Positions 1 to 64,000 of a stretch of 64,000 nucleotides of DNA are shown here, piece after piece. The stretch is from an uncultured Phascolarctobacterium sp. (lineage in GTDB: Bacteria; Bacillota; Negativicutes; Acidaminococcales; Acidaminococcaceae), in the NCBI GenBank assembly GCA_949285135.1, contig CASDXO010000006.1:1-64000 (forward strand), given 5' to 3'. Numbering within the stretch: the first letter of the stretch is position 1; each line of letters begins with the position of its first letter. The position numbers and the translations under genes are program-made. The notes beneath the pieces are model-generated. The model ran no database searches. It had not been told where the DNA came from and worked only from the letters and a program-made list of their open reading frames with translations.

Positions 1-95
1 AATTAATTGACTTGGTCAAGCTTGCGCTCGACCCGCACATTCGCTTTGTTTAGGTTGATGTTCAGTTTTCAAGGTTCTCGCTGTATCTCAGCGAC
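1..95 (-). rRNA. 5' leader of an rRNA operon (16S gene lies beyond the left edge)
   Basis: Read on the minus strand, this stretch has the layout of a Firmicute pre-16S leader. It has a small hairpin (CGCTG/CAGCG, 79-93), then a boxA-like antitermination element (CCTTGAAAACTGAAC, inside 57-77), then a run ending in AAGTCAATTAATT that normally lies just before the 16S 5' end. The mature 16S sequence is not in the window, so only the leader is claimed. The operon would be transcribed leftward, away from oriC and co-directional with replication. Confidence 0.75.
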
Positions 96-101
96 TTGTA
101 T

Positions 102-130
102 ATAATACCACCCCTTACTTCTTCTGTCAA
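102..130 (-). promoter_or_regulatory. rRNA operon promoter (proximal)
   Basis: On the minus strand a perfect -35 TTGACA (125-130) is followed, after exactly 17 bases, by a -10 TATTAT (102-107). It points at the boxA-bearing leader and off the left edge. The near-consensus boxes and position fit a strong housekeeping-sigma rRNA promoter. Confidence 0.8.
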
Positions 131-196
131 CACCTTTTTTGTAACTTTTTTAACATTTTTTACTGTACACCAGGTAGCGTTGCCAAACAAATGCTT

Positions 197-223
197 ATTA
201 TATCTTTGTTAAATATCCGTCAA
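197..223 (-). promoter_or_regulatory. Possible distal rRNA promoter
   Basis: A perfect -10 TATAAT (197-202) and a -35 TTGACG (218-223) lie on the minus strand about 95 bases upstream of the proximal rRNA promoter. The 15-base spacer is short, so strength is uncertain. Tandem promoters are usual for rRNA operons, which supports the call. Confidence 0.45.
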
Positions 224-362
224 AATTTTATATTTTTTATCAACTTTTGTCTGTTTTATCTATTTTCAACTATTTTAAATGACCAGAATTTAACCAAAAC
301 ACAAAAAAGACATTTTTTATTCTTATAATTCAGATAGATTTTTAAGAAAGCGGTGAAGCATT

Positions 363-620
363 ATGAGAAATATATCCTGTTACTTAAAAAAAATAACAGC
401 ATATTCCTTAGCTGTTATCTTCCTATCCTTTCCCAATACCGGCATTGCCTTGGCAGCCAAACATGAACCACCTCCTCCACCTCCGCACAAAGATAAAATG
501 TATCATGACAGACATGACCACCATTGGAAAGATAAAGATGACAAGGATACCAACGGTAATGCTGTAACCGGTTTTATTGTAGGAGCTGTAGTCGGCGCTA
601 TCGTTGCTAAAAATACCTGA
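363..620 (+). CDS. Small exported protein with charged His/Asp-rich middle and glycine-zipper tail
   Basis: This 85-residue protein is of unknown function. Residues 1-32 look like a signal peptide (KK, then a hydrophobic run ending ALAA). The mature part starts with a proline run (PPPPPPHK), continues with a His/Asp/Lys-rich stretch, and ends with GFIVGAVVGAIVAK, a Gly-x3-Gly pattern typical of glycine-zipper segments that pack in membranes. The start is preceded by AAAGCGGTG. It stands alone between the rRNA promoter and the convergent BMP gene. Envelope location is inferred; metal binding by the His/Asp stretch is only possible. Confidence 0.6.
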   Translation: MRNISCYLKKITAYSLAVIFLSFPNTGIALAAKHEPPPPPPHKDKMYHDRHDHHWKDKDDKDTNGNAVTGFIVGAVVGAIVAKNT

Positions 621-626
621 TAAAAA

Positions 627-660
627 ATGCTGCATACCCTATGCATAGGATATGCAGCAT
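627..660 (-). terminator. Terminator of the BMP-protein gene
   Basis: Ten-base arms ATGCTGCATA (627-636) and TATGCAGCAT (651-660) form a hairpin. On the minus strand it is followed by TTTTTT, giving an intrinsic terminator for the gene ending at 675. On the plus strand the trailing T run is weak, so stopping of the 363-620 gene would be less efficient. Confidence 0.75.
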
Positions 661-674
661 TCTTCATTATAAAT

Positions 675-1745
675 TTATCTGTTATTTTTAGCATTTTGAT
701 CCACAAATTTTCCTGTCGCAGGATCAAATTCCATGCCAGCATATTTGTGGTTTATTTTTACTTTTCCCTTCAGTACATCTTCTTTAAGCTTATCTAGCTT
801 TTTTACAATCTTTTGGGGAACTGCTTCTGATACAGCCAGACGTACTACGTCAGAATCTTCCAAACCAATAACAGTGATGACATTGCCTTGCAGCGTACCC
901 TGCTGATATTCTTTTGCAGCGTTTACAATAGGTACACTGGAATCAGCCACAGCAGAACCGATAAAAATAGGAGAAACTGCAGTCCAATCAATCACGTTGC
1001 CGATTTCCTTAACCTTTCCCTCTGTTGCTGCAATTACATCATTAACCCCAAAACGACCGCCGTTCAGCATGGTATAGATAATATCACAGCCTGCGGCAAT
1101 TTCACCTTCAGCTGCTGCAGCATTGATATTATTATCGTCAAGATTACCGGTAAAATGAGTATAAAATTCAGCATCTTTATTGGCATACATCATACCATCG
1201 TAAAAGGCTGCACGTGCCTGCAGACCAGGCTTTGGCCAGGCACCGGAAATATGACCTACCTTATCAGTCTTAGTCATATAACCAGCCAGTGCGCCTGCCA
1301 AAAAGGCAGACTGCTCCTGATCCACCTTATAACTGCTGACATTATCACTTTTTACATTTCCTTGAATAACAACGAACATAATGCCCGGAAACTCTTTGCT
1401 TATTGTTTCAACAGGTGCATTACACTGTCCGCCGTGAGCAATAATCAGTTTAGGACCCTCCTGGGCAAGCTGGCGTAGCTGCTCTGTCAAAGCACCCTGT
1501 TCAGATGTAGCAGAAACATCATAAACACATTTTACATCGTCAGTAACTTCAGCTGCTATGCGCTGATAACCGCGATAACCTGCCTCCATGAAGCCATTAT
1601 CATGTGCCTGACCAGGCAGCATGACAGAAATTTCCGGCTGATTATTAACAGTACCATCAGGAGTTTCCACTACAGCGGCATGCGCGCTGCCCATAAAGAA
1701 TGTACCTGCAGCAAGTAATGCAAGAAATTTACCGGAGATTTTCAT
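675..1745 (-). CDS. BMP-family ABC transporter substrate-binding protein
   Basis: This 356-residue periplasmic binding protein belongs to the basic membrane protein (BMP/Med) family, whose members bind nucleosides or related ligands for an ABC importer. Residues 1-24 are a signal peptide ending SAHAA. There is no lipobox cysteine, so a soluble periplasmic form fits a two-membrane cell. Family-like stretches include GFMEAGYRGYQR, SAFLAGALAGYMTKT and CDIIYTMLNGGRFGVND. No permease or ATPase is adjacent. The start is preceded by AGGAGGAATAAT. The gene follows the dehydrogenase cassette on the same strand with only about 26 bases between, so it may be co-transcribed. The ligand is unknown. Confidence 0.8.
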   Translation of the reverse strand: MKISGKFLALLAAGTFFMGSAHAAVVETPDGTVNNQPEISVMLPGQAHDNGFMEAGYRGYQRIAAEVTDDVKCVYDVSATSEQGALTEQLRQLAQEGPKLIIAHGGQCNAPVETISKEFPGIMFVVIQGNVKSDNVSSYKVDQEQSAFLAGALAGYMTKTDKVGHISGAWPKPGLQARAAFYDGMMYANKDAEFYTHFTGNLDDNNINAAAAEGEIAAGCDIIYTMLNGGRFGVNDVIAATEGKVKEIGNVIDWTAVSPIFIGSAVADSSVPIVNAAKEYQQGTLQGNVITVIGLEDSDVVRLAVSEAVPQKIVKKLDKLKEDVLKGKVKINHKYAGMEFDPATGKFVDQNAKNNR

Positions 1746-1771
1746 TATTATTCCTCCTTAATGCCTGACAA

Positions 1772-2143
1772 TCAGATTTTTTCCATATCACGGCTGGCAA
1801 CAATATCAACATCCAAGCCGAGAATATCTTTCACAACAATATCACCTGTTTTTATCGGAGCCTGTACGCTTACATTACGCAGATAAGCAGCGCATTCAAG
1901 AATTTTTCCTTTCGGCAGTACAGCAGCAGATACAACAGGCAGTAACGGCAATAAACCGCCTTCAATAGCAACAGTGGAAGTAAGCATACGTTTAGGCGCT
2001 GTTACTTCATCTTTAGCATATTGCGCACCACGGGGGCAGGTATTGCCTTTTACATCAGTAACAGCTCCGTCTTCAACAGTCACTGCCATTTCGCAGCCCA
2101 AAGGGCACATAATGCAGTTCATAATTCTTGTTTCAACAGCCAT
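1772..2143 (-). CDS. DUF1667 protein, third component of a GlpA-like dehydrogenase cassette
   Basis: A 123-residue protein with an N-terminal CIMCPLGCEM motif and a CPRGAQYA motif. These four cysteines (C10, C13, C17, C36) suggest a metal or Fe-S site. Members of this family regularly sit beside an FAD-dependent glycerol-3-phosphate dehydrogenase and a pyridine-nucleotide oxidoreductase, as here. It is presumed to be an electron-transfer or assembly subunit. The ribosome site is GGAGGGTAAAAG before ATG. Cassette membership is secure from context; the biochemical role is inferred. Confidence 0.85.
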   Translation of the reverse strand: MAVETRIMNCIMCPLGCEMAVTVEDGAVTDVKGNTCPRGAQYAKDEVTAPKRMLTSTVAIEGGLLPLLPVVSAAVLPKGKILECAAYLRNVSVQAPIKTGDIVVKDILGLDVDIVASRDMEKI

Positions 2144-2155
2144 CTTTTACCCTCC

Positions 2156-3415
2156 TTACTGCTTTAAACCTACGGTAATTTCGTCGCCCATCAGAGCTGT
2201 TTTTTCCGCAGGTATTTCTACGGCAATCATTTCACTGGGTTTAGCAACAGGAAGCATTCTGCTTACCAGTACAGTATCGCCGCTCTTTACTTCCAGACGT
2301 ACTTTGCGCTGCGGAGCAGCAACACGCATAAAGAGTTTTGCTTTTTCACCGCCCTGCGGCAAGGAAAGTTTCTGCGGTACGCAGGTTCTTACGCCATCAA
2401 CAGGATTTACCTTAACAGTACGCAGATTTTTATCCAGTTTGCCCTGAGCTTCCAAAGCAGCAAATTTACCGGCAATTTCAGCTTCCTCAGATACAAAGTC
2501 TACCAAATCATGCACGTGTACTACGTTGCCGGCAGCATAGAAACCGGGCAGACTGGTCTGACGATGTTGGTCAACAACAGGGCCGCTGGTCAGAGGATGC
2601 ATTTCCAGCATCAGACCGCGGGACAGCTCGTTTTCAGGAATCAAACCAACGGACAGGAGTACAGTATCACATTCTATATCAAATTCGGTGCCGGGGATCG
2701 GACACATTTTTTCGTCAACCTTGGCAACAGTAACGCCGGTTACACGGCCTTCACCATGAATTTTAACGATTGTATGGGACAAATGTAGAGGAATATCAAA
2801 ATCATTGAGGCATTGCACGATATTACGGGTCAGACCATTGGAGAAGGGGCAGATTTCCAGCACTGCTTGTACCTTGCAGCCTTCCAGACTCATACGACGG
2901 GCCATAATAAGGCCGATATCACCGCTGCCTAAAATAACGATTTTATGCCCGGGCAGATAGCCTTCCATATTTACCATACGCTGAGCAGCACCGGCAGTAA
3001 ACACGCCGGCAGGACGCTCACCGGGAATACGGATAGCTCCGCGGGTACGTTCACGGCAACCCATGGTCAAAATTACAGTTTTACCTTCCAGCTGTAATAA
3101 ACCTTTGGCGGGGCTTACGGCAATAACAGTCTTATTGCGCAGCACATCCAGTACCATGGTATCAACCAGGACTTCAATTTCCGGTTTATCTTTAATCAGT
3201 TCAATGCAGCGATGCGCATAGCCCGGGCCGGTCAGTTCTTCTTTAAAATGATGCAGTCCGAAACCATTATGAATACATTGCTGTAAAATACCGCCCAGTT
3301 CGCGGTCACGTTCAATAATAATGATTTTTTTCGCACCGTTCTCCCAGGCGCTGTAAGCAGCAGAAAGACCTGCCGGTCCGCCGCCGACGATGATTACATC
3401 ATATAACTGGTTCAT
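2156..3415 (-). CDS. NAD(FAD)-dependent oxidoreductase, second component of the GlpA-like cassette
   Basis: This 419-residue flavoprotein has an N-terminal FAD-binding Rossmann motif (VGGGPAGLSAAYSAW), a second nucleotide-binding motif (VILGSGDIGLIMARR), and a C-terminal FAD contact (GFYAAGNVVHVHDL). It resembles the oxidoreductase subunit found next to GlpA-type dehydrogenases and probably passes electrons to or from pyridine nucleotide or another carrier. I chose the ATG at 3415, giving MNQLYDVIIVGGG, because GGAGAAG lies at the right distance. A longer in-frame extension would run into the upstream gene. The upstream stop is one base away, so the two are translationally linked. Confidence 0.88.
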   Translation of the reverse strand: MNQLYDVIIVGGGPAGLSAAYSAWENGAKKIIIIERDRELGGILQQCIHNGFGLHHFKEELTGPGYAHRCIELIKDKPEIEVLVDTMVLDVLRNKTVIAVSPAKGLLQLEGKTVILTMGCRERTRGAIRIPGERPAGVFTAGAAQRMVNMEGYLPGHKIVILGSGDIGLIMARRMSLEGCKVQAVLEICPFSNGLTRNIVQCLNDFDIPLHLSHTIVKIHGEGRVTGVTVAKVDEKMCPIPGTEFDIECDTVLLSVGLIPENELSRGLMLEMHPLTSGPVVDQHRQTSLPGFYAAGNVVHVHDLVDFVSEEAEIAGKFAALEAQGKLDKNLRTVKVNPVDGVRTCVPQKLSLPQGGEKAKLFMRVAAPQRKVRLEVKSGDTVLVSRMLPVAKPSEMIAVEIPAEKTALMGDEITVGLKQ

Positions 3416-3416
3416 A

Positions 3417-4877
3417 TTATACTTCTCCTTCCTGCGCCTGATTTTTTTCATAGAACATATGGGAATCGGCACGTTCCTTTAAAACTTCCGGAACAGGTAT
3501 ATTCAGCTCACGTGCCAGAATCTGAGTAACACGCGGACCGCAGAAACCACCCTGACAGCGTCCCATGCCGGCACGGGTACGACGTTTTACACCATCAACT
3601 GTACGTGCACCGCAGGATTCGTGAATAGCCTCTACAATCTCGGCTTCAGTAATAGTTTCGCAGCGGCAGATTACGCGTCCGTACAGACTGTTTTCTTTAA
3701 TCAGTTCAGCCTGTTTATCCCAGTTTAATCTGTTAAAGATATGCTTTTTCGGCAGCTCAGCCTTAAAATCAGCTTTAGCCTGAGCACCGCTATTTTTAAC
3801 AATAGCTTCTGCCAGCATTTCTGCAACGGCAGGAGCTGCAGTCAGACCGGGAGACTGCATGCCGGCAGCATTGTATAATCCTGCTACGGCAGAAGCACCG
3901 ATAATGAAATCTCCGGTATCGGAAACAGCACGCAGTCCGGAAAACTCGGTAATAGCTGCACCCATGGGCAGATCAGGAATCAATTTGCGAGCCGAAGCAA
4001 TAATTTCGTTCATACCTTCGGCAGTAACTGCATGATCATCTTTATCTTCCATATCCTGCGCATTAGGTCCGATAAAAGTATTACCGTGAGTAGTAGTGCA
4101 GACAAGGATGCCCTTGGATTTTTTGGTAGGAGTAGGGAATACTACGCCAAATACCAGACTGCTGCAGGCAGTTTTATCAAACAGGATGTATTCACCTTTA
4201 CGCGGAGTAATGGTAAAGCTTTCATCACCGGCAAGCTTGGCAATTTCATCTGCATAAACGCCGGCAGCATTTACCACATATTTAGTCTTAATAACACCTT
4301 TACTTGTTTCAACACCGGTAATACGTCCGTCTTCTTTAATGAAGCCTAAAACACGGCAGTCACGCATAACCTCTGCACCGTTTTGTACTGCACATCTGGC
4401 AAAAGCCAGAGCAGCACCGAAGGGCCAGCAGACACCGGCACTGGGAGCCCACAAAGCACCTTTTACAGAGGTAAGATTTTTTTCTTTCTGCAGTACTTCT
4501 TCACGGCTTAAAATTTTCAGTCCTTCTACACCGTTGGCTTTGCCGCGTTCCAAAAGCTCCTGCAGTGTTTCCATTTCTTCATCATTCGTTGCCGCAACCA
4601 ATGAACCGGTCCATTTAATATCAAGATCAAGCTCCTGCTCCAATTCATGATAAAGCTGATTGCCACGCACATTGGTAATGGCTTTCAGGCTACCTGTAGG
4701 CGCATCAAAACCGGCATGCAGGATAGCACTGTTGGCCTTGGTCGTTCCCATTGCCAGATCAGGCTCTTTTTCTACCAGAATACATTTTAAATCATACTTG
4801 GAAAGCTCGCGTAAAACGGCAGTACCTACGATACCGCCGCCGATAACGACTACATCAGCAGATTTAATAAATTCCAT
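3417..4877 (-). CDS. FAD-dependent glycerol-3-phosphate dehydrogenase-like protein with BFD-type Fe-S domain
   Basis: The 486-residue protein is a DAO-fold flavoenzyme. It has an FAD motif near the start (VVVIGGGIVGTAVLRELS) and a C-terminal BFD-like [2Fe-2S] domain with cysteines in CRCETITEAEI and GRCQGGFCGP. That layout is typical of anaerobic glycerol-3-phosphate dehydrogenase GlpA and its three-gene cassette. Other DAO family activities, such as 2-hydroxyglutarate oxidation, cannot be excluded from sequence. It is first in a four-gene leftward run. Neither glycerol kinase nor glycerol facilitator is nearby. Confidence 0.8.
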   Translation of the reverse strand: MEFIKSADVVVIGGGIVGTAVLRELSKYDLKCILVEKEPDLAMGTTKANSAILHAGFDAPTGSLKAITNVRGNQLYHELEQELDLDIKWTGSLVAATNDEEMETLQELLERGKANGVEGLKILSREEVLQKEKNLTSVKGALWAPSAGVCWPFGAALAFARCAVQNGAEVMRDCRVLGFIKEDGRITGVETSKGVIKTKYVVNAAGVYADEIAKLAGDESFTITPRKGEYILFDKTACSSLVFGVVFPTPTKKSKGILVCTTTHGNTFIGPNAQDMEDKDDHAVTAEGMNEIIASARKLIPDLPMGAAITEFSGLRAVSDTGDFIIGASAVAGLYNAAGMQSPGLTAAPAVAEMLAEAIVKNSGAQAKADFKAELPKKHIFNRLNWDKQAELIKENSLYGRVICRCETITEAEIVEAIHESCGARTVDGVKRRTRAGMGRCQGGFCGPRVTQILARELNIPVPEVLKERADSHMFYEKNQAQEGEV

Positions 4878-4946
4878 TTTTTCACATCCTTGCTGAAATT
4901 GTAAAATTTCTTATATCAATTCATTTTATCATAAAAATAATAAAAA

Positions 4947-4970
4947 AAGAACTGCGTAAAAGCAGTTCTT
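4947..4970 (-). terminator. Terminator of the PAP2 phosphatase gene
   Basis: Arms AAGAACTGC (4947-4955) and GCAGTTCTT (4962-4970), with a run of T on the minus strand immediately after. It separates the PAP2 gene from the dehydrogenase cassette downstream. Confidence 0.85.
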
Positions 4971-4985
4971 CAATAGTAAGATAAA

Positions 4986-5705
4986 TTACTTTTTTCGTTC
5001 TGATGGTGTAAAAATTTTTAACGGTACTTTTGGCTCCAGCCAGCCAATAAACTTATCAGAAGCAGGTGTCAACAGCAGCCAGCTAAGCACAACTAATACA
5101 ATGGAAACAGACCCTACAGCCACATCTGTCAGCCAGTGAGCTCCTCCCATAATACGCGGCAGCGAAAAAACAACAAATACCGCCAGACATTTACCGAAAG
5201 CAGCTCTGCCAAAATATTTCAGCATATAAGCGCTGAAAATCAACAGCATCATACCATGGTCACCGGGAAAACTGTCTCCGGATCTATCTTTTGTAGGCCA
5301 ACCACTCAGCTGACTCACAAGATTTACATTGTCAAAAAATACTGTAGGACTTGGTCTTTCTACAGGTATTTCCATGTCACACTGCTTAGCAATAACAGCA
5401 CTTGCAAGCATGGCTATGCCGATACAGAACATTCTCCTTTTCCCCTGCGCATTACAATGACGATAATAGCTGTAAAAAATAAGCAGCATAAAGATAAAAG
5501 CCACAGAATCAAAAGCACGCAGGTTGACAAAAGCTACTAAATACATAAAAGCTTTATTTTCCGACAGCAGATTATTAAAAAAATAAAAAACACTTTTGTC
5601 AAGCTGAAACCAAAACCCCTGCGTTTCCGGAGGATACCAGCTGAAAAAAAGAGCAATACCAAGTATATTAAGCAATATTATTTTCACTAAAGCTTTTGCT
5701 GTCAT
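4986..5705 (-). CDS. PAP2-family membrane phosphatase/phosphotransferase
   Basis: A 239-residue integral membrane protein with about six hydrophobic segments. It has the three PAP2 signature blocks: KQCDMEIPVERPSP (K...RP), SFPGDHGMM (the SGH-type block in the form PGDH), and LPRIMGGAHWLTDV (R...H...D with catalytic His). The family removes or transfers phosphate on undecaprenyl diphosphate, phosphatidic acid or lipid A. In a diderm a lipid A or undecaprenyl role is plausible but not shown. The gene stands alone with its own terminator. Confidence 0.8.
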   Translation of the reverse strand: MTAKALVKIILLNILGIALFFSWYPPETQGFWFQLDKSVFYFFNNLLSENKAFMYLVAFVNLRAFDSVAFIFMLLIFYSYYRHCNAQGKRRMFCIGIAMLASAVIAKQCDMEIPVERPSPTVFFDNVNLVSQLSGWPTKDRSGDSFPGDHGMMLLIFSAYMLKYFGRAAFGKCLAVFVVFSLPRIMGGAHWLTDVAVGSVSIVLVVLSWLLLTPASDKFIGWLEPKVPLKIFTPSERKK

Positions 5706-5869
5706 CTACTCACCATCCAAAATTATAAATAAAAAATAATAATATATAAAAGGGATGTTTTATGATAACATATATTTAGAGAAATTACTCTCTTTATATT
5801 ACAAAATCAGCTTTATTTCACTTTTATTTCACATTTATTATCTTCTTAATGTATTAAAGGAGGTTCATT

Positions 5870-6400
5870 ATGAAAAGGTTGGCTACATTTCTTATCCTGA
5901 TATTATTTACTTTTGCTATGCATGTCTGTGCTGCCGAAACCAATAAAGAAGCCGAGGAAGTACTGCAACCGGAAACAATTACTCTGGCTGAAATGAATCA
6001 GCGTCTGCAAAATATACAGGGCGATATATTGTATCTGAAAACCGGTGAAGATGAAGTACTGGTATACCAGGACACTGCCAATAACCGTTCTTTACGTAAA
6101 CAGATTATCATAACAGCGCCAGCAAGTGAAATGCTGCGATTTTATACAAACGATAAAAATGTCTTTCAGCAAATGTCAAAAATGCTGCAGGACTATGAAC
6201 GCAGCAATACCAGTTTTGACGGCTATAAAATTATAACAGATACAGATTTACCACAAAAACTCGACAATAACGTACAGGTATACCGTTTCTGGTTTATGAA
6301 ACTGGCGCAGGAAAAACATGAAACACGCTTTCCTATCGGCATTGGTATCGGTATTGGCGGTCATCATCATCACGGACCCTGGATAGGTATTGGCTGGTAA
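5870..6400 (+). CDS. Exported protein of unknown function with His-rich, Gly-Ile tail
   Basis: This 176-residue protein begins with a signal peptide (about residues 1-23, ending VCAA), preceded by a strong ribosome site (AAAGGAGG). The middle is mixed alpha/beta with no motif I recognise. The end is striking: alternating Gly-Ile, then GGHHHHGPWIGIGW. The His cluster could bind metal and the Gly-Ile repeat could be membrane- or surface-associated; both are inference. It is followed by a strong terminator and is convergent with gyrA. The 164 AT-rich bases upstream presumably carry its promoter. Confidence 0.6.
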   Translation: MKRLATFLILILFTFAMHVCAAETNKEAEEVLQPETITLAEMNQRLQNIQGDILYLKTGEDEVLVYQDTANNRSLRKQIIITAPASEMLRFYTNDKNVFQQMSKMLQDYERSNTSFDGYKIITDTDLPQKLDNNVQVYRFWFMKLAQEKHETRFPIGIGIGIGGHHHHGPWIGIGW

Positions 6401-6405
6401 ACCAA

Positions 6406-6435
6406 AAGCACGAAATTCTTAAGAATTTCGTGCTT
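6406..6435 (+). terminator. Strong terminator between the His-tail gene and gyrA
   Basis: A perfect 15+15 base palindrome (arms 6406-6420 and 6421-6435) is followed by T6 on the plus strand. On the minus strand a shorter T run follows, so it may also stop gyrA transcripts. Confidence 0.85.
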
Positions 6436-6464
6436 TTTTATTCATATTCTGCTGTTAATTACTT

Positions 6465-8912
6465 TTAATCATCACTTTCATCGTGATGAATAGCTGCAAG
6501 AGAAACCACCTTGTCATCATCATTCAACGTCATCAGCTTAACACCCTGAGCGTTGCGCCCAAACTGAGAAATACCGTCCACATCGATGCGGATAATGATA
6601 CCGGCAGCCGTAATCATCATAATCTCCTGCTGCGGATTGATAACACGCATACCAACCACAGCGCCTGTTTTTTCTGTGATTCTGATATTGATAACGCCTT
6701 TACCGCCACGAGTCTGCTTACGATATTCACTGACCGCAGTACGTTTGCCCATACCAAGTTCCGTAGCCGTCAGTACTTCACATTCTTCACTGCCGACACT
6801 GTCCATAGCTACCACAGTATCACCATAATTGAGGGTAATACCGCGTACACCATGAGCAGTACGTCCCATTGGGCGTACATCCTGCTCATCAAATCTGATG
6901 GCTGTACCATTTCTGGTTGCCAGCACGATTTCACTGCTGCCGTTAGTCATCTCTACGCCAATTAAATCTTCATCATCATCAAGATTAATAGCAATAAGAC
7001 CGGATTTACGGGTACTGTCAAAATCTTTCAGATTGGTTTTCTTCACCGTGCCTTTATTGGTAGCCATAAACATAAAGTGGTCTTCGATAAATTCTTTAAC
7101 CGGAATAACAGCAGTAATCTTTTCTCCCTGTTCTAAAGGCAACAGATTGATTATAGCTGTTCCCTTGGCAGTGCGTCCTGCTTCCGGTATCTCATAACCT
7201 TTCTGACGATAAACACGTCCCTTGTTGGTAAAGAAAAGAATATTATGATGCGTTGTCGAAAGGAACAGATGCTCTGCACAGTCGTCAGCTTTCTTACCAC
7301 TGCCGCCTGTCTTGCCTACGCCGCCGCGTTTTTGATTCCGGAAGTTATCAAGAGTCTGGCGCTTGATATAACCCTGATGACTGATTGTTACAACTATATC
7401 TTCTTCTGCAATCAGGTCTTCTACATCCATTTCGGAAGTATCAAGAGAAATTGCCGTACGGCGGTCATCACCAAATTTTTTCTTCACTTCCAAAAGGTCT
7501 TCTCGGATAATATTCATTACTTTATGCTCATCTGCCAGTACGCTTTCGAGCCAGTCGATAGTTTCCATAACATCGATATATTCATCATCAATTTTTTTAC
7601 GTTCCAAACCAGTCAGACGCTGCAGACGCATATCAAGGATAGCCTGTGCCTGACGCATGCTAAGGCTGAATTTTTCCATCAGGGCAGTCTTGGCAATATC
7701 GGCAGTAGCGCTGCTTCTGATAGTACTGATAACGGCATCAAGATTATCCAGAGCAATTTTTAAGCCTTCTAAAATATGAGCTCTGTCCCTGGCTTTGCCT
7801 AATTCATATCTGGTACGTCTGGTAATAACGTCCTTTTGATGGGCAAGATAATATTCCAAAATTTGTTTAAGATTCAGTATGCGAGGCTGACCATTGACAA
7901 GAGCCAGCATGATAATGCCAAAAGAACTCTGCAGCTGTGTATGTTTGTACAGCTGATTAAGTACCACATCCGGTACTACATCGCTTTTCAGCTCCACAAC
8001 AATACGCATGCCGCGACGGTCCGACTCGTCACGCAGGTCTGTTATTCCCTCAACTACCCCATCTTTAACCAGCTGAGCAATGCTTTCAATCAGCCTTGCC
8101 TTATTAACCTGATAAGGAATCTCACTGACAACAATTCTGTGCTTGCCTTTGGCCATCGGTTCAATTTCAGCTTTAGCACGAATCTTTACTACACCACGAC
8201 CGGTAGTATAAGCGCTGCGAATACCATCAGTACCAAGAATACTGGCGCCAGTCGGAAAATCAGGGCCTTTGACGGCTGTCATCAGCTGCGATATCTCAGT
8301 ATCAGGATTATCAATCAGCATTACCAAACCGTTAACTACTTCGCTGAGGTTATGCGGCGGAATATTGGTCGCCATGCCTACGGCAATACCGGCACTGCCG
8401 TTAATCAAGATAGCAGGAACCTTGGAAGGAAGTACGCTGGGCTCCTTTAAAGATTCATCGTAGTTGGGAACAAAATCTACTGTTTCCTTTTCAATATCTT
8501 CCAGCATCATTTCGGCAATCTTAGCCATACGTACTTCAGTATAACGCATGGCAGCAGCACCGTCTCCATCGACGCTGCCGAAGTTGCCGTGACCGTCCAC
8601 CATCAGGTAACGGGTAGAAAAATCCTGTGCCATACGTACAATGGCTTCATAAACAGAAGAATCACCGTGAGGATGGTATTTACCTAAAACTTCACCGACG
8701 ATACGGGCAGATTTTTTGTATGGCTTATTGGATGCCATACCTGCTTCCTGCATTGCATACAAAATTCTGCGGTGTACAGGCTTTAAGCCGTCACGCACAT
8801 CCGGCAAAGCACGCTGGATAATAACGCTCATAGCATAGTCGATATAGGACTTCTGCATTTCTTCTTCAATATAGACGGGTAGGACCTTACCGCCGTTATT
8901 TTCTAAATCCAC
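6465..8912 (-). CDS. gyrA: DNA gyrase subunit A
   Basis: GyrA is the breakage-reunion subunit of gyrase (about 815 residues, normal length). The quinolone-determining region reads [17 protein letters not shown], with the sensitive-type serine intact. The catalytic tyrosine region and C-terminal pinwheel repeats are present. The GyrA box reads QKRGGVG, a mild deviation from QRRGGKG. I prefer the GTG at 8912 because AGGTGA precedes it; a GTG at 8933, overlapping the upstream stop codon, is possible but lacks a ribosome site. It lies last in a leftward run with gyrB, separated by three smaller genes. Confidence 0.97.
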
Positions 8913-8929
8913 TTTATCACCTGACCTTA

Positions 8930-9715
8930 TCACTTACACAATATTTCATAAACCTGCTTGCCTATCAGCAGAGTAGTTACCAGTAAATACAGCGGTCGTA
9001 CATAGGACGCACCTTTTCTGATGGCCATGCGCGAACCTCCGATGGCTCCTAAAATCATAAAAAAGCCCATCACCAGGCCATAACTCCAGATAATGGAACC
9101 GCTCAGGGCAAAAGATACCAAAGCCCCGACGCCGCTGGCAAAATTAAGTGCCTTGGCATTGCCTGCCGCTGTTACAAAATCAAAGCCTAAAAATAAAAAG
9201 CCAAAAATCAAAAACGAACCAGTACCGGGCCCAAAAAAACCGTCATAAAAGCCAAGCAGTGCCGCCATCAGAAAAGTACCTAAAAGTGCACCTGCTCCCA
9301 GCTTCTTAATGGTAGCATGATCTCCCCAGTCCTTGCGGCGGTAGGTATATACCGCAACCGCTACCAAAAGGATAACGATGACATTCTTCATCAGCTCTTC
9401 CGGCAGCAGGTAGACTACATAAGCACCTAATGCTGAACCAAGAAAAGATAGCGGCATCAGGCTCAGTGCCATCTTTTTGTTAATCTTCCCGGCGCGCCAA
9501 AAAGAAACAACGCTGGTAAAAGAACCCATAGAAGCCGCAACTTTATTAGTTCCCAGCGCCATAGGCACAGGCAAACCCATCCCCAGCAATGCCGGCGTAG
9601 AAATCAGACCGCCTCCGCCTACTGTAGAGTCTATAAATGAAGCTATAAACCCGGCTACTGCCAAAAAAACTACGGAAAGCAGATCAAGCTCCGCAGCAAA
9701 CTGTTCCACAGACAT
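8930..9715 (-). CDS. TauE/SafE-family membrane permease (sulfite exporter-like)
   Basis: A 261-residue polytopic protein with about eight hydrophobic segments and the family's repeated glycine-rich loops ([18 protein letters not shown] near the start and [17 protein letters not shown] in the second half). Members export small organosulfur or sulfonate anions, but substrate cannot be predicted. Its stop overlaps the outer gyrA start candidate, so it is co-transcribed with gyrA. A GTG two codons inside (9709) is better spaced from GAGGGG than the ATG used here. Confidence 0.85.
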
Positions 9716-9730
9716 CCCCTCTTCGTCCAG

Positions 9731-10432
9731 TTAATTATCAAAGCATATATAAAGTCCTGCAGCACCTTCCAAACAATCACAAGTAAAATCTCCCAGCGGC
9801 TCATTACTTACTGCGTAAGGATAAAGCAACTGCAAAGTTGCTTTCTGTAAAGGCCAGCGTACACCGGCTATATTTACGCATGCATTGCTTTCCAAAGGCA
9901 ATAAGGAAACAGCTTTTATGCTGCTGTTTGAATCCGCATGAAATCGTACGCTTGCAGGTGTAGTCATAAATACCATTACTTCACGTTCGTCAGCCATAAT
10001 GACCTGACAGCCATGTTTTTTCTTATATCCAAGCAGAGAAAACACATTGCTGTACAGGTGGTCGAAACGACCTCCCCAGATACCGCTGACAATAAGATTA
10101 CAGCCGGCAAGCTGCTGCAGCAAAAGCTGTAAGTCCGTATCATCCTTGGCAGGAGGGTACTGAAAAATCTGTGTTCCCAGTGATTCAAGCTTGGTATATA
10201 TTTCTGCACCGGCACTGTCACCATCGCCATAAAGTCTTTTGGGCACAATCCCAGCTTCAAGGCAATATGCTCCGCCGGCATCGGCACAATAAACCTCATA
10301 TTCTTTTGCAGCCTGACGCAGCCATTCTCCATTCGGCCTGCGTCCGCCTGCTGTGACAAAACATGTTTCCCGCTGCTTCGAGGCAGTAATTTCCACCGTA
10401 CACTGCGGCAGAATAAATTTTTGCATCAGCAT
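9731..10432 (-). CDS. thiN: Thiamine pyrophosphokinase
   Basis: This 233-residue enzyme makes thiamine diphosphate from thiamine and ATP. Diagnostic blocks are present in order: YGDGDS, AKDDTDLQLLL (metal/ATP-binding) and GIWGGRFDH, followed by a thiamine-binding C-terminal half with TLQLLYPYAVSNEPLG. The ATG overlaps the stop of the upstream small gene (TAATG). It sits in the gyrB-to-gyrA run. No other thiamine gene or TPP riboswitch is visible. Confidence 0.88.
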   Translation of the reverse strand: MLMQKFILPQCTVEITASKQRETCFVTAGGRRPNGEWLRQAAKEYEVYCADAGGAYCLEAGIVPKRLYGDGDSAGAEIYTKLESLGTQIFQYPPAKDDTDLQLLLQQLAGCNLIVSGIWGGRFDHLYSNVFSLLGYKKKHGCQVIMADEREVMVFMTTPASVRFHADSNSSIKAVSLLPLESNACVNIAGVRWPLQKATLQLLYPYAVSNEPLGDFTCDCLEGAAGLYICFDN

Positions 10433-10725
10433 TATTTTTTATTAACTACGGGCTTAATAACAATCTGCCCGTTTTCTTTCAGTACTTTCCAGCTGCAGTC
10501 GCCGTTTTTATTTTTCAGCCATTCCATGCTGATTTCCAGCAGAAAACGATTCAGTCTTTCCTGCGCTTCTTCCGGCAGCAGCAATTCTTTGCCGGTATTC
10601 TTCTTAGCACTCTTTATCCTGCTTGCTCTGACCTTTTCCTCGCTGTACATACCGTTCTCAAAAGTCAGTTCTTCACTGAATCCTTTCAGCATTTCCTCAT
10701 CAGAAAGGTTCTTTTTTATCTTCAT
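10432..10725 (-). CDS. Small conserved-looking protein of unknown function between gyrB and thiN
   Basis: A 97-residue, charged, soluble protein with no motif I recognise. It has a helical N-terminal half rich in Glu/Lys and ends in a short beta-like stretch (GQIVIKPVVNKK). I chose the ATG at 10725 because AGAGGTGA is eight bases upstream; a GTG further out would overlap that site. It lies 18 bases after gyrB and overlaps thiN by one base, so it is surely in the same transcript. Confidence 0.6.
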   Translation of the reverse strand: MKIKKNLSDEEMLKGFSEELTFENGMYSEEKVRASRIKSAKKNTGKELLLPEEAQERLNRFLLEISMEWLKNKNGDCSWKVLKENGQIVIKPVVNKK

Positions 10726-10743
10726 CAAACCATTCACCTCTGC

Positions 10744-12702
<1,959 letters not shown>

Positions 12703-12972
12703 CTAAAAATTACTGTATACAGCATCAGCAAGAAATCCTTCTTCCAGACGCTTTTTCAGTGTCAGGGCTGAAATAGCCGATAAATAAATAGTATCCTCAG
12801 TCAATATGCAGCTGGAAAAATCACCGTCCTCAGAAAGATCTACGACCCTGTACCGCTGACGATATTTTTCCACATAATCATTATAAATATTGGACTGCTG
12901 ATTGCGCAGATTAAAAATAGCGATTATTTCGCTGTTTTTTACCATGTAGTCTGAGCCCAGATGCAGGTACAC
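12703..12972 (-). CDS. remB: RemB/YaaB-like protein (DUF370)
   Basis: An 89-residue protein matching the RemB (YaaB) family, related to the RemA DNA-binding regulator of matrix genes in Bacillus. It begins VYLHLGSDYMVKNSEIIAIF and lies in the conserved recF-dciA-remB-gyrB order. I chose the GTG at 12972 with GGAGGGATCAAA before it. That start lies 62 bases inside the end of dciA, so the two genes overlap in different frames. Its role outside Bacillus is not established. Confidence 0.8.
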   Translation of the reverse strand: MYLHLGSDYMVKNSEIIAIFNLRNQQSNIYNDYVEKYRQRYRVVDLSEDGDFSSCILTEDTIYLSAISALTLKKRLEEGFLADAVYSNF

Positions 12973-13696
12973 TTTGATCCCTCCGTAAATATTCCAGTGT
13001 ATTGGCATAAAGCTTCTCATCAATTTCTTCCGGCTTTCTGCCTGTCAGAAACATAACAGCCAGCAGGCAGTCGCTCTTGCCGGCACTGCCGAGACGCACC
13101 TTTTCAAAATATTTATTTTGCACCCTGTCTCTTACTGCCGTAAATAATATTCTATCACATTTACAGTAATCAAGACACTCTTCATAACTAAGCCAGGGCT
13201 GTATTACAAGCAGCTCAGCAATCCTGCTGCCAAGCTTTTCACGTTGCTCCCGCGCACATACGCTGCATAAATCTTCTTTTCCACGCACCGGAACACCGCA
13301 TATCCTGCAGCTGCTGAAAATATCAGGCTGTTCTGTTTCTTTCTGCTGTATAGTCTGATAACGTTTTATCTGACCGCCGGAATAAAACTTTAAGTCTTTG
13401 ATAATAACACTGCCTAATAAAAAGGCATTAATTTTTTGCAGAAAAAGATTCTTCATCAGCAGCAGATGATTAGCCCATACTGAGCTGGCTGTCCTGATTA
13501 TCAGCGTATTTTTTTCTATTTTATGAATGCAGCAGTGCTTTTCCAGATGCTCACCGCAGATATTACGCCAGTTAGACTCCAGTACATGCTGCACATAGGC
13601 ATTTTTTACCTCGCGGGCAATATATTTATTAGTCCGCTCATATTTGGGATCAAATAGTCTTCTGACAATTTTTTCTGTCTGTTCCAGATTATCCAT
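12911..13696 (-). CDS. DciA-family protein (DUF721) with a zinc-ribbon-like motif
   Basis: A 261-residue protein whose first about 110 residues match DUF721/DciA, the ancestral loader of the replicative helicase DnaB (VLESNWRNICGEHLEKH, IIRTASSVWANHLLL). It continues with CRICGVPVRG...CSVC (C130, C133, C144, C147), a likely zinc-binding knuckle, and about 110 more residues I do not recognise. The family is often shorter. I chose ATG 13696 over a TTG at 13705. Its 3' end overlaps remB by 62 bases. Position next to recF supports a replication role. Confidence 0.8.
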   Translation of the reverse strand: MDNLEQTEKIVRRLFDPKYERTNKYIAREVKNAYVQHVLESNWRNICGEHLEKHCCIHKIEKNTLIIRTASSVWANHLLLMKNLFLQKINAFLLGSVIIKDLKFYSGGQIKRYQTIQQKETEQPDIFSSCRICGVPVRGKEDLCSVCAREQREKLGSRIAELLVIQPWLSYEECLDYCKCDRILFTAVRDRVQNKYFEKVRLGSAGKSDCLLAVMFLTGRKPEEIDEKLYANTLEYLRRDQSVPASGLRLHGKKQRNNRYF

Positions 13697-13701
13697 TACT
13701 T

Positions 13702-14835
13702 TCAAGCCCGCTTTACTGTTCCCTGTACTATCTCATAATAAGAACACCCGGCAAGTTCCGGGATCAGCTCCCTGTCATTAACCGTAATAAATGTCTGTAC
13801 CCGTCCGTCGATAAAATGCAGCATCTGGGCACGGCGTTCCGCATCCAGCTCGCTCATAACATCATCCAGAAGCAGTACAGGAAATTCTCCTGTTTCCTGC
13901 CGCACGTATTCCAGCTGTGAAAGCTTCAACGCCAGCGCACCGCTGCGCTGCTGTCCCTGAGAGCCGAAAGACCTGAGCGAAGTACAGTTTAACAGCAGGC
14001 CCATATCATCTCTGTGCGGACCTATACCGGTGCTGCCGCGCAAAATATCTGTCTGCTTACGAGCCTGCAGATTTTCTTCATAAAAACATTCCCAATCTTC
14101 ACTGCTACTGTCAGGATACAGCCACTGGTCGCTGTTGGCCTTCATTTCATAGCGTACTGTCAAATTCTCCTTATGACCGGTAATAGAAGCATATATTTTT
14201 CCGGCTATCTGCTGCAGTCTTATCAGCGAAGCAAGCCTTCTGCGCACTATTGCTGCTGCCAAAGAGCAGAATTCTCTGTCCCATACTGACAGCTGACGCT
14301 CAAAAATTTTATCATTTTGTTCGCGTATCTCTTTAAGTAACCTGTTACGCTGCTGCAATACCCGATTATATTTTACCAGCAAATCATAATAGACAGCATC
14401 TGTCTGAGCTATCTGCATATCCAGAAAGCGACGTCTCAGTGCAGGCTCACCCTTGACCAGCTGTAAATCCTCCGGCGAAAACATAACCACATTCAAGGTT
14501 CCATAATGTTCTTTTGGGCGTATTTTTGTTCCGTCCAGCAGTATTTCCTTTTTGGCACGTCCCAGCTGCTGATATTTTTTTATCCGCAGCTCATGTTCAC
14601 CGCCAAAACTGCTGAAGCTGATGCTCACAGCCATCTCACCGCTGCCAAGACGCAGCAGTTCTTCTTCGGCTGATGTGCGATGCGACATACCGAAAGCACC
14701 ATAAAAAACAGCCTCCAGAATATTTGTCTTTCCCTGAGCATTCTGCCCGTAAAAAATATTCGTCATCGCTGATGTTTCCAGCTTCAGACCAGTATAATTA
14801 CGGAAATTGACAGCAGATATTTCTTTAATTCTCAT
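13702..14835 (-). CDS. recF: DNA replication/repair protein RecF
   Basis: This 377-residue SMC-like ATPase helps load RecA at gaps. The Walker A region reads FYGQNAQGKTNILEAV, the signature region LRSFGSQGQQRSGALALKL, and Walker B VLLLDDVMSELD. Length is normal. The ATG overlaps the stop of yaaA (ATGA), so translation is coupled. Confidence 0.95.
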   Translation of the reverse strand: MRIKEISAVNFRNYTGLKLETSAMTNIFYGQNAQGKTNILEAVFYGAFGMSHRTSAEEELLRLGSGEMAVSISFSSFGGEHELRIKKYQQLGRAKKEILLDGTKIRPKEHYGTLNVVMFSPEDLQLVKGEPALRRRFLDMQIAQTDAVYYDLLVKYNRVLQQRNRLLKEIREQNDKIFERQLSVWDREFCSLAAAIVRRRLASLIRLQQIAGKIYASITGHKENLTVRYEMKANSDQWLYPDSSSEDWECFYEENLQARKQTDILRGSTGIGPHRDDMGLLLNCTSLRSFGSQGQQRSGALALKLSQLEYVRQETGEFPVLLLDDVMSELDAERRAQMLHFIDGRVQTFITVNDRELIPELAGCSYYEIVQGTVKRA

Positions 14836-15059
14836 TTTTCTTCCCGCACAACGGTAAGCTGCAGCTGACCATCTACGGTAACCACATCTCCTGCATAGAC
14901 TTTACGACGTTTTTCCTGTACCTTAGCGCCGTTAAGCAGGACAATTCCTTCTTCAATCATCATAAAAGCCTGACCGCCGGTATCGGCAATACCGGCAAAC
15001 TTCAGCAGCTTATCCAGGGAAATATATTCAGTGGTTATCTCAATATTTTCTTTCTGCAT
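14832..15059 (-). CDS. yaaA: S4-domain RNA-binding protein YaaA
   Basis: A 75-residue S4-domain protein (SLDKLLKFAGIADTGGQA, VLLNGAKVQEKRRKVYAGD). Relatives between dnaN and recF in Firmicutes are annotated YaaA and are thought to bind ribosomal RNA. I chose the second of two adjacent ATG codons (15059), six bases after GAGGTG. It lies ten bases after dnaN and is coupled to recF. Confidence 0.88.
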   Translation of the reverse strand: MQKENIEITTEYISLDKLLKFAGIADTGGQAFMMIEEGIVLLNGAKVQEKRRKVYAGDVVTVDGQLQLTVVREEK

Positions 15060-15069
15060 CATCAGCACC

Positions 15070-16179
15070 TCAGAATACCACGCGTACCGGGGTAACAATA
15101 TAGGTATAGTCATCTTCCTGAGCAGATTTTATGCAGACAGGGCTCAGGGAGGTATTCATTTCAAGAATAGCTTCTTCAGATTCAAGGTTTTTCAAAATAT
15201 CAAGGATATATTTAGAATTAAAGGCTACATTGAGTTTATCTCCTTCGGTAGCGCAGCCAATCACTTCACGGCCGGTGCCAACATCCGGACTGCTGGAAGT
15301 AATGGTTATTTCTTCACTGTCCACACTTACCTTTATAATACTGTAATCACCTTCATTGGAAAACAGTGCCACGCGTTCTACGGCACCGGCAAGTTCTTTT
15401 ACGTTAACTGTTGTCCGTACGGCAAATTTAGGAGGAATAACCTTTCTGTAATCAGGGAATTTACCTTCAATAAGACGGGAAACTATAACAGTATTATCGA
15501 TAATGACCATAATCTGGTTATAAAGTAAAGAGATTTGTACCTGCTGAGACAGTTCGCTTACCAGATTACGGGAAATTTCATTTAATACCTTGGCAGGAAT
15601 AATCATGCTCATAGGTTCTGCTGCTTCTTGCGGCAGTGATTTAATTGCCAATCTGTGAGTGTTCGTGCCAACAAAGGTTATCATACCATCCTGTATTTCT
15701 ACCAGGATGCCTGTAAATAAAGGTCTTGCTTCATCATTGGAGCAGGCAAAGATGGTCTTTTTAATTAATTCCTTAATTTTTTCGTCTTCTAAAGTAATAG
15801 TCTGCTTGCCGTCAAATTCGGGAAATTTAGGATATTCTTCTTCATCCATTAAAAGCAGCTGGAATTCAGATTTTCCTGATACTACTTTAATGGTATTATT
15901 TTCTTTGTTTTTGGTAACAGTAATAGCTTCACCAGGCAGCTTGCGGACAAGTTCTGCAAAATGTTTGGCTGAAACAAGTATTTCCCCGGGTTCTGTGATA
16001 TCAGCTTCAATGGTGCAGGCAATTGCCATATTTAAGTCCATGGCCTGTATTTCCAGTTTATTGTCTTTGGTGAGAAGATGAATACCTGAGAAAATGGGGG
16101 TACTTGGTTTGGAAGCTATTGCACGCTGCACAGTCTGTATGGCTTTGTTCAGGTTGGTTGTATTGCAGGTAATTATCAT
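15070..16179 (-). CDS. dnaN: DNA polymerase III beta subunit (sliding clamp)
   Basis: The sliding clamp, 369 residues. It has the typical N-terminus (MIITCNTTNLNKAIQTVQRA), three repeated clamp domains, and the usual end YIVTPVRV. The start is ambiguous: ATG at 16179 matches family N-termini, while a GTG three codons upstream is closer to AGGAGG. A DnaA box (TTATTCACA, 16181-16189) overlaps this start region, which could allow DnaA to affect dnaN expression. Confidence 0.97.
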   Translation of the reverse strand: MIITCNTTNLNKAIQTVQRAIASKPSTPIFSGIHLLTKDNKLEIQAMDLNMAIACTIEADITEPGEILVSAKHFAELVRKLPGEAITVTKNKENNTIKVVSGKSEFQLLLMDEEEYPKFPEFDGKQTITLEDEKIKELIKKTIFACSNDEARPLFTGILVEIQDGMITFVGTNTHRLAIKSLPQEAAEPMSMIIPAKVLNEISRNLVSELSQQVQISLLYNQIMVIIDNTVIVSRLIEGKFPDYRKVIPPKFAVRTTVNVKELAGAVERVALFSNEGDYSIIKVSVDSEEITITSSSPDVGTGREVIGCATEGDKLNVAFNSKYILDILKNLESEEAILEMNTSLSPVCIKSAQEDDYTYIVTPVRVVF

Positions 16180-16180
16180 G

Positions 16181-16428
16181 TTATTCACAATCCTCCTTGT
16201 TTTTATAACTGTATATTATTTATAAAACGTAGTAGACGTAGTAGTAATAGCTGTTGATGTTGTGGAAAACCTCTTTCAGGGCAGTAACAGAGTGTTTTTA
16301 CTGCTGTACATAAAGCTGTTGAAATTTGGGAAATATTATTCACAGAATCTACAGGCAAAAAAGTTGTCAACTTTGTAGAAAAGTTATCAACAGTTTTGAA
16401 GTACTTTATCAACAGTTTTTGTGGATAA
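16181..16428. other. Chromosomal origin (oriC) region between dnaA and dnaN
   Basis: This gap carries a cluster of DnaA boxes: TTATTCACA at 16181 and 16336 (plus), TTTTCCACA at 16261-16269 (minus), TTATCCACA at 16420-16428 (minus, perfect), and near-boxes TTATCAACA at 16384 and 16406 (plus). An AT-rich stretch occupies 16201-16227. Between it and the minus-strand box at 16261 lies a DnaA-trio run. Gene polarity flips nearby (dnaA leftward, rpmH rightward), as expected at an origin. Origin function is inferred, but the architecture is strong. Confidence 0.88.
16230..16250 (+). promoter_or_regulatory. DnaA-trio array of the basal unwinding element
   Basis: On the plus strand the trios read TAG TAG ACG TAG TAG TAA TAG, i.e. 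3'-GAT-AAT-GAT-GAT-GCA-GAT-GAT-5' moving away from the DnaA box at 16261-16269. A degenerate box-like nonamer (minus-strand ACATCAACA, 16252-16260) lies between. AT-rich DNA (16201-16227) follows on the far side. This matches the box-trio-AT order of the Bacillus subtilis unwinding element. Confidence 0.75.
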
Positions 16429-16431
16429 CTT

Positions 16432-17820
16432 TTATTGTTTCAGTATTTCAGTTAGTTTTTGTAAGTCGTTCTGCAAAGCAAGGTCTGATTTGCTGTTTTT
16501 GCTGATTTTTTCATAAGCATGGATAACTGTGGTATGATCGCGTCCGCCGAATTGTTCTCCGATGCGAGGGTAGGACATGTCTGCCAGTTCACGGCAGAGA
16601 TACATGGCTATCTGACGTGGGTAGGCAATATTCTGGGTACGTTTTTTGGTAAAAAGTTCTTCCAGTTTAATATGATAGTATTCCGCTACGGCCTGAGTAA
16701 TGCTGTCCAAGGTTATCTGACGATTATGTATTACGTTGCCCATATCGTCCAGTGCCTTTTTGGCTGTTTCAATGGTAATGGGCATATTCATTAAAGAAGC
16801 GTAGGCTACAACTTTGGTATAGGCGCCTTCAATTTCTCTGATATTGGTAGTAATATTTGTCGCCAGCAGCGTAATGACTTCGTTGGGAAGTTCAATGCCG
16901 TCAGTAGAAGCTTTTTTTCTCAGGATTGCCATACGTGTTTCCAGATCCGGCGGCTGAATATCAGCGGTAAGACCAGATTCAAAACGGGTGCGGAGTCTTT
17001 CTTCCAGAGTTTCTATTTCTTTAGGCAGTCTGTCACTGGAAATAATAATCTGCTTGTTTGCTTCATAAAGAGTATTAAAGGTATGGAAAAATTCTACCTG
17101 TGTTTGTTCCTTGCCTTTCAGAAATTGGATATCGTCGATAATGAGGCAGTCGATATTACGGTATTTTTTTCTGAAGGCTTCGGTAGTCTTATTGTAGATG
17201 GAGTTTACGATTTCATTGGTAAATTTTTCACTGGAAATATATAATACCTTCATGCGAGGGTCATTTTGCTTGATGCGGTTGCCGATAGCATGCATCAGGT
17301 GTGTTTTGCCAAGACCTACACCGCCGTACAGAAATAAAGGGTTATAGGCATTGGCCGGATTATTGGCTACTGCCTGAGCTGCAGCATGCGCAAAACGGTT
17401 GGAATTGCCGATGACGAAGGTTTCAAATACATAACGGGGATTAAGGTTGCTTTCTGTATCGCTTTCAGAGGATTCAGTCTGTTTATCATCAAAAAGTTCT
17501 GTCTGATGCGTTTCTGCAGGCTGACTTTCGCGTATAATTTCTTTGAAATCGTTGCTGGCTGCCGGTTCCTCCATGGTTTCAATGATCAGATTGATATTTT
17601 TGCCCATGATGCCTGACAGGATACCTTCAATAACGGAAGCATAGTGTTCTTCCAGCATATTTTTGAAAAAAGTATTTTTGACTGCAATTTTATAATATTC
17701 GTCAGTCACCTCAAGAGGCATGATGGGTTTAATCCAGATATCAAAGATTTTTTCGTTAACCGATTCCCTGATTTTTTCCTTGAATTTAATCCATATTTCT
17801 GCTAAGTCATAGGAACTCAT
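16432..17820 (-). CDS. dnaA: Chromosomal replication initiator protein DnaA
   Basis: DnaA, 462 residues. Domain I is at the N-terminus; domain III is the AAA+ ATPase with Walker A GGVGLGKTHLMHAIG, Walker B LIIDDIQFLKGK and the sensor region. Domain IV carries the DNA-binding signature (YPRIGEQFGGRDHTTVIHAYEKI). It is transcribed leftward into the oriC gap. Its own promoter contains a DnaA box in the spacer, consistent with autoregulation. Confidence 0.98.
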   Translation of the reverse strand: MSSYDLAEIWIKFKEKIRESVNEKIFDIWIKPIMPLEVTDEYYKIAVKNTFFKNMLEEHYASVIEGILSGIMGKNINLIIETMEEPAASNDFKEIIRESQPAETHQTELFDDKQTESSESDTESNLNPRYVFETFVIGNSNRFAHAAAQAVANNPANAYNPLFLYGGVGLGKTHLMHAIGNRIKQNDPRMKVLYISSEKFTNEIVNSIYNKTTEAFRKKYRNIDCLIIDDIQFLKGKEQTQVEFFHTFNTLYEANKQIIISSDRLPKEIETLEERLRTRFESGLTADIQPPDLETRMAILRKKASTDGIELPNEVITLLATNITTNIREIEGAYTKVVAYASLMNMPITIETAKKALDDMGNVIHNRQITLDSITQAVAEYYHIKLEELFTKKRTQNIAYPRQIAMYLCRELADMSYPRIGEQFGGRDHTTVIHAYEKISKNSKSDLALQNDLQKLTEILKQ

Positions 17821-17860
17821 CTTTTACTTTCCTTTCTTTAAAAATATGAAAAATAAAACG

Positions 17861-17879
17861 CCGGCATGCGCCGGTAAAA
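17861..17879 (-). terminator. Terminator-like hairpin in the dnaA leader
   Basis: Arms CCGGC (17861-17865) and GCCGG (17870-17874) with loop ATGC. On the minus strand it is followed by GTTTTATTTTTC. It lies about 40 bases before the dnaA start and downstream of the dnaA promoter, so it could attenuate dnaA transcription. Confidence 0.45.
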
Positions 17880-17936
17880 ATTACTTTTTACTGCAAGGCC
17901 GAACGGAATATACTTCATTTATACTTATTCACTATT

Positions 17937-17965
17937 ATTTTAACAGACTGTGGATAACTTCGCAA
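17937..17965 (-). promoter_or_regulatory. dnaA promoter containing a DnaA box
   Basis: Minus strand: -35 TTGCGA (17960-17965), 17-base spacer, -10 TAAAAT (17937-17942). A perfect DnaA box TTATCCACA (17949-17957) occupies the spacer, so DnaA bound there would block RNA polymerase. Autorepression of dnaA is well known in other bacteria. Confidence 0.65.
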
Positions 17966-18056
17966 ATGCTTCTCTGAAAATAATCGGCAGTGTTGCAGAA
18001 AAAATCTTTTTTATTTCTATTTAGTTTAATTTATAGGCATTTTGCAAGTTTTTTAC

Positions 18057-18085
18057 TTGACGTTCATTTTATTTTAAAATATAAT
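18057..18085 (+). promoter_or_regulatory. Promoter of the rpmH-rnpA operon
   Basis: -35 TTGACG (18057-18062), 17-base spacer, perfect -10 TATAAT (18080-18085). It drives rpmH after an approximately 155-base leader. Confidence 0.8.
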
Positions 18086-18245
18086 ATCTTAGTAATACTT
18101 TGCATTACTGTATCTATGTCAAATTTTATGTCTCAGCGCCGTGCTGCGGCACAGTCAGGAGATAGAACCAGTATATTGACAGCTATCAATTCAAAAGCAT
18201 AGAATTTGATAAAATTCGCGGTGGATAAGGAGGGAAGATTTTACA

Positions 18246-18380
18246 ATGAAACGTACTTTTCAACCTAACAATCTTAGAAGGAAAAGAACCCATGGTTTCA
18301 GAGAAAGAATGAAAACTTTGGGCGGTCGTCAAGTTCTCAAAAGAAGACGTGCAAGAGGCAGAAAGAAATTGTCTGCATAA
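18246..18380 (+). CDS. rpmH: 50S ribosomal protein L34
   Basis: A 44-residue, strongly basic protein starting [18 protein letters not shown] and ending GRKKLSA, the standard L34 sequence. The ribosome site is AAGGAGGGAAG. It opens the rightward replication-origin block and is followed by a hairpin that may reduce read-through into rnpA. Confidence 0.97.
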
Positions 18381-18387
18381 CATTATA

Positions 18388-18418
18388 AAATAGGCCGCGC
18401 AAGTGGCCTATTTTTTCC
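18388..18418 (+). terminator. Hairpin with T run between rpmH and rnpA
   Basis: Arms AAATAGGCC (18388-18396) and GGCCTATTT (18405-18413), followed by more T residues. It looks like an intrinsic terminator but lies within an operon, so it probably allows partial read-through and sets L34 above RnpA. Confidence 0.6.
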
Positions 18419-18441
18419 ATGCGCGCAGGTGTTATTTATTG

Positions 18442-18801
18442 ATGCAGAAAAAAATCTATTCATTTTCCAAATTTAATCGTTTGAAATCCAAGAAAAGTTT
18501 CCAGGTCGTCTATAATAAAGGTCGTTCTGTTGTTGATGGCATGTCGGTTTTTTATCTGCTGCCGGAGCAGGGAGACGATATTAAGATAGGTATGGCCGTG
18601 GGAAAAAAACTGGGCTGCGCTGTAGTACGTAACCGTATGAAGCGCATGATGCGGGAAGTTTTCCGTATGCACAGGCTCAGATTGAAAAAAGGTTATCATA
18701 TTGTTTGGGTAGCCCGACGCAAACTGGCAAAGGCTGATTTAAAGACTTATGAACGTGTTTTTTTAAGACTTGCTAAAAGAGCAGCATTATTACAAGAGTA
18801 A
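18442..18801 (+). CDS. rnpA: Ribonuclease P protein component
   Basis: The 119-residue protein subunit of RNase P, which helps the catalytic RNA cut 5' leaders from pre-tRNA. It has the conserved RNA-binding RNR block (GCAVVRNRMKRMMREVFR) and the N-terminal NRLKSKKSFQVVYNKG. I chose ATG 18442; a GTG 39 bases upstream lies inside the hairpin after rpmH and is unlikely. Confidence 0.95.
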   Translation: MQKKIYSFSKFNRLKSKKSFQVVYNKGRSVVDGMSVFYLLPEQGDDIKIGMAVGKKLGCAVVRNRMKRMMREVFRMHRLRLKKGYHIVWVARRKLAKADLKTYERVFLRLAKRAALLQE

Positions 18802-18813
18802 GGTGTAAATAAA

Positions 18814-19023
18814 ATGAAAAAAATTCTGATTTTACTTATCAGATTTTATCAGTTATTTATTTCTCCGCTTTTTCCGCCTACCTGTAGGTTTTATCCTACC
18901 TGTTCGGCGTATGCTATCGAGGCGATTGCCAAAAAGGGTGCGCTGAAAGGCACCTGGATGACGATAAAGCGTTTATCTAAATGTCATCCTTTTCATCCGG
19001 GAGGATACGATCCTGTACAATAA
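18814..19023 (+). CDS. yidD: Membrane protein insertion efficiency factor YidD
   Basis: A 69-residue protein with the invariant [15 protein letters not shown] motif and a C-terminal [12 protein letters not shown]. YidD is a membrane-associated helper of YidC-dependent insertion. AAGGTG precedes the ATG, 12 bases after rnpA. Classic position between rnpA and yidC. Confidence 0.95.
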
Positions 19024-19078
19024 TGGATTGAGTTAATAAAGTTCTTTACCTGTTAGATTAATTTTAAGGAGTGATATT

Positions 19079-19708
19079 TTGGATTTTCTGAGTAATATTG
19101 TGCAGCAGGTCATTACGTTTCTTTATGGCCTTACTAATATGCTGGGAGTACCAAGCTATGGCCTGGCAATAGTTATTATGACGATTATCGTTAAGCTGAT
19201 ACTTTATCCGCTGACGAAAAAACAGATTGAATCTACCAAGGCTATGATGAGCATTCAGCCGAAAATGAAAGAAATCCAGGAAAAATATAAGGATGATAAA
19301 CAACGTCTGAATATGGAACTGGCTAATCTTTATAAAAATGAAGGCGTTAATCCGCTGGCAGGCTGCCTGCCTTTACTGGTACAGATGCCGATTATGATCG
19401 GTATTTTCTATGGTATCCGTGATTTCAGCTATGCGGGACCTTCAAACTTTTTATGGATGGAAAGTATTTCCAATCCTGATCCCATGTATATTCTGCCGGT
19501 ATTATCCGCTTTGACTACCTTTATCCAGTCCAGGCAGACCATGCCGGATACTTCCAGTCCGCAAAACAAGATCATGCTGTATTTTATGCCGCTCTTTATC
19601 GGTTATATCAGCTTGAATTTCCCTGCGGGCTTGGTTATTTACTGGGTAGTAATGAACATTATGCAGATTGGACAGCAGGCTTTGATGAATAAAGCTGCTG
19701 GTAAATAA
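19079..19708 (+). CDS. yidC: YidC/Oxa1-family membrane protein insertase (short form)
   Basis: This 209-residue insertase has the Oxa1 core of about five membrane segments, with the family stretches QPKMKEIQEKYKDDKQRLNM and NPLAGCLPLLVQMPIMIGIF. It lacks the large periplasmic domain of proteobacterial YidC and has no obvious lipobox. The start is a TTG, seven bases after AGGAG. It lies between yidD and jag, as in Bacillus (spoIIIJ). Confidence 0.93.
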   Translation: MDFLSNIVQQVITFLYGLTNMLGVPSYGLAIVIMTIIVKLILYPLTKKQIESTKAMMSIQPKMKEIQEKYKDDKQRLNMELANLYKNEGVNPLAGCLPLLVQMPIMIGIFYGIRDFSYAGPSNFLWMESISNPDPMYILPVLSALTTFIQSRQTMPDTSSPQNKIMLYFMPLFIGYISLNFPAGLVIYWVVMNIMQIGQQALMNKAAGK

Positions 19709-19730
19709 CTGAAATTAGGAGTTGTGCAAG

Positions 19731-20507
19731 ATGGCTTTTGTTGAAAAAAATGGCAAAAGTGTTGAAGAGGCTGTTGCTGAAGCTTTAAAAGAGTTAAATA
19801 TCACTGCTGAACAGGCTGATATTGTAGTTCTGGAAGAAGCTCGCAAAGGTATTTTCGGCTTTGGCCGTAAAGATGCGAAAGTGCGTGTAACGGTTAAGGA
19901 AACTGACGTAATGACGGAAACCGTCGTATATGAGCAGGAAGAAACCGTTATTGCTGTCGCCGAACAGGCAGAAGAACAGCAGGAAGCAGCAGTTGAAACA
20001 GCGCAGGATGAAGAACCGGCTGTACGTGAACCGAAAAAATTTGTTGTCAGTGATGAAGCTGTTGCTAAAGCTAAAGAATTTTTGCAGAAAATTTTTACTG
20101 CCATGAAAATTGAAGTAGCAATGGAAAAATTCATCAATAAAAATGACGGCAGTGTTACTTTCAAACTGCATGGCAGCGATATGGGCATTCTGATTGGCAA
20201 ACACGGTCAGACTCTTGATTCTTTGCAGTATCTGACTAATCTTGTTGCCAACAAGAGCAGTGCCGAAAGAGTACGTGTAATTATTGATGTGGAAGATTAC
20301 CGTGATCGTCGGGTGGAAACCCTGACCAGACTGGCAAGCAGGCTGGCAGATAAAGTTAAGCGTACCGGTGAGCGTGTAGCATTGGAGCCCATGAATCCCC
20401 ATGAACGCAAAATCATTCATATGGCCTTGCAGGGGGACCGCAAAGTAACTACTTTGAGTGAAGGCGATGAACCGCATCGTCACGTTGTAATTGAATTAAA
20501 AAAATAA
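19731..20507 (+). CDS. khpB: RNA-binding protein KhpB/Jag
   Basis: A 258-residue protein with a Jag-N domain (VEEAVAEALKELNITAEQ...GIFGFGRKDAKV), an acidic linker rich in Glu/Ala, a KH domain (GILIGKHGQTLDSLQYLTNL) and an R3H domain (MNPHERKIIHMALQGD). KhpB pairs with KhpA and binds many RNAs, affecting envelope growth in Gram-positives. ATG 19731 follows AGGAG by nine bases. Confidence 0.92.
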   Translation: MAFVEKNGKSVEEAVAEALKELNITAEQADIVVLEEARKGIFGFGRKDAKVRVTVKETDVMTETVVYEQEETVIAVAEQAEEQQEAAVETAQDEEPAVREPKKFVVSDEAVAKAKEFLQKIFTAMKIEVAMEKFINKNDGSVTFKLHGSDMGILIGKHGQTLDSLQYLTNLVANKSSAERVRVIIDVEDYRDRRVETLTRLASRLADKVKRTGERVALEPMNPHERKIIHMALQGDRKVTTLSEGDEPHRHVVIELKK

Positions 20508-20515
20508 CGCATTTT

Positions 20516-20541
20516 AAACCCAGTAAAATTTTACTGGGTTT
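20516..20541 (+). terminator. Terminator after khpB
   Basis: A perfect 13+13 base palindrome (AAACCCAGTAAAA and its complement) followed by a T-rich stretch. It closes the rpmH-khpB unit before mnmE. Confidence 0.75.
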
Positions 20542-20564
20542 ATCTTTTAAAGGAGGTTGCAGGA

Positions 20565-21944
20565 GTGGCAGAAGATACTATCAGTGCTGTGATTACCGCA
20601 TTGGGTGAAGGAGCGGTAGGTATTGTGCGCATCAGCGGGGATGGTGCTTTAGATACGGCTGAAAAAATATTTCAGTCCAGGTCAGGAAAAAAGCTGGCTG
20701 AATATCCTCATCATACGCTGGTATATGGACATGTAAAAGATATGGACGGAACTATGGTAGATGAAGTACTGTGTGTATACATGCGCGCTCCGCATTCCTA
20801 TACAGCAGAAGATGTAGTAGAGATTCAGAGCCATGGCGGTATTCAGTCTCTGAAAAAAATTTTGGCTTTAACCTATCAGCATGGTGCAAGACCTGCAGAA
20901 GCCGGTGAGTTTACTAAAAGAGCCTTTTTAAATGGACGTATTGATCTGACTCAGGCTGAAGCGGTCATGGATATTATCCGTTCACGCAGCGAGGCTTCAC
21001 TGAAACTGGCAGTACGTCAGCAGAACGGACAGCTGGCCGGAGAGCTGCGCGATTTGCGTAAGAAACTGCTGGATGTAGTCATCAATTTGGAGGCAGTTAT
21101 TGATTATCCGGAAGAAGATATTGAGGATGTTACTTTTGAAACTGTGGCAGGCAGTATTGATACTTCCTGCAGTAAGATAGAGCAGTTATTGGCTCATGCT
21201 CATACCGGGAAAATATTACGTGAAGGACTGCGTACTGCTATTGTGGGCAGACCTAATGTAGGTAAATCAAGTTTACTGAATGCACTGCTCAAAGAAGACA
21301 GAGCCATTGTATCGGAATACGCAGGTACCACCAGAGATGTTATTGAAGAACAGCTGCTGCTTGACGGTGTGCCGTTAGTACTGGCTGATACTGCCGGTAT
21401 CAGGCAGACTGAGGATTATGTGGAACAAATTGGTGTGGAAAAGAGCAGGCGTCTGTTAATGGATGCCGAGCTGGTTATCTGTGTAGTTGATGGATCTGAA
21501 GGTCTGACGGCAGAGGATGAGGAAATTTTGCAGGCTGCAGCGGAGAAACCTTGTGTTATAATAGTAAACAAGAGTGATCTGGATATTGATGCTACATTAA
21601 AGCAGCTGCAGGTGCGTTTTGGTACAGATAAAGTGATGCCGCTGTCGGCGCGTACCAACGAAGGTATCGACAGTTTTACTGCCTGGCTGAAAAATTATGT
21701 GTATGGCAGTGAAGGAGCATTAAGTGACGGTGTCTATGTGCAAAATGCCAGACATGAAGAACTGCTGCGGCAGGCGTTGCAGGCACTTGTTGATGCAGGT
21801 CAGGCTGCACAGGAAAGACTGCCGTATGACTGTATTGTCATTGATGTGCGTAATGCCATTGATTTACTGGGTGAAATAACTGGCGATACAGTGCAGGATG
21901 AAATTATTAATGAGATTTTTGCCCGTTTCTGTATTGGCAAATAA
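20565..21944 (+). CDS. mnmE: tRNA modification GTPase MnmE
   Basis: With MnmG this 459-residue GTPase installs the carboxymethylaminomethyl group on U34 of certain tRNAs. It has the N-terminal formyl-THF-binding domain, the helical region with inserted G domain ([25 protein letters not shown]), and the invariant C-terminal FCIGK. The start is a GTG eight bases after AGGAGG. Confidence 0.96.
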
Positions 21945-21960
21945 AATAGGACTGAAAATT

Positions 21961-23841
21961 ATGGGATATATTACAGATAAATTTGATGTTATCGTCGTAG
22001 GTGCCGGTCATGCCGGTGTAGAAGCAGCACTGGCAGCAGCACGGCTTGGTGGGAAAACACTTTTGGCTACGCTTTCGCTGGATAATGTGGCTTTGATGCC
22101 CTGCAATCCTTCTATTGGCGGACCGGCCAAAGGACATTTGGTGCGTGAAATTGATGCTTTAGGCGGACAGATGGGAATCAGTGCCGATAAAGCCTGTATT
22201 CAGATGCGCCTGTTAAATACGGGTAAGGGTTATGCTGTCCATGCTTTGCGTGGTCAGGAAGATAAGCCCTATTACCATACCTTGATGAAAGAAATCGTGG
22301 AGCAACAGGATAATCTGGAGCTTAAGCAGCTGATGATTGATAAATTATTGGTTGAAAATGGTGAAGTTATAGGGGTGGAAGCAGAGACAGGTGAAATTTT
22401 TGAAGCCAAATGCGTTATTCTGGCTACCGGCACCTATCTGCGCGGACGGATTGTTTACGGTCAGGTAAATTACGAATGCGGGCCCAATGGACTGCGCAGC
22501 GCTACCAGGCTTTCGTCTTCATTGCTGGAAAACGGCGTAGAGCTGATGCGTTTCAAAACAGGCACACCGGCCAGAGTCGATGCCAGAAGCCTTGACTACA
22601 GTAAGATGGAGCCGCAGTACGGCGATGAAACAGTTCGTAATTTTTCTTTTATCAGCAATGTTAAAGAAAGAGTGCAGGTTCCCTGCTGGCTGAGCTACAC
22701 CAACGCAGCAACTCATAAAATCATCCGAGATAATCTGCATCTTTCCGGCATGTTTAACGGCATGGTGGAAGGGGTAGGACCGCGTTACTGTCCGTCGATA
22801 GAATCAAAACTGGTGCGTTTTGCCGATAAAGAGCGTCATCAGCTCTTTATTGAACCTGAGGGTATGCACACAAATGAAATGTATGTACAGGGAATGAGTT
22901 CATCCCTGCCGGCACATATTCAGCTGCAGTTTATGCAGACGATTCCGGGGTTGGAAAACTGTAAAATGATGCGTGCCGGTTATGCTATTGACTATGACTG
23001 TCTGGACCCGCTGCAGCTAAAACCTTCCCTGGAGCATAAGGCCATCAGTGGTCTTTTTTCGGCGGGTCAGTCCAACGGTACCAGCGGGTATGAAGAAGCA
23101 GCTGCTCAAGGCTTGATGGCAGGCATTAATGCCATGAGGAAGATTAATGCTCAGGAGCCTGTGGTTCTGCGTCGTGATCAGGCTTATATCGGCGTACTGA
23201 TTGATGATTTGGTAACTAAAGGTACCCATGAACCGTACCGGATGATGACATCCAGAGCTGAGTACAGGCTTTTACTCAGACAGGATAATGCTGATTTGCG
23301 TCTGACAGAGCTGGGCAGAGCGATAGGACTTGTTGACGATGACCGTTACAGTCATTTCTGTGAGAAACGTACGGCACTTGAAAGAACGTTATCTGAACTT
23401 GCCCGTATTAATATAGCGCCTACGGAAGAAAATAATGCAAGCCTTACTTCTATGGGCAGTACGCCGCTGCGCAGCGGCATCAGTCTGCTCGAACTGCTGC
23501 GCCGCAAGGAAATTACCTATCATAAGCTGCAGCAGGCTTTTGATCTGCCGGAATTAAACAGTCAGACGGCAGAGCAGGTAGAAATACATGCCAAGTATGA
23601 AGGTTATATTATCAAGCAGCGCCAGGAAGTAGAAAAAGCATTAAAACTGGAAAATAAAAAAATTCCTGATAATATTGATTATCATGATATTAAGGAACTG
23701 TCAGCCGAAGCTATGGAAAAACTGGAAAAGGTGCGTCCTTCTTCCATTGGTCAGGCATCGCGTATCAGCGGCGTATCTCCTGCTGATATCAATGTGCTGA
23801 TGATAGCTCTGGAAGTTAAACGCCGAAAGGAGCAGGAATAA
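21961..23841 (+). CDS. mnmG: tRNA uridine-5-carboxymethylaminomethyl modification enzyme MnmG
   Basis: FAD enzyme partner of MnmE, 626 residues. FAD motif [43 protein letters not shown] block, and the C-terminal helical domain that contacts MnmE ([15 protein letters not shown]). ATG 21961 is favoured: it gives the family N-terminus and avoids overlap with mnmE. It shares one base with rsmG (TAATG). Confidence 0.96.
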
Positions 23842-24563
23842 TGGAATTTGCTGAAATTTTAGCGCACAAAGCTCTTGAAGCCGGGTTTAACTTTTCTGAG
23901 GTGCAGCTGCAGCAGTTTTCTGTTTATTATGAAATGCTTATAGAAACCAATAAGGTTATGAACCTGACTGCGATTACGGAACCGGAAGAAGTTGCTGTCA
24001 AGCATATGATAGATTCTCTGCTTGCTTATGAGCCTGTAATGAAAGAAGGCAAAGTTCTGGCAGATATCGGTACAGGCGCAGGCTTTCCTGGAGTACCGCT
24101 CAAGATTTACTGTCCTGAACTTAAAGTAGTTCTGATAGATTCTTTGGGCAAACGGCTTAAATTTCTGGAACAGGTAATAGAGAAGCTGCAGTTAAAAAAT
24201 ATCAGCTGTGAACATGCTCGCGCTGAAGATGCAGGACGCAATAAAAAGCATCGGGAGGTTTACGATATTGTTACTGCCAGGGCTGTGGCAAGGCTGAGTG
24301 TATTGGCTGAATACTGCTTGCCACTGGTAAAAAAAGACGGTATGTTTATTGCTTTGAAAGGCAGTAAATACGCGGAAGAAATTGCCGAAGCTCAGGAAGC
24401 TGTGAAGATTCTGGGAGGCAGGCTCCTTTCCAGTGAACCGGTAAGACTGCCGGGACTTGATGATGGCAGGGCTATTATCAGAATTAAAAAAATAAGAAAT
24501 ACTCCGGCACAGTATCCGCGTAAGGCGGGGACACCGGAAAAGCAGCCTTTAGGCAGCAGGTAA
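23841..24563 (+). CDS. rsmG: 16S rRNA (guanine-527-N7)-methyltransferase
   Basis: A 240-residue SAM methyltransferase with motif I ADIGTGAGFPGVPLKI and the substrate loop around TARAVARLSVLAEYCLPL. It methylates G527 of 16S rRNA (GidB). The start overlaps the mnmG stop. Confidence 0.95.
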   Translation: MEFAEILAHKALEAGFNFSEVQLQQFSVYYEMLIETNKVMNLTAITEPEEVAVKHMIDSLLAYEPVMKEGKVLADIGTGAGFPGVPLKIYCPELKVVLIDSLGKRLKFLEQVIEKLQLKNISCEHARAEDAGRNKKHREVYDIVTARAVARLSVLAEYCLPLVKKDGMFIALKGSKYAEEIAEAQEAVKILGGRLLSSEPVRLPGLDDGRAIIRIKKIRNTPAQYPRKAGTPEKQPLGSR

Positions 24564-24574
24564 GGAGGAAGATT

Positions 24575-25453
24575 ATGTTTGTTGATGATGGATTTTCTGT
24601 ACTTGATACTGATTGCGGCGTTATTAACAGCAGTAATATGATCAGCGAAGTAAAAGTTGTAAAGATTGACATTGAGCAGATTTTTCCCAATCCTTATCAG
24701 CCGCGCAAGAATTTTGATGAAGAAGCTTTGCGTGATCTGGCTGCGTCCATAGCGCAGTACGGTGTACTGCAGCCTTTGCTGGTTGCTCCTGCCGAGGATG
24801 GCAGGTATATGCTTATTGCCGGCGAAAGAAGACTGCGTGCTTCCAGAATGGCTAAGCTGCAGGAGGTGCCGGTAATTATCAGCGAATATACTTCTCAGCA
24901 GATTGCGGAAATAGCGCTGATTGAAAATCTCCAGCGTGAAGATTTACATTTTCTCGAAGAAGCTGAAGGCTATGAACAGCTGATGAAGCAGTTTAAGCTT
25001 ACGCAGGAGGCAATGGCTGCACGCGTTGGCAAGAAGCAGTCTACCATTGCCAATAAACTGCGCCTGCTGCGTCTTTCTGACAGGGTTCGTAAGATTTTAG
25101 TCGAAGGCGGTCTGTCAGAACGTCATGCGCGTGCCTTATTAAAGCTTGATGATGAGGAAAAGCAGGTGCAGGTGCTTACAGCTGTGATTGATAATGGGTA
25201 CAGTGTACGCCAGACTGAAAATTATGTTGATAAATTGCTGGAAGACAAAAAACAGGACAGAAAAAAACGTCTGGTTATTGTTAATGATGTACGTATTTAT
25301 CTTAACAGTATCAAACAGGTTGTGAGTGCTATTAAAGATGTAGGTATTCCTGTTGCTATGGAACAGACTGTTGAAGGCGACGATGTAATTGTTAGCCTGC
25401 GTATAAAAAATATGAAAAAACCTAAAGGCGGCAATGCCAAACCATTATTCTGA
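24575..25453 (+). CDS. noc: ParB/Spo0J-family protein in the Noc position
   Basis: A 292-residue ParB-family DNA-binding protein with the CTPase box (YMLIAGERRLRASRMAKLQ), the ENLQREDLHFLEEAEGY block and an HTH. It lacks the LGKGL N-terminal peptide that stimulates ParA, which the second ParB here does have. Position after rsmG and before parA matches Noc, the nucleoid-occlusion paralogue in Firmicutes. Noc versus ParB identity is inferred from place and N-terminus. The start could instead be Met-22. Confidence 0.8.
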   Translation: MFVDDGFSVLDTDCGVINSSNMISEVKVVKIDIEQIFPNPYQPRKNFDEEALRDLAASIAQYGVLQPLLVAPAEDGRYMLIAGERRLRASRMAKLQEVPVIISEYTSQQIAEIALIENLQREDLHFLEEAEGYEQLMKQFKLTQEAMAARVGKKQSTIANKLRLLRLSDRVRKILVEGGLSERHARALLKLDDEEKQVQVLTAVIDNGYSVRQTENYVDKLLEDKKQDRKKRLVIVNDVRIYLNSIKQVVSAIKDVGIPVAMEQTVEGDDVIVSLRIKNMKKPKGGNAKPLF

Positions 25454-25462
25454 AATAAAGCA

Positions 25463-25494
25463 GCCCGATGTTTCACGTGAAACATCGGGCTTTT
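25463..25494 (+). terminator. Terminator of noc built around a parS site
   Basis: The 28-base perfect palindrome 25463-25490 (GCCCGA arms around parS) is followed by TTTT. It should fold as an intrinsic terminator in RNA while presenting parS in DNA. Confidence 0.7.
25469..25484. promoter_or_regulatory. parS centromere site 1
   Basis: Exact 16-base match to the consensus TGTTTCACGTGAAACA, the ParB nucleation site. It lies 15 bases after the noc gene. Confidence 0.95.
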
Positions 25495-25519
25495 ACTTAC
25501 AATTTTCTGGAGGAATATT

Positions 25520-26197
25520 ATGGAAGATATAAAAGTATGGCTGAAGCTTTTTACTGATAGGATGAGGACCATGTTTTCCGACAATATCTGCTGTCTTGGT
25601 ATTCAGGGAAGCTACGCACGTGGCGAAGCTGGTCCTGACAGTGATATTGATTTGGTAGTGGTATTTCATAAGCTTTCGTTTGATGTACTGCAGCAGTATA
25701 AAAAATTGCTGGGAGAAATTGGCAAAGGTATGACGCTGTGCGGTTTTGTGTGCGACCGGCAAATTCTTTCTGAATGGAACGACGGGGAATTGCTGCAATT
25801 ATACTTTGACACTTTGCCGCTTTATGGCAATCTTACTTTTATAAGTAAAAAAATTAACAGGCAGGCAGCTCTGAAGCTTGTTCAGCAAAACAGCAATAAT
25901 ATTTATCATGGATGCTGTCATAATTATCTGTTTGACAGAGACTGGCAGCTGCTGCGTAATCAGTATAAGGCTGCTGTTTTTACTGTGAAGGCTAAATATT
26001 ACTATTCGCACGATACTTATATTACTTCTCATCAACAGCTGCAGCAAAGTGCGGATGCAGATGACAAAGAGATTTTATCCATAGCCGCGATGTTCAAAAA
26101 CAACTGTCAGAAAAAGCCTGAACTGCTGGAAGAGTACAGCAGTAAATTACTTGCGTGGAGCTCTAAAAATATCATAGAATTTGGCAAAGGACAATAA
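25520..26197 (+). CDS. Nucleotidyltransferase-domain protein
   Basis: A 225-residue protein with an N-terminal polymerase-beta-type nucleotidyltransferase motif (GIQGSYARGEAGPDSDIDLVVVF: GS plus DxD) and a helical C-terminal half. Overall shape resembles aminoglycoside or toxin-antitoxin MNT nucleotidyltransferases, but no HEPN partner is adjacent. Its substrate is unknown. It has its own ribosome site (TGGAGG) and lies between two parS sites in a place where Firmicutes usually have noc followed directly by parA. Confidence 0.7.
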   Translation: MEDIKVWLKLFTDRMRTMFSDNICCLGIQGSYARGEAGPDSDIDLVVVFHKLSFDVLQQYKKLLGEIGKGMTLCGFVCDRQILSEWNDGELLQLYFDTLPLYGNLTFISKKINRQAALKLVQQNSNNIYHGCCHNYLFDRDWQLLRNQYKAAVFTVKAKYYYSHDTYITSHQQLQQSADADDKEILSIAAMFKNNCQKKPELLEEYSSKLLAWSSKNIIEFGKGQ

Positions 26198-26198
26198 A

Positions 26199-26214
26199 TG
26201 TTTCACGTGAAACA
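26199..26214. promoter_or_regulatory. parS centromere site 2
   Basis: Second exact copy of TGTTTCACGTGAAACA, starting right after the stop codon of the nucleotidyltransferase gene and about 90 bases before parA. ParB bound here could also affect parA transcription. Confidence 0.95.
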
Positions 26215-26301
26215 TGGATAAATTACAGAAAATCTGTATAAGAAACAGCTAAAATATGCTACAATAAAAAGTACATAATTTTGCATAAGAGGTGAAGTAA
26301 G

Positions 26302-27063
26302 GTGGTAAAAGTAATCGCCATTGCCAATCAGAAGGGCGGAGTAGGCAAGACTACCACAGCAGTCAATCTGGCAGCCTGCCTTGCGGCGTTAGGACGCAAA
26401 GTACTTTTAATAGACAGTGATCCTCAGGGTAATGCTACCAGCGGCTTTGGCTTTGATAAGCGTGATATAAAAAAATGCGTTTATGATAATCTGATTAATG
26501 AAGTGCCCATGCAGGAAACTGTCAGAGAGACGGCCTATGATAATCTGGCATTGGTGCCGGCTACTATTCAGCTGGCAGGCGCTGAAATAGAACTGGTATC
26601 ATTAATGAACAGGGAAGGACGTCTGAAAAATGCACTGGAAAGAGTCAAGCACGAGTATGATTATGTGCTCATTGACTGTCCGCCGTCCTTGGGGCTTCTT
26701 ACCATCAATGCACTGACAGCGGCAAGCTCGGTAATTATTCCTATCCAGTGTGAATTTTATGCGTTGGAAGGAGTTACCATGCTGATGAATACCATTCAGC
26801 TGGTACAGCGCAATCTGAATCCGGCACTGAAACTGGAAGGCGTGGTTATGACAATGTTTGACAGTCGTACCAATCTGGCACAGGACGTAGTAGAAGAAGT
26901 AAAAAAATATTTTACTTCCAAAATGTACCAGACCATTATTCCCCGTAATGTGCGTCTGAGTGAAGCACCAAGCCACGGGCAGCCGGTTATAGATTATGAC
27001 GCTAAATCTAAGGGAGCACAGGTATATATGGATTTGGCACGTGAGGTGATCGGTGATGAATAA
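26302..27063 (+). CDS. parA: Chromosome-partitioning ATPase ParA (Soj)
   Basis: A 253-residue ParA ATPase with deviant Walker A (QKGGVGKTTTAVNLAA), Walker B (YVLIDCPPSLGLLTINAL) and C-terminal DNA-binding basic patch. It segregates origins with ParB-parS. The start is a GTG preceded by GAGGTGAAGTAAG. It overlaps parB. Confidence 0.96.
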   Translation: MVKVIAIANQKGGVGKTTTAVNLAACLAALGRKVLLIDSDPQGNATSGFGFDKRDIKKCVYDNLINEVPMQETVRETAYDNLALVPATIQLAGAEIELVSLMNREGRLKNALERVKHEYDYVLIDCPPSLGLLTINALTAASSVIIPIQCEFYALEGVTMLMNTIQLVQRNLNPALKLEGVVMTMFDSRTNLAQDVVEEVKKYFTSKMYQTIIPRNVRLSEAPSHGQPVIDYDAKSKGAQVYMDLAREVIGDE

Positions 27064-28036
27064 AAAAGGCGGTCTGGGTAAAGGCCTGGGAGCAATTTTT
27101 GGAGAAAATCCGAGTCCTATTACTGAGCCTGTAAAGGAAAAGCTGCAGGAAGAAAAACAGACACAGGAAGCAGATATCAAAGATATTACTGCTAATCCTT
27201 ATCAGCCGCGGCGTATATTTGATGAAGAAAAACTGCAGGAACTGGCCGACTCTATTAAAGAATATGGCGTAGTGCAGCCCCTCGTAGTACGCAGGAAAGG
27301 CAAGAAGCTGGAACTGGTGGCCGGTGAACGACGTCTGCGTGCAGCAAAATTGGCAGGTATAAAAAAGGTGCCTGTACTGCTGCGGGATTATACGGATACT
27401 CAGATGATGGAGATCGCTTTGGTAGAGAATATCCAGCGTCATGACCTTAATCCGATTGAAGAAGCACAGGGCATCCGTCAGCTGATGCAGGAGTGCGGCC
27501 TTACGCAGGAACAGGCAGCTGCCAAGGTAGGGCGCAGCCGTGCAGCTGTTGCCAATATCCTGCGACTGCTGAATCTGGCGCAGAAGGTACAGGATTATAT
27601 CAGCAGTAATGTACTGACTATGGGTCAGGCCAAACAGCTGGCAGGACTGCCGGAAAAACAGCAGCTTGAAGTTGCGGAATCAATTATTGCCAATGGCTGG
27701 AGTGCCCGTGTTATTGAGGATGTAGTCAGGAAGCTGAAAGATGGTCAGCAGGTAAAAGTTGTAAGAGAAGTAGTTACGGCACTGCAGGACAAAGAAAAGC
27801 CAACTGCTGCCAAAACCGACAGTGTGCCGGCAAAAGATGTTTTCTGTACTGATTTTGAAAATCGTCTGATCGAGCTGTTGGGAACTAAGGTTAAAGTACT
27901 TCCGAAAGCGCACAATAAGGGCGGCGTTATCGAGATAGAATATTATTCAGAGGAAGATCTGGCACGAATTTATGAAGCGCTGCAGCAAGATAAAAAACAG
28001 CCTGCAGCGGCTAAAACAACAATATTAAATGTCTGA
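27056..28036 (+). CDS. parB: Chromosome-partitioning protein ParB (Spo0J)
   Basis: A 326-residue ParB that nucleates at parS and spreads as a CTP clamp. The N-terminal KKGGLGKGLGAIFG is the ParA-stimulating peptide. The CTP box LVAGERRLRAAKLAG, ENIQRHDLNPIEEAQG and HTH follow, then a C-terminal dimer domain. ATG 27056 is seven bases after GAGGTG and lies inside the end of parA. Confidence 0.96.
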   Translation: MNKKGGLGKGLGAIFGENPSPITEPVKEKLQEEKQTQEADIKDITANPYQPRRIFDEEKLQELADSIKEYGVVQPLVVRRKGKKLELVAGERRLRAAKLAGIKKVPVLLRDYTDTQMMEIALVENIQRHDLNPIEEAQGIRQLMQECGLTQEQAAAKVGRSRAAVANILRLLNLAQKVQDYISSNVLTMGQAKQLAGLPEKQQLEVAESIIANGWSARVIEDVVRKLKDGQQVKVVREVVTALQDKEKPTAAKTDSVPAKDVFCTDFENRLIELLGTKVKVLPKAHNKGGVIEIEYYSEEDLARIYEALQQDKKQPAAAKTTILNV

Positions 28037-28055
28037 ATGTTGTGGAGGGGTGTAA

Positions 28056-28751
28056 ATGGCAGGCTTGGGAACGCTTGTCAATGTTGCAGCCATAATTGCA
28101 GGTGCAGTAGTAGGTTTGCTGGTAAAGCGCGGTTTGCCGGAAAACTGGCAGCAGACGATGATGAGCGGTATTGCTTTATGCATTTTTGTTATTGGCCTGC
28201 AGATGGCGCTGGCAACAGAGAATATCATTATTACGGTGGTGAGTCTGGCTACAGGTGCCATAATAGGAGAAGCACTGGGCATTGAAGCCAGGCTGAATCA
28301 GCTGGGCAACTGGGTAGGTAGTAAGGCTGCCGGTAAAGAAGAAGGTGCTGCCAAAAGAATTGCTGAGGGATTCGTCTCTGCCACGCTGCTTTTCTGTATA
28401 GGAGCAATGGCAGTAGTGGGCAGTATTCAGGACGGGCTGGCAGGCGACCATACAACGCTGTTTGCCAAGGCGACTCTGGACGGGATTATTTCTGTTATTT
28501 TGAGTGCAAACCTTGGTATCGGAGTGATGTTTTCATCGGTTAGTGTAGGATTGTATCAGGGAGCCATAACAGCGCTGGCCGGGTTTTTGGAGCCATATGT
28601 AGCAGGAGGAGTACTGACTGAGATAACAGCAGCAGGCGGTGTTATGATTATGGCTATCGGCACTAATATGCTGAATATAACAAAAATAAGAATCAGTAAT
28701 ATGCTGCCGGGCATTATTACTGCTGCACTGATAGGAACATATTTTTGTTAA
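28056..28751 (+). CDS. DUF554 membrane protein
   Basis: A 231-residue integral membrane protein with about six to seven hydrophobic segments and the family's early glycine-rich start (GTLVNVAAIIAGAVVGLLVKRG) and ATGAIIGEALGIEARLNQLG loop. Function unknown; relatives are common in Firmicutes and often annotated YdfK-like transporters. It follows parB by 19 bases with GGAGGGGTG and is likely in the same operon. Confidence 0.8.
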   Translation: MAGLGTLVNVAAIIAGAVVGLLVKRGLPENWQQTMMSGIALCIFVIGLQMALATENIIITVVSLATGAIIGEALGIEARLNQLGNWVGSKAAGKEEGAAKRIAEGFVSATLLFCIGAMAVVGSIQDGLAGDHTTLFAKATLDGIISVILSANLGIGVMFSSVSVGLYQGAITALAGFLEPYVAGGVLTEITAAGGVMIMAIGTNMLNITKIRISNMLPGIITAALIGTYFC

Positions 28752-28761
28752 GATAAAGAGG

Positions 28762-29250
28762 ATGAGAGAAGTGGAGAATTTAAATTTACTGGCAGGACAA
28801 TATGCCTTTATTATTTCCGCCGTATTGTTTATTATAGTGTTCATATTGCTTGCGCTGCTTTTTACAACCAGAAAAAAGCTGAATGTTTTACAGGAGAAAT
28901 ATGACTACTTTACTAAAGGCAGCGGTGATATCAATATTGATCAGCTGCTGACACAAACATTGCAGGAACTGGACGCAACCAGGGAGGCACTGCAGCAATT
29001 GCAGCAGAAGCATGAACGGTTACGCGAGCAGGTTAAAGGCTGCATTCAGAAAGTAAAGATTGAACGCTATGATGCTTTTGATGCCATGGGCGGTGAAATG
29101 AGCTATTCCATACTGCTGGCTGATGAAAAAAATGACGGTGTAATCCTGACCAGTATTTATGGACGAGAAGATAACCGCTGTTATGCCAAAGACGTTAAGG
29201 GTGGCAAATCTTCCTATGTATTGGCAGAAGAAGAGAAAAAATTGCTGTAA
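28762..29250 (+). CDS. DUF4446 protein
   Basis: This 162-residue protein has one N-terminal membrane helix (about residues 14-36), a coiled-coil (LTQTLQELDATREALQQLQQ) and a compact C-terminal domain (YDAFDAMGGEMSYSILLAD). The family is regularly found downstream of parB in Firmicutes. Function unknown. The GTG nine bases inside (28771) has better spacing from GAGG than the ATG used here. Confidence 0.75.
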   Translation: MREVENLNLLAGQYAFIISAVLFIIVFILLALLFTTRKKLNVLQEKYDYFTKGSGDINIDQLLTQTLQELDATREALQQLQQKHERLREQVKGCIQKVKIERYDAFDAMGGEMSYSILLADEKNDGVILTSIYGREDNRCYAKDVKGGKSSYVLAEEEKKLL

Positions 29251-29370
29251 AAATTCATGCGTTTAAATGCGTTTTAAGGCTTTTTTTACAAGTTTTAGTG
29301 TAATTGTATGGATAAAAAACAAAAAACGCTTACAGGCGAAATATGAAGTAATTAAAGCAAGATAAATAAA

Positions 29371-29404
29371 AAAGACAGTCATGGATATTTCCATGACTGT
29401 CTTT
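29371..29404. terminator. Bidirectional terminator
   Basis: Fourteen-base arms (29371-29384 and 29391-29404) with A and T runs on both sides, between the convergent DUF4446 gene and the membrane-protein gene. Confidence 0.88.
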
Positions 29405-29413
29405 TGACTTTGT

Positions 29414-29827
29414 CTATAATGTCTGAAACAGGTTGAGAAGAATAAAAAGTGTCTGACCGCTCATAAGGTATTTGAACCAAATCTGCGGATAGGTAAAACC
29501 AAGCTTATCTATAACATAGGTACCGCTGATATGAGCATGCATAGCATATGATTCCATGGCTGAGATAATAAGCAGCAGGCAGCCTGGCTGCCAGGTGGCG
29601 TCATCAAGCATCAGCATGATGCAGAAAAGCAGGAAAAGGATGTCTGCCAGAAAATACAAGGCCAGGAACATGGAGCCTTTGTCGATGATGACTACTTGTC
29701 GAATTTTAGGGTTACGGCGTCTGGCCTGCAGCATGAGAGAAAAATTATGAATGAAATAGGCCAGTTCTCTGGTATTAATAAAAGAATACATCTTGATGCA
29801 GATAAAAAATAATGCTAAAAAATTCAT
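29414..29827 (-). CDS. Small membrane protein of unknown function
   Basis: A 137-residue protein with about three to four hydrophobic segments (ALYFLADILFLLFCIMLML is the clearest) and a basic loop (LQARRRNPKIRQ) that probably faces the cytoplasm. I recognise no family. GAGGTATAGTGT precedes the ATG. It stands alone, convergent with the parB operon and divergent from the amino-acid transporter. Confidence 0.6.
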   Translation of the reverse strand: MNFLALFFICIKMYSFINTRELAYFIHNFSLMLQARRRNPKIRQVVIIDKGSMFLALYFLADILFLLFCIMLMLDDATWQPGCLLLIISAMESYAMHAHISGTYVIDKLGFTYPQIWFKYLMSGQTLFILLNLFQTL

Positions 29828-30136
29828 ACACTATACCTCGATTTAAAAATACGTTTTCATTATACAATAAAATGAAAGTTGCTGCCAGTATACATATCTG
29901 GATAAAAGTACGTTTATAAAATACAAAACGAAAGATACAAAATACAAAAAATATAAAAACATAAAAAATGTAGCAGTTTTACGATGAATGTAAAAGAAAA
30001 AATAAAAAAATCAGGACTAATGTTGACAAAAGTATTAACTTATAGGTATAATGAGACCCATAAGTTATTAAAGTGGCAGAAAATATGAAATCCACTTGAT
30101 AATCAACGTGATTAAAAAGAAAAGGGGAAAGAAAAG
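29828..30136. other. AT-rich intergenic region ahead of the amino-acid transporter
   Basis: This 309-base stretch holds the strong transporter promoter (30023-30052) and an approximately 80-base leader with a short AAGTGG/CCACTT stem. No gene or recognised riboswitch is seen. The rest is A-rich with no evident repeat. Confidence 0.5.
30023..30052 (+). promoter_or_regulatory. Promoter of the branched-chain amino acid transport operon
   Basis: Perfect -35 TTGACA (30023-30028) and perfect -10 TATAAT (30047-30052) with an 18-base spacer, about 85 bases before the first binding-protein gene. Expected to be strong. Confidence 0.85.
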
Positions 30137-31312
30137 ATGAAAAGTTGGAAAAAACTGGCCGGCGCCGCTTTGGCTGCCATGGTCTTTGCCTCCGTTGTAA
30201 GCGGCTGCGGCGGTGACAAAAAAGAAGCTGCTTCCGGAGATACCATTAAAGTTGGCGCTTCCTTTGAACTGACAGGTAATGTTGCCAATTATGGTAAATC
30301 TATTTTGTCCGGTTTTAAAATGGCTGTTGATGAAATCAATGCCAAAGGCGGTGTAAACGGTAAAAAAATCAGCGTTGTTGAAAGCGATAACAAATCTGAG
30401 CCGTCCGAAGCCGGAAATGCAGTAACCAAACTGGTAACCCAGGATAAGGTTGTCGCAGTTGTCGGACCGGCAACCAGCGGCTGTGTAGCTGCTTCTGCAC
30501 CTATTACTGCAGGCAATAAGATTCCGCACATTGCACCGAGTGCTACTGCACCCGGCATTACCGTAGACAACGATGGTAAAGTAAAACCTTTTATGTTCCG
30601 TGCCTGCTTCATTGACCCGTTCCAGGGCCAGGTAATGGCAGAATTCGCTGACAAGACTCTGAAAGTAAAGAACGTTGCAATTCTGTTCGATTCTTCCAGC
30701 GATTATTCCAAAGGTCTGGCTGACGTATTCCAAAAAACTCTGGAAGGCAAAGGCGGCAAAATCGTTGCCAAAGAAGCATTCCTTTCCAAGGATCTGGACT
30801 TCAAAGCTGCTCTGACTAAGATTAAAGCAAGCAATCCTGATGCAATCTATGTTCCCGGTTACTATGAAGAAGTTTCCAAGATTATCAAACAAGCACGTGA
30901 AATCGGTCTGACTGTACCGATGATGGGCAGTGATGGCTGGGAAAGCCCGAAACTTGCTGAAATTGCAGGTAAGGAAGCTCTGGAAAACTGCTACTATGTA
31001 AGCGCATTCTCCGCACAGGATAAAGATCCTTCCGTACAGAACTTTATCAAGGCTTATAAAGAAAAATATCAGAAAGATCCTGATATCTTTGCTATGCAGG
31101 GCTACAATGCCGGCCTTATCCTTGCTGATGCCATGAAACGCGCAGGCACCACCGATGGTACTGCACTGGCAAAAGCTATTGCTGAAACCAAGGATCTCCC
31201 GGTTGCCAGCGGCAAGATTACCTTTGATGAAAACCATAATCCGATTATGGGCGCTCTGATCCTTTCTCTGGAAAATGGCGTACCTACTTTCAAGGAAAAG
31301 ATCACTCTGTAA
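30137..31312 (+). CDS. Branched-chain amino acid ABC transporter, binding lipoprotein 1
   Basis: A 391-residue LivJ-type type I periplasmic binding protein. The signal peptide ends in a lipobox (VVSGC), so it is lipid-anchored. Mature family features include IKVGASFELTGNVANYGKS, INAKGGVNGKK and AVVGPATSGCVAASAPI. It delivers leucine, isoleucine, valine or related ligands to LivHMGF. A terminator follows, which should make it more abundant than the permease. Confidence 0.92.
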   Translation: MKSWKKLAGAALAAMVFASVVSGCGGDKKEAASGDTIKVGASFELTGNVANYGKSILSGFKMAVDEINAKGGVNGKKISVVESDNKSEPSEAGNAVTKLVTQDKVVAVVGPATSGCVAASAPITAGNKIPHIAPSATAPGITVDNDGKVKPFMFRACFIDPFQGQVMAEFADKTLKVKNVAILFDSSSDYSKGLADVFQKTLEGKGGKIVAKEAFLSKDLDFKAALTKIKASNPDAIYVPGYYEEVSKIIKQAREIGLTVPMMGSDGWESPKLAEIAGKEALENCYYVSAFSAQDKDPSVQNFIKAYKEKYQKDPDIFAMQGYNAGLILADAMKRAGTTDGTALAKAIAETKDLPVASGKITFDENHNPIMGALILSLENGVPTFKEKITL

Positions 31313-31367
31313 TATTCTTTGGTAAGAAAGCAGTTTCTGATTTATTTGATAAAGTTTATAGTTTTTA

Positions 31368-31397
31368 AAAAAGGCATGTTTCATTCATGCCTTTTTT
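31368..31397 (+). terminator. Terminator between the two binding-protein genes
   Basis: Arms AAAAAGGCATG (31368-31378) and CATGCCTTTTT (31386-31396) plus T run. It lies inside the transport operon and probably lets some transcripts through. Confidence 0.8.
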
Positions 31398-31425
31398 AAT
31401 AAATTTTTTTGAGGGGGAATAAATC

Positions 31426-32604
31426 ATGAAAAGAGGGACCAAATTACTATCACTATTGACGGCAGGTATGTTGTTTGTAGCATTAAGTACAGGCTGCGGC
31501 GGCTCTGATGCAGGCAATTCCGATAAGACTGTCAAAGTCGGCGGACTGCTGGAAATGACCGGCGGCAGTGCAAGCTTCGGCATTTCTTCCAAAAACGGTA
31601 TTGATCTGGCATTTAAGGAAATCAATGCCAAAGGCGGCGTGCTGGGAGGCAAGAAGCTGGAACTGGTAGTTGCAGATACTAAATCTGAAGCTTCTGAGGC
31701 AACTAACGGCATGCAGAAACTTATTTCTCAGGATAAGGTTGCAGCTGTTATCGGGCCTAATCAGTCTTCTGCTGTAATTGCAGCTTCTGCAATTAATAAC
31801 GGGGCTAAAGTACTGGGTATTACGCCTATGGGAACTAATCCCGATATTACTGTAAATCCTGCAGACGGTAAAACAAGAGCCTATAATTTCAGGGCCTGCT
31901 TCATTGACCCGTTCCAGGGTACCGTAATGGCAACATTTGCTTATGGTGATCTGGGCGTAAGAAAAGCTGCTGTCCTGATTGATAATACCAGTGATTATTC
32001 TAAAGGTCTGGCTAAATTTTTTACAGAGAACTTTGAAAAGAAAGGCGGAAGCGTAGTTATCGAAGAAGCCTTTTTACAGAAAGATACAGATTTTAAATCC
32101 ACTCTGACTAAGATTAAAGTGGCAAATCCTGATTTTATCTATATTCCCGGTTATTATCAGGAAGTTGGCCTGATTATCAAACAGGCGCGTGAACTGGGAA
32201 TTAATGTTCCCATCGCTGGTGGTGACGGCTGGGACAGCACCAAGCTTCCGGAAATTGCCGGTAAGGCTTCGCTGAACAATACTTATTTCTCCAGCCTGTA
32301 TTCCTCTGATGAAGCTTCAGACATCAATAAGAAGTTTGTTGAAGAATATCAGAAGGCATACAACAGCAAACCGGACGTTTTTGCCGCTCTGGCTTATGAC
32401 TCTGCCTTGCTGGTAGCTAAAGCCATAGAAGATGCCAAATCTGCTGAGCCGGCTAAAATTGCCGAAGCTATGAACAAGATTTCCGGCTTCAAGGGTGTAT
32501 CCGGCGATGTTGTTTTCGATGAACAGCATAATCCCATTAAGAGCGCCGTTATTATTGAATACGTAGACGGTGTACAGACTTTTAAGACAAAAGTAAACCC
32601 TTAA
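31426..32604 (+). CDS. Branched-chain amino acid ABC transporter, binding lipoprotein 2
   Basis: A 392-residue paralogue of the preceding protein with the same fold and a lipobox (LSTGC). Family blocks: VKVGGLLEMTGGSASFGISS, INAKGGVLGGKK, AAVIGPNQSSAVIAASAI. It diverges from copy 1 in the ligand-facing region, so the pair may widen substrate range. The ribosome site is GAGGGGG. Confidence 0.92.
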   Translation: MKRGTKLLSLLTAGMLFVALSTGCGGSDAGNSDKTVKVGGLLEMTGGSASFGISSKNGIDLAFKEINAKGGVLGGKKLELVVADTKSEASEATNGMQKLISQDKVAAVIGPNQSSAVIAASAINNGAKVLGITPMGTNPDITVNPADGKTRAYNFRACFIDPFQGTVMATFAYGDLGVRKAAVLIDNTSDYSKGLAKFFTENFEKKGGSVVIEEAFLQKDTDFKSTLTKIKVANPDFIYIPGYYQEVGLIIKQARELGINVPIAGGDGWDSTKLPEIAGKASLNNTYFSSLYSSDEASDINKKFVEEYQKAYNSKPDVFAALAYDSALLVAKAIEDAKSAEPAKIAEAMNKISGFKGVSGDVVFDEQHNPIKSAVIIEYVDGVQTFKTKVNP

Positions 32605-32622
32605 ATAATATTCGGTAAAATT

Positions 32623-32656
32623 AAAAGGCTGTTGTTGTAACCATCAACAGCCTTTT
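32623..32656 (+). terminator. Terminator between binding protein 2 and livH
   Basis: Arms AAAAGGCTGTTG (32623-32634) and CAACAGCCTTTT (32645-32656). It is the second intra-operon terminator and likely tunes permease levels below those of the binding proteins. Confidence 0.8.
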
Positions 32657-32685
32657 ATATTCAATCAATTTTCTGGAGGATTTCT

Positions 32686-33576
32686 ATGGATACCTTACTT
32701 CATCAGTTTTTTCAGCAGCTGATAAACGGTATATCATTAGGTAGTATTTATGCGTTGATTGCGCTGGGATATACTATGATTTACGGTATTATCAAGCTGA
32801 TCAATTTTGCTCACGGCGATATCTATATGCTGGGAGCGTATTTTGGCTTTTTTGCCACAACGCAGCTGGGGCTGTCTTTTATTCCTGCCATCATCCTTTC
32901 CATGGCCTGCGCGGCGCTGGTGGGCATTGTGATCGAGCGTATTGCTTATAAGCCCATGCGTAATGCTCCGCGTATTGCCATCCTGATTACTGCTATCGGC
33001 GTTTCCTTCTTTCTGGAATATGGTATGATCCTGCTGGTATCTCCGCAGCCGCGTACTTTCCCGGCAGTATTTACACCTACTGTCTATAATTTCGGACCTT
33101 TGGTTGCCAACAGTCAGCAGATTGTTATCCTGGTGAGTGCCATTATCCTTATGGCAGTACTGACTTATATTGTTAATAAGACCAAAGCAGGCAAAGCTAT
33201 GCGTGCAGTTTCCTTTGATGCTGATGCTGCAAGACTCATGGGCATTAATATTGATAAAGTAATCTCCATGACCTTTGCTCTGGGCAGCGCATTGGCTGCT
33301 GCCGGCGGTGTGCTGGTAGGTGTTTACTACAATTCCATTGACCCGCTGATGGGCATGATGCCTGGTCTGAAGGCCTTTGTTGCCGCAGTACTCGGCGGTA
33401 TCGGTATCATTCCCGGTGCTATGATAGGCGGCATTATCCTGGGCGTGGTAGAGGCTATGGTCAGCGGCTTTGTGTCCTCGACTTTCCGTGATGCTGCTGC
33501 TTTCGGCATCCTGATTTTGATTCTGCTCTATAAACCGGCCGGTTTACTGGGTAAAAATGTACGTGAGAAAGTGTAG
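32686..33576 (+). CDS. livH: Branched-chain amino acid ABC transporter permease LivH
   Basis: A 296-residue inner-membrane permease with about eight hydrophobic segments. Characteristic stretches are NGISLGSIYALIALGYTMIYG, INFAHGDIYMLGAY and FKAFVAAVLGGIGIIPGAM-like GLKAFVAAVLGGIG. It pairs with LivM. TGGAGG precedes the ATG. Confidence 0.95.
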   Translation: MDTLLHQFFQQLINGISLGSIYALIALGYTMIYGIIKLINFAHGDIYMLGAYFGFFATTQLGLSFIPAIILSMACAALVGIVIERIAYKPMRNAPRIAILITAIGVSFFLEYGMILLVSPQPRTFPAVFTPTVYNFGPLVANSQQIVILVSAIILMAVLTYIVNKTKAGKAMRAVSFDADAARLMGINIDKVISMTFALGSALAAAGGVLVGVYYNSIDPLMGMMPGLKAFVAAVLGGIGIIPGAMIGGIILGVVEAMVSGFVSSTFRDAAAFGILILILLYKPAGLLGKNVREKV

Positions 33577-33585
33577 GTGAGCGGT

Positions 33586-34545
33586 ATGAATCCGATAAGA
33601 AAATTCGATTTGACCGCCATCGCCGGCTGTGCTTTGCTGTTTGCGGTTCTGCAGGGCCTGATGTTCGGCGGTTTGATTGGCCCCTTCTGGGAACTGAATA
33701 TTATTTTGATTTGCATCAATATTATTCTGTCTGTCAGCCTTAATCTGATTAACGGCTATACCGGACAGTTCTCCATTGGTCATGCTGGTTTTATGGCCGT
33801 AGGCGCTTATACCAGTGCAATTATTACAGTTAAACTTGGTCTGCCTTATGAGCTGGCTTTAATTGTAGGTACAATTTCTGCCGGTATTTTGGGCTTTATG
33901 ATTGGTTTGCCGACGCTGCGCCTTAACGGTGACTATCTGGCAATCGCTACCCTTGGTTTAGGTGAAATTATCCGTATCTGCATTCTCAACATAGATTATG
34001 TAGGCGGTGCTTCCGGTTTGATGGGTATTCCCCGTCTGACTACCTTTACCTATGTTTTCTGGATTATGATTTTTGTTATCTTCTTTATTAAGAATTTCAA
34101 GAATTCTGCCCCCGGCCGCTGCTGTCTGGCTATCCGCGAAAACGAGATTGCAGCAGATACCATGGGTATTAACACTACCAAATACAAAGTAATGGCTTTT
34201 ACTTTGGGTGCATCCTTTGCCGGTACTGCCGGCGCGCTGTTTAGCCACTATTTCTTCCTGGCACATCCGGCTTCCTTTACTTTTATGCGTTCTTTCGATA
34301 TTCTGACCATGGTCGTTTTGGGTGGTCTGGGCTCCATGACCGGTGCTATTACCGGCGCCGTGCTGCTGACCTTTATTTCCGCCTATCTGTCAGATTATCC
34401 TGAATGGCGTATGATTATTTATTCTATTACTCTTATCGTCTTAATGCTGCGCCGTCCGCAGGGTCTCTTCGGCAGCGTGGAATTAAGCCGTGAAATGTTC
34501 AGATTTGGAGGTAAGAAAGATGGCAGAGCTGCTGAAGGTAAATAA
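33586..34545 (+). CDS. livM: Branched-chain amino acid ABC transporter permease LivM
   Basis: A 319-residue permease partner of LivH with the typical NGYTGQFSIGHAGFMAVGAY and LGGLGSMTGAITGAVLL loops. I chose ATG 33586, six bases after AGGTG, over a GTG at 33577. Its end overlaps livG by 26 bases. Confidence 0.93.
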   Translation: MNPIRKFDLTAIAGCALLFAVLQGLMFGGLIGPFWELNIILICINIILSVSLNLINGYTGQFSIGHAGFMAVGAYTSAIITVKLGLPYELALIVGTISAGILGFMIGLPTLRLNGDYLAIATLGLGEIIRICILNIDYVGGASGLMGIPRLTTFTYVFWIMIFVIFFIKNFKNSAPGRCCLAIRENEIAADTMGINTTKYKVMAFTLGASFAGTAGALFSHYFFLAHPASFTFMRSFDILTMVVLGGLGSMTGAITGAVLLTFISAYLSDYPEWRMIIYSITLIVLMLRRPQGLFGSVELSREMFRFGGKKDGRAAEGK

Positions 34546-35293
34546 TATTTCCATGGTTTTCGGCGGTCTGCGTGCCGTTTCCAATCTGACCATGCATATT
34601 GATGAGGGCGAGCTTATTGGCCTTATCGGCCCTAACGGCGCCGGTAAAACTACCGTTTTCAATATGATTACCGGTGTTTATACACCTACTGAGGGCGATA
34701 TTTATTTTGACGGTAAAAAAAGCAGCGGCAAGAAATCCTATCAGGTAACTCAGATGGGTATGGCGCGTACTTTCCAGAATATTCGCCTGTTTTCCGAACT
34801 CAGCGTTATTGATAACGTAAAAATTGCCTATAATATGCACGTTTCCTATGGTCTGGCAGATGCTGTGCTGCGTACCGGTAAATATCTGCAGGAAGAAGCT
34901 GCCATTACACAGAAAGCGCTGGATTTATTAAAGATTTTCCATCTGGAACATAAAGCTTACGAAACGGCGAAAAATTTGCCTTATGGTGAACAGCGCCGTC
35001 TGGAAATTGCCCGTGCACTGGCTACGGAACCAAAGCTTTTGCTTCTGGACGAACCTGCGGCAGGTATGAATCCGCAGGAAACAAAGGAACTGATGGAAAT
35101 GATTCGCTGGATTCGTAATGAATTTAAGCTGTCCATCCTGCTTATCGAGCATGATATGGGTCTGGTTATGGGCGTCTGTGAACGTATCTACGTATTGGAA
35201 TACGGTTGTCAGATAGCCGAAGGTACTCCTGATGAAATCAAGAATAACAGCCGCGTAATCGAGGCATATTTAGGCGAGGAGGTTATCAACTGA
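34520..35293 (+). CDS. livG: Branched-chain amino acid ABC transporter ATPase LivG
   Basis: A 257-residue ABC ATPase: Walker A GPNGAGKTTVFNMI, a signature loop of the LivG type (LPYGEQRRLEIARAL), Walker B LLLLDEPAAGMNP. ATG 34520 follows GGAGGTAAGAAAG and lies inside the end of livM. Confidence 0.95.
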   Translation: MAELLKVNNISMVFGGLRAVSNLTMHIDEGELIGLIGPNGAGKTTVFNMITGVYTPTEGDIYFDGKKSSGKKSYQVTQMGMARTFQNIRLFSELSVIDNVKIAYNMHVSYGLADAVLRTGKYLQEEAAITQKALDLLKIFHLEHKAYETAKNLPYGEQRRLEIARALATEPKLLLLDEPAAGMNPQETKELMEMIRWIRNEFKLSILLIEHDMGLVMGVCERIYVLEYGCQIAEGTPDEIKNNSRVIEAYLGEEVIN

Positions 35294-35997
35294 TGTTAAG
35301 AGTTGAAGATATCAATGTCTATTACGGCGCTATCCACGCCATCAAAGGCATCAGTCTGAATGTGCCTGACGGTGAGATAGTGGCTTTGATAGGTTCTAAC
35401 GGTGCAGGCAAGTCTACTACGCTGCGTACTATTTCCGGACTGATGAAACCTAAAACCGGACGTATTATTTACGAAGATAAAGATATTTCAGGGATGCCGG
35501 CACACAAAATTGTTGGTATGGGTTTGTGCCAGGTTCCGGAAGGACGCCATGTATTTGCTAATATGACGGTTATGGAAAATCTGGAGCTGGGTGCGTATCT
35601 GCGTAAAGATAAAGACGGTATTGCCAAAGATCTGGAAGATGTATTTGAAAAATTTCCGCGTCTGCTGGAACGTAAAAATCAGCTTTCCGGTACCTTGTCC
35701 GGCGGCGAACAGCAGATGCTGGCAATGGGACGTGCGCTGATGAGTCGTCCAAAACTTTTGTTGCTGGATGAACCTTCCATGGGTCTGGCACCGTTGCTTG
35801 TTAAGGAAATTTTTAATATAATAAAAGAAATTAATGCCAGCGGCACTACTGTACTGCTGGTAGAGCAGAATGCCAACATGGCTTTGTCCATCGCTGATAA
35901 GGCCTACGTTCTTGAGACCGGGCGTATCACCCTGAGCGGTACGGCACAGGAGCTGGCAAGCAGCGAGGCTGTACGCAAGGCATATCTCGGCGGCTGA
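35293..35997 (+). CDS. livF: Branched-chain amino acid ABC transporter ATPase LivF
   Basis: A 234-residue ABC ATPase, the second nucleotide-binding subunit: Walker A GSNGAGKSTTLRTI, signature LSGGEQQMLAMGRAL, Walker B LLLLDEPSMGLAP. The ATG shares a base with the livG stop. Confidence 0.95.
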   Translation: MLRVEDINVYYGAIHAIKGISLNVPDGEIVALIGSNGAGKSTTLRTISGLMKPKTGRIIYEDKDISGMPAHKIVGMGLCQVPEGRHVFANMTVMENLELGAYLRKDKDGIAKDLEDVFEKFPRLLERKNQLSGTLSGGEQQMLAMGRALMSRPKLLLLDEPSMGLAPLLVKEIFNIIKEINASGTTVLLVEQNANMALSIADKAYVLETGRITLSGTAQELASSEAVRKAYLGG

Positions 35998-36013
35998 TAA
36001 GGAGAGTGAAATA

Positions 36014-36676
36014 ATGTTAGTAAAAGAATTTATGACTCCCGTTGTCATTACGGTAAGTGAAGACCAGTCCATGCTGGAAGCGCGTGAACTGATGCGCAGC
36101 AAGGGCTTTGTCAGCATTCCGGTTGTGGACGATATTAAACGTGTGCGTGGTATTATCACCATTGATGATATCGGTCGTGCTTCACCCAGTGATGCCAGCA
36201 CTTTATCCCGTTATGAAGCAAACTACCTGCTGGGCCGTCTGAAAGTAAGCGACATTATGAGCAGGACGGTTATTACTGTTAATGCCGATGATACCATCGA
36301 ATATGTTGCTTATAAGCTGTATAAGCATAAAGTTAACGCTTTGCCTGTAGTTGATGAAAATAATAAACTGTGCGGTATAATCTCCCAGAATGATTTATTC
36401 CGTGCTTTCGTAGAAATTATGAGCATGGATCGCAGCTGTACCCGCATTACCTTTGATGCCAGCGATAAAGTAGGCGTAGTTGCTGAAGTCAGCAATATGT
36501 TCAAAGAAAATAATGTCAACATCATTTCCATTGTCAGCAAACAGAATCAGGATGGCAGTGCAGAAATTACTATCCGTGCCGACCTGACAGAACATGGTAT
36601 GGGCATTATTGAACAAATTCGTGAGGCAGGCTATACCGTAACTGATATTATGACCTTTGAAGGTATTGACGACTGA
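36014..36676 (+). CDS. CBS-CBS-ACT domain protein
   Basis: A 220-residue soluble protein with two N-terminal CBS domains (MTPVVITVSEDQSMLEARELM and MSRTVITVNADDTIEYVAYKL, each preceding IPVVDD/LPVVDE) and a C-terminal ACT domain (DKVGVVAEVSNMFKENNVNI). CBS pairs bind adenine nucleotides and ACT domains bind amino acids. It is AcuB-like. It follows livF by 16 bases in the same transcript, so a role in sensing amino acid supply for the transporter is plausible but unproven. Confidence 0.8.
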   Translation: MLVKEFMTPVVITVSEDQSMLEARELMRSKGFVSIPVVDDIKRVRGIITIDDIGRASPSDASTLSRYEANYLLGRLKVSDIMSRTVITVNADDTIEYVAYKLYKHKVNALPVVDENNKLCGIISQNDLFRAFVEIMSMDRSCTRITFDASDKVGVVAEVSNMFKENNVNIISIVSKQNQDGSAEITIRADLTEHGMGIIEQIREAGYTVTDIMTFEGIDD

Positions 36677-36873
36677 TGCTCAAAGGAACAGTCTTCCATG
36701 TAGGTGATGTGGTGAGCATGAAAAAAGCACATCCCTGCGGCAGCAATGAATGGGAGATTACACGTACGGGTATAGATTTTGGTATCAAATGCTGCGGCTG
36801 CGGACATTTTGTTATGATTTCCCGCAGTAAGTTTGAAAAAGCTGTTAAGACAATCGTAAAGAGTGCGCAGTAG
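36676..36873 (+). CDS. DUF951 protein
   Basis: A 65-residue protein with a CxxC pair (IKCCGCGHFVMISRSKFEKAV) and an SH3-like start (VGDVVSMKKAHPCGSNEWEI). The family commonly neighbours ychF in Firmicutes, as here. It may bind nucleic acid or zinc; function unknown. It shares one base with the CBS-ACT stop. Confidence 0.85.
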   Translation: MLKGTVFHVGDVVSMKKAHPCGSNEWEITRTGIDFGIKCCGCGHFVMISRSKFEKAVKTIVKSAQ

Positions 36874-36878
36874 CGCAG

Positions 36879-36914
36879 AAATACACCTCTGAAAATGCTT
36901 TCAGAGGTGTATTT
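36879..36914 (+). terminator. Terminator of the amino-acid transport operon
   Basis: Sixteen-base arms (36879-36894 and 36899-36914) with loop ATGC. It ends the livJ-DUF951 unit. Confidence 0.85.
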
Positions 36915-36917
36915 TGC

Positions 36918-36948
36918 TTTACAGCGACCTGAGTCCGTATGGTATAAT
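36918..36948 (+). promoter_or_regulatory. Likely promoter of the exported-protein gene
   Basis: Perfect -10 TATAAT (36943-36948) with a weaker -35 TTTACA (36918-36923) and a 19-base spacer, about 30 bases ahead of the gene at 36978. Confidence 0.5.
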
Positions 36949-36977
36949 AAAAATATCTTGAAAATGAGGTGATACTG

Positions 36978-37679
36978 ATGAAGAAATCTTTTCTGGTATT
37001 TATTGTGGCCTGCCTGCTGACAATGCTCTGCAGTGCTGCAGCACTGGCTTATAATCCCGGTCAGCGTACCTTTAAACTGCTGGGCAATACTTTAAACAGC
37101 GACAAGCATCCTGTACATCTGTTGGTAAAACAGCAGATTGATATGGCCGATGTACTGACTGCGGAAGCTTATAATAATTTGCCGACGGCTCAGCGAGTAC
37201 GTAATATTCGTACCGAGTACAATGAAATGAACGGTATTTATGCCGAACATGTTACCATTACCGATGGTGACGGTAAGGTAATCAGTGACAGCAATACTTT
37301 TGTTAAGGGCGGGTACTGGTATACTGTTGATTATGCCAATAAAACATATGACAGACTGCCGGAATTGCCGGGTATGAGCAAACCTTTTGCAGAAACACTG
37401 GTCAGCTGGTTTGCTGTAAGACCTGAAGGCGGGTACGACCAGGTCAGTGGCTTTGACTATGACAAGGTTGTCAAGGGCAGTAATGAACTGTATTTTTATT
37501 TTGATAAAGATACGGAAAATTGGAGAGGTTATGAAGTAAGTTATCTGCCGCGTTTTGATGTAGTAGAATGCAGCGATGTAGTAGATGCACAAACGGCTTT
37601 TGCATTGCCGCCTGCAGATTTTAAACAGGTACCGAACCAGGCGATGCGTAATTTTGCCAACAGACTGATGCAGCATTAA
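36978..37679 (+). CDS. Exported protein of unknown function
   Basis: This 233-residue protein starts with a signal peptide (MKKSFLVFIVACLLTMLC, cleaved near ALA) and has a beta-rich mature part. It contains repeated Tyr/Asp-rich turns (VKGGYWYTVDYANKTYDRL) that suggest an outer-membrane lipoprotein-carrier-like or binding fold, but I cannot assign a family. ATG 36978 follows AGGTGATACTG. It has its own promoter and terminator. Confidence 0.6.
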   Translation: MKKSFLVFIVACLLTMLCSAAALAYNPGQRTFKLLGNTLNSDKHPVHLLVKQQIDMADVLTAEAYNNLPTAQRVRNIRTEYNEMNGIYAEHVTITDGDGKVISDSNTFVKGGYWYTVDYANKTYDRLPELPGMSKPFAETLVSWFAVRPEGGYDQVSGFDYDKVVKGSNELYFYFDKDTENWRGYEVSYLPRFDVVECSDVVDAQTAFALPPADFKQVPNQAMRNFANRLMQH

Positions 37680-37681
37680 TA

Positions 37682-37707
37682 AAAAGACTGCCGTAAGGCA
37701 GTCTTTT
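37682..37707 (+). terminator. Terminator of the exported-protein gene
   Basis: Arms AAAAGACTGCC (37682-37692) and GGCAGTCTTTT (37697-37707) with loop GTAA, followed by more T. Confidence 0.88.
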
Positions 37708-37749
37708 TTACAGTTAAGGCGTTAAGGTCAGCAGCTACAAGAGAAATTA

Positions 37750-37908
37750 ATGCAGGGAAGAAAGCTTTTACCATGCCATTTGGCTGCGTTGTTTACCATA
37801 ATTTTATGGGGTACTGCCTTTATTTCTGCCAGGGTACTGCTGCAGAACTTGACGCTTATTTTTTACGGCCGCTGTCTGCTGTGGCATTTTATTACTCTGT
37901 CAGGATAA
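37750..37908 (+). pseudogene. Remnant of an EamA/DMT-family transporter
   Basis: A 52-codon open frame translates to a protein starting MQGRKLLPCHLAALFTII, followed by LWGTAFISARVLLQN. This matches the first helix of EamA/DMT drug/metabolite transporters, which are about 290 residues long. It then reads into a stop and no downstream frame continues the family. No good ribosome site precedes it. I read it as a decayed 5' fragment left after deletion. Confidence 0.65.
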
Positions 37909-37933
37909 TTTCCCGGGTAATAAAGTAAGATAA

Positions 37934-37962
37934 TTGCATAAAAACTGCAGTTATTGTACAAT
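37934..37962 (+). promoter_or_regulatory. Likely ychF promoter
   Basis: -35 TTGCAT (37934-37939), 17-base spacer, -10 TACAAT (37957-37962), about 60 bases before the ychF start. Confidence 0.55.
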
Positions 37963-38024
37963 ACTATAAGATATAAATATCTTTGCACATTGTTTGTAAA
38001 TGGCATATATAAGGAGCGATAAGA

Positions 38025-39131
38025 GTGAGCACTAATTTAGAAGTAGGTATTGTAGGTTTGCCTAACGTAGGTAAGAGTACTCTGTTCAATGCTATTACCA
38101 AGGCCGGTGCAGAAGCGGCCAACTATCCTTTCTGTACTATTGAACCTAATGTGGGCGTAGTAGATGTACCTGATGAACGTCTGCAGGTTCTCAGTGATAT
38201 GTTTCATTCTAAAAAAATTGTACCGGCTGCCATGCGCTTTGTAGATATTGCCGGACTGGTAAAAGGCGCATCCAAGGGCGAAGGTCTGGGCAATAAATTT
38301 TTGGCGCATATTCGTGAAGTGGATGCTATTGCTCAGGTAGTACGCTGCTTTGAAGACGGTAATATTACCCACGTTGAGGGCAGCATTGACCCGCTGCGCG
38401 ATATTGAAATTATCAATACCGAGCTGTGTCTGGCAGATATGGAAACTGTAGAAAAACGTATGGAGCGCATTGTGAAGCTGCTCAAGACCGGCGATAAAAA
38501 AGTACCGCTGGAAAAAGCTGCACTGGAAAAAGTACTGGCAGGACTGGGCGAGGCTGTACCTGCACGCCGTCAGGGTCTGACTGACGAAGAAAAAGAGTTT
38601 TTGCAGGAACTGCACCTGCTGACCATGAAACCGGTGCTGTATGTTACTAATGTTGCCGAAGAAGAAGCCGGCGACGCTTCCGGCAATCAGCATGTTGAAG
38701 CAGTACGCAAGTATGCTGCGGAAGAAGGAGCAGAAGTAATCGTTATTTCTGCTAAGATGGAAAGTGAGATTGCCGAGCTTCCTGCTGATGAAGCTAAGGA
38801 ATTTTTGGAAATGGCAGGCTTGGAGGAAGCAGGTCTGAACCGTTTAATTAAAGCAGGTTTTAAACTTTTAGGCCTGATGACCTATCTGACTGCCGGCGAA
38901 ATGGAGTCTCGTGCTTGGACCATTACCTGCGGCACTAAGGCTCCGCAGGCAGCAGGCAAGATTCATACTGACTTTGAGCGTGGATTTATCCGTGCTGAGA
39001 TAGTTTCCTTTAATGATCTGGTAGCCTGCGGCAGCAAGGCAGCTGCCCGCGAAAAAGGGCTGGTACGTCTGGAAGGCAAGGACTACGTTATGCAGGATGG
39101 CGACGTAGTTGAATTCCGTTTCAATGTCTAA
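38025..39131 (+). CDS. ychF: Redox-regulated ATPase YchF
   Basis: A 368-residue OBG-family P-loop protein that prefers ATP and binds ribosomes. G1 [15 protein letters not shown], the [12 protein letters not shown] switch, [20 protein letters not shown] and a C-terminal TGS domain are present. The start is a GTG after AAGGAGCGATAAGA. Confidence 0.95.
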
Positions 39132-39151
39132 AATATAATCTCAAGCAGCAG

Positions 39152-39183
39152 CCGCTTCGGTACAATTACCGGAGCGGTTTTTT
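39152..39183 (+). terminator. Terminator of ychF
   Basis: Arms CCGCTTCGGTA (39152-39162) and TACCGGAGCGG (39167-39177) with one mismatch, then T6. Confidence 0.85.
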
Positions 39184-39281
39184 CGTAAAATAATTTTAAA
39201 ATCTTTTATGCAGGCGTTGCTGCCTGTTTTCTTTTCCGGTTCTATTTGGTAAAATAAAGACCGTGGAAAGAGGTAATAAAA

Positions 39282-40061
39282 ATGTTATTTGATACACACA
39301 TGCATTGCAATTATTCCTGCGACAGCCATATGGATTTTGATGATGCTGTAGCAGCAGCAGAGAGTCAGAACATAGGTATAGTCTTTACTGAGCACTGGGA
39401 TTATGACTATCCGACTAATCCTGACGCTTTTATTTTTGATATAGATGAATATTTTTCTGTAACACAGCCTTTGCGCAACGATAAGGTACTGGTTGGCATC
39501 GAGATTGGTATGCAGATACATACTGCCGCAGCAGATGATAAGGTGGCGGCAGCACATCCCTTTGATTTTGTGCTGGGTTCTATTCATTGTGTACAGCGGC
39601 AGGATATTTATGAACCTTATTTTTATAAGGGACGCAGTAAGCAGGAAGCAGTACGTGCGTTTCTCAAAGATGCTGTTGCCTGTGTGGAAAACCATCAGGA
39701 TTTTGATGCGTTTGCCCATATTGATTATATTTGCCGCTATTGGCCCTATGCTGATAAGGAGCTGCGTTTAAAGGAAGAACAGGAGCTGTTTGACAGGCTG
39801 TTTCTTACTTTGATAGAAAGAAATATTCCGCTGGAAATCAATACTCGTCGTCTTGATGATGCGCAGGCCTGTGAAGCGCTGCTGACTATTTATCAGCGTT
39901 ACAGGCAGCTGGGCGGACGATACTGCACGCTTGGCAGTGATGCGCATTACAGTGAACATGTAGGACGCAGGCTGGATAAGGCGCTGTTGCTGGCACAGAA
40001 GGCTGCACTGCAGCCGGTTTATTTTAAAGAGAGAAAAATGTATTTAATGGGGGAAGATTAA
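39282..40061 (+). CDS. PHP-domain phosphatase, HisJ-like histidinol-phosphatase family
   Basis: A 259-residue metal-dependent phosphoesterase with the PHP motifs in order: DTHMHCNYSCDS, FTEHWD, GIEIGM, LGSIHCV, FAHIDYICRYW and LGSDAHYSEHVG. The closest functional label is histidinol-phosphatase (step 8 of histidine synthesis), but no other his gene is near and other phospho-substrates are possible. It abuts the next gene with no gap. Confidence 0.82.
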   Translation: MLFDTHMHCNYSCDSHMDFDDAVAAAESQNIGIVFTEHWDYDYPTNPDAFIFDIDEYFSVTQPLRNDKVLVGIEIGMQIHTAAADDKVAAAHPFDFVLGSIHCVQRQDIYEPYFYKGRSKQEAVRAFLKDAVACVENHQDFDAFAHIDYICRYWPYADKELRLKEEQELFDRLFLTLIERNIPLEINTRRLDDAQACEALLTIYQRYRQLGGRYCTLGSDAHYSEHVGRRLDKALLLAQKAALQPVYFKERKMYLMGED

Positions 40062-40826
40062 ATGAGATGCGTAAGATTTACAGATAAAAAAACTGGCGCA
40101 AAACATATAGGTTTTATTGACGGTAAAATCATTCGCTGCGTATACGGCAGCCTTGATACCTACTGGCGCATTACGGATGAGATTTTTGCTCTTGAGGATG
40201 TGCAGCTGCTGGCACCGTGTGTTCCTAAACAAATTATCTGTGTCAGCTTCAATTATCAGGCCCATGCGGATGAATGCGGTTACAGCGTACCGCAGGAGCC
40301 TGCACTGTTTGCTAAAGCTGCGCATACGGTTATCGGCACCGGTGAAAATATTATCTGGCCCCGTCAGGTACAGGAGCTTGCCTATGGCGCTGAACTGGGT
40401 ATTGTAATCAAAAAACGCATGAAAAATGTCAGGACAGAAGATGTTCATAAATATATTTTGGGCTATACCTGTGCTAATGATATTACTGCCAGTGATATTC
40501 AGAAAAAAGAAAGTCAATGGCTGCGCTGCAAGTCTTTTGATACTTTCTGCCCCTTAGGCCCGTGGCTGGAAACAGACCTTAATCCCAGCGACCTGGAAAT
40601 CAGACTGTGGGTAAACGGTGTGTTAAAGCAGCAGGCCCGTACCAGTGATATGGTCTACAGCCCCTTTGAAATCCTGAGTTATATTTCTCAGAATATGACC
40701 CTTGATGCCGGTGATTTAGTGCTTACTGGCACTCCTGTAGGTTTTGGTACTATGAACGAGGGCGATGAAGTTACTGTAGAAATAGAAGGTATCGGCAAAA
40801 TCAGCAATCGTGTAGTAAGAGAATAA
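40062..40826 (+). CDS. Fumarylacetoacetate hydrolase-family protein
   Basis: A 254-residue protein of the FAH fold, which cleaves or tautomerises beta-diketo acids. It has KRMKNVRTEDVHKYILGYTC, the metal/active-site region ESQWLRCKSFDTFCPLGPW, and the closing LTGTPVGFGTMNEGDEV. Related enzymes act as oxaloacetate tautomerase or decarboxylase, or acylpyruvase. The start is immediately after the upstream stop, so the two are one operon. Confidence 0.85.
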   Translation: MRCVRFTDKKTGAKHIGFIDGKIIRCVYGSLDTYWRITDEIFALEDVQLLAPCVPKQIICVSFNYQAHADECGYSVPQEPALFAKAAHTVIGTGENIIWPRQVQELAYGAELGIVIKKRMKNVRTEDVHKYILGYTCANDITASDIQKKESQWLRCKSFDTFCPLGPWLETDLNPSDLEIRLWVNGVLKQQARTSDMVYSPFEILSYISQNMTLDAGDLVLTGTPVGFGTMNEGDEVTVEIEGIGKISNRVVRE

Positions 40827-40834
40827 AGCGTGTG

Positions 40835-40873
40835 AAGATGTATGTGGAGATTTGCTCCGCATACATCTTTTTT
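40835..40873 (+). terminator. Terminator after the FAH-family gene
   Basis: Arms AAGATGTATG (40835-40844) and CATACATCTT (40860-40869), with an inner GGAG/CTCC stem, then T run. Confidence 0.85.
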
Positions 40874-40909
40874 ATTTTAAATAAGTATGAAGAAATTTTT
40901 TTATTATGT

Positions 40910-40931
40910 TATAATAATGACTAATCAGTCA
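40910..40931 (+). promoter_or_regulatory. MATE gene promoter with adjoining operator-like palindrome
   Basis: A perfect -10 TATAAT (40910-40915) is followed at once by TGACTAATCAGTCA (40918-40931), an inverted repeat of TGACT with a 4-base spacer, just where transcription should start. The shape fits a TetR- or MarR-type operator. No such regulator gene is adjacent. Confidence 0.45.
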
Positions 40932-40957
40932 GTATGTTTTATATGAGGTGAGTTTTT

Positions 40958-42304
40958 ATGTTGACCAATATGACGGAAGGCAGACCCTTGAAGCTTATTC
41001 TGCCTTTTATGGTACCGCTGCTGATTGGCAATATCTTTCAGCAGCTATACAATATTGCCGATATTATTATTGTCGGAAGGACTATCGGCGTTGACGCACT
41101 GGCGGCAGTGGGTGCCATTTCACCGCTGTTTATGCTGCAGGTAGTACTCACTATCGGTCTCAGCAACGGTTTTACCGTAGTAACAGGACAGCGTTATGGT
41201 GCGCGGGATATGGATGGAATGCGGCGCAGCATCGCTACCAGTATTTTCCTGAGCGGCTGCTTTGTAGTGCTGATTATGCTGATTATGCATCTTATTATTG
41301 AGCCGGTACTGGTGCTGATGAATATACCTGCTGAGCTGGCAGCTGATGCCCGCAGTTATGTAATGATTATCACTGATGGTATTGTGGCTATGATGGCCTA
41401 TAACCTGCTTTCCGGGGTCATGCGTTCATTAGGTGACAGCAAGACGCCGCTGTATTTTCTGATTATTTCGTCGCTGGTAAATATCGTGCTGGCGCTGGTG
41501 TTTATTATGTGGTTTGGCTGGGGCGTACCGGGCAGTGCGATTGCTCTCGTTATTGCCCAGGCAATATCGGCGGCCCTGTGCATTCTTTATATTTACAGGA
41601 AGTTTCCGCAGCTGCATATCAGGCGTCGTGATTTCCAGCTTACCTGGTATGAGCTGTGGCAGCATCTGCGTATGGGTCTGCCTATGGCTGTACAGTTTTC
41701 CGTGTTGGGACTGGGCATTATTTTTCTGCAGGCTGTCTGCAATAAGTTTGGTGCAGATATGATTGCCGGCTTTACTACAGCTATCCGTGTAGAGCAGCTG
41801 GCACTGCAGCCCATGATTTCCTTTGGTATTGCCATGGCTGTTTTTACAGCACAGAATTTTGGAGCCCGTCGTTTTGACAGAATCAGAGAAGCAGTAAAAA
41901 AATGCTCGCTGCTGGCGTTGGCGTTCAGCCTGGTAGCTGCAGTGCTGCTTTTCGCTTTCGGACGGGAAGTTATCAGTATCTTTCTGGATCAGCCGCATGC
42001 AGAGGTATTGGAGGCAGCACGGCTGTATATCCTTTATACAGTGCCCTGCTATTTCTTCCTTAGTCAGATTTTTATTTTCCGTAATGCAGTACAGGGCATG
42101 GGTATAGCTATGATTCCCATGTGTTCCGGCGTTATTGAGCTGATTATGCGTACCTTGTCCGCTGTGTATCTGAGCAAATTGCTGGGCTATGTAGGTATAT
42201 GTCTGGCAGAACCTATTGCCTGGATCAGCAGTTCTGTTTTCCTGTTTGGCAGTTATCTGTATTTTGTAAAGGTTTTGGAACGTAATTGCCAGCTTACTGA
42301 GTAA
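40958..42304 (+). CDS. MATE-family multidrug efflux transporter
   Basis: A 448-residue, twelve-segment cation-coupled exporter of the NorM/DinF type. Typical blocks are PLLIGNIFQQLYNIADIIIV, GLSNGFTVVTGQRYGARD and its second-half repeat GIAMAVFTAQNFGARRFDRI. Substrate unknown; drugs or cationic metabolites are usual. Single gene with its own promoter and terminator. Confidence 0.92.
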   Translation: MLTNMTEGRPLKLILPFMVPLLIGNIFQQLYNIADIIIVGRTIGVDALAAVGAISPLFMLQVVLTIGLSNGFTVVTGQRYGARDMDGMRRSIATSIFLSGCFVVLIMLIMHLIIEPVLVLMNIPAELAADARSYVMIITDGIVAMMAYNLLSGVMRSLGDSKTPLYFLIISSLVNIVLALVFIMWFGWGVPGSAIALVIAQAISAALCILYIYRKFPQLHIRRRDFQLTWYELWQHLRMGLPMAVQFSVLGLGIIFLQAVCNKFGADMIAGFTTAIRVEQLALQPMISFGIAMAVFTAQNFGARRFDRIREAVKKCSLLALAFSLVAAVLLFAFGREVISIFLDQPHAEVLEAARLYILYTVPCYFFLSQIFIFRNAVQGMGIAMIPMCSGVIELIMRTLSAVYLSKLLGYVGICLAEPIAWISSSVFLFGSYLYFVKVLERNCQLTE

Positions 42305-42322
42305 AAGCATATATAATAAATA

Positions 42323-42356
42323 AAAGGCAGTCTTACCTGATAGTAAGACTGCCTTT
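42323..42356. terminator. Bidirectional terminator between the MATE gene and copZ
   Basis: Fourteen-base perfect arms (42323-42336 and 42343-42356) flanked by A and T runs, between convergent genes. Confidence 0.85.
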
Positions 42357-42372
42357 CTCTTTTGGTCTGCGG

Positions 42373-42579
42373 TTATTTAATTGCTGTAACATCAAAACCG
42401 ATATCTTCAATAGCTGCACGCAGTGCTGCGTCACTGTTAGTGCCTGCGTCCAATACTGCCTGTCCCTGTTCCAGACTGACGGATACGCTGCTGACGCCTG
42501 GAAGTGCTTCAAGAGCCTTAGTTACGGCTGCTGAGCAATGCTGGCAGTGCATACCTGTAATAGAAATTATTTTTTGCAT
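42373..42579 (-). CDS. copZ: Copper chaperone CopZ
   Basis: A 68-residue heavy-metal-associated domain with the copper-binding motif GMHCQHC and the babbab length and pattern of CopZ. It carries Cu(I) to CopA. It follows copA by about 57 bases on the same strand. Confidence 0.9.
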   Translation of the reverse strand: MQKIISITGMHCQHCSAAVTKALEALPGVSSVSVSLEQGQAVLDAGTNSDAALRAAIEDIGFDVTAIK

Positions 42580-42636
42580 AGTGATTACCTCTTTTCTGTA
42601 GAATGAAATATTAAAGCAGCAATAAAGCTGGTCGCC

Positions 42637-44895
42637 TCAGGAAAATTTAAAATTGCGCAGCCGCAGGGCGTTGCTGACTACGGAAACAGAGCTGAAGCTC
42701 ATGGCTGCTGCGGCAAGCATGGGATTAAGCTGCAGGCCGAAGCTGCTGTAAAATAAGCCTGCAGCAACAGGGATGCCAACAGCGTTGTAGAAGAAGGCCC
42801 AGAACAGATTTTCCCTGATGTTTTTGATTACAGCTTTGCTGAGGCTGATTGCTTTAGGTACGTCCTGTAAATCGCTTTTCATCAGGATAATATCGGCTGC
42901 TTCCATGGCAATATCAGTGCCGGCGCCGATAGCTATGCTGACATCGGCACGTGTCAGCGCCGGAGCGTCGTTGATGCCATCGCCGACCATGGCTACCTTG
43001 TGTCCCTGCTGCTGCAGCTGGCGTACAATTTTTTCCTTTTCTTCCGGCAATACGCCGGAGATAACGCGGCTGATACCGGTACTGCGGCCGATAGCGCTGG
43101 CAGTTATCTGATTGTCGCCAGTGACCATGATAACCTGCAGCCCCATAGTCTGCAGCTGCCGGATAGCAGCAGTGCTGGTTGATTTGACGGTATCGGCTAC
43201 TGCGATAAGGCCCAGAAGTTTCTTATCGTCAGCAAAAAAGAGCGGTGTTTTGCCTTCCTGCGCCAGCTGCAGTGCTTGCTCATGTAAAGAGCTGATGTCA
43301 ATACCTGCATGGTTCATCAGTTGTTGATTGCCGCCGTAGCAGGTGCGGCCGTTGATAACGGCGGCAATACCTTGTCCGAGCAGCATCCTGTAATCAGAAG
43401 CCTGCGGCAGCGTCAGCTGTTTTTCTGCTGCTGCGGCAACTATGGGAGCGCCCAGCGCATGTTCAGAAAGTTTTTCCAGTGCTGCCGCGGTAGCAAGCAG
43501 TTCTTTTTCACTGACAGAGCAGGCCATAATATCTGTTATTTGCGGCTGGCCCAGTGTTACAGTACCGGTTTTGTCCAAAATAACCGTATCAATGCTGTGA
43601 GCAGTTTCCAGAGCTGCGGCAGATTTAATCAGGATGCCGGCAGAAGCGCCTTTACCGGTGCCTACCATGATGGCAGTCGGTGTGGCAAGACCAAGCGCAC
43701 AGGGGCAGGATATAACCAGTACAGAAATGGCAGCCGTAAAGGCAAATTCTGTTTCGGCGCCGGCAAGCAGCCAGTATATACCGGCAGCGACAGCAACAGT
43801 CATGACGACGGGTACAAAAATGCCGCTAATTTTGTCTGCCAGGCGGGCAATGGGTGCTTTAGAGGAAGTGGCTTCGTCTACCAGGCTGATAATTTTTGCC
43901 AGTGCCGTATTATCGCCTACAGCAGTTACCTGCATCTTAAAATAACCGTTTTTATTGATTGTACCGCCGATTACCTTATCTCCGGCAAGCTTATCTACAG
44001 GCAGGCTTTCGCCGGTAATGGCAGATTCATCAAGGGAACCGTTGCCTTCGGTGATGATGCCGTCAGTGGGAACGGCAGCACCAGCCTTAACGATGAGGAT
44101 ATCGCCGTTTATTACTTCTTCAAGGGGGATTTCACCCTGCAGACCATGACGTTCTACAAGTGCCGTTTTAGGTGTCAGCTGCATCAAAGCTGTAATAGCA
44201 GCAGAGGTTTTCTTTTTAGCGCGGGCTTCAAGAAATTTACCTAAAGTAATCAGCGTCAGAATCATGGCAGCTGATTCAAAGTACAGCTGATGCGAAAAAT
44301 GAGCAGCGGCTTCACTCTGACCGTGCCCCAATAACCAGGCCATTCTGTAGATTGCATACAGACCGTAGAAAAAAGAGGCGGACGAGCCCAGTGCGATAAG
44401 AGAGTCCATATTAGGTGCTTTATGCAGCAGATTGGCAAAGCCGTGCTGAAAATAGCTGCGGCCAAGAACAAGTACCGGCAGTGCCAGCAGCATCTGAGTC
44501 AAAGCGTTGACCAGTGCGTTCGCATCGCCAAGAAAGATTTGTGGCAGCGGCCAGCCGTACATCCTGCCCATGGCAAGATAAAAAAGCGGCAGGGTAAAGC
44601 ACAGGGAATAGATAAAGCGCTGACGCAGGGCAAAAGCTTCATCTTCTGCAGGCTCAGGCTGCATTTGACACTGCTGTTGCTGCTGATGCAGTGCAGCGCC
44701 AAAGCCCAGGGCGGCAATTTTGGCAGTAATCTTGTCCGGCTGCAGCTGTGTTTCATCATAGGTTATCGTCATACTGTTTTTCAGCAGGTTGACGCTGAGC
44801 TGCTGCACTCCCGGCAGCTTGCCTACAACTTTTTCAATACGGGCAGAACAGGCAGAGCAGCTCATCCCGCTGATATCATATAATTCCTTACGCAT
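42637..44895 (-). CDS. copA: Copper-exporting P-type ATPase CopA
   Basis: A 752-residue P1B-type Cu(I) ATPase. It has one N-terminal metal domain (GMSCSACSARIEK), eight membrane segments, the TGES actuator loop, the CPC copper channel (VISCPCALGLATPTAI), the phosphorylation site DKTGT, the hinge GDGINDAPAL, and C-terminal MSFSS. The nucleotide-domain motif usually read SEHP is SEHA here. Expression is probably controlled by the divergent HxlR-type regulator. Confidence 0.95.
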   Translation of the reverse strand: MRKELYDISGMSCSACSARIEKVVGKLPGVQQLSVNLLKNSMTITYDETQLQPDKITAKIAALGFGAALHQQQQQCQMQPEPAEDEAFALRQRFIYSLCFTLPLFYLAMGRMYGWPLPQIFLGDANALVNALTQMLLALPVLVLGRSYFQHGFANLLHKAPNMDSLIALGSSASFFYGLYAIYRMAWLLGHGQSEAAAHFSHQLYFESAAMILTLITLGKFLEARAKKKTSAAITALMQLTPKTALVERHGLQGEIPLEEVINGDILIVKAGAAVPTDGIITEGNGSLDESAITGESLPVDKLAGDKVIGGTINKNGYFKMQVTAVGDNTALAKIISLVDEATSSKAPIARLADKISGIFVPVVMTVAVAAGIYWLLAGAETEFAFTAAISVLVISCPCALGLATPTAIMVGTGKGASAGILIKSAAALETAHSIDTVILDKTGTVTLGQPQITDIMACSVSEKELLATAAALEKLSEHALGAPIVAAAAEKQLTLPQASDYRMLLGQGIAAVINGRTCYGGNQQLMNHAGIDISSLHEQALQLAQEGKTPLFFADDKKLLGLIAVADTVKSTSTAAIRQLQTMGLQVIMVTGDNQITASAIGRSTGISRVISGVLPEEKEKIVRQLQQQGHKVAMVGDGINDAPALTRADVSIAIGAGTDIAMEAADIILMKSDLQDVPKAISLSKAVIKNIRENLFWAFFYNAVGIPVAAGLFYSSFGLQLNPMLAAAAMSFSSVSVVSNALRLRNFKFS

Positions 44896-44941
44896 GGCAG
44901 TACTCCTTGATTAATTGACGGTGTTAGGTCGTTCTGCTATC

Positions 44942-44971
44942 ATTATATAAAATAAAGTATTTTTTCTTCAA
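44942..44971 (-). promoter_or_regulatory. copA promoter
   Basis: Minus strand: -35 TTGAAG (44966-44971), 18-base spacer, perfect -10 TATAAT (44942-44947), about 45 bases before the copA start. The inverted repeat at 44991-45012 is just upstream. Confidence 0.65.
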
Positions 44972-44990
44972 GAATGCACTATTTAGGAAG

Positions 44991-45012
44991 ATAGTATCCA
45001 AAAAGATACTAT
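44991..45012. promoter_or_regulatory. Inverted-repeat operator between copA and the HxlR-type gene
   Basis: Arms ATAGTATC (44991-44998) and GATACTAT (45005-45012), 6-base spacer. It is 15 bases ahead of the HxlR-type start and about 20 bases upstream of the copA -35. GTATC-type repeats are typical of winged-helix HxlR sites. It is a good candidate autoregulatory and copA-controlling operator. Confidence 0.65.
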
Positions 45013-45027
45013 GGAAAGGAATTCATC

Positions 45028-45435
45028 ATGGCAGAAAAGATAAGTAATGTGCATTGTCCGGTAGCGGCAACACTGCACCTTATCGGCGGTAAATATAAGG
45101 CGCTGCTGCTGTGGCATCTGTCCGGTAAGGTACTGCGTTTTGGCGAGCTGCGGCGTCTGGTGCCGGAGGCTACAGCCAAGATGCTGACCCAGCAGCTGCG
45201 GGAGCTGGAGCAGGACGGGCTGCTTACGCGCAGAGTATATGCGGTAGTGCCGCCTAGAGTGGAATATTCGCTGACGGAGAAAGGCAACAGCCTGTTTCCT
45301 ATTCTTCAGGCCATGTATAACTGGGGCAGCACGCAGCTGCGGGAGCAGGGTATTACGCCTGAATGCAGCATGACGGCGGCCTGCACTGACTGCTGCGGTG
45401 CAGCAGACAAGAAAAAAGACAATAAAATGTGTTAG
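45028..45435 (+). CDS. HxlR-family transcriptional regulator with Cys-rich tail
   Basis: A 135-residue winged-helix protein: VAATLHLIGGKYKALLLWHL, RFGELRRLVPEATAKMLTQQ and LREL...DGLLTR are standard HxlR blocks. It has C10 in the usual N-terminal position (VHCPV) and an unusual tail with C113, C119, C122, C123 and a terminal C135. It is divergent from copA across an inverted repeat, which suggests copper or thiol sensing in place of CopY or CsoR. That role is inferred. Confidence 0.85.
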   Translation: MAEKISNVHCPVAATLHLIGGKYKALLLWHLSGKVLRFGELRRLVPEATAKMLTQQLRELEQDGLLTRRVYAVVPPRVEYSLTEKGNSLFPILQAMYNWGSTQLREQGITPECSMTAACTDCCGAADKKKDNKMC

Positions 45436-45465
45436 AATTTAAGTATGTTAATTTATTAGCCAAGT

Positions 45466-45508
45466 AAAAAGGATACTTCCTATATAGCATAGGAAGTATC
45501 CTTTTTTG
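45466..45508 (+). terminator. Strong terminator after the HxlR-type gene
   Basis: Eighteen-base perfect arms (45466-45483 and 45489-45506), then T run. The arms contain GGATACTT and AAGTATCC, which resemble the copA operator half-sites. Confidence 0.88.
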
Positions 45509-45565
45509 TTTTAAAATAAGTTTTTTAAGGTTAGTATGGTTTAACAAACTAAACAATGGCAAAAA

Positions 45566-45616
45566 TCCTAAATTTTAGGAAAAATGCTGTCTATATAATA
45601 TTACTAAAATTTAGTA
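45566..45616 (+). promoter_or_regulatory. Promoter with twin palindromic operators upstream of the AT-rich island
   Basis: Two 15-base perfect palindromes share the core CTAAA-N-TTTAG: TCCTAAATTTTAGGA (45566-45580) and TACTAAAATTTAGTA (45602-45616), 36 bases centre to centre. A perfect -10 TATAAT (45594-45599) lies between them. The first covers the expected -35 and the second the start point, so a dimeric repressor bound to either would block transcription. Confidence 0.7.
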
Positions 45617-45661
45617 TTATAAAAACAAGCCAAGGCTAGAAAATAAAAAGAGGGTGAAGAT

Positions 45662-46273
45662 ATGAAATTTAGTATAGAGGAAATTATCAACAGACATATA
45701 TATGCTAGAGGGAAGTTAAGAAAGGATATTGCTGAAGTTTTAGATACGGATGAAAAAACTTTATCATATCGTTTGAATAAAAATAATTCATTAAAAGCTA
45801 AGGAATTTATAAAGATTATTGAATATCTGGCTTTAAATTATTATAAGTTGTTGCGTTTACATACTGAAGATTATGATGGTGCATTTGGTATGAAAATGAT
45901 TAGGTTAGATGAAAATATGCACGAGAAAGCTAATAAGGAGGTTATGGTATATATTGAAAAACTTGTTGATGAAAAAAGGAATGATCCGTATGCAACGAAA
46001 GATATAGATAAAAAATTAAAGGCAGAATTTGGCTCAATGTCCTATGTAGTAGATGCATTGTTGCCATTAAATAATGAATATGGACAGGAATATAAAATTT
46101 ATATTCAAAAATCTGATAAAGGTGGGGCAAAAGAAGGAGAATGTTTTATATGGCCTCCTTATGGGGAATGTAAATATCAGGAAGGATATGAAATATATTT
46201 GTATGGTCAAAAACAAAAAGATTTCATGAAACAAATTATTAAAAATATAAAAAATGAGGAGAATAAAAAATGA
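45662..46273 (+). CDS. HTH-like protein, first gene of the AT-rich island
   Basis: A 203-residue protein. Residues 1 to about 55 look like a helix-turn-helix of the Xre/Cro type (GKLRKDIAEVLDTDEKTLSY, then a recognition-like helix). The rest is mixed, rich in Lys/Glu/Tyr, with no family I recognise. Base composition is far more AT-rich than the flanks and arginine is mostly AGA. GAGGGTGAAGAT precedes the ATG. The twin palindromes just upstream suggest it regulates its own operon. Its stop overlaps the next start (ATGA). Confidence 0.65.
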   Translation: MKFSIEEIINRHIYARGKLRKDIAEVLDTDEKTLSYRLNKNNSLKAKEFIKIIEYLALNYYKLLRLHTEDYDGAFGMKMIRLDENMHEKANKEVMVYIEKLVDEKRNDPYATKDIDKKLKAEFGSMSYVVDALLPLNNEYGQEYKIYIQKSDKGGAKEGECFIWPPYGECKYQEGYEIYLYGQKQKDFMKQIIKNIKNEENKK

Positions 46274-47367
46274 AAAAATTAACTAAAATTTATAAAGATT
46301 ATGGAAGTATTACTAAAGAAACAATTATGAAAGTATGGGATATGGACTATAGACAACTTGCTGAAAATTCAAGGGCAAGAAATAGAATTGCGGGTAAAAA
46401 TATTACAAAAGGTAGAGCACCACGTTGCAGAATGTATTCCCGAGCAGAGTATTATACTTTATTAGCTGAAATTAATATGGAAAAAGAAAAATATGAAAGT
46501 GCTTTAATAGATTTAAATACAGCACTAAATATTTATGATAATGATTATAGTTTTTTTGGTGATGATTGTTTACATATTGGAGCTGTACAGGAAAGAAAAA
46601 TAAGAGTTTGGAAAGAAAAATTTCCGAATAAACCTTATATGCCTGCAAATGAAGATATAATTGATAAAAATGTAATTTTATTTGACCGAGTTAATGTTTT
46701 AATGAAATTGGGAGAATATCAGGCTGCTATAGAAGATATTTCAGCAATTTTGACTTCTGAAGACTATGAAGATTTTAAGTTATATAATGAAGATGACATT
46801 ATTTTAAAAAGATATTTACTGGATGCCTATATTAAAACTGCCCAGTATGAAGAAGCATTAAAAGTATGTGATCAATTAGATAAACAAGTATCAGTTAATG
46901 AAGGTGAAAAATTAGATTTAGTGAAATCCATTATTTATGAAAAAATGGAAGATTATGAAGAAGCTTATGAATGTGTCGATTATATCTATTGTAAAGATGA
47001 TAGATATATTAAAAAATTAAAAGAAGAAAGAAAAAGTTTTTTAATAAACTATGTAGGAAATAATTTTGAAGCTATTATAAAAAAATATGAGAAAGAAAAT
47101 AATTTTGAAAAAGCGCAGAAAATCTTTAGTTTTTTACATAGCAGAATATTAGATGTTTTGTCGTCTGGTGAAACAACAGATAATGCTAAACTAAAAGACA
47201 AAGTACGTAAATTGCAACTTAGAGAAGCAAAAATGCTTGAAAATTGTGAAGCCTATGAAGAATTATTAGATTATTTGTATGATTTAAAAGAAGTAAATAA
47301 TATTCAAATACAGGATTATGCTGTTAAAAAAATAGCTGAAATAGAAGCTAAAGTTAAGGATGTTTAA
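46270..47367 (+). CDS. TPR-repeat protein, second gene of the AT-rich island
   Basis: A 365-residue soluble protein with several TPR-like helical pairs: YTLLAEINMEKEKYESALID (about residue 60), FDRVNVLMKLGEYQAAIEDI (about 137), LLDAYIKTAQYEEALKVCDQ (about 180) and LVKSIIYEKMEDYEEAYECV (about 217). TPR arrays usually mediate protein contacts. The N-terminal 55 residues are basic and unassigned. It is translationally coupled to the HTH gene. Function unknown. Confidence 0.7.
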   Translation: MKKLTKIYKDYGSITKETIMKVWDMDYRQLAENSRARNRIAGKNITKGRAPRCRMYSRAEYYTLLAEINMEKEKYESALIDLNTALNIYDNDYSFFGDDCLHIGAVQERKIRVWKEKFPNKPYMPANEDIIDKNVILFDRVNVLMKLGEYQAAIEDISAILTSEDYEDFKLYNEDDIILKRYLLDAYIKTAQYEEALKVCDQLDKQVSVNEGEKLDLVKSIIYEKMEDYEEAYECVDYIYCKDDRYIKKLKEERKSFLINYVGNNFEAIIKKYEKENNFEKAQKIFSFLHSRILDVLSSGETTDNAKLKDKVRKLQLREAKMLENCEAYEELLDYLYDLKEVNNIQIQDYAVKKIAEIEAKVKDV

Positions 47368-47430
47368 TTAATGCAGTAAATATTCAACTTTAATGTTGAG
47401 TATTTATAATAAACCTCTTTTCTATTTTCT

Positions 47431-47462
47431 TAATAGCGGTACTTTTAACAGTACCGCTATTA
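47431..47462. other. Hairpin just ahead of the third island gene
   Basis: Perfect arms TAATAGCGGTACT (47431-47443) and AGTACCGCTATTA (47450-47462), with no T run on either strand. It ends nine bases before the AAGGAGCG ribosome site. It may stabilise a processed mRNA end, control translation, or bind a protein. It is not a typical terminator. Confidence 0.6.
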
Positions 47463-47483
47463 AACTACAAGGAGCGTAAAATT

Positions 47484-48611
47484 ATGGATAGCAACAAAAT
47501 AGTTTTTTGTAATATTGCTTGGATGAAAGATTATGCTGGGGTAACAGATGATGATAAGCCCAGAAATGGGGGTAAATTTGTAGAAGTAAATGGTACTGCT
47601 TGTGAAAGCTTAAATTTTTTAATTTATAATAAATACTGCTATGGTTATGTAAAAACTACTGAAAACAGCATGAAAATTGAAAGAATTGATGCACAGGCTG
47701 AAGGAAAAGAGTATCTTGATGGAGCTACTGTGATATGGGTTGCTTCTCATGGGAGCGGTGAAAAGATTATTGGCTGGTATGAACATGCTACTGTATATAG
47801 AAAACAGAAAGAAATCATTGATGGTAATTTAGAAAGATATGAATCAGAAAGAGACTTATTGCGGTATCAATTTAAAGCAGAGTATAAAGATTGCTATTTA
47901 ATACGACCGGACAAAAGAACATTTTTGATTGATAGAGCTAAAAAAGTTGGGAAAGGTAAAGGTTTTGGACAATCTAATGTTTGGTATGCAGATTCTGAAT
48001 ATGCTAAAGAAAATATAGTGCCCAAAGTTTTGGAATATCTGGAAAATATAAGGGTAACTGATACAATAGAACTTTTTAATGAAAATATTTATAATGGCAA
48101 ATATTTATGTGATGAAGACCATGTAAATAGGTTTACTGGTATGAGTGTTGATATGTTGCTCAAGGAGATGGATAATTTAGAATATTCATTTGCAGAATAT
48201 TTAACTATTGCAGATATTGCAGTAGAAAAGGAATATTCTTTTAGAACATTAAAAGCCAGAGGAATAATATTAAGTGAGTTTCTTTATTATGATAAGGCAG
48301 AAGAAGATTTTGCTAAAGCTTTGGAGTTAGATAAAAATGATTTAGAACTTTTGGATTATCTATGGTATATTTATCTGATGAAAAAAGATAATAAAAAAGT
48401 TATAGAATTAGGCGAAAAAATATTATTATTAGCAGATACATCTTATAATGATAGATTGCAATATACCATGAAAGATATAATAAATGCTTATATAAATGAA
48501 GGCTATTATTCAAAAGCAAGAAATTTAATTCATGAGTATAGCAGTAAAAAATATAAAGATTCCGAAAGAGAAATAAATGAATGGGAAAATATATTAAATA
48601 AATTGTTATAA
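47484..48611 (+). CDS. Two-domain protein: unusual N-terminal domain plus TPR repeats, third gene of the AT-rich island
   Basis: A 375-residue protein. The first about 165 residues form a domain starting IVFCNIAWMKDYAGVTDDDK, with GGKFVE, CYGYVK and a core VIWVASHGSGEKIIGWYEHA before TVYR. I recall this pattern at the front of restriction-type HNH and other defence-associated proteins, where it looks PUA/EVE-like, but I cannot confirm that. The C-terminal half (about 225-375) has TPR-like repeats (LKARGIILSEFLYYDKAEED). Composition is very AT-rich. It has its own ribosome site after a 117-base gap. Confidence 0.65.
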   Translation: MDSNKIVFCNIAWMKDYAGVTDDDKPRNGGKFVEVNGTACESLNFLIYNKYCYGYVKTTENSMKIERIDAQAEGKEYLDGATVIWVASHGSGEKIIGWYEHATVYRKQKEIIDGNLERYESERDLLRYQFKAEYKDCYLIRPDKRTFLIDRAKKVGKGKGFGQSNVWYADSEYAKENIVPKVLEYLENIRVTDTIELFNENIYNGKYLCDEDHVNRFTGMSVDMLLKEMDNLEYSFAEYLTIADIAVEKEYSFRTLKARGIILSEFLYYDKAEEDFAKALELDKNDLELLDYLWYIYLMKKDNKKVIELGEKILLLADTSYNDRLQYTMKDIINAYINEGYYSKARNLIHEYSSKKYKDSEREINEWENILNKLL

Positions 48612-48628
48612 TTTTAATATTACTAAAT

Positions 48629-48662
48629 AAAAATCTCTTGTGTATATACACAAGAGATTTTT
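48629..48662. terminator. Bidirectional terminator between the AT-rich island and bioA
   Basis: A perfect palindrome of 16-base arms around a TA centre (48629-48662), with A and T runs at both ends. It separates convergent transcripts and marks the island's right edge. Confidence 0.85.
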
Positions 48663-48668
48663 ATTATA

Positions 48669-50018
48669 TTATTTTAATACTTCATCCATAGACTGTTTGC
48701 AGACAGCGATTGCCTTATCAATATCTGCTGTGTCGATATTCAGCGGCGGGTTGAAATAGAGTACATTGCCTAAGGGGCGCAGCAGCAGTCCATGAGAGAG
48801 GGCTTTTTTGTAAATTTCGTAGCCGATACGCAGCTTGCTGTCGAAAGGAGTTTTCTTCTCTTTATCTGTAACAAGCTCCATGGCGTTAATAAGTCCTATA
48901 TGGCGTATTTCGCCGATGTTTTGATGACTGCCGAAGGCTTCCCGCAGGGCGTCAGTGAAGTAGACTGCTTTTGCCTGCGCCTGCTCCAGAATATGCTGCT
49001 CACGCATAATCTTCTGTACGGCCAGAGCAGCAGCGCAGCCCAGCGGATTACCGCTGTAGGTGTGGCTGTGCATGAAGGCTTTGCCTTTATTGTAATCGTC
49101 ATAGAAAGCTGCGAAGATTTTTTCTGTAGTTACGGTAATTGCCATCGGCATATAGCCGCCGGTAAGTGCTTTGCTGATGCACATCAGGTCGGGGGTGATA
49201 CCTGCGTGGTCACAGGCAAACATCTTACCGGTGCGCCCAAAGCCGGTAGCAATTTCGTCGGCAATCAGCAGTACATTGTAAGCATCGCACAGCTTACGCA
49301 GCTTCTGCAGGTACAGCGGTGGATAAATACGCATACCGGCACAGCCCTGCAGCAGCGGTTCTACGATGATGGCAGCTGTTTCGTGGGCATGTTTGGCAAA
49401 GGTTTCTTCAGCAAATTTAAAGCATTCGCACTGGCAGCTTGTGCGGTTTTGCTTGAAGGGGCAGCGGTAGCAGTCGGGTGCCTGTACATGGATATTATCC
49501 ATCATCATAGGTTTATAGATACGGGCAAACAGGTCCATGCTGCCTACGGACAGTGCACCGATAGTTTCTCCGTGATAGCCTTCGCTGAGGCACATGAAGC
49601 GTTTCTTTTCCGGATGTCCGGTCTGATAGCAATATTGAAAAGCCATTTTCAGGGCAATTTCTACAGAGGCGGAACCGTTATCGGAAAAATTGAATTTAGT
49701 CAGTCCCTTTGGCACTACCTGACTCAGCTCTTCGCAGAGCCTGATGGCAGGTTCGTGAGAAAAATTAACAAAAATAACGTGCTCCAGTGTGTCCAGCTGC
49801 TCTTTAATGGCAGCGTTGATATCGGGATTGCAGTGTCCCAGCAAATTACACCACCAGCTGCTGATAATATCAAGATAGCTGTTGCCGTCAGTATCATAAA
49901 GGTAGGCTCCCTGAGCATGGTCAACGATAATGGGCGGCAGCGTTTCGTAGTCTTTCATCTGGGAGCAGGGGTGCCATATATGCGCTAAATCTCTTGCAGC
50001 TAAATCCTGCGTATTCAT
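48669..50018 (-). CDS. bioA: Adenosylmethionine-8-amino-7-oxononanoate aminotransferase
   Basis: A 449-residue class III PLP aminotransferase converting KAPA to DAPA with SAM as amino donor. It has the BioA N-terminus (DLAHIWHPCSQMKDYE), the substrate-side SSWWCNLLGHCNPDIN, and the PLP lysine in CISKALTGGYMPMA. It follows bioD by five bases. Last in the bioY-bioD-bioA unit. Confidence 0.95.
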   Translation of the reverse strand: MNTQDLAARDLAHIWHPCSQMKDYETLPPIIVDHAQGAYLYDTDGNSYLDIISSWWCNLLGHCNPDINAAIKEQLDTLEHVIFVNFSHEPAIRLCEELSQVVPKGLTKFNFSDNGSASVEIALKMAFQYCYQTGHPEKKRFMCLSEGYHGETIGALSVGSMDLFARIYKPMMMDNIHVQAPDCYRCPFKQNRTSCQCECFKFAEETFAKHAHETAAIIVEPLLQGCAGMRIYPPLYLQKLRKLCDAYNVLLIADEIATGFGRTGKMFACDHAGITPDLMCISKALTGGYMPMAITVTTEKIFAAFYDDYNKGKAFMHSHTYSGNPLGCAAALAVQKIMREQHILEQAQAKAVYFTDALREAFGSHQNIGEIRHIGLINAMELVTDKEKKTPFDSKLRIGYEIYKKALSHGLLLRPLGNVLYFNPPLNIDTADIDKAIAVCKQSMDEVLK

Positions 50019-50023
50019 AAATA

Positions 50024-50722
50024 TCAGTTCCTTTCCTCCGGTGTATGATAAAGCGACTGCAGCAGCTGAATATCTATATCAAGCTCAGCTGCGCCGCAGG
50101 CAACGCAGCCGATAACTGGTACGCCGCTTAGTGCTTCTATCATCTTTTTATTGTCTTGCTGCATGGCGTCACCAGCATCAAAGTTATTCAGGATAATGCC
50201 GCGGACAGGAATGTTTTTCTGCTGCAGATAAAAAGTAGTCAGAACGCAGGCATTAATGGAACCCAGTGCAGCATTGGCAATTATCAGCGCGCCAAGGCCC
50301 AGCTGACGGATGATATCTTCCAGCATCAGCTTTTGTTCATCCCAGCGGATGGGGCAGATAATGCCGCCGCTGCCTTCCATGGTTACATAATCATAACGGG
50401 ATAAAGCCTGCTGAAAATCTGCCTTGATCCTGCTCATTTCTACAGGATTACCCTCCAGCTGTGCTGCCAGATGGGGAGAAACAGCAGTGCGGTAAATATA
50501 AGATACCAGTTGTTCGGGGCGTTCCGTCAGTCCTGCCATGCGGGCAACAAAATCAGCATCGCCGGGCAGCATCCCTGCGGCAGTTTCTTCTGCGCCGCTG
50601 AGAGCAGCTTTGTAATAACCGGCATTTAATCCGGCGTCACGCAGTTTTTTTACCAGCAGGCCGGTAACGTAGGTTTTGCCGATATCGGTACCAGTGGCAG
50701 TAATAAAAAGACCTTTACTCAT
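50024..50722 (-). CDS. bioD: Dethiobiotin synthetase
   Basis: A 232-residue P-loop enzyme that closes the ureido ring of dethiobiotin from DAPA, CO2 and ATP. Motifs: GTDIGKTYVTGLLVKKL (P-loop), YYKAALSG and VTMEGSGGIICPI. It lies between bioY and bioA. Confidence 0.93.
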   Translation of the reverse strand: MSKGLFITATGTDIGKTYVTGLLVKKLRDAGLNAGYYKAALSGAEETAAGMLPGDADFVARMAGLTERPEQLVSYIYRTAVSPHLAAQLEGNPVEMSRIKADFQQALSRYDYVTMEGSGGIICPIRWDEQKLMLEDIIRQLGLGALIIANAALGSINACVLTTFYLQQKNIPVRGIILNNFDAGDAMQQDNKKMIEALSGVPVIGCVACGAAELDIDIQLLQSLYHTPEERN

Positions 50723-50740
50723 GTTTTCACCTTCAGAATA

Positions 50741-51301
50741 TTATTTTCTCACAACAGGAATCAGTTTTTTACCCAGCAGGGCAGCTGCTATGCACAGGAT
50801 AATATCGCCCGGCACGGCCAGCAGAAAGCAGTAAAGAAACAGCGGCCAGAGAGCAATGGGCTGATTGATGATGTAATTACCGATGATGTAATAATAAAGC
50901 ATACCGCAGCCGTATACGACGGCTAACCCGCTGAAAGCTGCCAGCAGCAGACGTTTGAAACCTGGATGACTGCTGCTGGCTGCTATTGCTCCCGTGAGTC
51001 TGGCGCCCAGCCAGAAGCCTATCAGGTAGCCGAAGCTGGGATTAAAGATATAACCGGGACCGCCGCCGGATGCAAAAATAGGCAGCCCCAGCAGGCCCAA
51101 AAGGATATAGGCAAGTACGCTTGCGGCACCCAGCCTGCTGCCCAGCAGCATTCCGGCCATGGTGGTAAAAAGAAACTGCAGGGTAAAGGGAACTACCGGT
51201 ACGGGAATCCTGATAAAGGCACCGATAGCGATAAGTGCCGTAAAAACAGCCATGAAAATCAGCTGGCGGGTTTTATTTTCTGCTGTATGCGGATAATTCA
51301 T
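50741..51301 (-). CDS. bioY: Biotin ECF transporter S component BioY
   Basis: A 186-residue six-segment membrane protein, the biotin-binding subunit of an ECF transporter. It has the BioY blocks GAFIRIPVPVVPFTLQFLFT, LGLPIFASGGG and NPSFGYLIGFWLGARLTG. It is first in the bioY-bioD-bioA unit behind a BirA-type operator. The shared EcfA/EcfT module is not in the window. Confidence 0.93.
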   Translation of the reverse strand: MNYPHTAENKTRQLIFMAVFTALIAIGAFIRIPVPVVPFTLQFLFTTMAGMLLGSRLGAASVLAYILLGLLGLPIFASGGGPGYIFNPSFGYLIGFWLGARLTGAIAASSSHPGFKRLLLAAFSGLAVVYGCGMLYYYIIGNYIINQPIALWPLFLYCFLLAVPGDIILCIAAALLGKKLIPVVRK

Positions 51302-51338
51302 AAGTAAACCTTCTTGTTTATAGAGTTAACATAGTGTC

Positions 51339-51391
51339 AGTATACGACGGCAATACTTCATTGTCAACCTGAAAGAAAAAATAGTTGACTT
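51339..51391 (-). promoter_or_regulatory. BirA-type operator and promoter of bioY-bioD-bioA
   Basis: Minus-strand promoter: perfect -35 TTGACA (51362-51367), 17-base spacer, -10 TATACT (51339-51344). A BirA-like inverted repeat, TTGTCAAC (51361-51368) and GTTGACTT (51384-51391), covers the -35 and its upstream flank and overlaps the bioWF stop codon. Half-sites match the TTGTTAAC family; arm spacing (13 between nonamers) is slightly short but identical to the second copy at 53851. Confidence 0.75.
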
Positions 51392-53288
51392 ATTTTTTGT
51401 GCTTTGCTATGGCGGTGCTGATTGCTGCTGCCGCCTGTTTCAGTTCTGCTTCCGTATGGGTGGACATCAGGGCGGCGCGCAGGCGGGCGGAGCCTTTGGC
51501 AACAGTTGGATAGCGTATGGCGGGAATCAGGATGCCCTGCTCATAAAGTTCCTGCGCTATCAGCAGTGCTGTTGCCTCATCACCGACTACGACAGGTACG
51601 ATGGCGGTTTCAGAATGAGCATCTATGCCGTTTTGCCGCAGGCAGTCACAGAAAAATTTGATATTATGCTGCAGCCGGCATACCCTGTCCGGCTCATTTT
51701 CCAGCAGTTCCAGACTTTTGAGGGCTGCACCGACAGCAGCCGGACATTGAGAGGTAGAAAAAATAAAACTGCGCGCTTTATTGGTAAGATATTCGATAAT
51801 TAAACTGTCAGCGCAGACAAAGCCGCCTTCTGAGCCAAGTGCTTTGCTGAGCGTACCCATAGTAATGTCTGCCTGACAGGTGTAGCCGTAATACTCGGCA
51901 ATACCTTTGCCGGTGGCACCTATGACACCGGTGGCGTGGGCTTCATCAAGCATGGTCAGCAGGCCGTAGCGTCTGCCCAGTTCAGTAAGACGTGGCAGAT
52001 CAGCAATATCACCATCCATACTGAAAACGGCATCGCTGACAATAAGGCCCTTCTGGAAGACCGTCTGCTGCAGTTTAGTTTCCAAATCTGCCATATCATT
52101 ATGTTTATATATTACAGTTCTGGCTCCGCTCAGCCGGCAGCCATCAATGATGCTGGCATGATTGTATTCGTCACTGAAAATAACGCTGTCTTTGTCGGCA
52201 AGAGCAGAAATAATACCTACATTGGCAGTATAGCCGGTATTAAACAGTAATGCGTCTTCCGTATGTTTAAAGCGGGCCAGTGCTTTTTCAAGCTGACGGT
52301 GCAACTGCAGCGTGCCTGTGGTAAGTCTGCTGCCGCCGCTGCCGGCACCCCAGGTAAGTGCAGCCTCAGCCGCAGCTTTTTTTACTTCTGGTGCTGCAGC
52401 CAGGTCAAGATAGCTGTTGGAGGACAGTAACAGCATTTTGCGTCCTTCGGTATGCACATGACTGCTTTGCTGACTGTCCATAATGCGCATACTGCGGTGC
52501 AGATGCTTTTTTTGCAGCTGCTGCAGTTCTGAGGCCAGTTCAGTGCGCATATCAGGACTGGGAGTGCTGGTGGCAGGCACGTCGTCCACAAGTACCTTTT
52601 TTCTTTCCAGATAATCGATTGCCGCAGCAGGATCACTTTGGCTGCTGTCAAAAATAAAGATGCGGCCGCCGTGACTGTCGCCGCTATTTTTTAAGGGGCT
52701 GAGTCTTACATAGCCGTGCTGCTTGGAAGCAAGATAGCCGGTAACATAGTCAGGGTCGTCAGAAATGCAGATTTCTGCCAGCATTCCGGGAGTATTGGCT
52801 ACCTTGGTAGCCAGTACCAGCGCTTCACGGAAATGATTCTTGCGGCTGCTGTCCGGACTGCTTTGTGCTGCATCCATATAAGTGACGCGAATACCGCGTT
52901 CCTGATCAAGTTCAAGTCGTTTGTTGGTAGCAATGTCATATAAAATAGCCCCGCGCATTGGTTTGGTTTGTCGCAGCAGGTCGATAATACTCTCCGGAGA
53001 AGTGATTTTCAGCTGCTGCAGCAGACTGCGCATCAGGGCAAAGCTGGCTTCTACGGTTGCTGCAGTACTGCTGCTGACAGGCAGGGCCTGCAGGTGCAGC
53101 AGTTCATCATCTTTGACTGCTTCTATTTTTACATTGACAAAATCGGCCTGTCCCAGTGCATGATGCAGGGCGCGGTCGGTAAGCATGTTTACGGCTTCGG
53201 GTACACTGGAAGCAGGGATGATTTTCTCCGCTCCTGAAATGTGACGGGCGTTTTTGGATGCGCGCATCTTGATACTGTACATATTCAT
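51390..53288 (-). CDS. Bifunctional 6-carboxyhexanoate-CoA ligase / 8-amino-7-oxononanoate synthase (BioW-BioF fusion)
   Basis: A 632-residue fusion. Residues 1 to about 236 match BioW, which activates pimelate to pimeloyl-CoA (MYSIKMRASKNARHISGAEK, AEICISDDPDYVTGYLAS, HGGRIFIFD). Residues from about 247 to 632 match BioF, a PLP enzyme condensing pimeloyl-CoA with alanine: GAGSGGSRLTTGTLQLHRQL, DEAHATGVIG, and the PLP lysine in GTLSKALGSEGGF. Fusing the two would channel pimeloyl-CoA. Its start overlaps the upstream membrane-protein stop. BioW dependence implies use of free pimelate. Confidence 0.93.
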   Translation of the reverse strand: MNMYSIKMRASKNARHISGAEKIIPASSVPEAVNMLTDRALHHALGQADFVNVKIEAVKDDELLHLQALPVSSSTAATVEASFALMRSLLQQLKITSPESIIDLLRQTKPMRGAILYDIATNKRLELDQERGIRVTYMDAAQSSPDSSRKNHFREALVLATKVANTPGMLAEICISDDPDYVTGYLASKQHGYVRLSPLKNSGDSHGGRIFIFDSSQSDPAAAIDYLERKKVLVDDVPATSTPSPDMRTELASELQQLQKKHLHRSMRIMDSQQSSHVHTEGRKMLLLSSNSYLDLAAAPEVKKAAAEAALTWGAGSGGSRLTTGTLQLHRQLEKALARFKHTEDALLFNTGYTANVGIISALADKDSVIFSDEYNHASIIDGCRLSGARTVIYKHNDMADLETKLQQTVFQKGLIVSDAVFSMDGDIADLPRLTELGRRYGLLTMLDEAHATGVIGATGKGIAEYYGYTCQADITMGTLSKALGSEGGFVCADSLIIEYLTNKARSFIFSTSQCPAAVGAALKSLELLENEPDRVCRLQHNIKFFCDCLRQNGIDAHSETAIVPVVVGDEATALLIAQELYEQGILIPAIRYPTVAKGSARLRAALMSTHTEAELKQAAAAISTAIAKHKK

Positions 53289-53788
53289 TCTTGATTGCTC
53301 CTTTGTCTGTCAAAATAACTGCGCAGCACAGGCTGGCTGCAGATAAGTTTTTTACTGAGAGGATAGAGAATGCCGGCGGTTACGGCGGTGAAAATCATGC
53401 CCGGCATGGCAGCTGTGGCCAGCAGCAGCCAGTTTACATCAAGAACTGCGCCTATAACCATCCTGGCTGCCAGGGTTCCCAGCGGGCCGCTGATGATTAC
53501 TGCGGGCAGGGAGGCATTTCCCACAGCTATAACAACTCCGGCAACCAGACGGAAGACCATGGCCACCATGACGTTGAAGATAGTGGCAGTACCGAGCATC
53601 AGACCCAGCAGACTGGCAATAATGCCTGCCGTCAGATAACGTTTAAAGCCAAAACAGGCACAGATGAGGACAGCAACAGGTGCTGAGAGTTGAAATTCGC
53701 CGCCGGCAACAGGTGAAGGAATCTTCAGACTGCCGGAAAGCAGGATTAATACGCTCAGGAACGCTGTAAGAGTAAGGTTTCTGTACAA
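53285..53788 (-). CDS. ECF-S-like membrane protein heading the bioWF operon
   Basis: A 167-residue hydrophobic protein with five to six membrane segments and a short basic tail, the size and pattern of an ECF transporter S component. It is not BioY; no family motif is certain (IPSPVAGGEFQLSAPVAVLI is the most distinctive stretch). It is first behind a BirA-type operator and overlaps bioWF by four bases. Because BioW needs free pimelate, a pimelate-binding S component is an attractive guess. The start is a TTG six bases after GGAGGG. Confidence 0.6.
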   Translation of the reverse strand: MYRNLTLTAFLSVLILLSGSLKIPSPVAGGEFQLSAPVAVLICACFGFKRYLTAGIIASLLGLMLGTATIFNVMVAMVFRLVAGVVIAVGNASLPAVIISGPLGTLAARMVIGAVLDVNWLLLATAAMPGMIFTAVTAGILYPLSKKLICSQPVLRSYFDRQRSNQE

Positions 53789-53828
53789 GGTAAACCCTCC
53801 TAAATTTTTAGTTAACTAAATTTATTTC

Positions 53829-53881
53829 AGTATACTTATCAGACTTAATCTTGTCAACTTAAAAAATAAAAAGGTTAACTA
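53829..53881 (-). promoter_or_regulatory. BirA-type operator and promoter of the bioWF operon
   Basis: Minus-strand promoter: perfect -35 TTGACA (53852-53857), 17-base spacer, -10 TATACT (53829-53834). A BirA-like inverted repeat, TTGTCAAC (53851-53858) and GTTAAC (53874-53879), overlaps the -35. Boxes, spacer and operator offset are the same as in the bioY promoter. Confidence 0.78.
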
Positions 53882-53888
53882 TAAAAAT

Positions 53889-53931
53889 AAAAGAAACACT
53901 TTCCTGTTGTCAGCAGAAAAGTGTTTCTTTT
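53889..53931 (-). terminator. Terminator of the glycerate kinase gene
   Basis: Arms AAAAGAAACACTTT (53889-53902) and AAAGTGTTTCTTTT (53918-53931), T-rich beyond on the minus strand. It lies directly upstream of the bioWF promoter. Confidence 0.85.
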
Positions 53932-53965
53932 ATTTGCGTCTATATATCATATGGACTGACCTTGC

Positions 53966-55099
53966 TCAAGGCAGGATATGCTGCATAAAATGCAGGATAT
54001 TTTCTACAGTCAGCGCCAGGTCTTTTCTGGCACGTATGCGAGCTTCGCTATACGGAACAGCTACGCGGTTGATGCTGAAAATACCGGTAACGCCTTCATC
54101 ATAGGCAGCTTCAATATCATCGCCTACGTCACCTACTATTGCCAGCAGCGGTACACCGTATTTCCTGGTACGGCGGGCAACACCGATAACCACTTTGCCG
54201 CGCAGGGACTGGCTGTCAATTTTACCTTCGCCGCTCAGTACCATGTCTGCTTTTTGCAGCAGTTCGTCAAATTTTACGGTATCCAGTACGGTTTCAATGC
54301 CCATTTGCAGCGAGCTGCCAAAAAAGGCACACATGCCGCCGCCCATGCCACCGGCAGCACCGGCACCGGGCAGGTTAAGGATTTCGCGCTGCAGGTCGCG
54401 TCTGACGATGGCGGCCATATGAGCCAGCCCCTTATCCAGCATAGCTACGCATTGTTCGTCCGCACCCTTCTGAGGGCCAAAGACAGCTGCCGCGCCGTTA
54501 GGCCCGCAGAGCGGATTATCGATATCACACATGGTGATGATGGGCAGGGACTGCAGCCTGGGATGTAATGAAGTAATGTCGATGGACACAATTTTGTGCA
54601 GTGTTTCACCCACAGGGACGAAGCTGGTGCCTGCCGCATCAAAAAAACGTACACCGGCAGCAGCCGCCGCACCGCAGCCGCCATCATTGGTTGCACTGCC
54701 GCCCAGTCCGACAATCAGGCTTGTGCAGCCTGCTTCAGCAGCGGCTACCATGAGTTGTCCGGCTCCATAGGTAGTAGTTTTTTCGGCATGTTTATTATCG
54801 CCGACCAGAGGAAGCCCGGCAGCAGCAGCCATTTCCACTACGGCAGTACCGTCAGGCAGCAGGCCATAAAAGGCTTCTGTTGGTTCGCCGTAGGGGCCTT
54901 GCACAGTTACATATATTTTTTTGCCGCCCAGAGCCTGCAGGAAAGCATCTACACTGCCTTCACCGCCGTCAGCAACAGGTATGCAGACAACTTCTGCCTG
55001 CGGATAGTGCCTGAGGATACTTTTCTGCATAATGCTGCAGATTTCGCCTGAGGACATGGTGCCTTTGAAGGAATCGGGAATTACGATGAATTTCTGCAC
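53966..55099 (-). CDS. Glycerate kinase (GlxK/GarK type)
   Basis: A 377-residue kinase phosphorylating glycerate to 2- or 3-phosphoglycerate. Blocks: IPDSFKGTMSSGEICSIM, CIPVADGGEGSVDAFLQALG, GLGGSATNDGGCGAAAAAG and GEGKIDSQSLRGKVVIGVAR. Normal length. It follows the gntP-family gene by about 73 bases and should receive the glycerate that transporter brings in. Confidence 0.92.
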   Translation of the reverse strand: MQKFIVIPDSFKGTMSSGEICSIMQKSILRHYPQAEVVCIPVADGGEGSVDAFLQALGGKKIYVTVQGPYGEPTEAFYGLLPDGTAVVEMAAAAGLPLVGDNKHAEKTTTYGAGQLMVAAAEAGCTSLIVGLGGSATNDGGCGAAAAAGVRFFDAAGTSFVPVGETLHKIVSIDITSLHPRLQSLPIITMCDIDNPLCGPNGAAAVFGPQKGADEQCVAMLDKGLAHMAAIVRRDLQREILNLPGAGAAGGMGGGMCAFFGSSLQMGIETVLDTVKFDELLQKADMVLSGEGKIDSQSLRGKVVIGVARRTRKYGVPLLAIVGDVGDDIEAAYDEGVTGIFSINRVAVPYSEARIRARKDLALTVENILHFMQHILP

Positions 55100-55125
55100 T
55101 GCTGAATCTCCTTTGAATTAAAATA

Positions 55126-55148
55126 ATGGGCGCAGCCAATGCGCCCAT
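55126..55148 (-). terminator. Weak hairpin between the GntP gene and the glycerate kinase gene
   Basis: Arms ATGGGCGC (55126-55133) and GCGCCCAT (55141-55148). On the minus strand only a broken T run (TATTTTAATT) follows, so it is likely a partial attenuator inside the operon. Confidence 0.5.
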
Positions 55149-55172
55149 AAACATATTTATGCTGTCTGTATT

Positions 55173-56558
55173 TTAGCATACCAGAGACAGCAGGAAAATA
55201 CCTGCCATAGAAGATATACCGAGCACCAGAGTAGCAACGGTCTGGGTTTTGTAACCCTGATCAGGGGTCATTTCGCCAAAGTTGGTAACTACCCAGAAAT
55301 AGGAGTCATTAGCGTGGGAAACAGTCATGGCACCTGCACCGATAGCCATAACCGTGAGTGCTGCCATGGTCGGTGTATCAAGACCAAGTACGCCCAGCAG
55401 CGGAGCCAGAATGCCGGCAGTAGTGGTAATAGCCACAGTGGAGGAGCCCTGAGCTGTCTTGAGGATAGCTGCCAGTATGAAGGGGAAGAAGATACCGATT
55501 GTTTCCAGCATTTCAGCATTGGCAGTGATATAGTCCACCATACCAGAAACGGCGATAATTTTGCCGAGCACACCGCCTGCAGCAGTTACAAACAGGATGG
55601 GGCCAACTGTTTTCAGGGTATCGTTGGTCAGATCATAAAATTCCTTGAGCTTGTTGGCGGTAGCCAGCTGGAAGACGCCGCAGACAGTGCCCACTGCCAG
55701 TGCCATAACCGGAGTACCAAGGAAGCTCAGCAGATTGGCAATACTGCCTTTCCAGCCTGCCATGGCAGAGATGGAGCCCAGGGCCATCAGCAGAATGGGC
55801 ACGATAATGGGTGCTACGGAATTGAAAGAACCGGGCAACTTGCCGTAGGATTTTACCAGTTCTTCATAGGATACAGCATTTTCTTCATGGGTAGCATCAT
55901 CTGCTGCCTTAACATTCTGACCGATGTATTTGGCAAAGCAATAACCTGCAATCAGCGGGAAGATTGATACCAGTGCGCCCATACCCATTACCAGCAGCAT
56001 GTTATTGCCGATGCCCAAAGAATTGGCAGCAGCAATAGGACCGGGGGTAGGCGGGATAAATACGTGCGAAATGTACAGGCCTGCACTTAAAGCCACAGAC
56101 ATGGTAACGCTGGAAATGCGGGTGCGCTTTACCAGAGATTTACGAATAGGGTTTAAGATAACGAAACCGGAATCACAGAATACAGGTATGGAGACTACCC
56201 AGCCCATCAGTTCCATGGCCAGGGCAGGACGCTTTTTGCCTACTGCTTTAATAACCATGTCGGCCAGCTTGAGGGCAGCGCCGGTTTTTTCCAGGATGGA
56301 ACCGATAAGTGCACCAAGAATGATGACGATACCAATGCTGGTAAAAGTGCCGGAAAAACCTGCACCGATTACGTTGACAATACCCTGTACGGGTTTACCG
56401 TCAACGACGGTATTGACCAGCGGGATGCCTGCTGTAAGGCCCAGCAGGAGAGATACACCCATGATGGATAGGAACGGATGAACTTTGTACCTGGAAATAG
56501 CGACAATCATTACGATGATGGCGATGATGAACGCTATAATGAGGGGAAAACCTGACAT
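55173..56558 (-). CDS. GntP-family proton symporter (probable glycerate permease)
   Basis: A 461-residue, twelve-segment transporter of the gluconate/idonate/glycerate symporter family. Family blocks: FSGTFTSIGIVIILGALIGS, HVFIPPTPGPIAAANSLG, SSTVAITTTAGILAPLLG and MTVSHANDSYFWVVTNFGEM. Substrate is inferred as glycerate because glycerate kinase follows; gluconate or related acids are alternatives. GGAGG precedes the ATG. Confidence 0.88.
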   Translation of the reverse strand: MSGFPLIIAFIIAIIVMIVAISRYKVHPFLSIMGVSLLLGLTAGIPLVNTVVDGKPVQGIVNVIGAGFSGTFTSIGIVIILGALIGSILEKTGAALKLADMVIKAVGKKRPALAMELMGWVVSIPVFCDSGFVILNPIRKSLVKRTRISSVTMSVALSAGLYISHVFIPPTPGPIAAANSLGIGNNMLLVMGMGALVSIFPLIAGYCFAKYIGQNVKAADDATHEENAVSYEELVKSYGKLPGSFNSVAPIIVPILLMALGSISAMAGWKGSIANLLSFLGTPVMALAVGTVCGVFQLATANKLKEFYDLTNDTLKTVGPILFVTAAGGVLGKIIAVSGMVDYITANAEMLETIGIFFPFILAAILKTAQGSSTVAITTTAGILAPLLGVLGLDTPTMAALTVMAIGAGAMTVSHANDSYFWVVTNFGEMTPDQGYKTQTVATLVLGISSMAGIFLLSLVC

Positions 56559-56777
56559 AATTATAACCTCCTGAAAATTTTAATAGTCGTCCCGAGGACA
56601 TTTTAGTATATGCTATATATTATAACGTGCTGCGCTACATAAGAAAAGCGGGTTTATATATGTCGCATTAAAGATATTGGGTGATTTTACAGGATTTTTT
56701 TGCATATACTGTTATTTATTGATATATACTGATTTTTTTGAGCTTATATTGCTGTAATATTTATTACATAAATTTAC

Positions 56778-56806
56778 TTGTCAAGCAGAAGTTTATATGC
56801 TATTAT
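56778..56806 (+). promoter_or_regulatory. Promoter of the pantothenate operon
   Basis: -35 TTGTCA (56778-56783), 17-base spacer, -10 TATTAT (56801-56806). Transcription would start near 56812, giving an approximately 185-base leader. Confidence 0.75.
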
Positions 56807-56810
56807 GGTA

Positions 56811-56970
56811 GCGTAAAATTTGGCTTTGAGCATTATCCCGCAGGGAAATGTATCAGGCGGGCCGGGTTTTACGGTACAAAATTTGTCAATAATCGCTTGG
56901 ATCTTAATCAGACCGGGACGAGACGCAATAAGAATCTTTATGCGCATTCCGTGTCGGAATGCGCTTTTTT
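56811..56970 (+). promoter_or_regulatory. Structured leader ending in a terminator, upstream of pan genes (candidate pan RNA motif)
   Basis: After the promoter come two similar folded elements and then a strong terminator (arms 56942-56951 and 56955-56964, then T6). Element 1: CGTAAAA pairs with TTTTACG around an inner CCCGC/GCGGG stem. Element 2: GATCTTA pairs with TAAGAATC leaving one bulged A. Both contain ATCAG followed by a C/G-rich run. Such hairpins with bulged A, often in tandem before panB/C/D genes, recall the published pan motif. That match is from memory. Confidence 0.55.
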
Positions 56971-56995
56971 ATTGTTCCGGCAGAAAGGAGAGTAA

Positions 56996-57865
56996 ATGAA
57001 GGCAGGTATTATCGGCGGTGGTAAGGTAGGCTGCTGTCTGGCAGAACATTTTGTCAGGCTGGGCATATTATGCGGTATAACGGCAGGTCATGCAGCCAAG
57101 AGTGAGCTTTTAGCAGAACGTTTTGGTACGAGGGCTGTGACAAACGAAGAGCTGATGCAGCAGGCGGATATACTGTTTCTTACCGTCCCTGACAGGCTGA
57201 TACTGCCGGTTGCACGGGAATTAGCCGCTGTGGGAGCAGAAACTTTGCGTGGCAAAATCTTTCTGCATTGCAGCGGTTCACTGGGCATGGAAGTATTGCA
57301 GCCGCTTCAGGAACGGGGAGCCTTTACCGGCAGCTGCCATCCTCTGCAGAGCTTTGTCAGTACGGCAACAGAGCTGCGCGGAGTCTATATGGCTGTGGAT
57401 GGTGACGATAAAGCAGCAGCGGCAGCAAATGAAATTGCTGCGCTGCTGGGCGGGATACCTTTTTGTGTACCGGCGGGTGAAAGACGGCTGTATCATGCAG
57501 CAGCCTGCTTCTGCTCCAATTATGTGGTGGCTGCCGCTGCAATCGGGCAGCAGCTTATGGCTCGCTGGGTTGGCGGTGATGCGGCAGCCTGGCAGGCTTT
57601 GCTGCCGCTGTTTCAAGGTACGTCTGTTAATCTGCAGCAGGCAGAAACAGCAGGGGCTGCGCTGACAGGACCTGTTGCCCGCGGCGACTGCAATACGGTT
57701 GCCGGTCATCTGCAGGTACTGCCGCAGGAATTTATACCTGCCTATTGCTCTTTGGGACTGGAAGCAGTCCGGCTCGCTTCAGCCAACGGTACTATTGACA
57801 GTGAGACTGCCCGGCAGCTGGAAGAGCTGCTAAGGCATCCGGAGGTAAAAAAATATGACAGTTAA
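56996..57865 (+). CDS. Rossmann-fold/DUF2520 oxidoreductase in the pantothenate operon
   Basis: A 289-residue protein with an N-terminal NAD(P)-binding motif (AGIIGGGKVGCCLAEHFVRL) and a C-terminal DUF2520 helical domain (CHPLQSF, YHAAACFCSNYVVAAAAIG, LTGPVARGD). It resembles 6-phosphogluconate-dehydrogenase-type reductases. As first gene before panB, panC and panD it is well placed to be the ketopantoate reductase, replacing PanE; PanG-type reductases in other bacteria are a precedent. It overlaps panB by 11 bases. Confidence 0.8.
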   Translation: MKAGIIGGGKVGCCLAEHFVRLGILCGITAGHAAKSELLAERFGTRAVTNEELMQQADILFLTVPDRLILPVARELAAVGAETLRGKIFLHCSGSLGMEVLQPLQERGAFTGSCHPLQSFVSTATELRGVYMAVDGDDKAAAAANEIAALLGGIPFCVPAGERRLYHAAACFCSNYVVAAAAIGQQLMARWVGGDAAAWQALLPLFQGTSVNLQQAETAGAALTGPVARGDCNTVAGHLQVLPQEFIPAYCSLGLEAVRLASANGTIDSETARQLEELLRHPEVKKYDS

Positions 57866-58694
57866 AACAGTCACTACAGCTACTATTAAGGAAATGAAGC
57901 AAAAAGGCGAACCTATTACTATGATTACCGCCTATGATGTCGCCATGGCCAGAAACGTTAATGAAGCAGGTATCGACATGATTCTGGTTGGCGATTCACT
58001 GGGTAATGTGGTTTTAGGCTATAACTCGACTGTGCCTGTAACAATGGAAGAAATGCTGCATCATACCAAAGCCGTTATGCGCGGCAACAGCCGGGCGCTG
58101 GTAGTTGGCGATATGCCCTTTATGAGCTATCAGGCCAGTATTGTTGATGGTATGTATAATGCAGCCCGCTTTTTGAAAGAAACTGGCTGTACCGCCGTTA
58201 AGCTGGAAGGCGGCAGCGAGGTCTGTCCGCTGGTAGCAAAGCTGACAGCCGCAGGTATCCCTGTAGTAGGACATTTGGGATTAACGCCGCAGTCGGTAAA
58301 TCAGCTGGGCGGCTTCAAGGTGCAGGGTAAAGATATTGCCGCCGCACAGAAAATTATTGACGATGCAAAAGCACTGGAAGCAGCAGGAGCCTTTGCTATT
58401 GTGCTGGAATGCGTGCCCGCGGCGCTGGCAGCAAAAATTACCGGTGAGCTGAAAACAGCGGCTACTATCGGCATCGGTGCCGGCAGCAGCTGCGACGGAC
58501 AGGTACTGGTATGCAACGACCTTTTAGGCGTTACTGATGGTTTCTGTCCTAAATTTGTTAAAAAATATGCTGATTTGCATACGACTGCCGTTACAGCGGT
58601 GAAACAGTATATTGCCGATGTTAAGGCGCGTACTTTTCCGGCTGCGGAACATACTTTTAAGATAGATGACAGTGTACTGGAAAAATTATACTGA
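57855..58694 (+). CDS. panB: 3-methyl-2-oxobutanoate hydroxymethyltransferase
   Basis: A 279-residue TIM-barrel enzyme making ketopantoate from ketoisovalerate and methylene-THF. Blocks: MITAYDVAMARNVNEAGIDM, LVGDSLGNVVLGYNSTVPVT, KLEGG and GHLGLTPQSVNQLGGFKVQG. It starts inside the end of the DUF2520 gene. Confidence 0.96.
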   Translation: MTVKTVTTATIKEMKQKGEPITMITAYDVAMARNVNEAGIDMILVGDSLGNVVLGYNSTVPVTMEEMLHHTKAVMRGNSRALVVGDMPFMSYQASIVDGMYNAARFLKETGCTAVKLEGGSEVCPLVAKLTAAGIPVVGHLGLTPQSVNQLGGFKVQGKDIAAAQKIIDDAKALEAAGAFAIVLECVPAALAAKITGELKTAATIGIGAGSSCDGQVLVCNDLLGVTDGFCPKFVKKYADLHTTAVTAVKQYIADVKARTFPAAEHTFKIDDSVLEKLY

Positions 58695-58710
58695 GAAAGG
58701 CTGCTTGGAA

Positions 58711-59565
58711 ATGAAACTTGTTAAAACTGTTGCAGAATTACGTGAAGAAATTGCCGCTGTAAAAACAGCAGGCAAAACTATAGGTTTGGTGCCTACCATG
58801 GGCGCGCTGCATGAAGGGCATGCATCCCTTATCAAAGCAGCCAATATGGAAAATGATTTCGTTGTAGTCAGCGTCTTTGTTAATCCGACTCAGTTCGGCC
58901 CTAATGAAGACCTGGAGGCGTATCCGCGTACTCTTGATGCTGACTGCAAACTGGCAGAGGCTATTGGTGCAGATATTGTCTTTGCTCCTTCTGCCAAAGA
59001 AATGTATCCCAGTGAAGACATGACCTGGGTAGAAGTAACCGGTAATGTGACCAAGGTATTGTGCGGACGCAGCCGTCCCATTCATTTTCGCGGTGTTACC
59101 ACGGTTGTCAGCAAGCTCTTTAATCTGGCGCAGCCGGACAGGGCTTATTTCGGACAAAAGGATGCTCAGCAGGTAGAAGTGCTGAAACGTATGGTTAAGG
59201 ATTTGTTCTTTAACTTGCAGCTGCGTATTATGCCCATCGTACGTGAAGCGGACGGACTGGCTAAAAGCTCCCGTAATACCTATCTGAGCAACAGCGAACA
59301 TCAGGCGGCTCTGGTACTGAGCCGCAGCCTGAAAAAAGCGCAGGAGCACTTTGCTGCCGGTGAAAGAGATGCCGCCGTACTGACAGAAGCAGTACGCACG
59401 GAAATTGCGGCTGAGCCTATGAGTGATATTGATTATGTGGAAATCTATCGTCTGCCGGAGCTGCAGCCTGTCGACGGTCCGCTGACCGGCAGCAGTCTGC
59501 TGGCAGTAGCAGTTAAATTTGGTACTACTCGTTTAATAGATAATGTGATTTTGGAGGAAAAATAA
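58711..59565 (+). CDS. panC: Pantoate-beta-alanine ligase
   Basis: A 284-residue ATP-dependent ligase joining pantoate and beta-alanine. Blocks: [45 protein letters not shown] and the KSSRNTYLS loop. I chose ATG 58711; an upstream in-frame start would overlap panB and adds non-family residues. The stop shares a base with the panD ATG. Confidence 0.96.
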
Positions 59566-59948
59566 TGCTTTATAATATGTTTCACGGCAAAATTCATCGT
59601 GCCACTGTAACCGAAGCCAATCTTGAATACATGGGCAGCATCACTATTGATTCCGAGCTGCTGGAGCTGTCCGGCATTCTGCCCGGTGAAAGAGTGCAGA
59701 TTGTAGATAACAATAACGGCAACCGTCTGGAAACCTATGTTATTGCCGGTGAACGCGGCAGCGGCGTTATCTGCCTGAACGGTGCGGCAGCCCGTAAGGT
59801 AGTCGTAGGTGATACGGTCATCATCATTGCCTACAGCATGATGACGGAAGAAGAAGCCAGAACCTATGAACCTAAGGTTGTCATGGTGGATGAAAAGAAC
59901 AGACCGGTAAATGTACGCGGTACGGAAAAAGAACGTGAAATAGGCTGA
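59565..59948 (+). CDS. panD: Aspartate 1-decarboxylase
   Basis: A 127-residue pyruvoyl-dependent enzyme making beta-alanine. The self-cleavage site is the Gly24-Ser25 bond in [25 protein letters not shown] and [10 protein letters not shown] are typical. Coupled to panC by TAATG. It completes a pathway from aspartate and ketoisovalerate to pantothenate. Confidence 0.96.
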
Positions 59949-59961
59949 GAAAATGCTGTTG

Positions 59962-60002
59962 CAGGCAGTGCATAATACTACCATATGTGCTGCCTGTTTT
60001 TT
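59962..60002 (+). terminator. Terminator of the pantothenate operon
   Basis: Arms CAGGCAGTGCATA (59962-59974) and TATGTGCTGCCTG (59984-59996), with two G-T pairs, then T6. Confidence 0.85.
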
Positions 60003-60141
60003 ATTTGCAGATATATTTTAGTTGTAGCTTAAAAATAAAAAAATTACTGTTTATACAGAAAATATTTATATAAATATAGGCCTTCGCAACATAAAAAATC
60101 CATGCATACAGGCCAGCAGCGGCGGTGTGTACAGAGGCGAT

Positions 60142-60178
60142 TTGACTATAACATTTTATTTATGTTAAAATGTTATAG
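60142..60178 (+). promoter_or_regulatory. Promoter overlain by a perfect inverted repeat, ahead of the YabE-like gene
   Basis: -35 TTGACT (60142-60147), 18-base spacer, -10 TAAAAT (60166-60171). A perfect 13-base inverted repeat (60146-60158 and 60166-60178, 7-base spacer) covers the whole promoter. This is a likely repressor operator. Confidence 0.65.
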
Positions 60179-60195
60179 CCAATAAGGAGGTTTTT

Positions 60196-61179
60196 ATGTT
60201 TAAAAATATACAGCGGCTGTCAGGACACTGTCTGGCAGTACTTATCGTATTGCTTATGGCATTTCCTTTTTTAACTGGCTTTGATATTATCAGACATGTT
60301 ACTGTCAGATATGACGGACAGGAAAAGGTTATCCGTACCAATACGGACAATCCTGAGCATATTATCAGAGAGGCCGGCGTGCCCATGGAACAGGGCGATG
60401 GCTGGCGCCTGCTGGGAGCTAACCGCAATGTGCAGGATGGCAGCGTAATCGAGGTGCTCAGGGCGAAAAGTTTTGTTGTAATCCAAAATAATGAGGAAAC
60501 AGTTTATCGCAGCAGTAAGGCAACGGTTGGTGAGGCCTTGAAAAGTCTGGGCATCAGTGCCAGAAAGAGCAGAGTTTATCCTGATCCTGCTACCGAGCTG
60601 CAGGCAGATATGAAGGTCTATGTTCTTGACCGTAACGAAAAATTTGTGTTCAGTGAAGAGCCGGCAGAACCACCGGTAGAATATGTGGAAGATATGAATA
60701 TGGCTTTCGGCAGCAGTGTGGTGCAGTCGGAGGGCAGGCCCGGTAAGGCTAAGGTAATCTCCAAGGTCCAAAAGGGCAGCGATGGCAGCACGGTAACGCA
60801 GGAGCTTGGTCGTGAGCTGCTCGTAGTACCGGAAAAGAAAGTAGTAAAAAAGGGTATGGCCATGAGCGTCAAGACCCCGGAAGGATATAAACGTTATACC
60901 AAAAAAATGGTTGTTGAGTCTTCGGCCTATACAATAAACTGCGGCAGCGGCAGTGGTATGACCTCTATTGGTCTGGTGCCTTATGAAGGTATTGTTGCCG
61001 TTGACCCCAGGGTAATACCCTATTATACCAAGATGTATATTCCCGGCTACGGTATTGCCATGGCCGGTGATACAGGCGGTTCCATTGTAGGTAATAAAAT
61101 TGACGTCTTTATGAGCGACTGGCACAAAGCCATTCAGTGGGGACGCCGTGATGTAGAAATTTATATTTTAGCAGACTGA
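60196..61179 (+). CDS. YabE-like cell-wall protein with DUF348, G5 and 3D domains
   Basis: A 327-residue exported protein. After an N-terminal signal/anchor (about 1-30) come two DUF348 ubiquitin-like repeats (VRYDGQEKVIRTNTDNPEHI, VIQNNEETVYRSSKATVGEA), a G5 domain (about 185-235, IISKVQKG-like VISKVQKGSDGS), and a C-terminal 3D domain (ESSAYTINCGSG, VAVDPRVIPYYTKMYIPGYG, DVFM). 3D domains are peptidoglycan lytic transglycosylase-like. In Bacillus the equivalent yabE also precedes rnmV and ksgA. Confidence 0.88.
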   Translation: MFKNIQRLSGHCLAVLIVLLMAFPFLTGFDIIRHVTVRYDGQEKVIRTNTDNPEHIIREAGVPMEQGDGWRLLGANRNVQDGSVIEVLRAKSFVVIQNNEETVYRSSKATVGEALKSLGISARKSRVYPDPATELQADMKVYVLDRNEKFVFSEEPAEPPVEYVEDMNMAFGSSVVQSEGRPGKAKVISKVQKGSDGSTVTQELGRELLVVPEKKVVKKGMAMSVKTPEGYKRYTKKMVVESSAYTINCGSGSGMTSIGLVPYEGIVAVDPRVIPYYTKMYIPGYGIAMAGDTGGSIVGNKIDVFMSDWHKAIQWGRRDVEIYILAD

Positions 61180-61187
61180 GGTGTACT

Positions 61188-61724
61188 TTGCTGAAAGAAG
61201 TTCTTGTTGTAGAAGGTAAGATGGATACTGTGGCCATTAAAAAAGCGCTGGACGCGGAGACCATAGAGACGGGCGGTTTTACTTTGTCGCCCTATACTTT
61301 AGAAAAGATTGCCGCCGCTTATGAAAAACGCGGCATCATCATTCTGACTGACCCGGACGGCGCAGGCGAGCGCATCCGCCGTTATCTGACGGAAAGATTT
61401 CCCGATGCCGGGCAGGCCTTTATACCTAAAATAGACGCTACCGCAAATAACGACGTGGGTGTGGAACAGGCACAGCCGCAGGCTATTTTAAGAGCGCTTG
61501 CCAAAGTGCGTCACCATGAATTTGAGCCTACAGAGAGATTTTCCATGCAGGATATGTTTGCCTGCGGACTCAGCGGTGCAGGTAAAGCTGCGGAAAGACG
61601 TGCACAGCTGGGGGCTGAGCTGGGCATCGGCTATGGCAACGCCAAGCAATTTTTACAAAGACTGAACAGCTACGGTATCAGCCGCGAGGAATTTGCTGCT
61701 GCTGTAGCAAAGATAGGAGCATAG
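61188..61724 (+). CDS. rnmV: Ribonuclease M5
   Basis: A 178-residue TOPRIM nuclease that matures 5S rRNA. The TOPRIM core reads VLVVEGKMDTVAIKKAL and ILTDPDGAGERIRRYL. The start is a TTG after GAGGTGTACT, eight bases after the YabE-like gene. Standard yabE-rnmV-ksgA order. Confidence 0.93.
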   Translation: MLKEVLVVEGKMDTVAIKKALDAETIETGGFTLSPYTLEKIAAAYEKRGIIILTDPDGAGERIRRYLTERFPDAGQAFIPKIDATANNDVGVEQAQPQAILRALAKVRHHEFEPTERFSMQDMFACGLSGAGKAAERRAQLGAELGIGYGNAKQFLQRLNSYGISREEFAAAVAKIGA

Positions 61725-61733
61725 AGCTGATTT

Positions 61734-62588
61734 ATGAAAAAGCCTGTAATTGCATCGCCTCAGGTAACTAATCATATTCTGCATCGTTTTAAGCTGCGGG
61801 CAGATAAAAAGCTGGGGCAGAACTTTCTGATTGATGAGGATATTGTACGCCGCATTGTAGAAGCTGCAGAGCTGACGCCAGCAGACAAGGTGCTGGAAGT
61901 CGGCCCCGGTATCGGTACGCTGACCCAGGGACTGGCAGAAAGCGGTGCAGATGTAGTGGCAGTAGAGCTGGATAAAAGGCTGCTGCCAGTACTGGCTGTA
62001 ACTCTCGAAGGTTATGACAATGTACGTATCGTAAACGGCGATATATTGAAAGTTGATATTATGCAGGAGGTTGGCGCAGAAAACTTTAAGGTCTGTGCAA
62101 ACCTGCCCTATTATATTACGACGCCGATAATTTTTGCCTTGCTGGAAAAACGCCTGCCGATGGAAAGGCTTGTAGCCATGGTGCAGAAAGAAGTTGCCGA
62201 GCGTATGGCTGCGCAGCCGGGCGGACGCGAATACGGTGCGCTTTCTGTGGCCATTCAGTATTTTACCGAGCCGGAAATAGCTTTTATCGTGCCGCCCTCT
62301 TCCTTTATCCCGGCGCCGGCAGTGGATTCTGCTGTTATCGTCTGCAAGCGCAGAAAGCAGCCTCCTGTACAGGTATGCGATGAAGCATTATTTTTCAGGG
62401 TAGTTAAGGCAGCCTTTTCCATGCGCCGCAAAATGCTCAACAACGCCTTGAAGAATATGGGCATCAGCAGCGAGCAGTGCGCTAAATGGCTGGAATTGGC
62501 CGGTATCGACGGCAAAAGGCGCGGCGAGACCTTGACGTTAGAAGATTTTGCCGCCCTGACTAATACCTTTGCGGAGATTAAAAAATAA
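61734..62588 (+). CDS. rsmA: 16S rRNA (adenine-1518/1519-N6,N6)-dimethyltransferase
   Basis: The 284-residue KsgA methyltransferase, dimethylating two adjacent adenines near the 16S 3' end. Blocks: KKLGQNFLIDEDIVRRIVEA, LEVGPGIGTLTQGLAE and the catalytic NLPYYITTPII. Normal length. Confidence 0.96.
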   Translation: MKKPVIASPQVTNHILHRFKLRADKKLGQNFLIDEDIVRRIVEAAELTPADKVLEVGPGIGTLTQGLAESGADVVAVELDKRLLPVLAVTLEGYDNVRIVNGDILKVDIMQEVGAENFKVCANLPYYITTPIIFALLEKRLPMERLVAMVQKEVAERMAAQPGGREYGALSVAIQYFTEPEIAFIVPPSSFIPAPAVDSAVIVCKRRKQPPVQVCDEALFFRVVKAAFSMRRKMLNNALKNMGISSEQCAKWLELAGIDGKRRGETLTLEDFAALTNTFAEIKK

Positions 62589-62604
62589 AAATATTATAAA
62601 AGTA

Positions 62605-62638
62605 AAACGGCACTTAAATTTATTTTTAAGTGCCGTTT
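62605..62638 (+). terminator. Terminator of the rnmV-rsmA operon
   Basis: Arms AAACGGCACTTAAA (62605-62618) and TTTAAGTGCCGTTT (62625-62638). Confidence 0.85.
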
Positions 62639-62761
62639 GATATTTTTGTGAATAAGACAGGTAAAGTAGAGAATATCGTCGAAGTAAAAATAAATAGCAG
62701 ATTTATTTTTGGTATGTTAATTAATTAGAAGTTAAGTATTTAAGTAAAGAGATGTGGGAAA

Positions 62762-63130
62762 ATGGCTGATATAATAATTCTATTATCTTGTATGTATGTG
62801 ATTTATAAATTTTCTTCTAAGTTAATTAAATACAAATTTACTCTTTTTTCGCATAAAAAATATTATTATGCTAGTATAGTTAGTAATTTGATTTTTATTA
62901 TTTTAGGAATATTGGTAGCTAGTAATTTGTTTTTCTCTATTGATTTTGATGCTTGGGGGATGATGCTATTTACGATAGGAGCATATTTACAATTATATTA
63001 TTTTGAAGATATGGTAAAATATAATAAAGTAAAATTCCCTATTTCGTTAAAATTATTGAAATATGCTAAAATATTCATTATTATATCTATTCTGTTTTTA
63101 ATTTTTGTTGTTATACGAGCTAAGTATTGA
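62762..63130 (+). CDS. AT-rich orphan membrane protein
   Basis: A 122-residue protein with about four hydrophobic segments (SNLIFIILGILVASNLFF and IFIIISILFLIFVVI are clear). I recognise no family. Its base composition is far more AT-rich than flanking genes, like the 45.6-48.6 kb island, suggesting later arrival. The upstream 170 bases are also AT-rich with no clear promoter. It is bounded by terminators on both sides. Confidence 0.55.
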   Translation: MADIIILLSCMYVIYKFSSKLIKYKFTLFSHKKYYYASIVSNLIFIILGILVASNLFFSIDFDAWGMMLFTIGAYLQLYYFEDMVKYNKVKFPISLKLLKYAKIFIIISILFLIFVVIRAKY

Positions 63131-63138
63131 AGCTAATA

Positions 63139-63164
63139 AAAAAGCAGCCATACGGCTGCTTTTT
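63139..63164. terminator. Bidirectional terminator
   Basis: Arms AAAAAGCAGCC (63139-63149) and GGCTGCTTTTT (63154-63164) with loop ATAC, between convergent genes. Confidence 0.88.
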
Positions 63165-63170
63165 ATTTTA

Positions 63171-63800
63171 CTATTTATATTCCATGCGGAAACTGTTGAG
63201 AGAGTAAAGCACCTGTGGAATACAAGTCCTGTATTGGGATGAAGGAAAGATATAAAGTAGTTCATATGTTTTACCGTCGTGTACGGCCTGTGCCTGCAGG
63301 AGCAGTTTTTCGCCGTAGTAATCAGTTTGCTGGGACAGGCTGCAGTGCCAGTCCAGCCAGGCGGAATGAGTCCACTTCCAGAATACCTGTTTATTAGGAA
63401 AGTCCGGTAAGGGCTGTTCAGATTGGAAGTGTTCCTTATCTAGAGGGTCAATGATGTTGACTGCCATCAGCTGCGCATTACTGGCTGCGTGTACCAGCAT
63501 GGGCCCTTGTGCCTGGGGAAGCTCTGCCAGAGGGTCGCTGCCAAAAACTTTAGGTATTGCCAGAGCATAACCGCCTGCCTTATTTACTACCCATGTAAAG
63601 TCTGATGTTTGCGGGGGATGCAGCTCCTGTCTGGAAACAGGTGGCGTTTTAACAGCGTTTTTACGCGCGGGGATGGAGGGAGCGGTGGTAGCTGCTTTGG
63701 CAGTGTTTACAGCTGTCGTTGGCGCTGCTGCAGCACAGATCAGAGTGATTGCTGACAGAAAGGCTGACAGCAGGCAGACTAAAAATTTTTTCTTGAACAT
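63171..63800 (-). CDS. Exported protein of unknown function
   Basis: A 209-residue protein with a signal peptide (about 1-25, LICAAAA), an Ala/Thr/Pro-rich linker to about residue 60, and a compact C-terminal domain (FTWVVNKAGGYALAIPKVFG, KTYELLYIFPSSQY, YSLNSFRMEY). The C-terminal part resembles small PsbP-like or stress-related exported domains in pattern only; no family assigned. It sits just downstream of mnmA on the same strand. Confidence 0.6.
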   Translation of the reverse strand: MFKKKFLVCLLSAFLSAITLICAAAAPTTAVNTAKAATTAPSIPARKNAVKTPPVSRQELHPPQTSDFTWVVNKAGGYALAIPKVFGSDPLAELPQAQGPMLVHAASNAQLMAVNIIDPLDKEHFQSEQPLPDFPNKQVFWKWTHSAWLDWHCSLSQQTDYYGEKLLLQAQAVHDGKTYELLYIFPSSQYRTCIPQVLYSLNSFRMEYK

Positions 63801-63821
63801 CTAATCATCATACTTTCTTTA

Positions 63822-64000
63822 TTAATCGTTAAAATCGGCAATAATACCGCCGCCTACAACGTAATCACCATCGTAGAAGACAACAGCCTGACCGGGAGTG
63901 ATTGCTCGCTGTGGCTCGTCAAAAATGACATGCACACGGCCGTTTTCTGCCGGTTCGATAGCAGCAGGAACGTCTTTTTGACGGTAGCGGGTTTTGGCTG
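63822..64000 (-). CDS. mnmA: tRNA-specific 2-thiouridylase MnmA (3' end only)
   Basis: The last about 59 codons of a gene entering from the right edge. The translation includes [15 protein letters not shown] and ends with [20 protein letters not shown] plus IADFND, the standard MnmA C-terminal beta-barrel. MnmA thiolates U34 of tRNAs, the same base modified by MnmE-MnmG. The 5' part is outside the window. Confidence 0.92.

Follow-up and report, generated by a model that had tools for sequence, protein, structure and literature searches.

Gene Content and Boundaries of the Islet

The stretch of DNA analyzed here, referred to as the window, comprised 64,000 nucleotides from an uncultured Phascolarctobacterium sp. 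(contig CASDXO010000006.1, positions 1 to 64,000). Between hxlR and bioA it carries an islet of three genes, all on the forward strand. P1 (45662-46273) encodes a candidate HTH protein of 203 aa, P2 (46270-47367) a TPR protein of 365 aa, and P3 (47484-48611) a protein of 375 aa composed of an FCNIAWMK-type N-terminal domain (N-domain, about residues 1-190) and a TPR solenoid (about residues 211-375). An ATGA overlap joins P1 and P2, and each of the three genes has a good ribosome-binding site. Coding periodicity was evident in all three ORFs (GC by codon position 0.39-0.40, 0.23-0.27, and 0.13-0.21). The G+C content over positions 45540-48665 was 0.269 compared with a window mean of 0.44 and represented the window minimum for stretches of that length; GC3 was 0.17 versus 0.45, and AGA accounted for 68% of the arginine codons in the islet versus 16% in host genes. 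Terminator-like hairpins bound the islet on both sides. The left one (45466-45506) is an inverted repeat with an 18-bp stem, and the right one (48626-48665) faces bioA; two were observed where 0.8 were expected from shuffled sequences. An AT-rich, AGA-rich island of three genes, flanked by terminators and with its first two genes translationally coupled, had been predicted originally, and each of these features was recovered. The flanks had been described as a copper regulator and the biotin cluster. bioA indeed lies on one side, but the regulator on the other is better termed HxlR-like; it is located next to a P-type ATPase gene. Pfam and PADLOC scans detected no nuclease domain in P1, P2, or P3. 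No nuclease, helicase, or other effector is present within the islet, and no known defense gene was seen directly adjoining it.

The insertion site was compared with that of the closest sister genome, the one other genome of the genus used for this purpose (G031, locus L038). There, the convergent hxlR and bioA genes are separated by ~45 bp that hold a single, shared terminator-like hairpin. The HxlR-like proteins of the two genomes are 91% identical, and nucleotide similarity amounts to 82 and 86% on the two flanks and ends at the islet. Thus, the site is empty in the sister, which rules out a core locus and points to an insertion. Loss from the sister is the alternative; insertion in the present lineage is favored because the composition is foreign and P3 is absent from the other members of the family that were searched. 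No convincing direct repeats flanking the insertion were found. An origin of P1 or P2 from a phage or plasmid was considered and dismissed, because searches of phages, plasmids, and viral contigs matched neither protein. Composition, empty sister site, and sporadic distribution together agree with the proposed horizontal acquisition, which is the most likely history of the islet, and the counter-case of a fixed core locus with matching composition does not hold.

P1, P2, and Candidate Regulatory Elements

The HTH and TPR content originally assigned to the islet was confirmed in part. The TPRs are clear in P2 (SHNi-TPR match in Pfam, 2e-8) and supported by a structural model in P3, whereas the HTH of P1 gave only a below-cut-off match to DUF739 (E = 0.008), and the predicted structure of P1 (pLDDT 35) was too poor for a usable model. 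Both proteins are orphans in the collections searched. No credible homologue of P1 was found among 379 genomes of the class and 398 of the phylum, and none of P2 among sampled sets of 300 and 398 genomes, respectively; plasmids, phages, and viral contigs likewise yielded none for either protein. Weak matches to P1 in G328 and G184, the latter in an unrelated urease-accessory/CrcB-like region, and to P2 in G659 were rejected as partial or generic. Among the Pfam models, P2 matched generic TPR ones and none of the Rap/Rgg type.

Upstream of P1, two CTAAAnTTTAG palindromes (45568-45578 and 45604-45614) lie on either side of a TATAAT box. This motif occurs twice in the window against 0.2 expected occurrences, and nowhere else in the 1.89-Mb genome does it form such a pair. 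The genome-wide uniqueness of this pair of candidate operators around the -10 box supports the suggestion that P1 regulates itself; P1 would most naturally be read as its own repressor.

The gap between P2 and P3 (47368-47483) contains two strong hairpins (stability z = -6.1); no terminator was called. These hairpins may separate the transcripts and uncouple P3 expression. The hairpin region (47377-47463) is devoid of U-tracts and is a possible attenuator or operator. Its distal part (47430-47463) is a 34-nt near-perfect palindrome with 17-nt arms, ~20 nt 5' of the P3 start codon.

The N-domain of P3

P3 has relatives at a minimum of 32 genome loci, on 22 viral contigs, and in 19 plasmid records. 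Within the class they were present in 19 of 380 genomes and in no other searched member of the host's taxonomic family. The region that they share corresponds to about residues 1-190 of P3 and bears the motif FCNIAWMK...GWYxNAxVYR...GQxNxWYA; in the alignment, conservation is concentrated in the blocks FCNIAWMK-Y-G and GWY--A and in an Arg-Gly-Trp region. The window P3 retains every invariant residue. No model of the N-domain exists in Pfam, NCBIfam, or PADLOC, and a profile search against PDB sequences returned nothing significant. The predicted structure of P3 reached a pLDDT of 86.7, with residues 217-375 matching TPR folds; the TPRs filled the results of the whole-protein fold search. Apart from TPR proteins, such searches gave nothing but partial matches of low specificity, and no known fold emerged from them for the N-domain. 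A relationship to EVE was not apparent, as no Pfam EVE match occurred among 24 family members and comparison of the N-domain with three EVE sequences gave an hhalign probability of 0.1%. In open-licence papers on EVE, DUF3883/NOV_C, SprT, and TPR, no description of this domain or of its pairing with a helicase was found.

The N-domain is spread over Bacillota, Alphaproteobacteria, and prophages and is followed in these proteins by NOV_C, HNH, a helicase, a PD-(D/E)XK-like end, TPRs, or nothing. Fusion to NOV_C (= DUF3883) was seen in six viral-contig proteins, fusion to HNH in one viral-contig protein, and fusion to a ResIII helicase at L014. The alphaproteobacterial relatives have a VEVKP-containing C terminus that looks PD-(D/E)XK-like when the alignment is read by eye and has no Pfam match. 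Single-domain relatives adjoin helicases, one of which carries an HNH tail (L004). The N-domain keeps company typical of the recognition modules of restriction systems. The original guess of a nucleic-acid-sensing N terminus in P3 was a good one: the domain to which it led is widespread among restriction-like proteins and has no name, and its fusion to nucleases and linkage to helicases elsewhere support such a role. The NOV_C fusion proteins reside on prophage-type contigs (L101, L103, L105, L108, L117, and L121), some of them beside tail-like genes, and are probably phage cargo.

TPR-tailed Relatives and Their ResIII-type Helicases

In the phylogenetic tree, the window P3 fell into a seven-row TPR clade together with Selenomonad copies (support 99/96), nested in a 13-row clade (support 96/88). 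Its terminal branch is long (0.8), and the protein has thus diverged. Full-length identity with TPR-tailed relatives from Selenomonas, Schwartzia, Anaerobium, and Tissierellia was 32-36%.

A ResIII-type helicase is encoded upstream of TPR-tailed relatives at seven loci (L002, L006, L007/L008, L010, L011, L088, and L093), counted over the TPR-tailed loci with readable flanks. It directly precedes the P3-like gene, except in L011, where it lies one gene further, and is a contig-edge fragment in some cases; complete helicases have 870-915 aa. Three helicases that were scanned (L002, L007, and L109, the last adjoining a single-domain copy) showed weak C-terminal matches to SprT/YgjP-like metallopeptidases. 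The helicase is lacking at the TPR-tailed loci L009, L012, and L095, as well as in the window, and its genome encodes no orthologue, the best match being generic (26% identity, E = 1e-5). The window P3 is therefore a relative of the helicase-linked TPR-tailed family and not a complete system.

Among Selenomonads, the order small protein, ResIII helicase, P3-like TPR protein recurs as an operon (L007:4746-9095, L011:3356-9101, L088:3491-7862, and L093:2982-7072); L093 encodes the first two as a single fusion protein. This arrangement looks like an undescribed helicase-centered system. P1 was tried as an orthologue of the small gene preceding the helicases and rejected (hhalign probability 0.4%). 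At L095:2825-5887, the P3-like TPR protein adjoins a GT41 (glycosyltransferase family 41)-like protein with TPRs.

Discussion

The reading that we prefer, at a probability of roughly 45%, is that the islet is horizontally acquired cargo in which P3 derives from a DNA-targeting protein of the restriction type, stands without the helicase, and follows an HTH-TPR gene pair that probably represses itself. The P3 family shares its N-domain with predicted restriction-type proteins, and the closest relatives of P3 are TPR-tailed proteins that partner an SF2 helicase of the ResIII type. The N-domain would recognize DNA, perhaps modified DNA, and the TPR tail would offer a docking surface for an effector. 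Because the helicase is missing from the genome, P3 would have to work without it, either by docking another partner, for which P2, likewise a TPR protein, is the nearest candidate, or by acting as a binder or sensor. P1 would repress its own operon with P2 through the paired operators, providing regulated expression of the module. Since P1 and P2 are orphans, any tie to P3 rests on one locus.

P3 might instead be what remains of a helicase system after loss of the helicase, sharing its site with P1-P2 as unrelated orphan cargo, the parts not acting jointly. The closest relatives of P3 are indeed helicase partners, a helicase of that kind is missing here, and neither P1 nor P2 was found with P3 elsewhere in the collections searched. 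A remnant is nonetheless doubtful, given that P3 is full length with its invariant residues kept, that codon periodicity is intact throughout the islet, and that three other TPR-tailed copies likewise have no neighboring helicase, so that solo life may be normal for such proteins. The opposite view, a true three-gene switch with P1 as repressor, P2 as scaffold, and P3 as sensor, perhaps for abortive infection or as a toxin-antitoxin-like unit, and confined to unsampled lineages, would account for the common orientation, composition, and insertion of the genes, for the coupling of P1 and P2, and for the uniqueness of the operator pair. Recurrent linkage of the three genes in unrelated genomes had been set beforehand as the test of a compact three-gene system. 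The trio had no second instance in any genome, plasmid, or viral contig searched, and P3 homologues occur singly, without P1 or P2, which the original prediction had itself named as speaking against a system. We thus consider such a switch unlikely.

P1 and P2 could also form an independent signaling pair, functionally like a split Rgg/PlcR/Rap regulator, with P3 as a separate gene. Adjacent, coupled HTH and TPR genes and the ~117 nt with two hairpins that set P3 apart would suit such a pair; no signal peptide gene was seen, however, and P2 resembles generic TPR models rather than those of Rap/Rgg-type regulators, which makes this reading quite improbable. A bolder version of the reading that we prefer would treat the FCNIAWMK-type domain as an undescribed nucleic-acid recognition module of many nuclease, helicase, and TPR defense proteins. 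The islet would then be a nuclease- and helicase-free form in which TPR-TPR contacts link recognition to the HTH repressor, and sensing would alter transcription instead of cutting DNA. We regard this as a long shot.

Compared with the helicase-linked relatives, the window P3 has the same N-domain and TPR tail and belongs to the same clade, but theirs follow a ResIII helicase, and the small gene in front of that helicase is not detectably homologous to P1. The EVE-HNH protein VcaM4I, a modification-dependent (type IV) restriction endonuclease, is a worked example of a plan combining recognition and nuclease domains (PMC7897488). An N-terminal recognition-like domain with a C-terminal nuclease recurs in relatives of P3 (HNH and NOV_C), whereas P3 itself has TPRs where the nuclease would be, and its N-domain matches EVE neither in Pfam nor in profile comparison. 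EVE also partners SWI2/SNF2 helicase-nuclease systems (PMC7641849); the main text of that paper does not mention TPR, NOV_C, DUF3883, or SprT. As in the P3 family, a stand-alone or fused sensor domain lies beside a restriction-type helicase in those systems, but the sensor belongs to a different domain family than the P3 N-domain, as far as tested.

Although the islet represents just one sporadic insertion, it is valuable for drawing attention to a widespread, conserved domain of ~190 residues that has no name. Naming and testing the N-domain would make many unannotated defense loci recognizable; from its TPR-tailed branch one would learn how recognition passes to a separate helicase. Elsewhere in the family, a conserved clostridial block (L024:558-3805 and L025:1127-6795) comprises a helicase, a single-domain P3 relative, an AlkZ-related protein, and further genes; it may be another defense or repair cassette.
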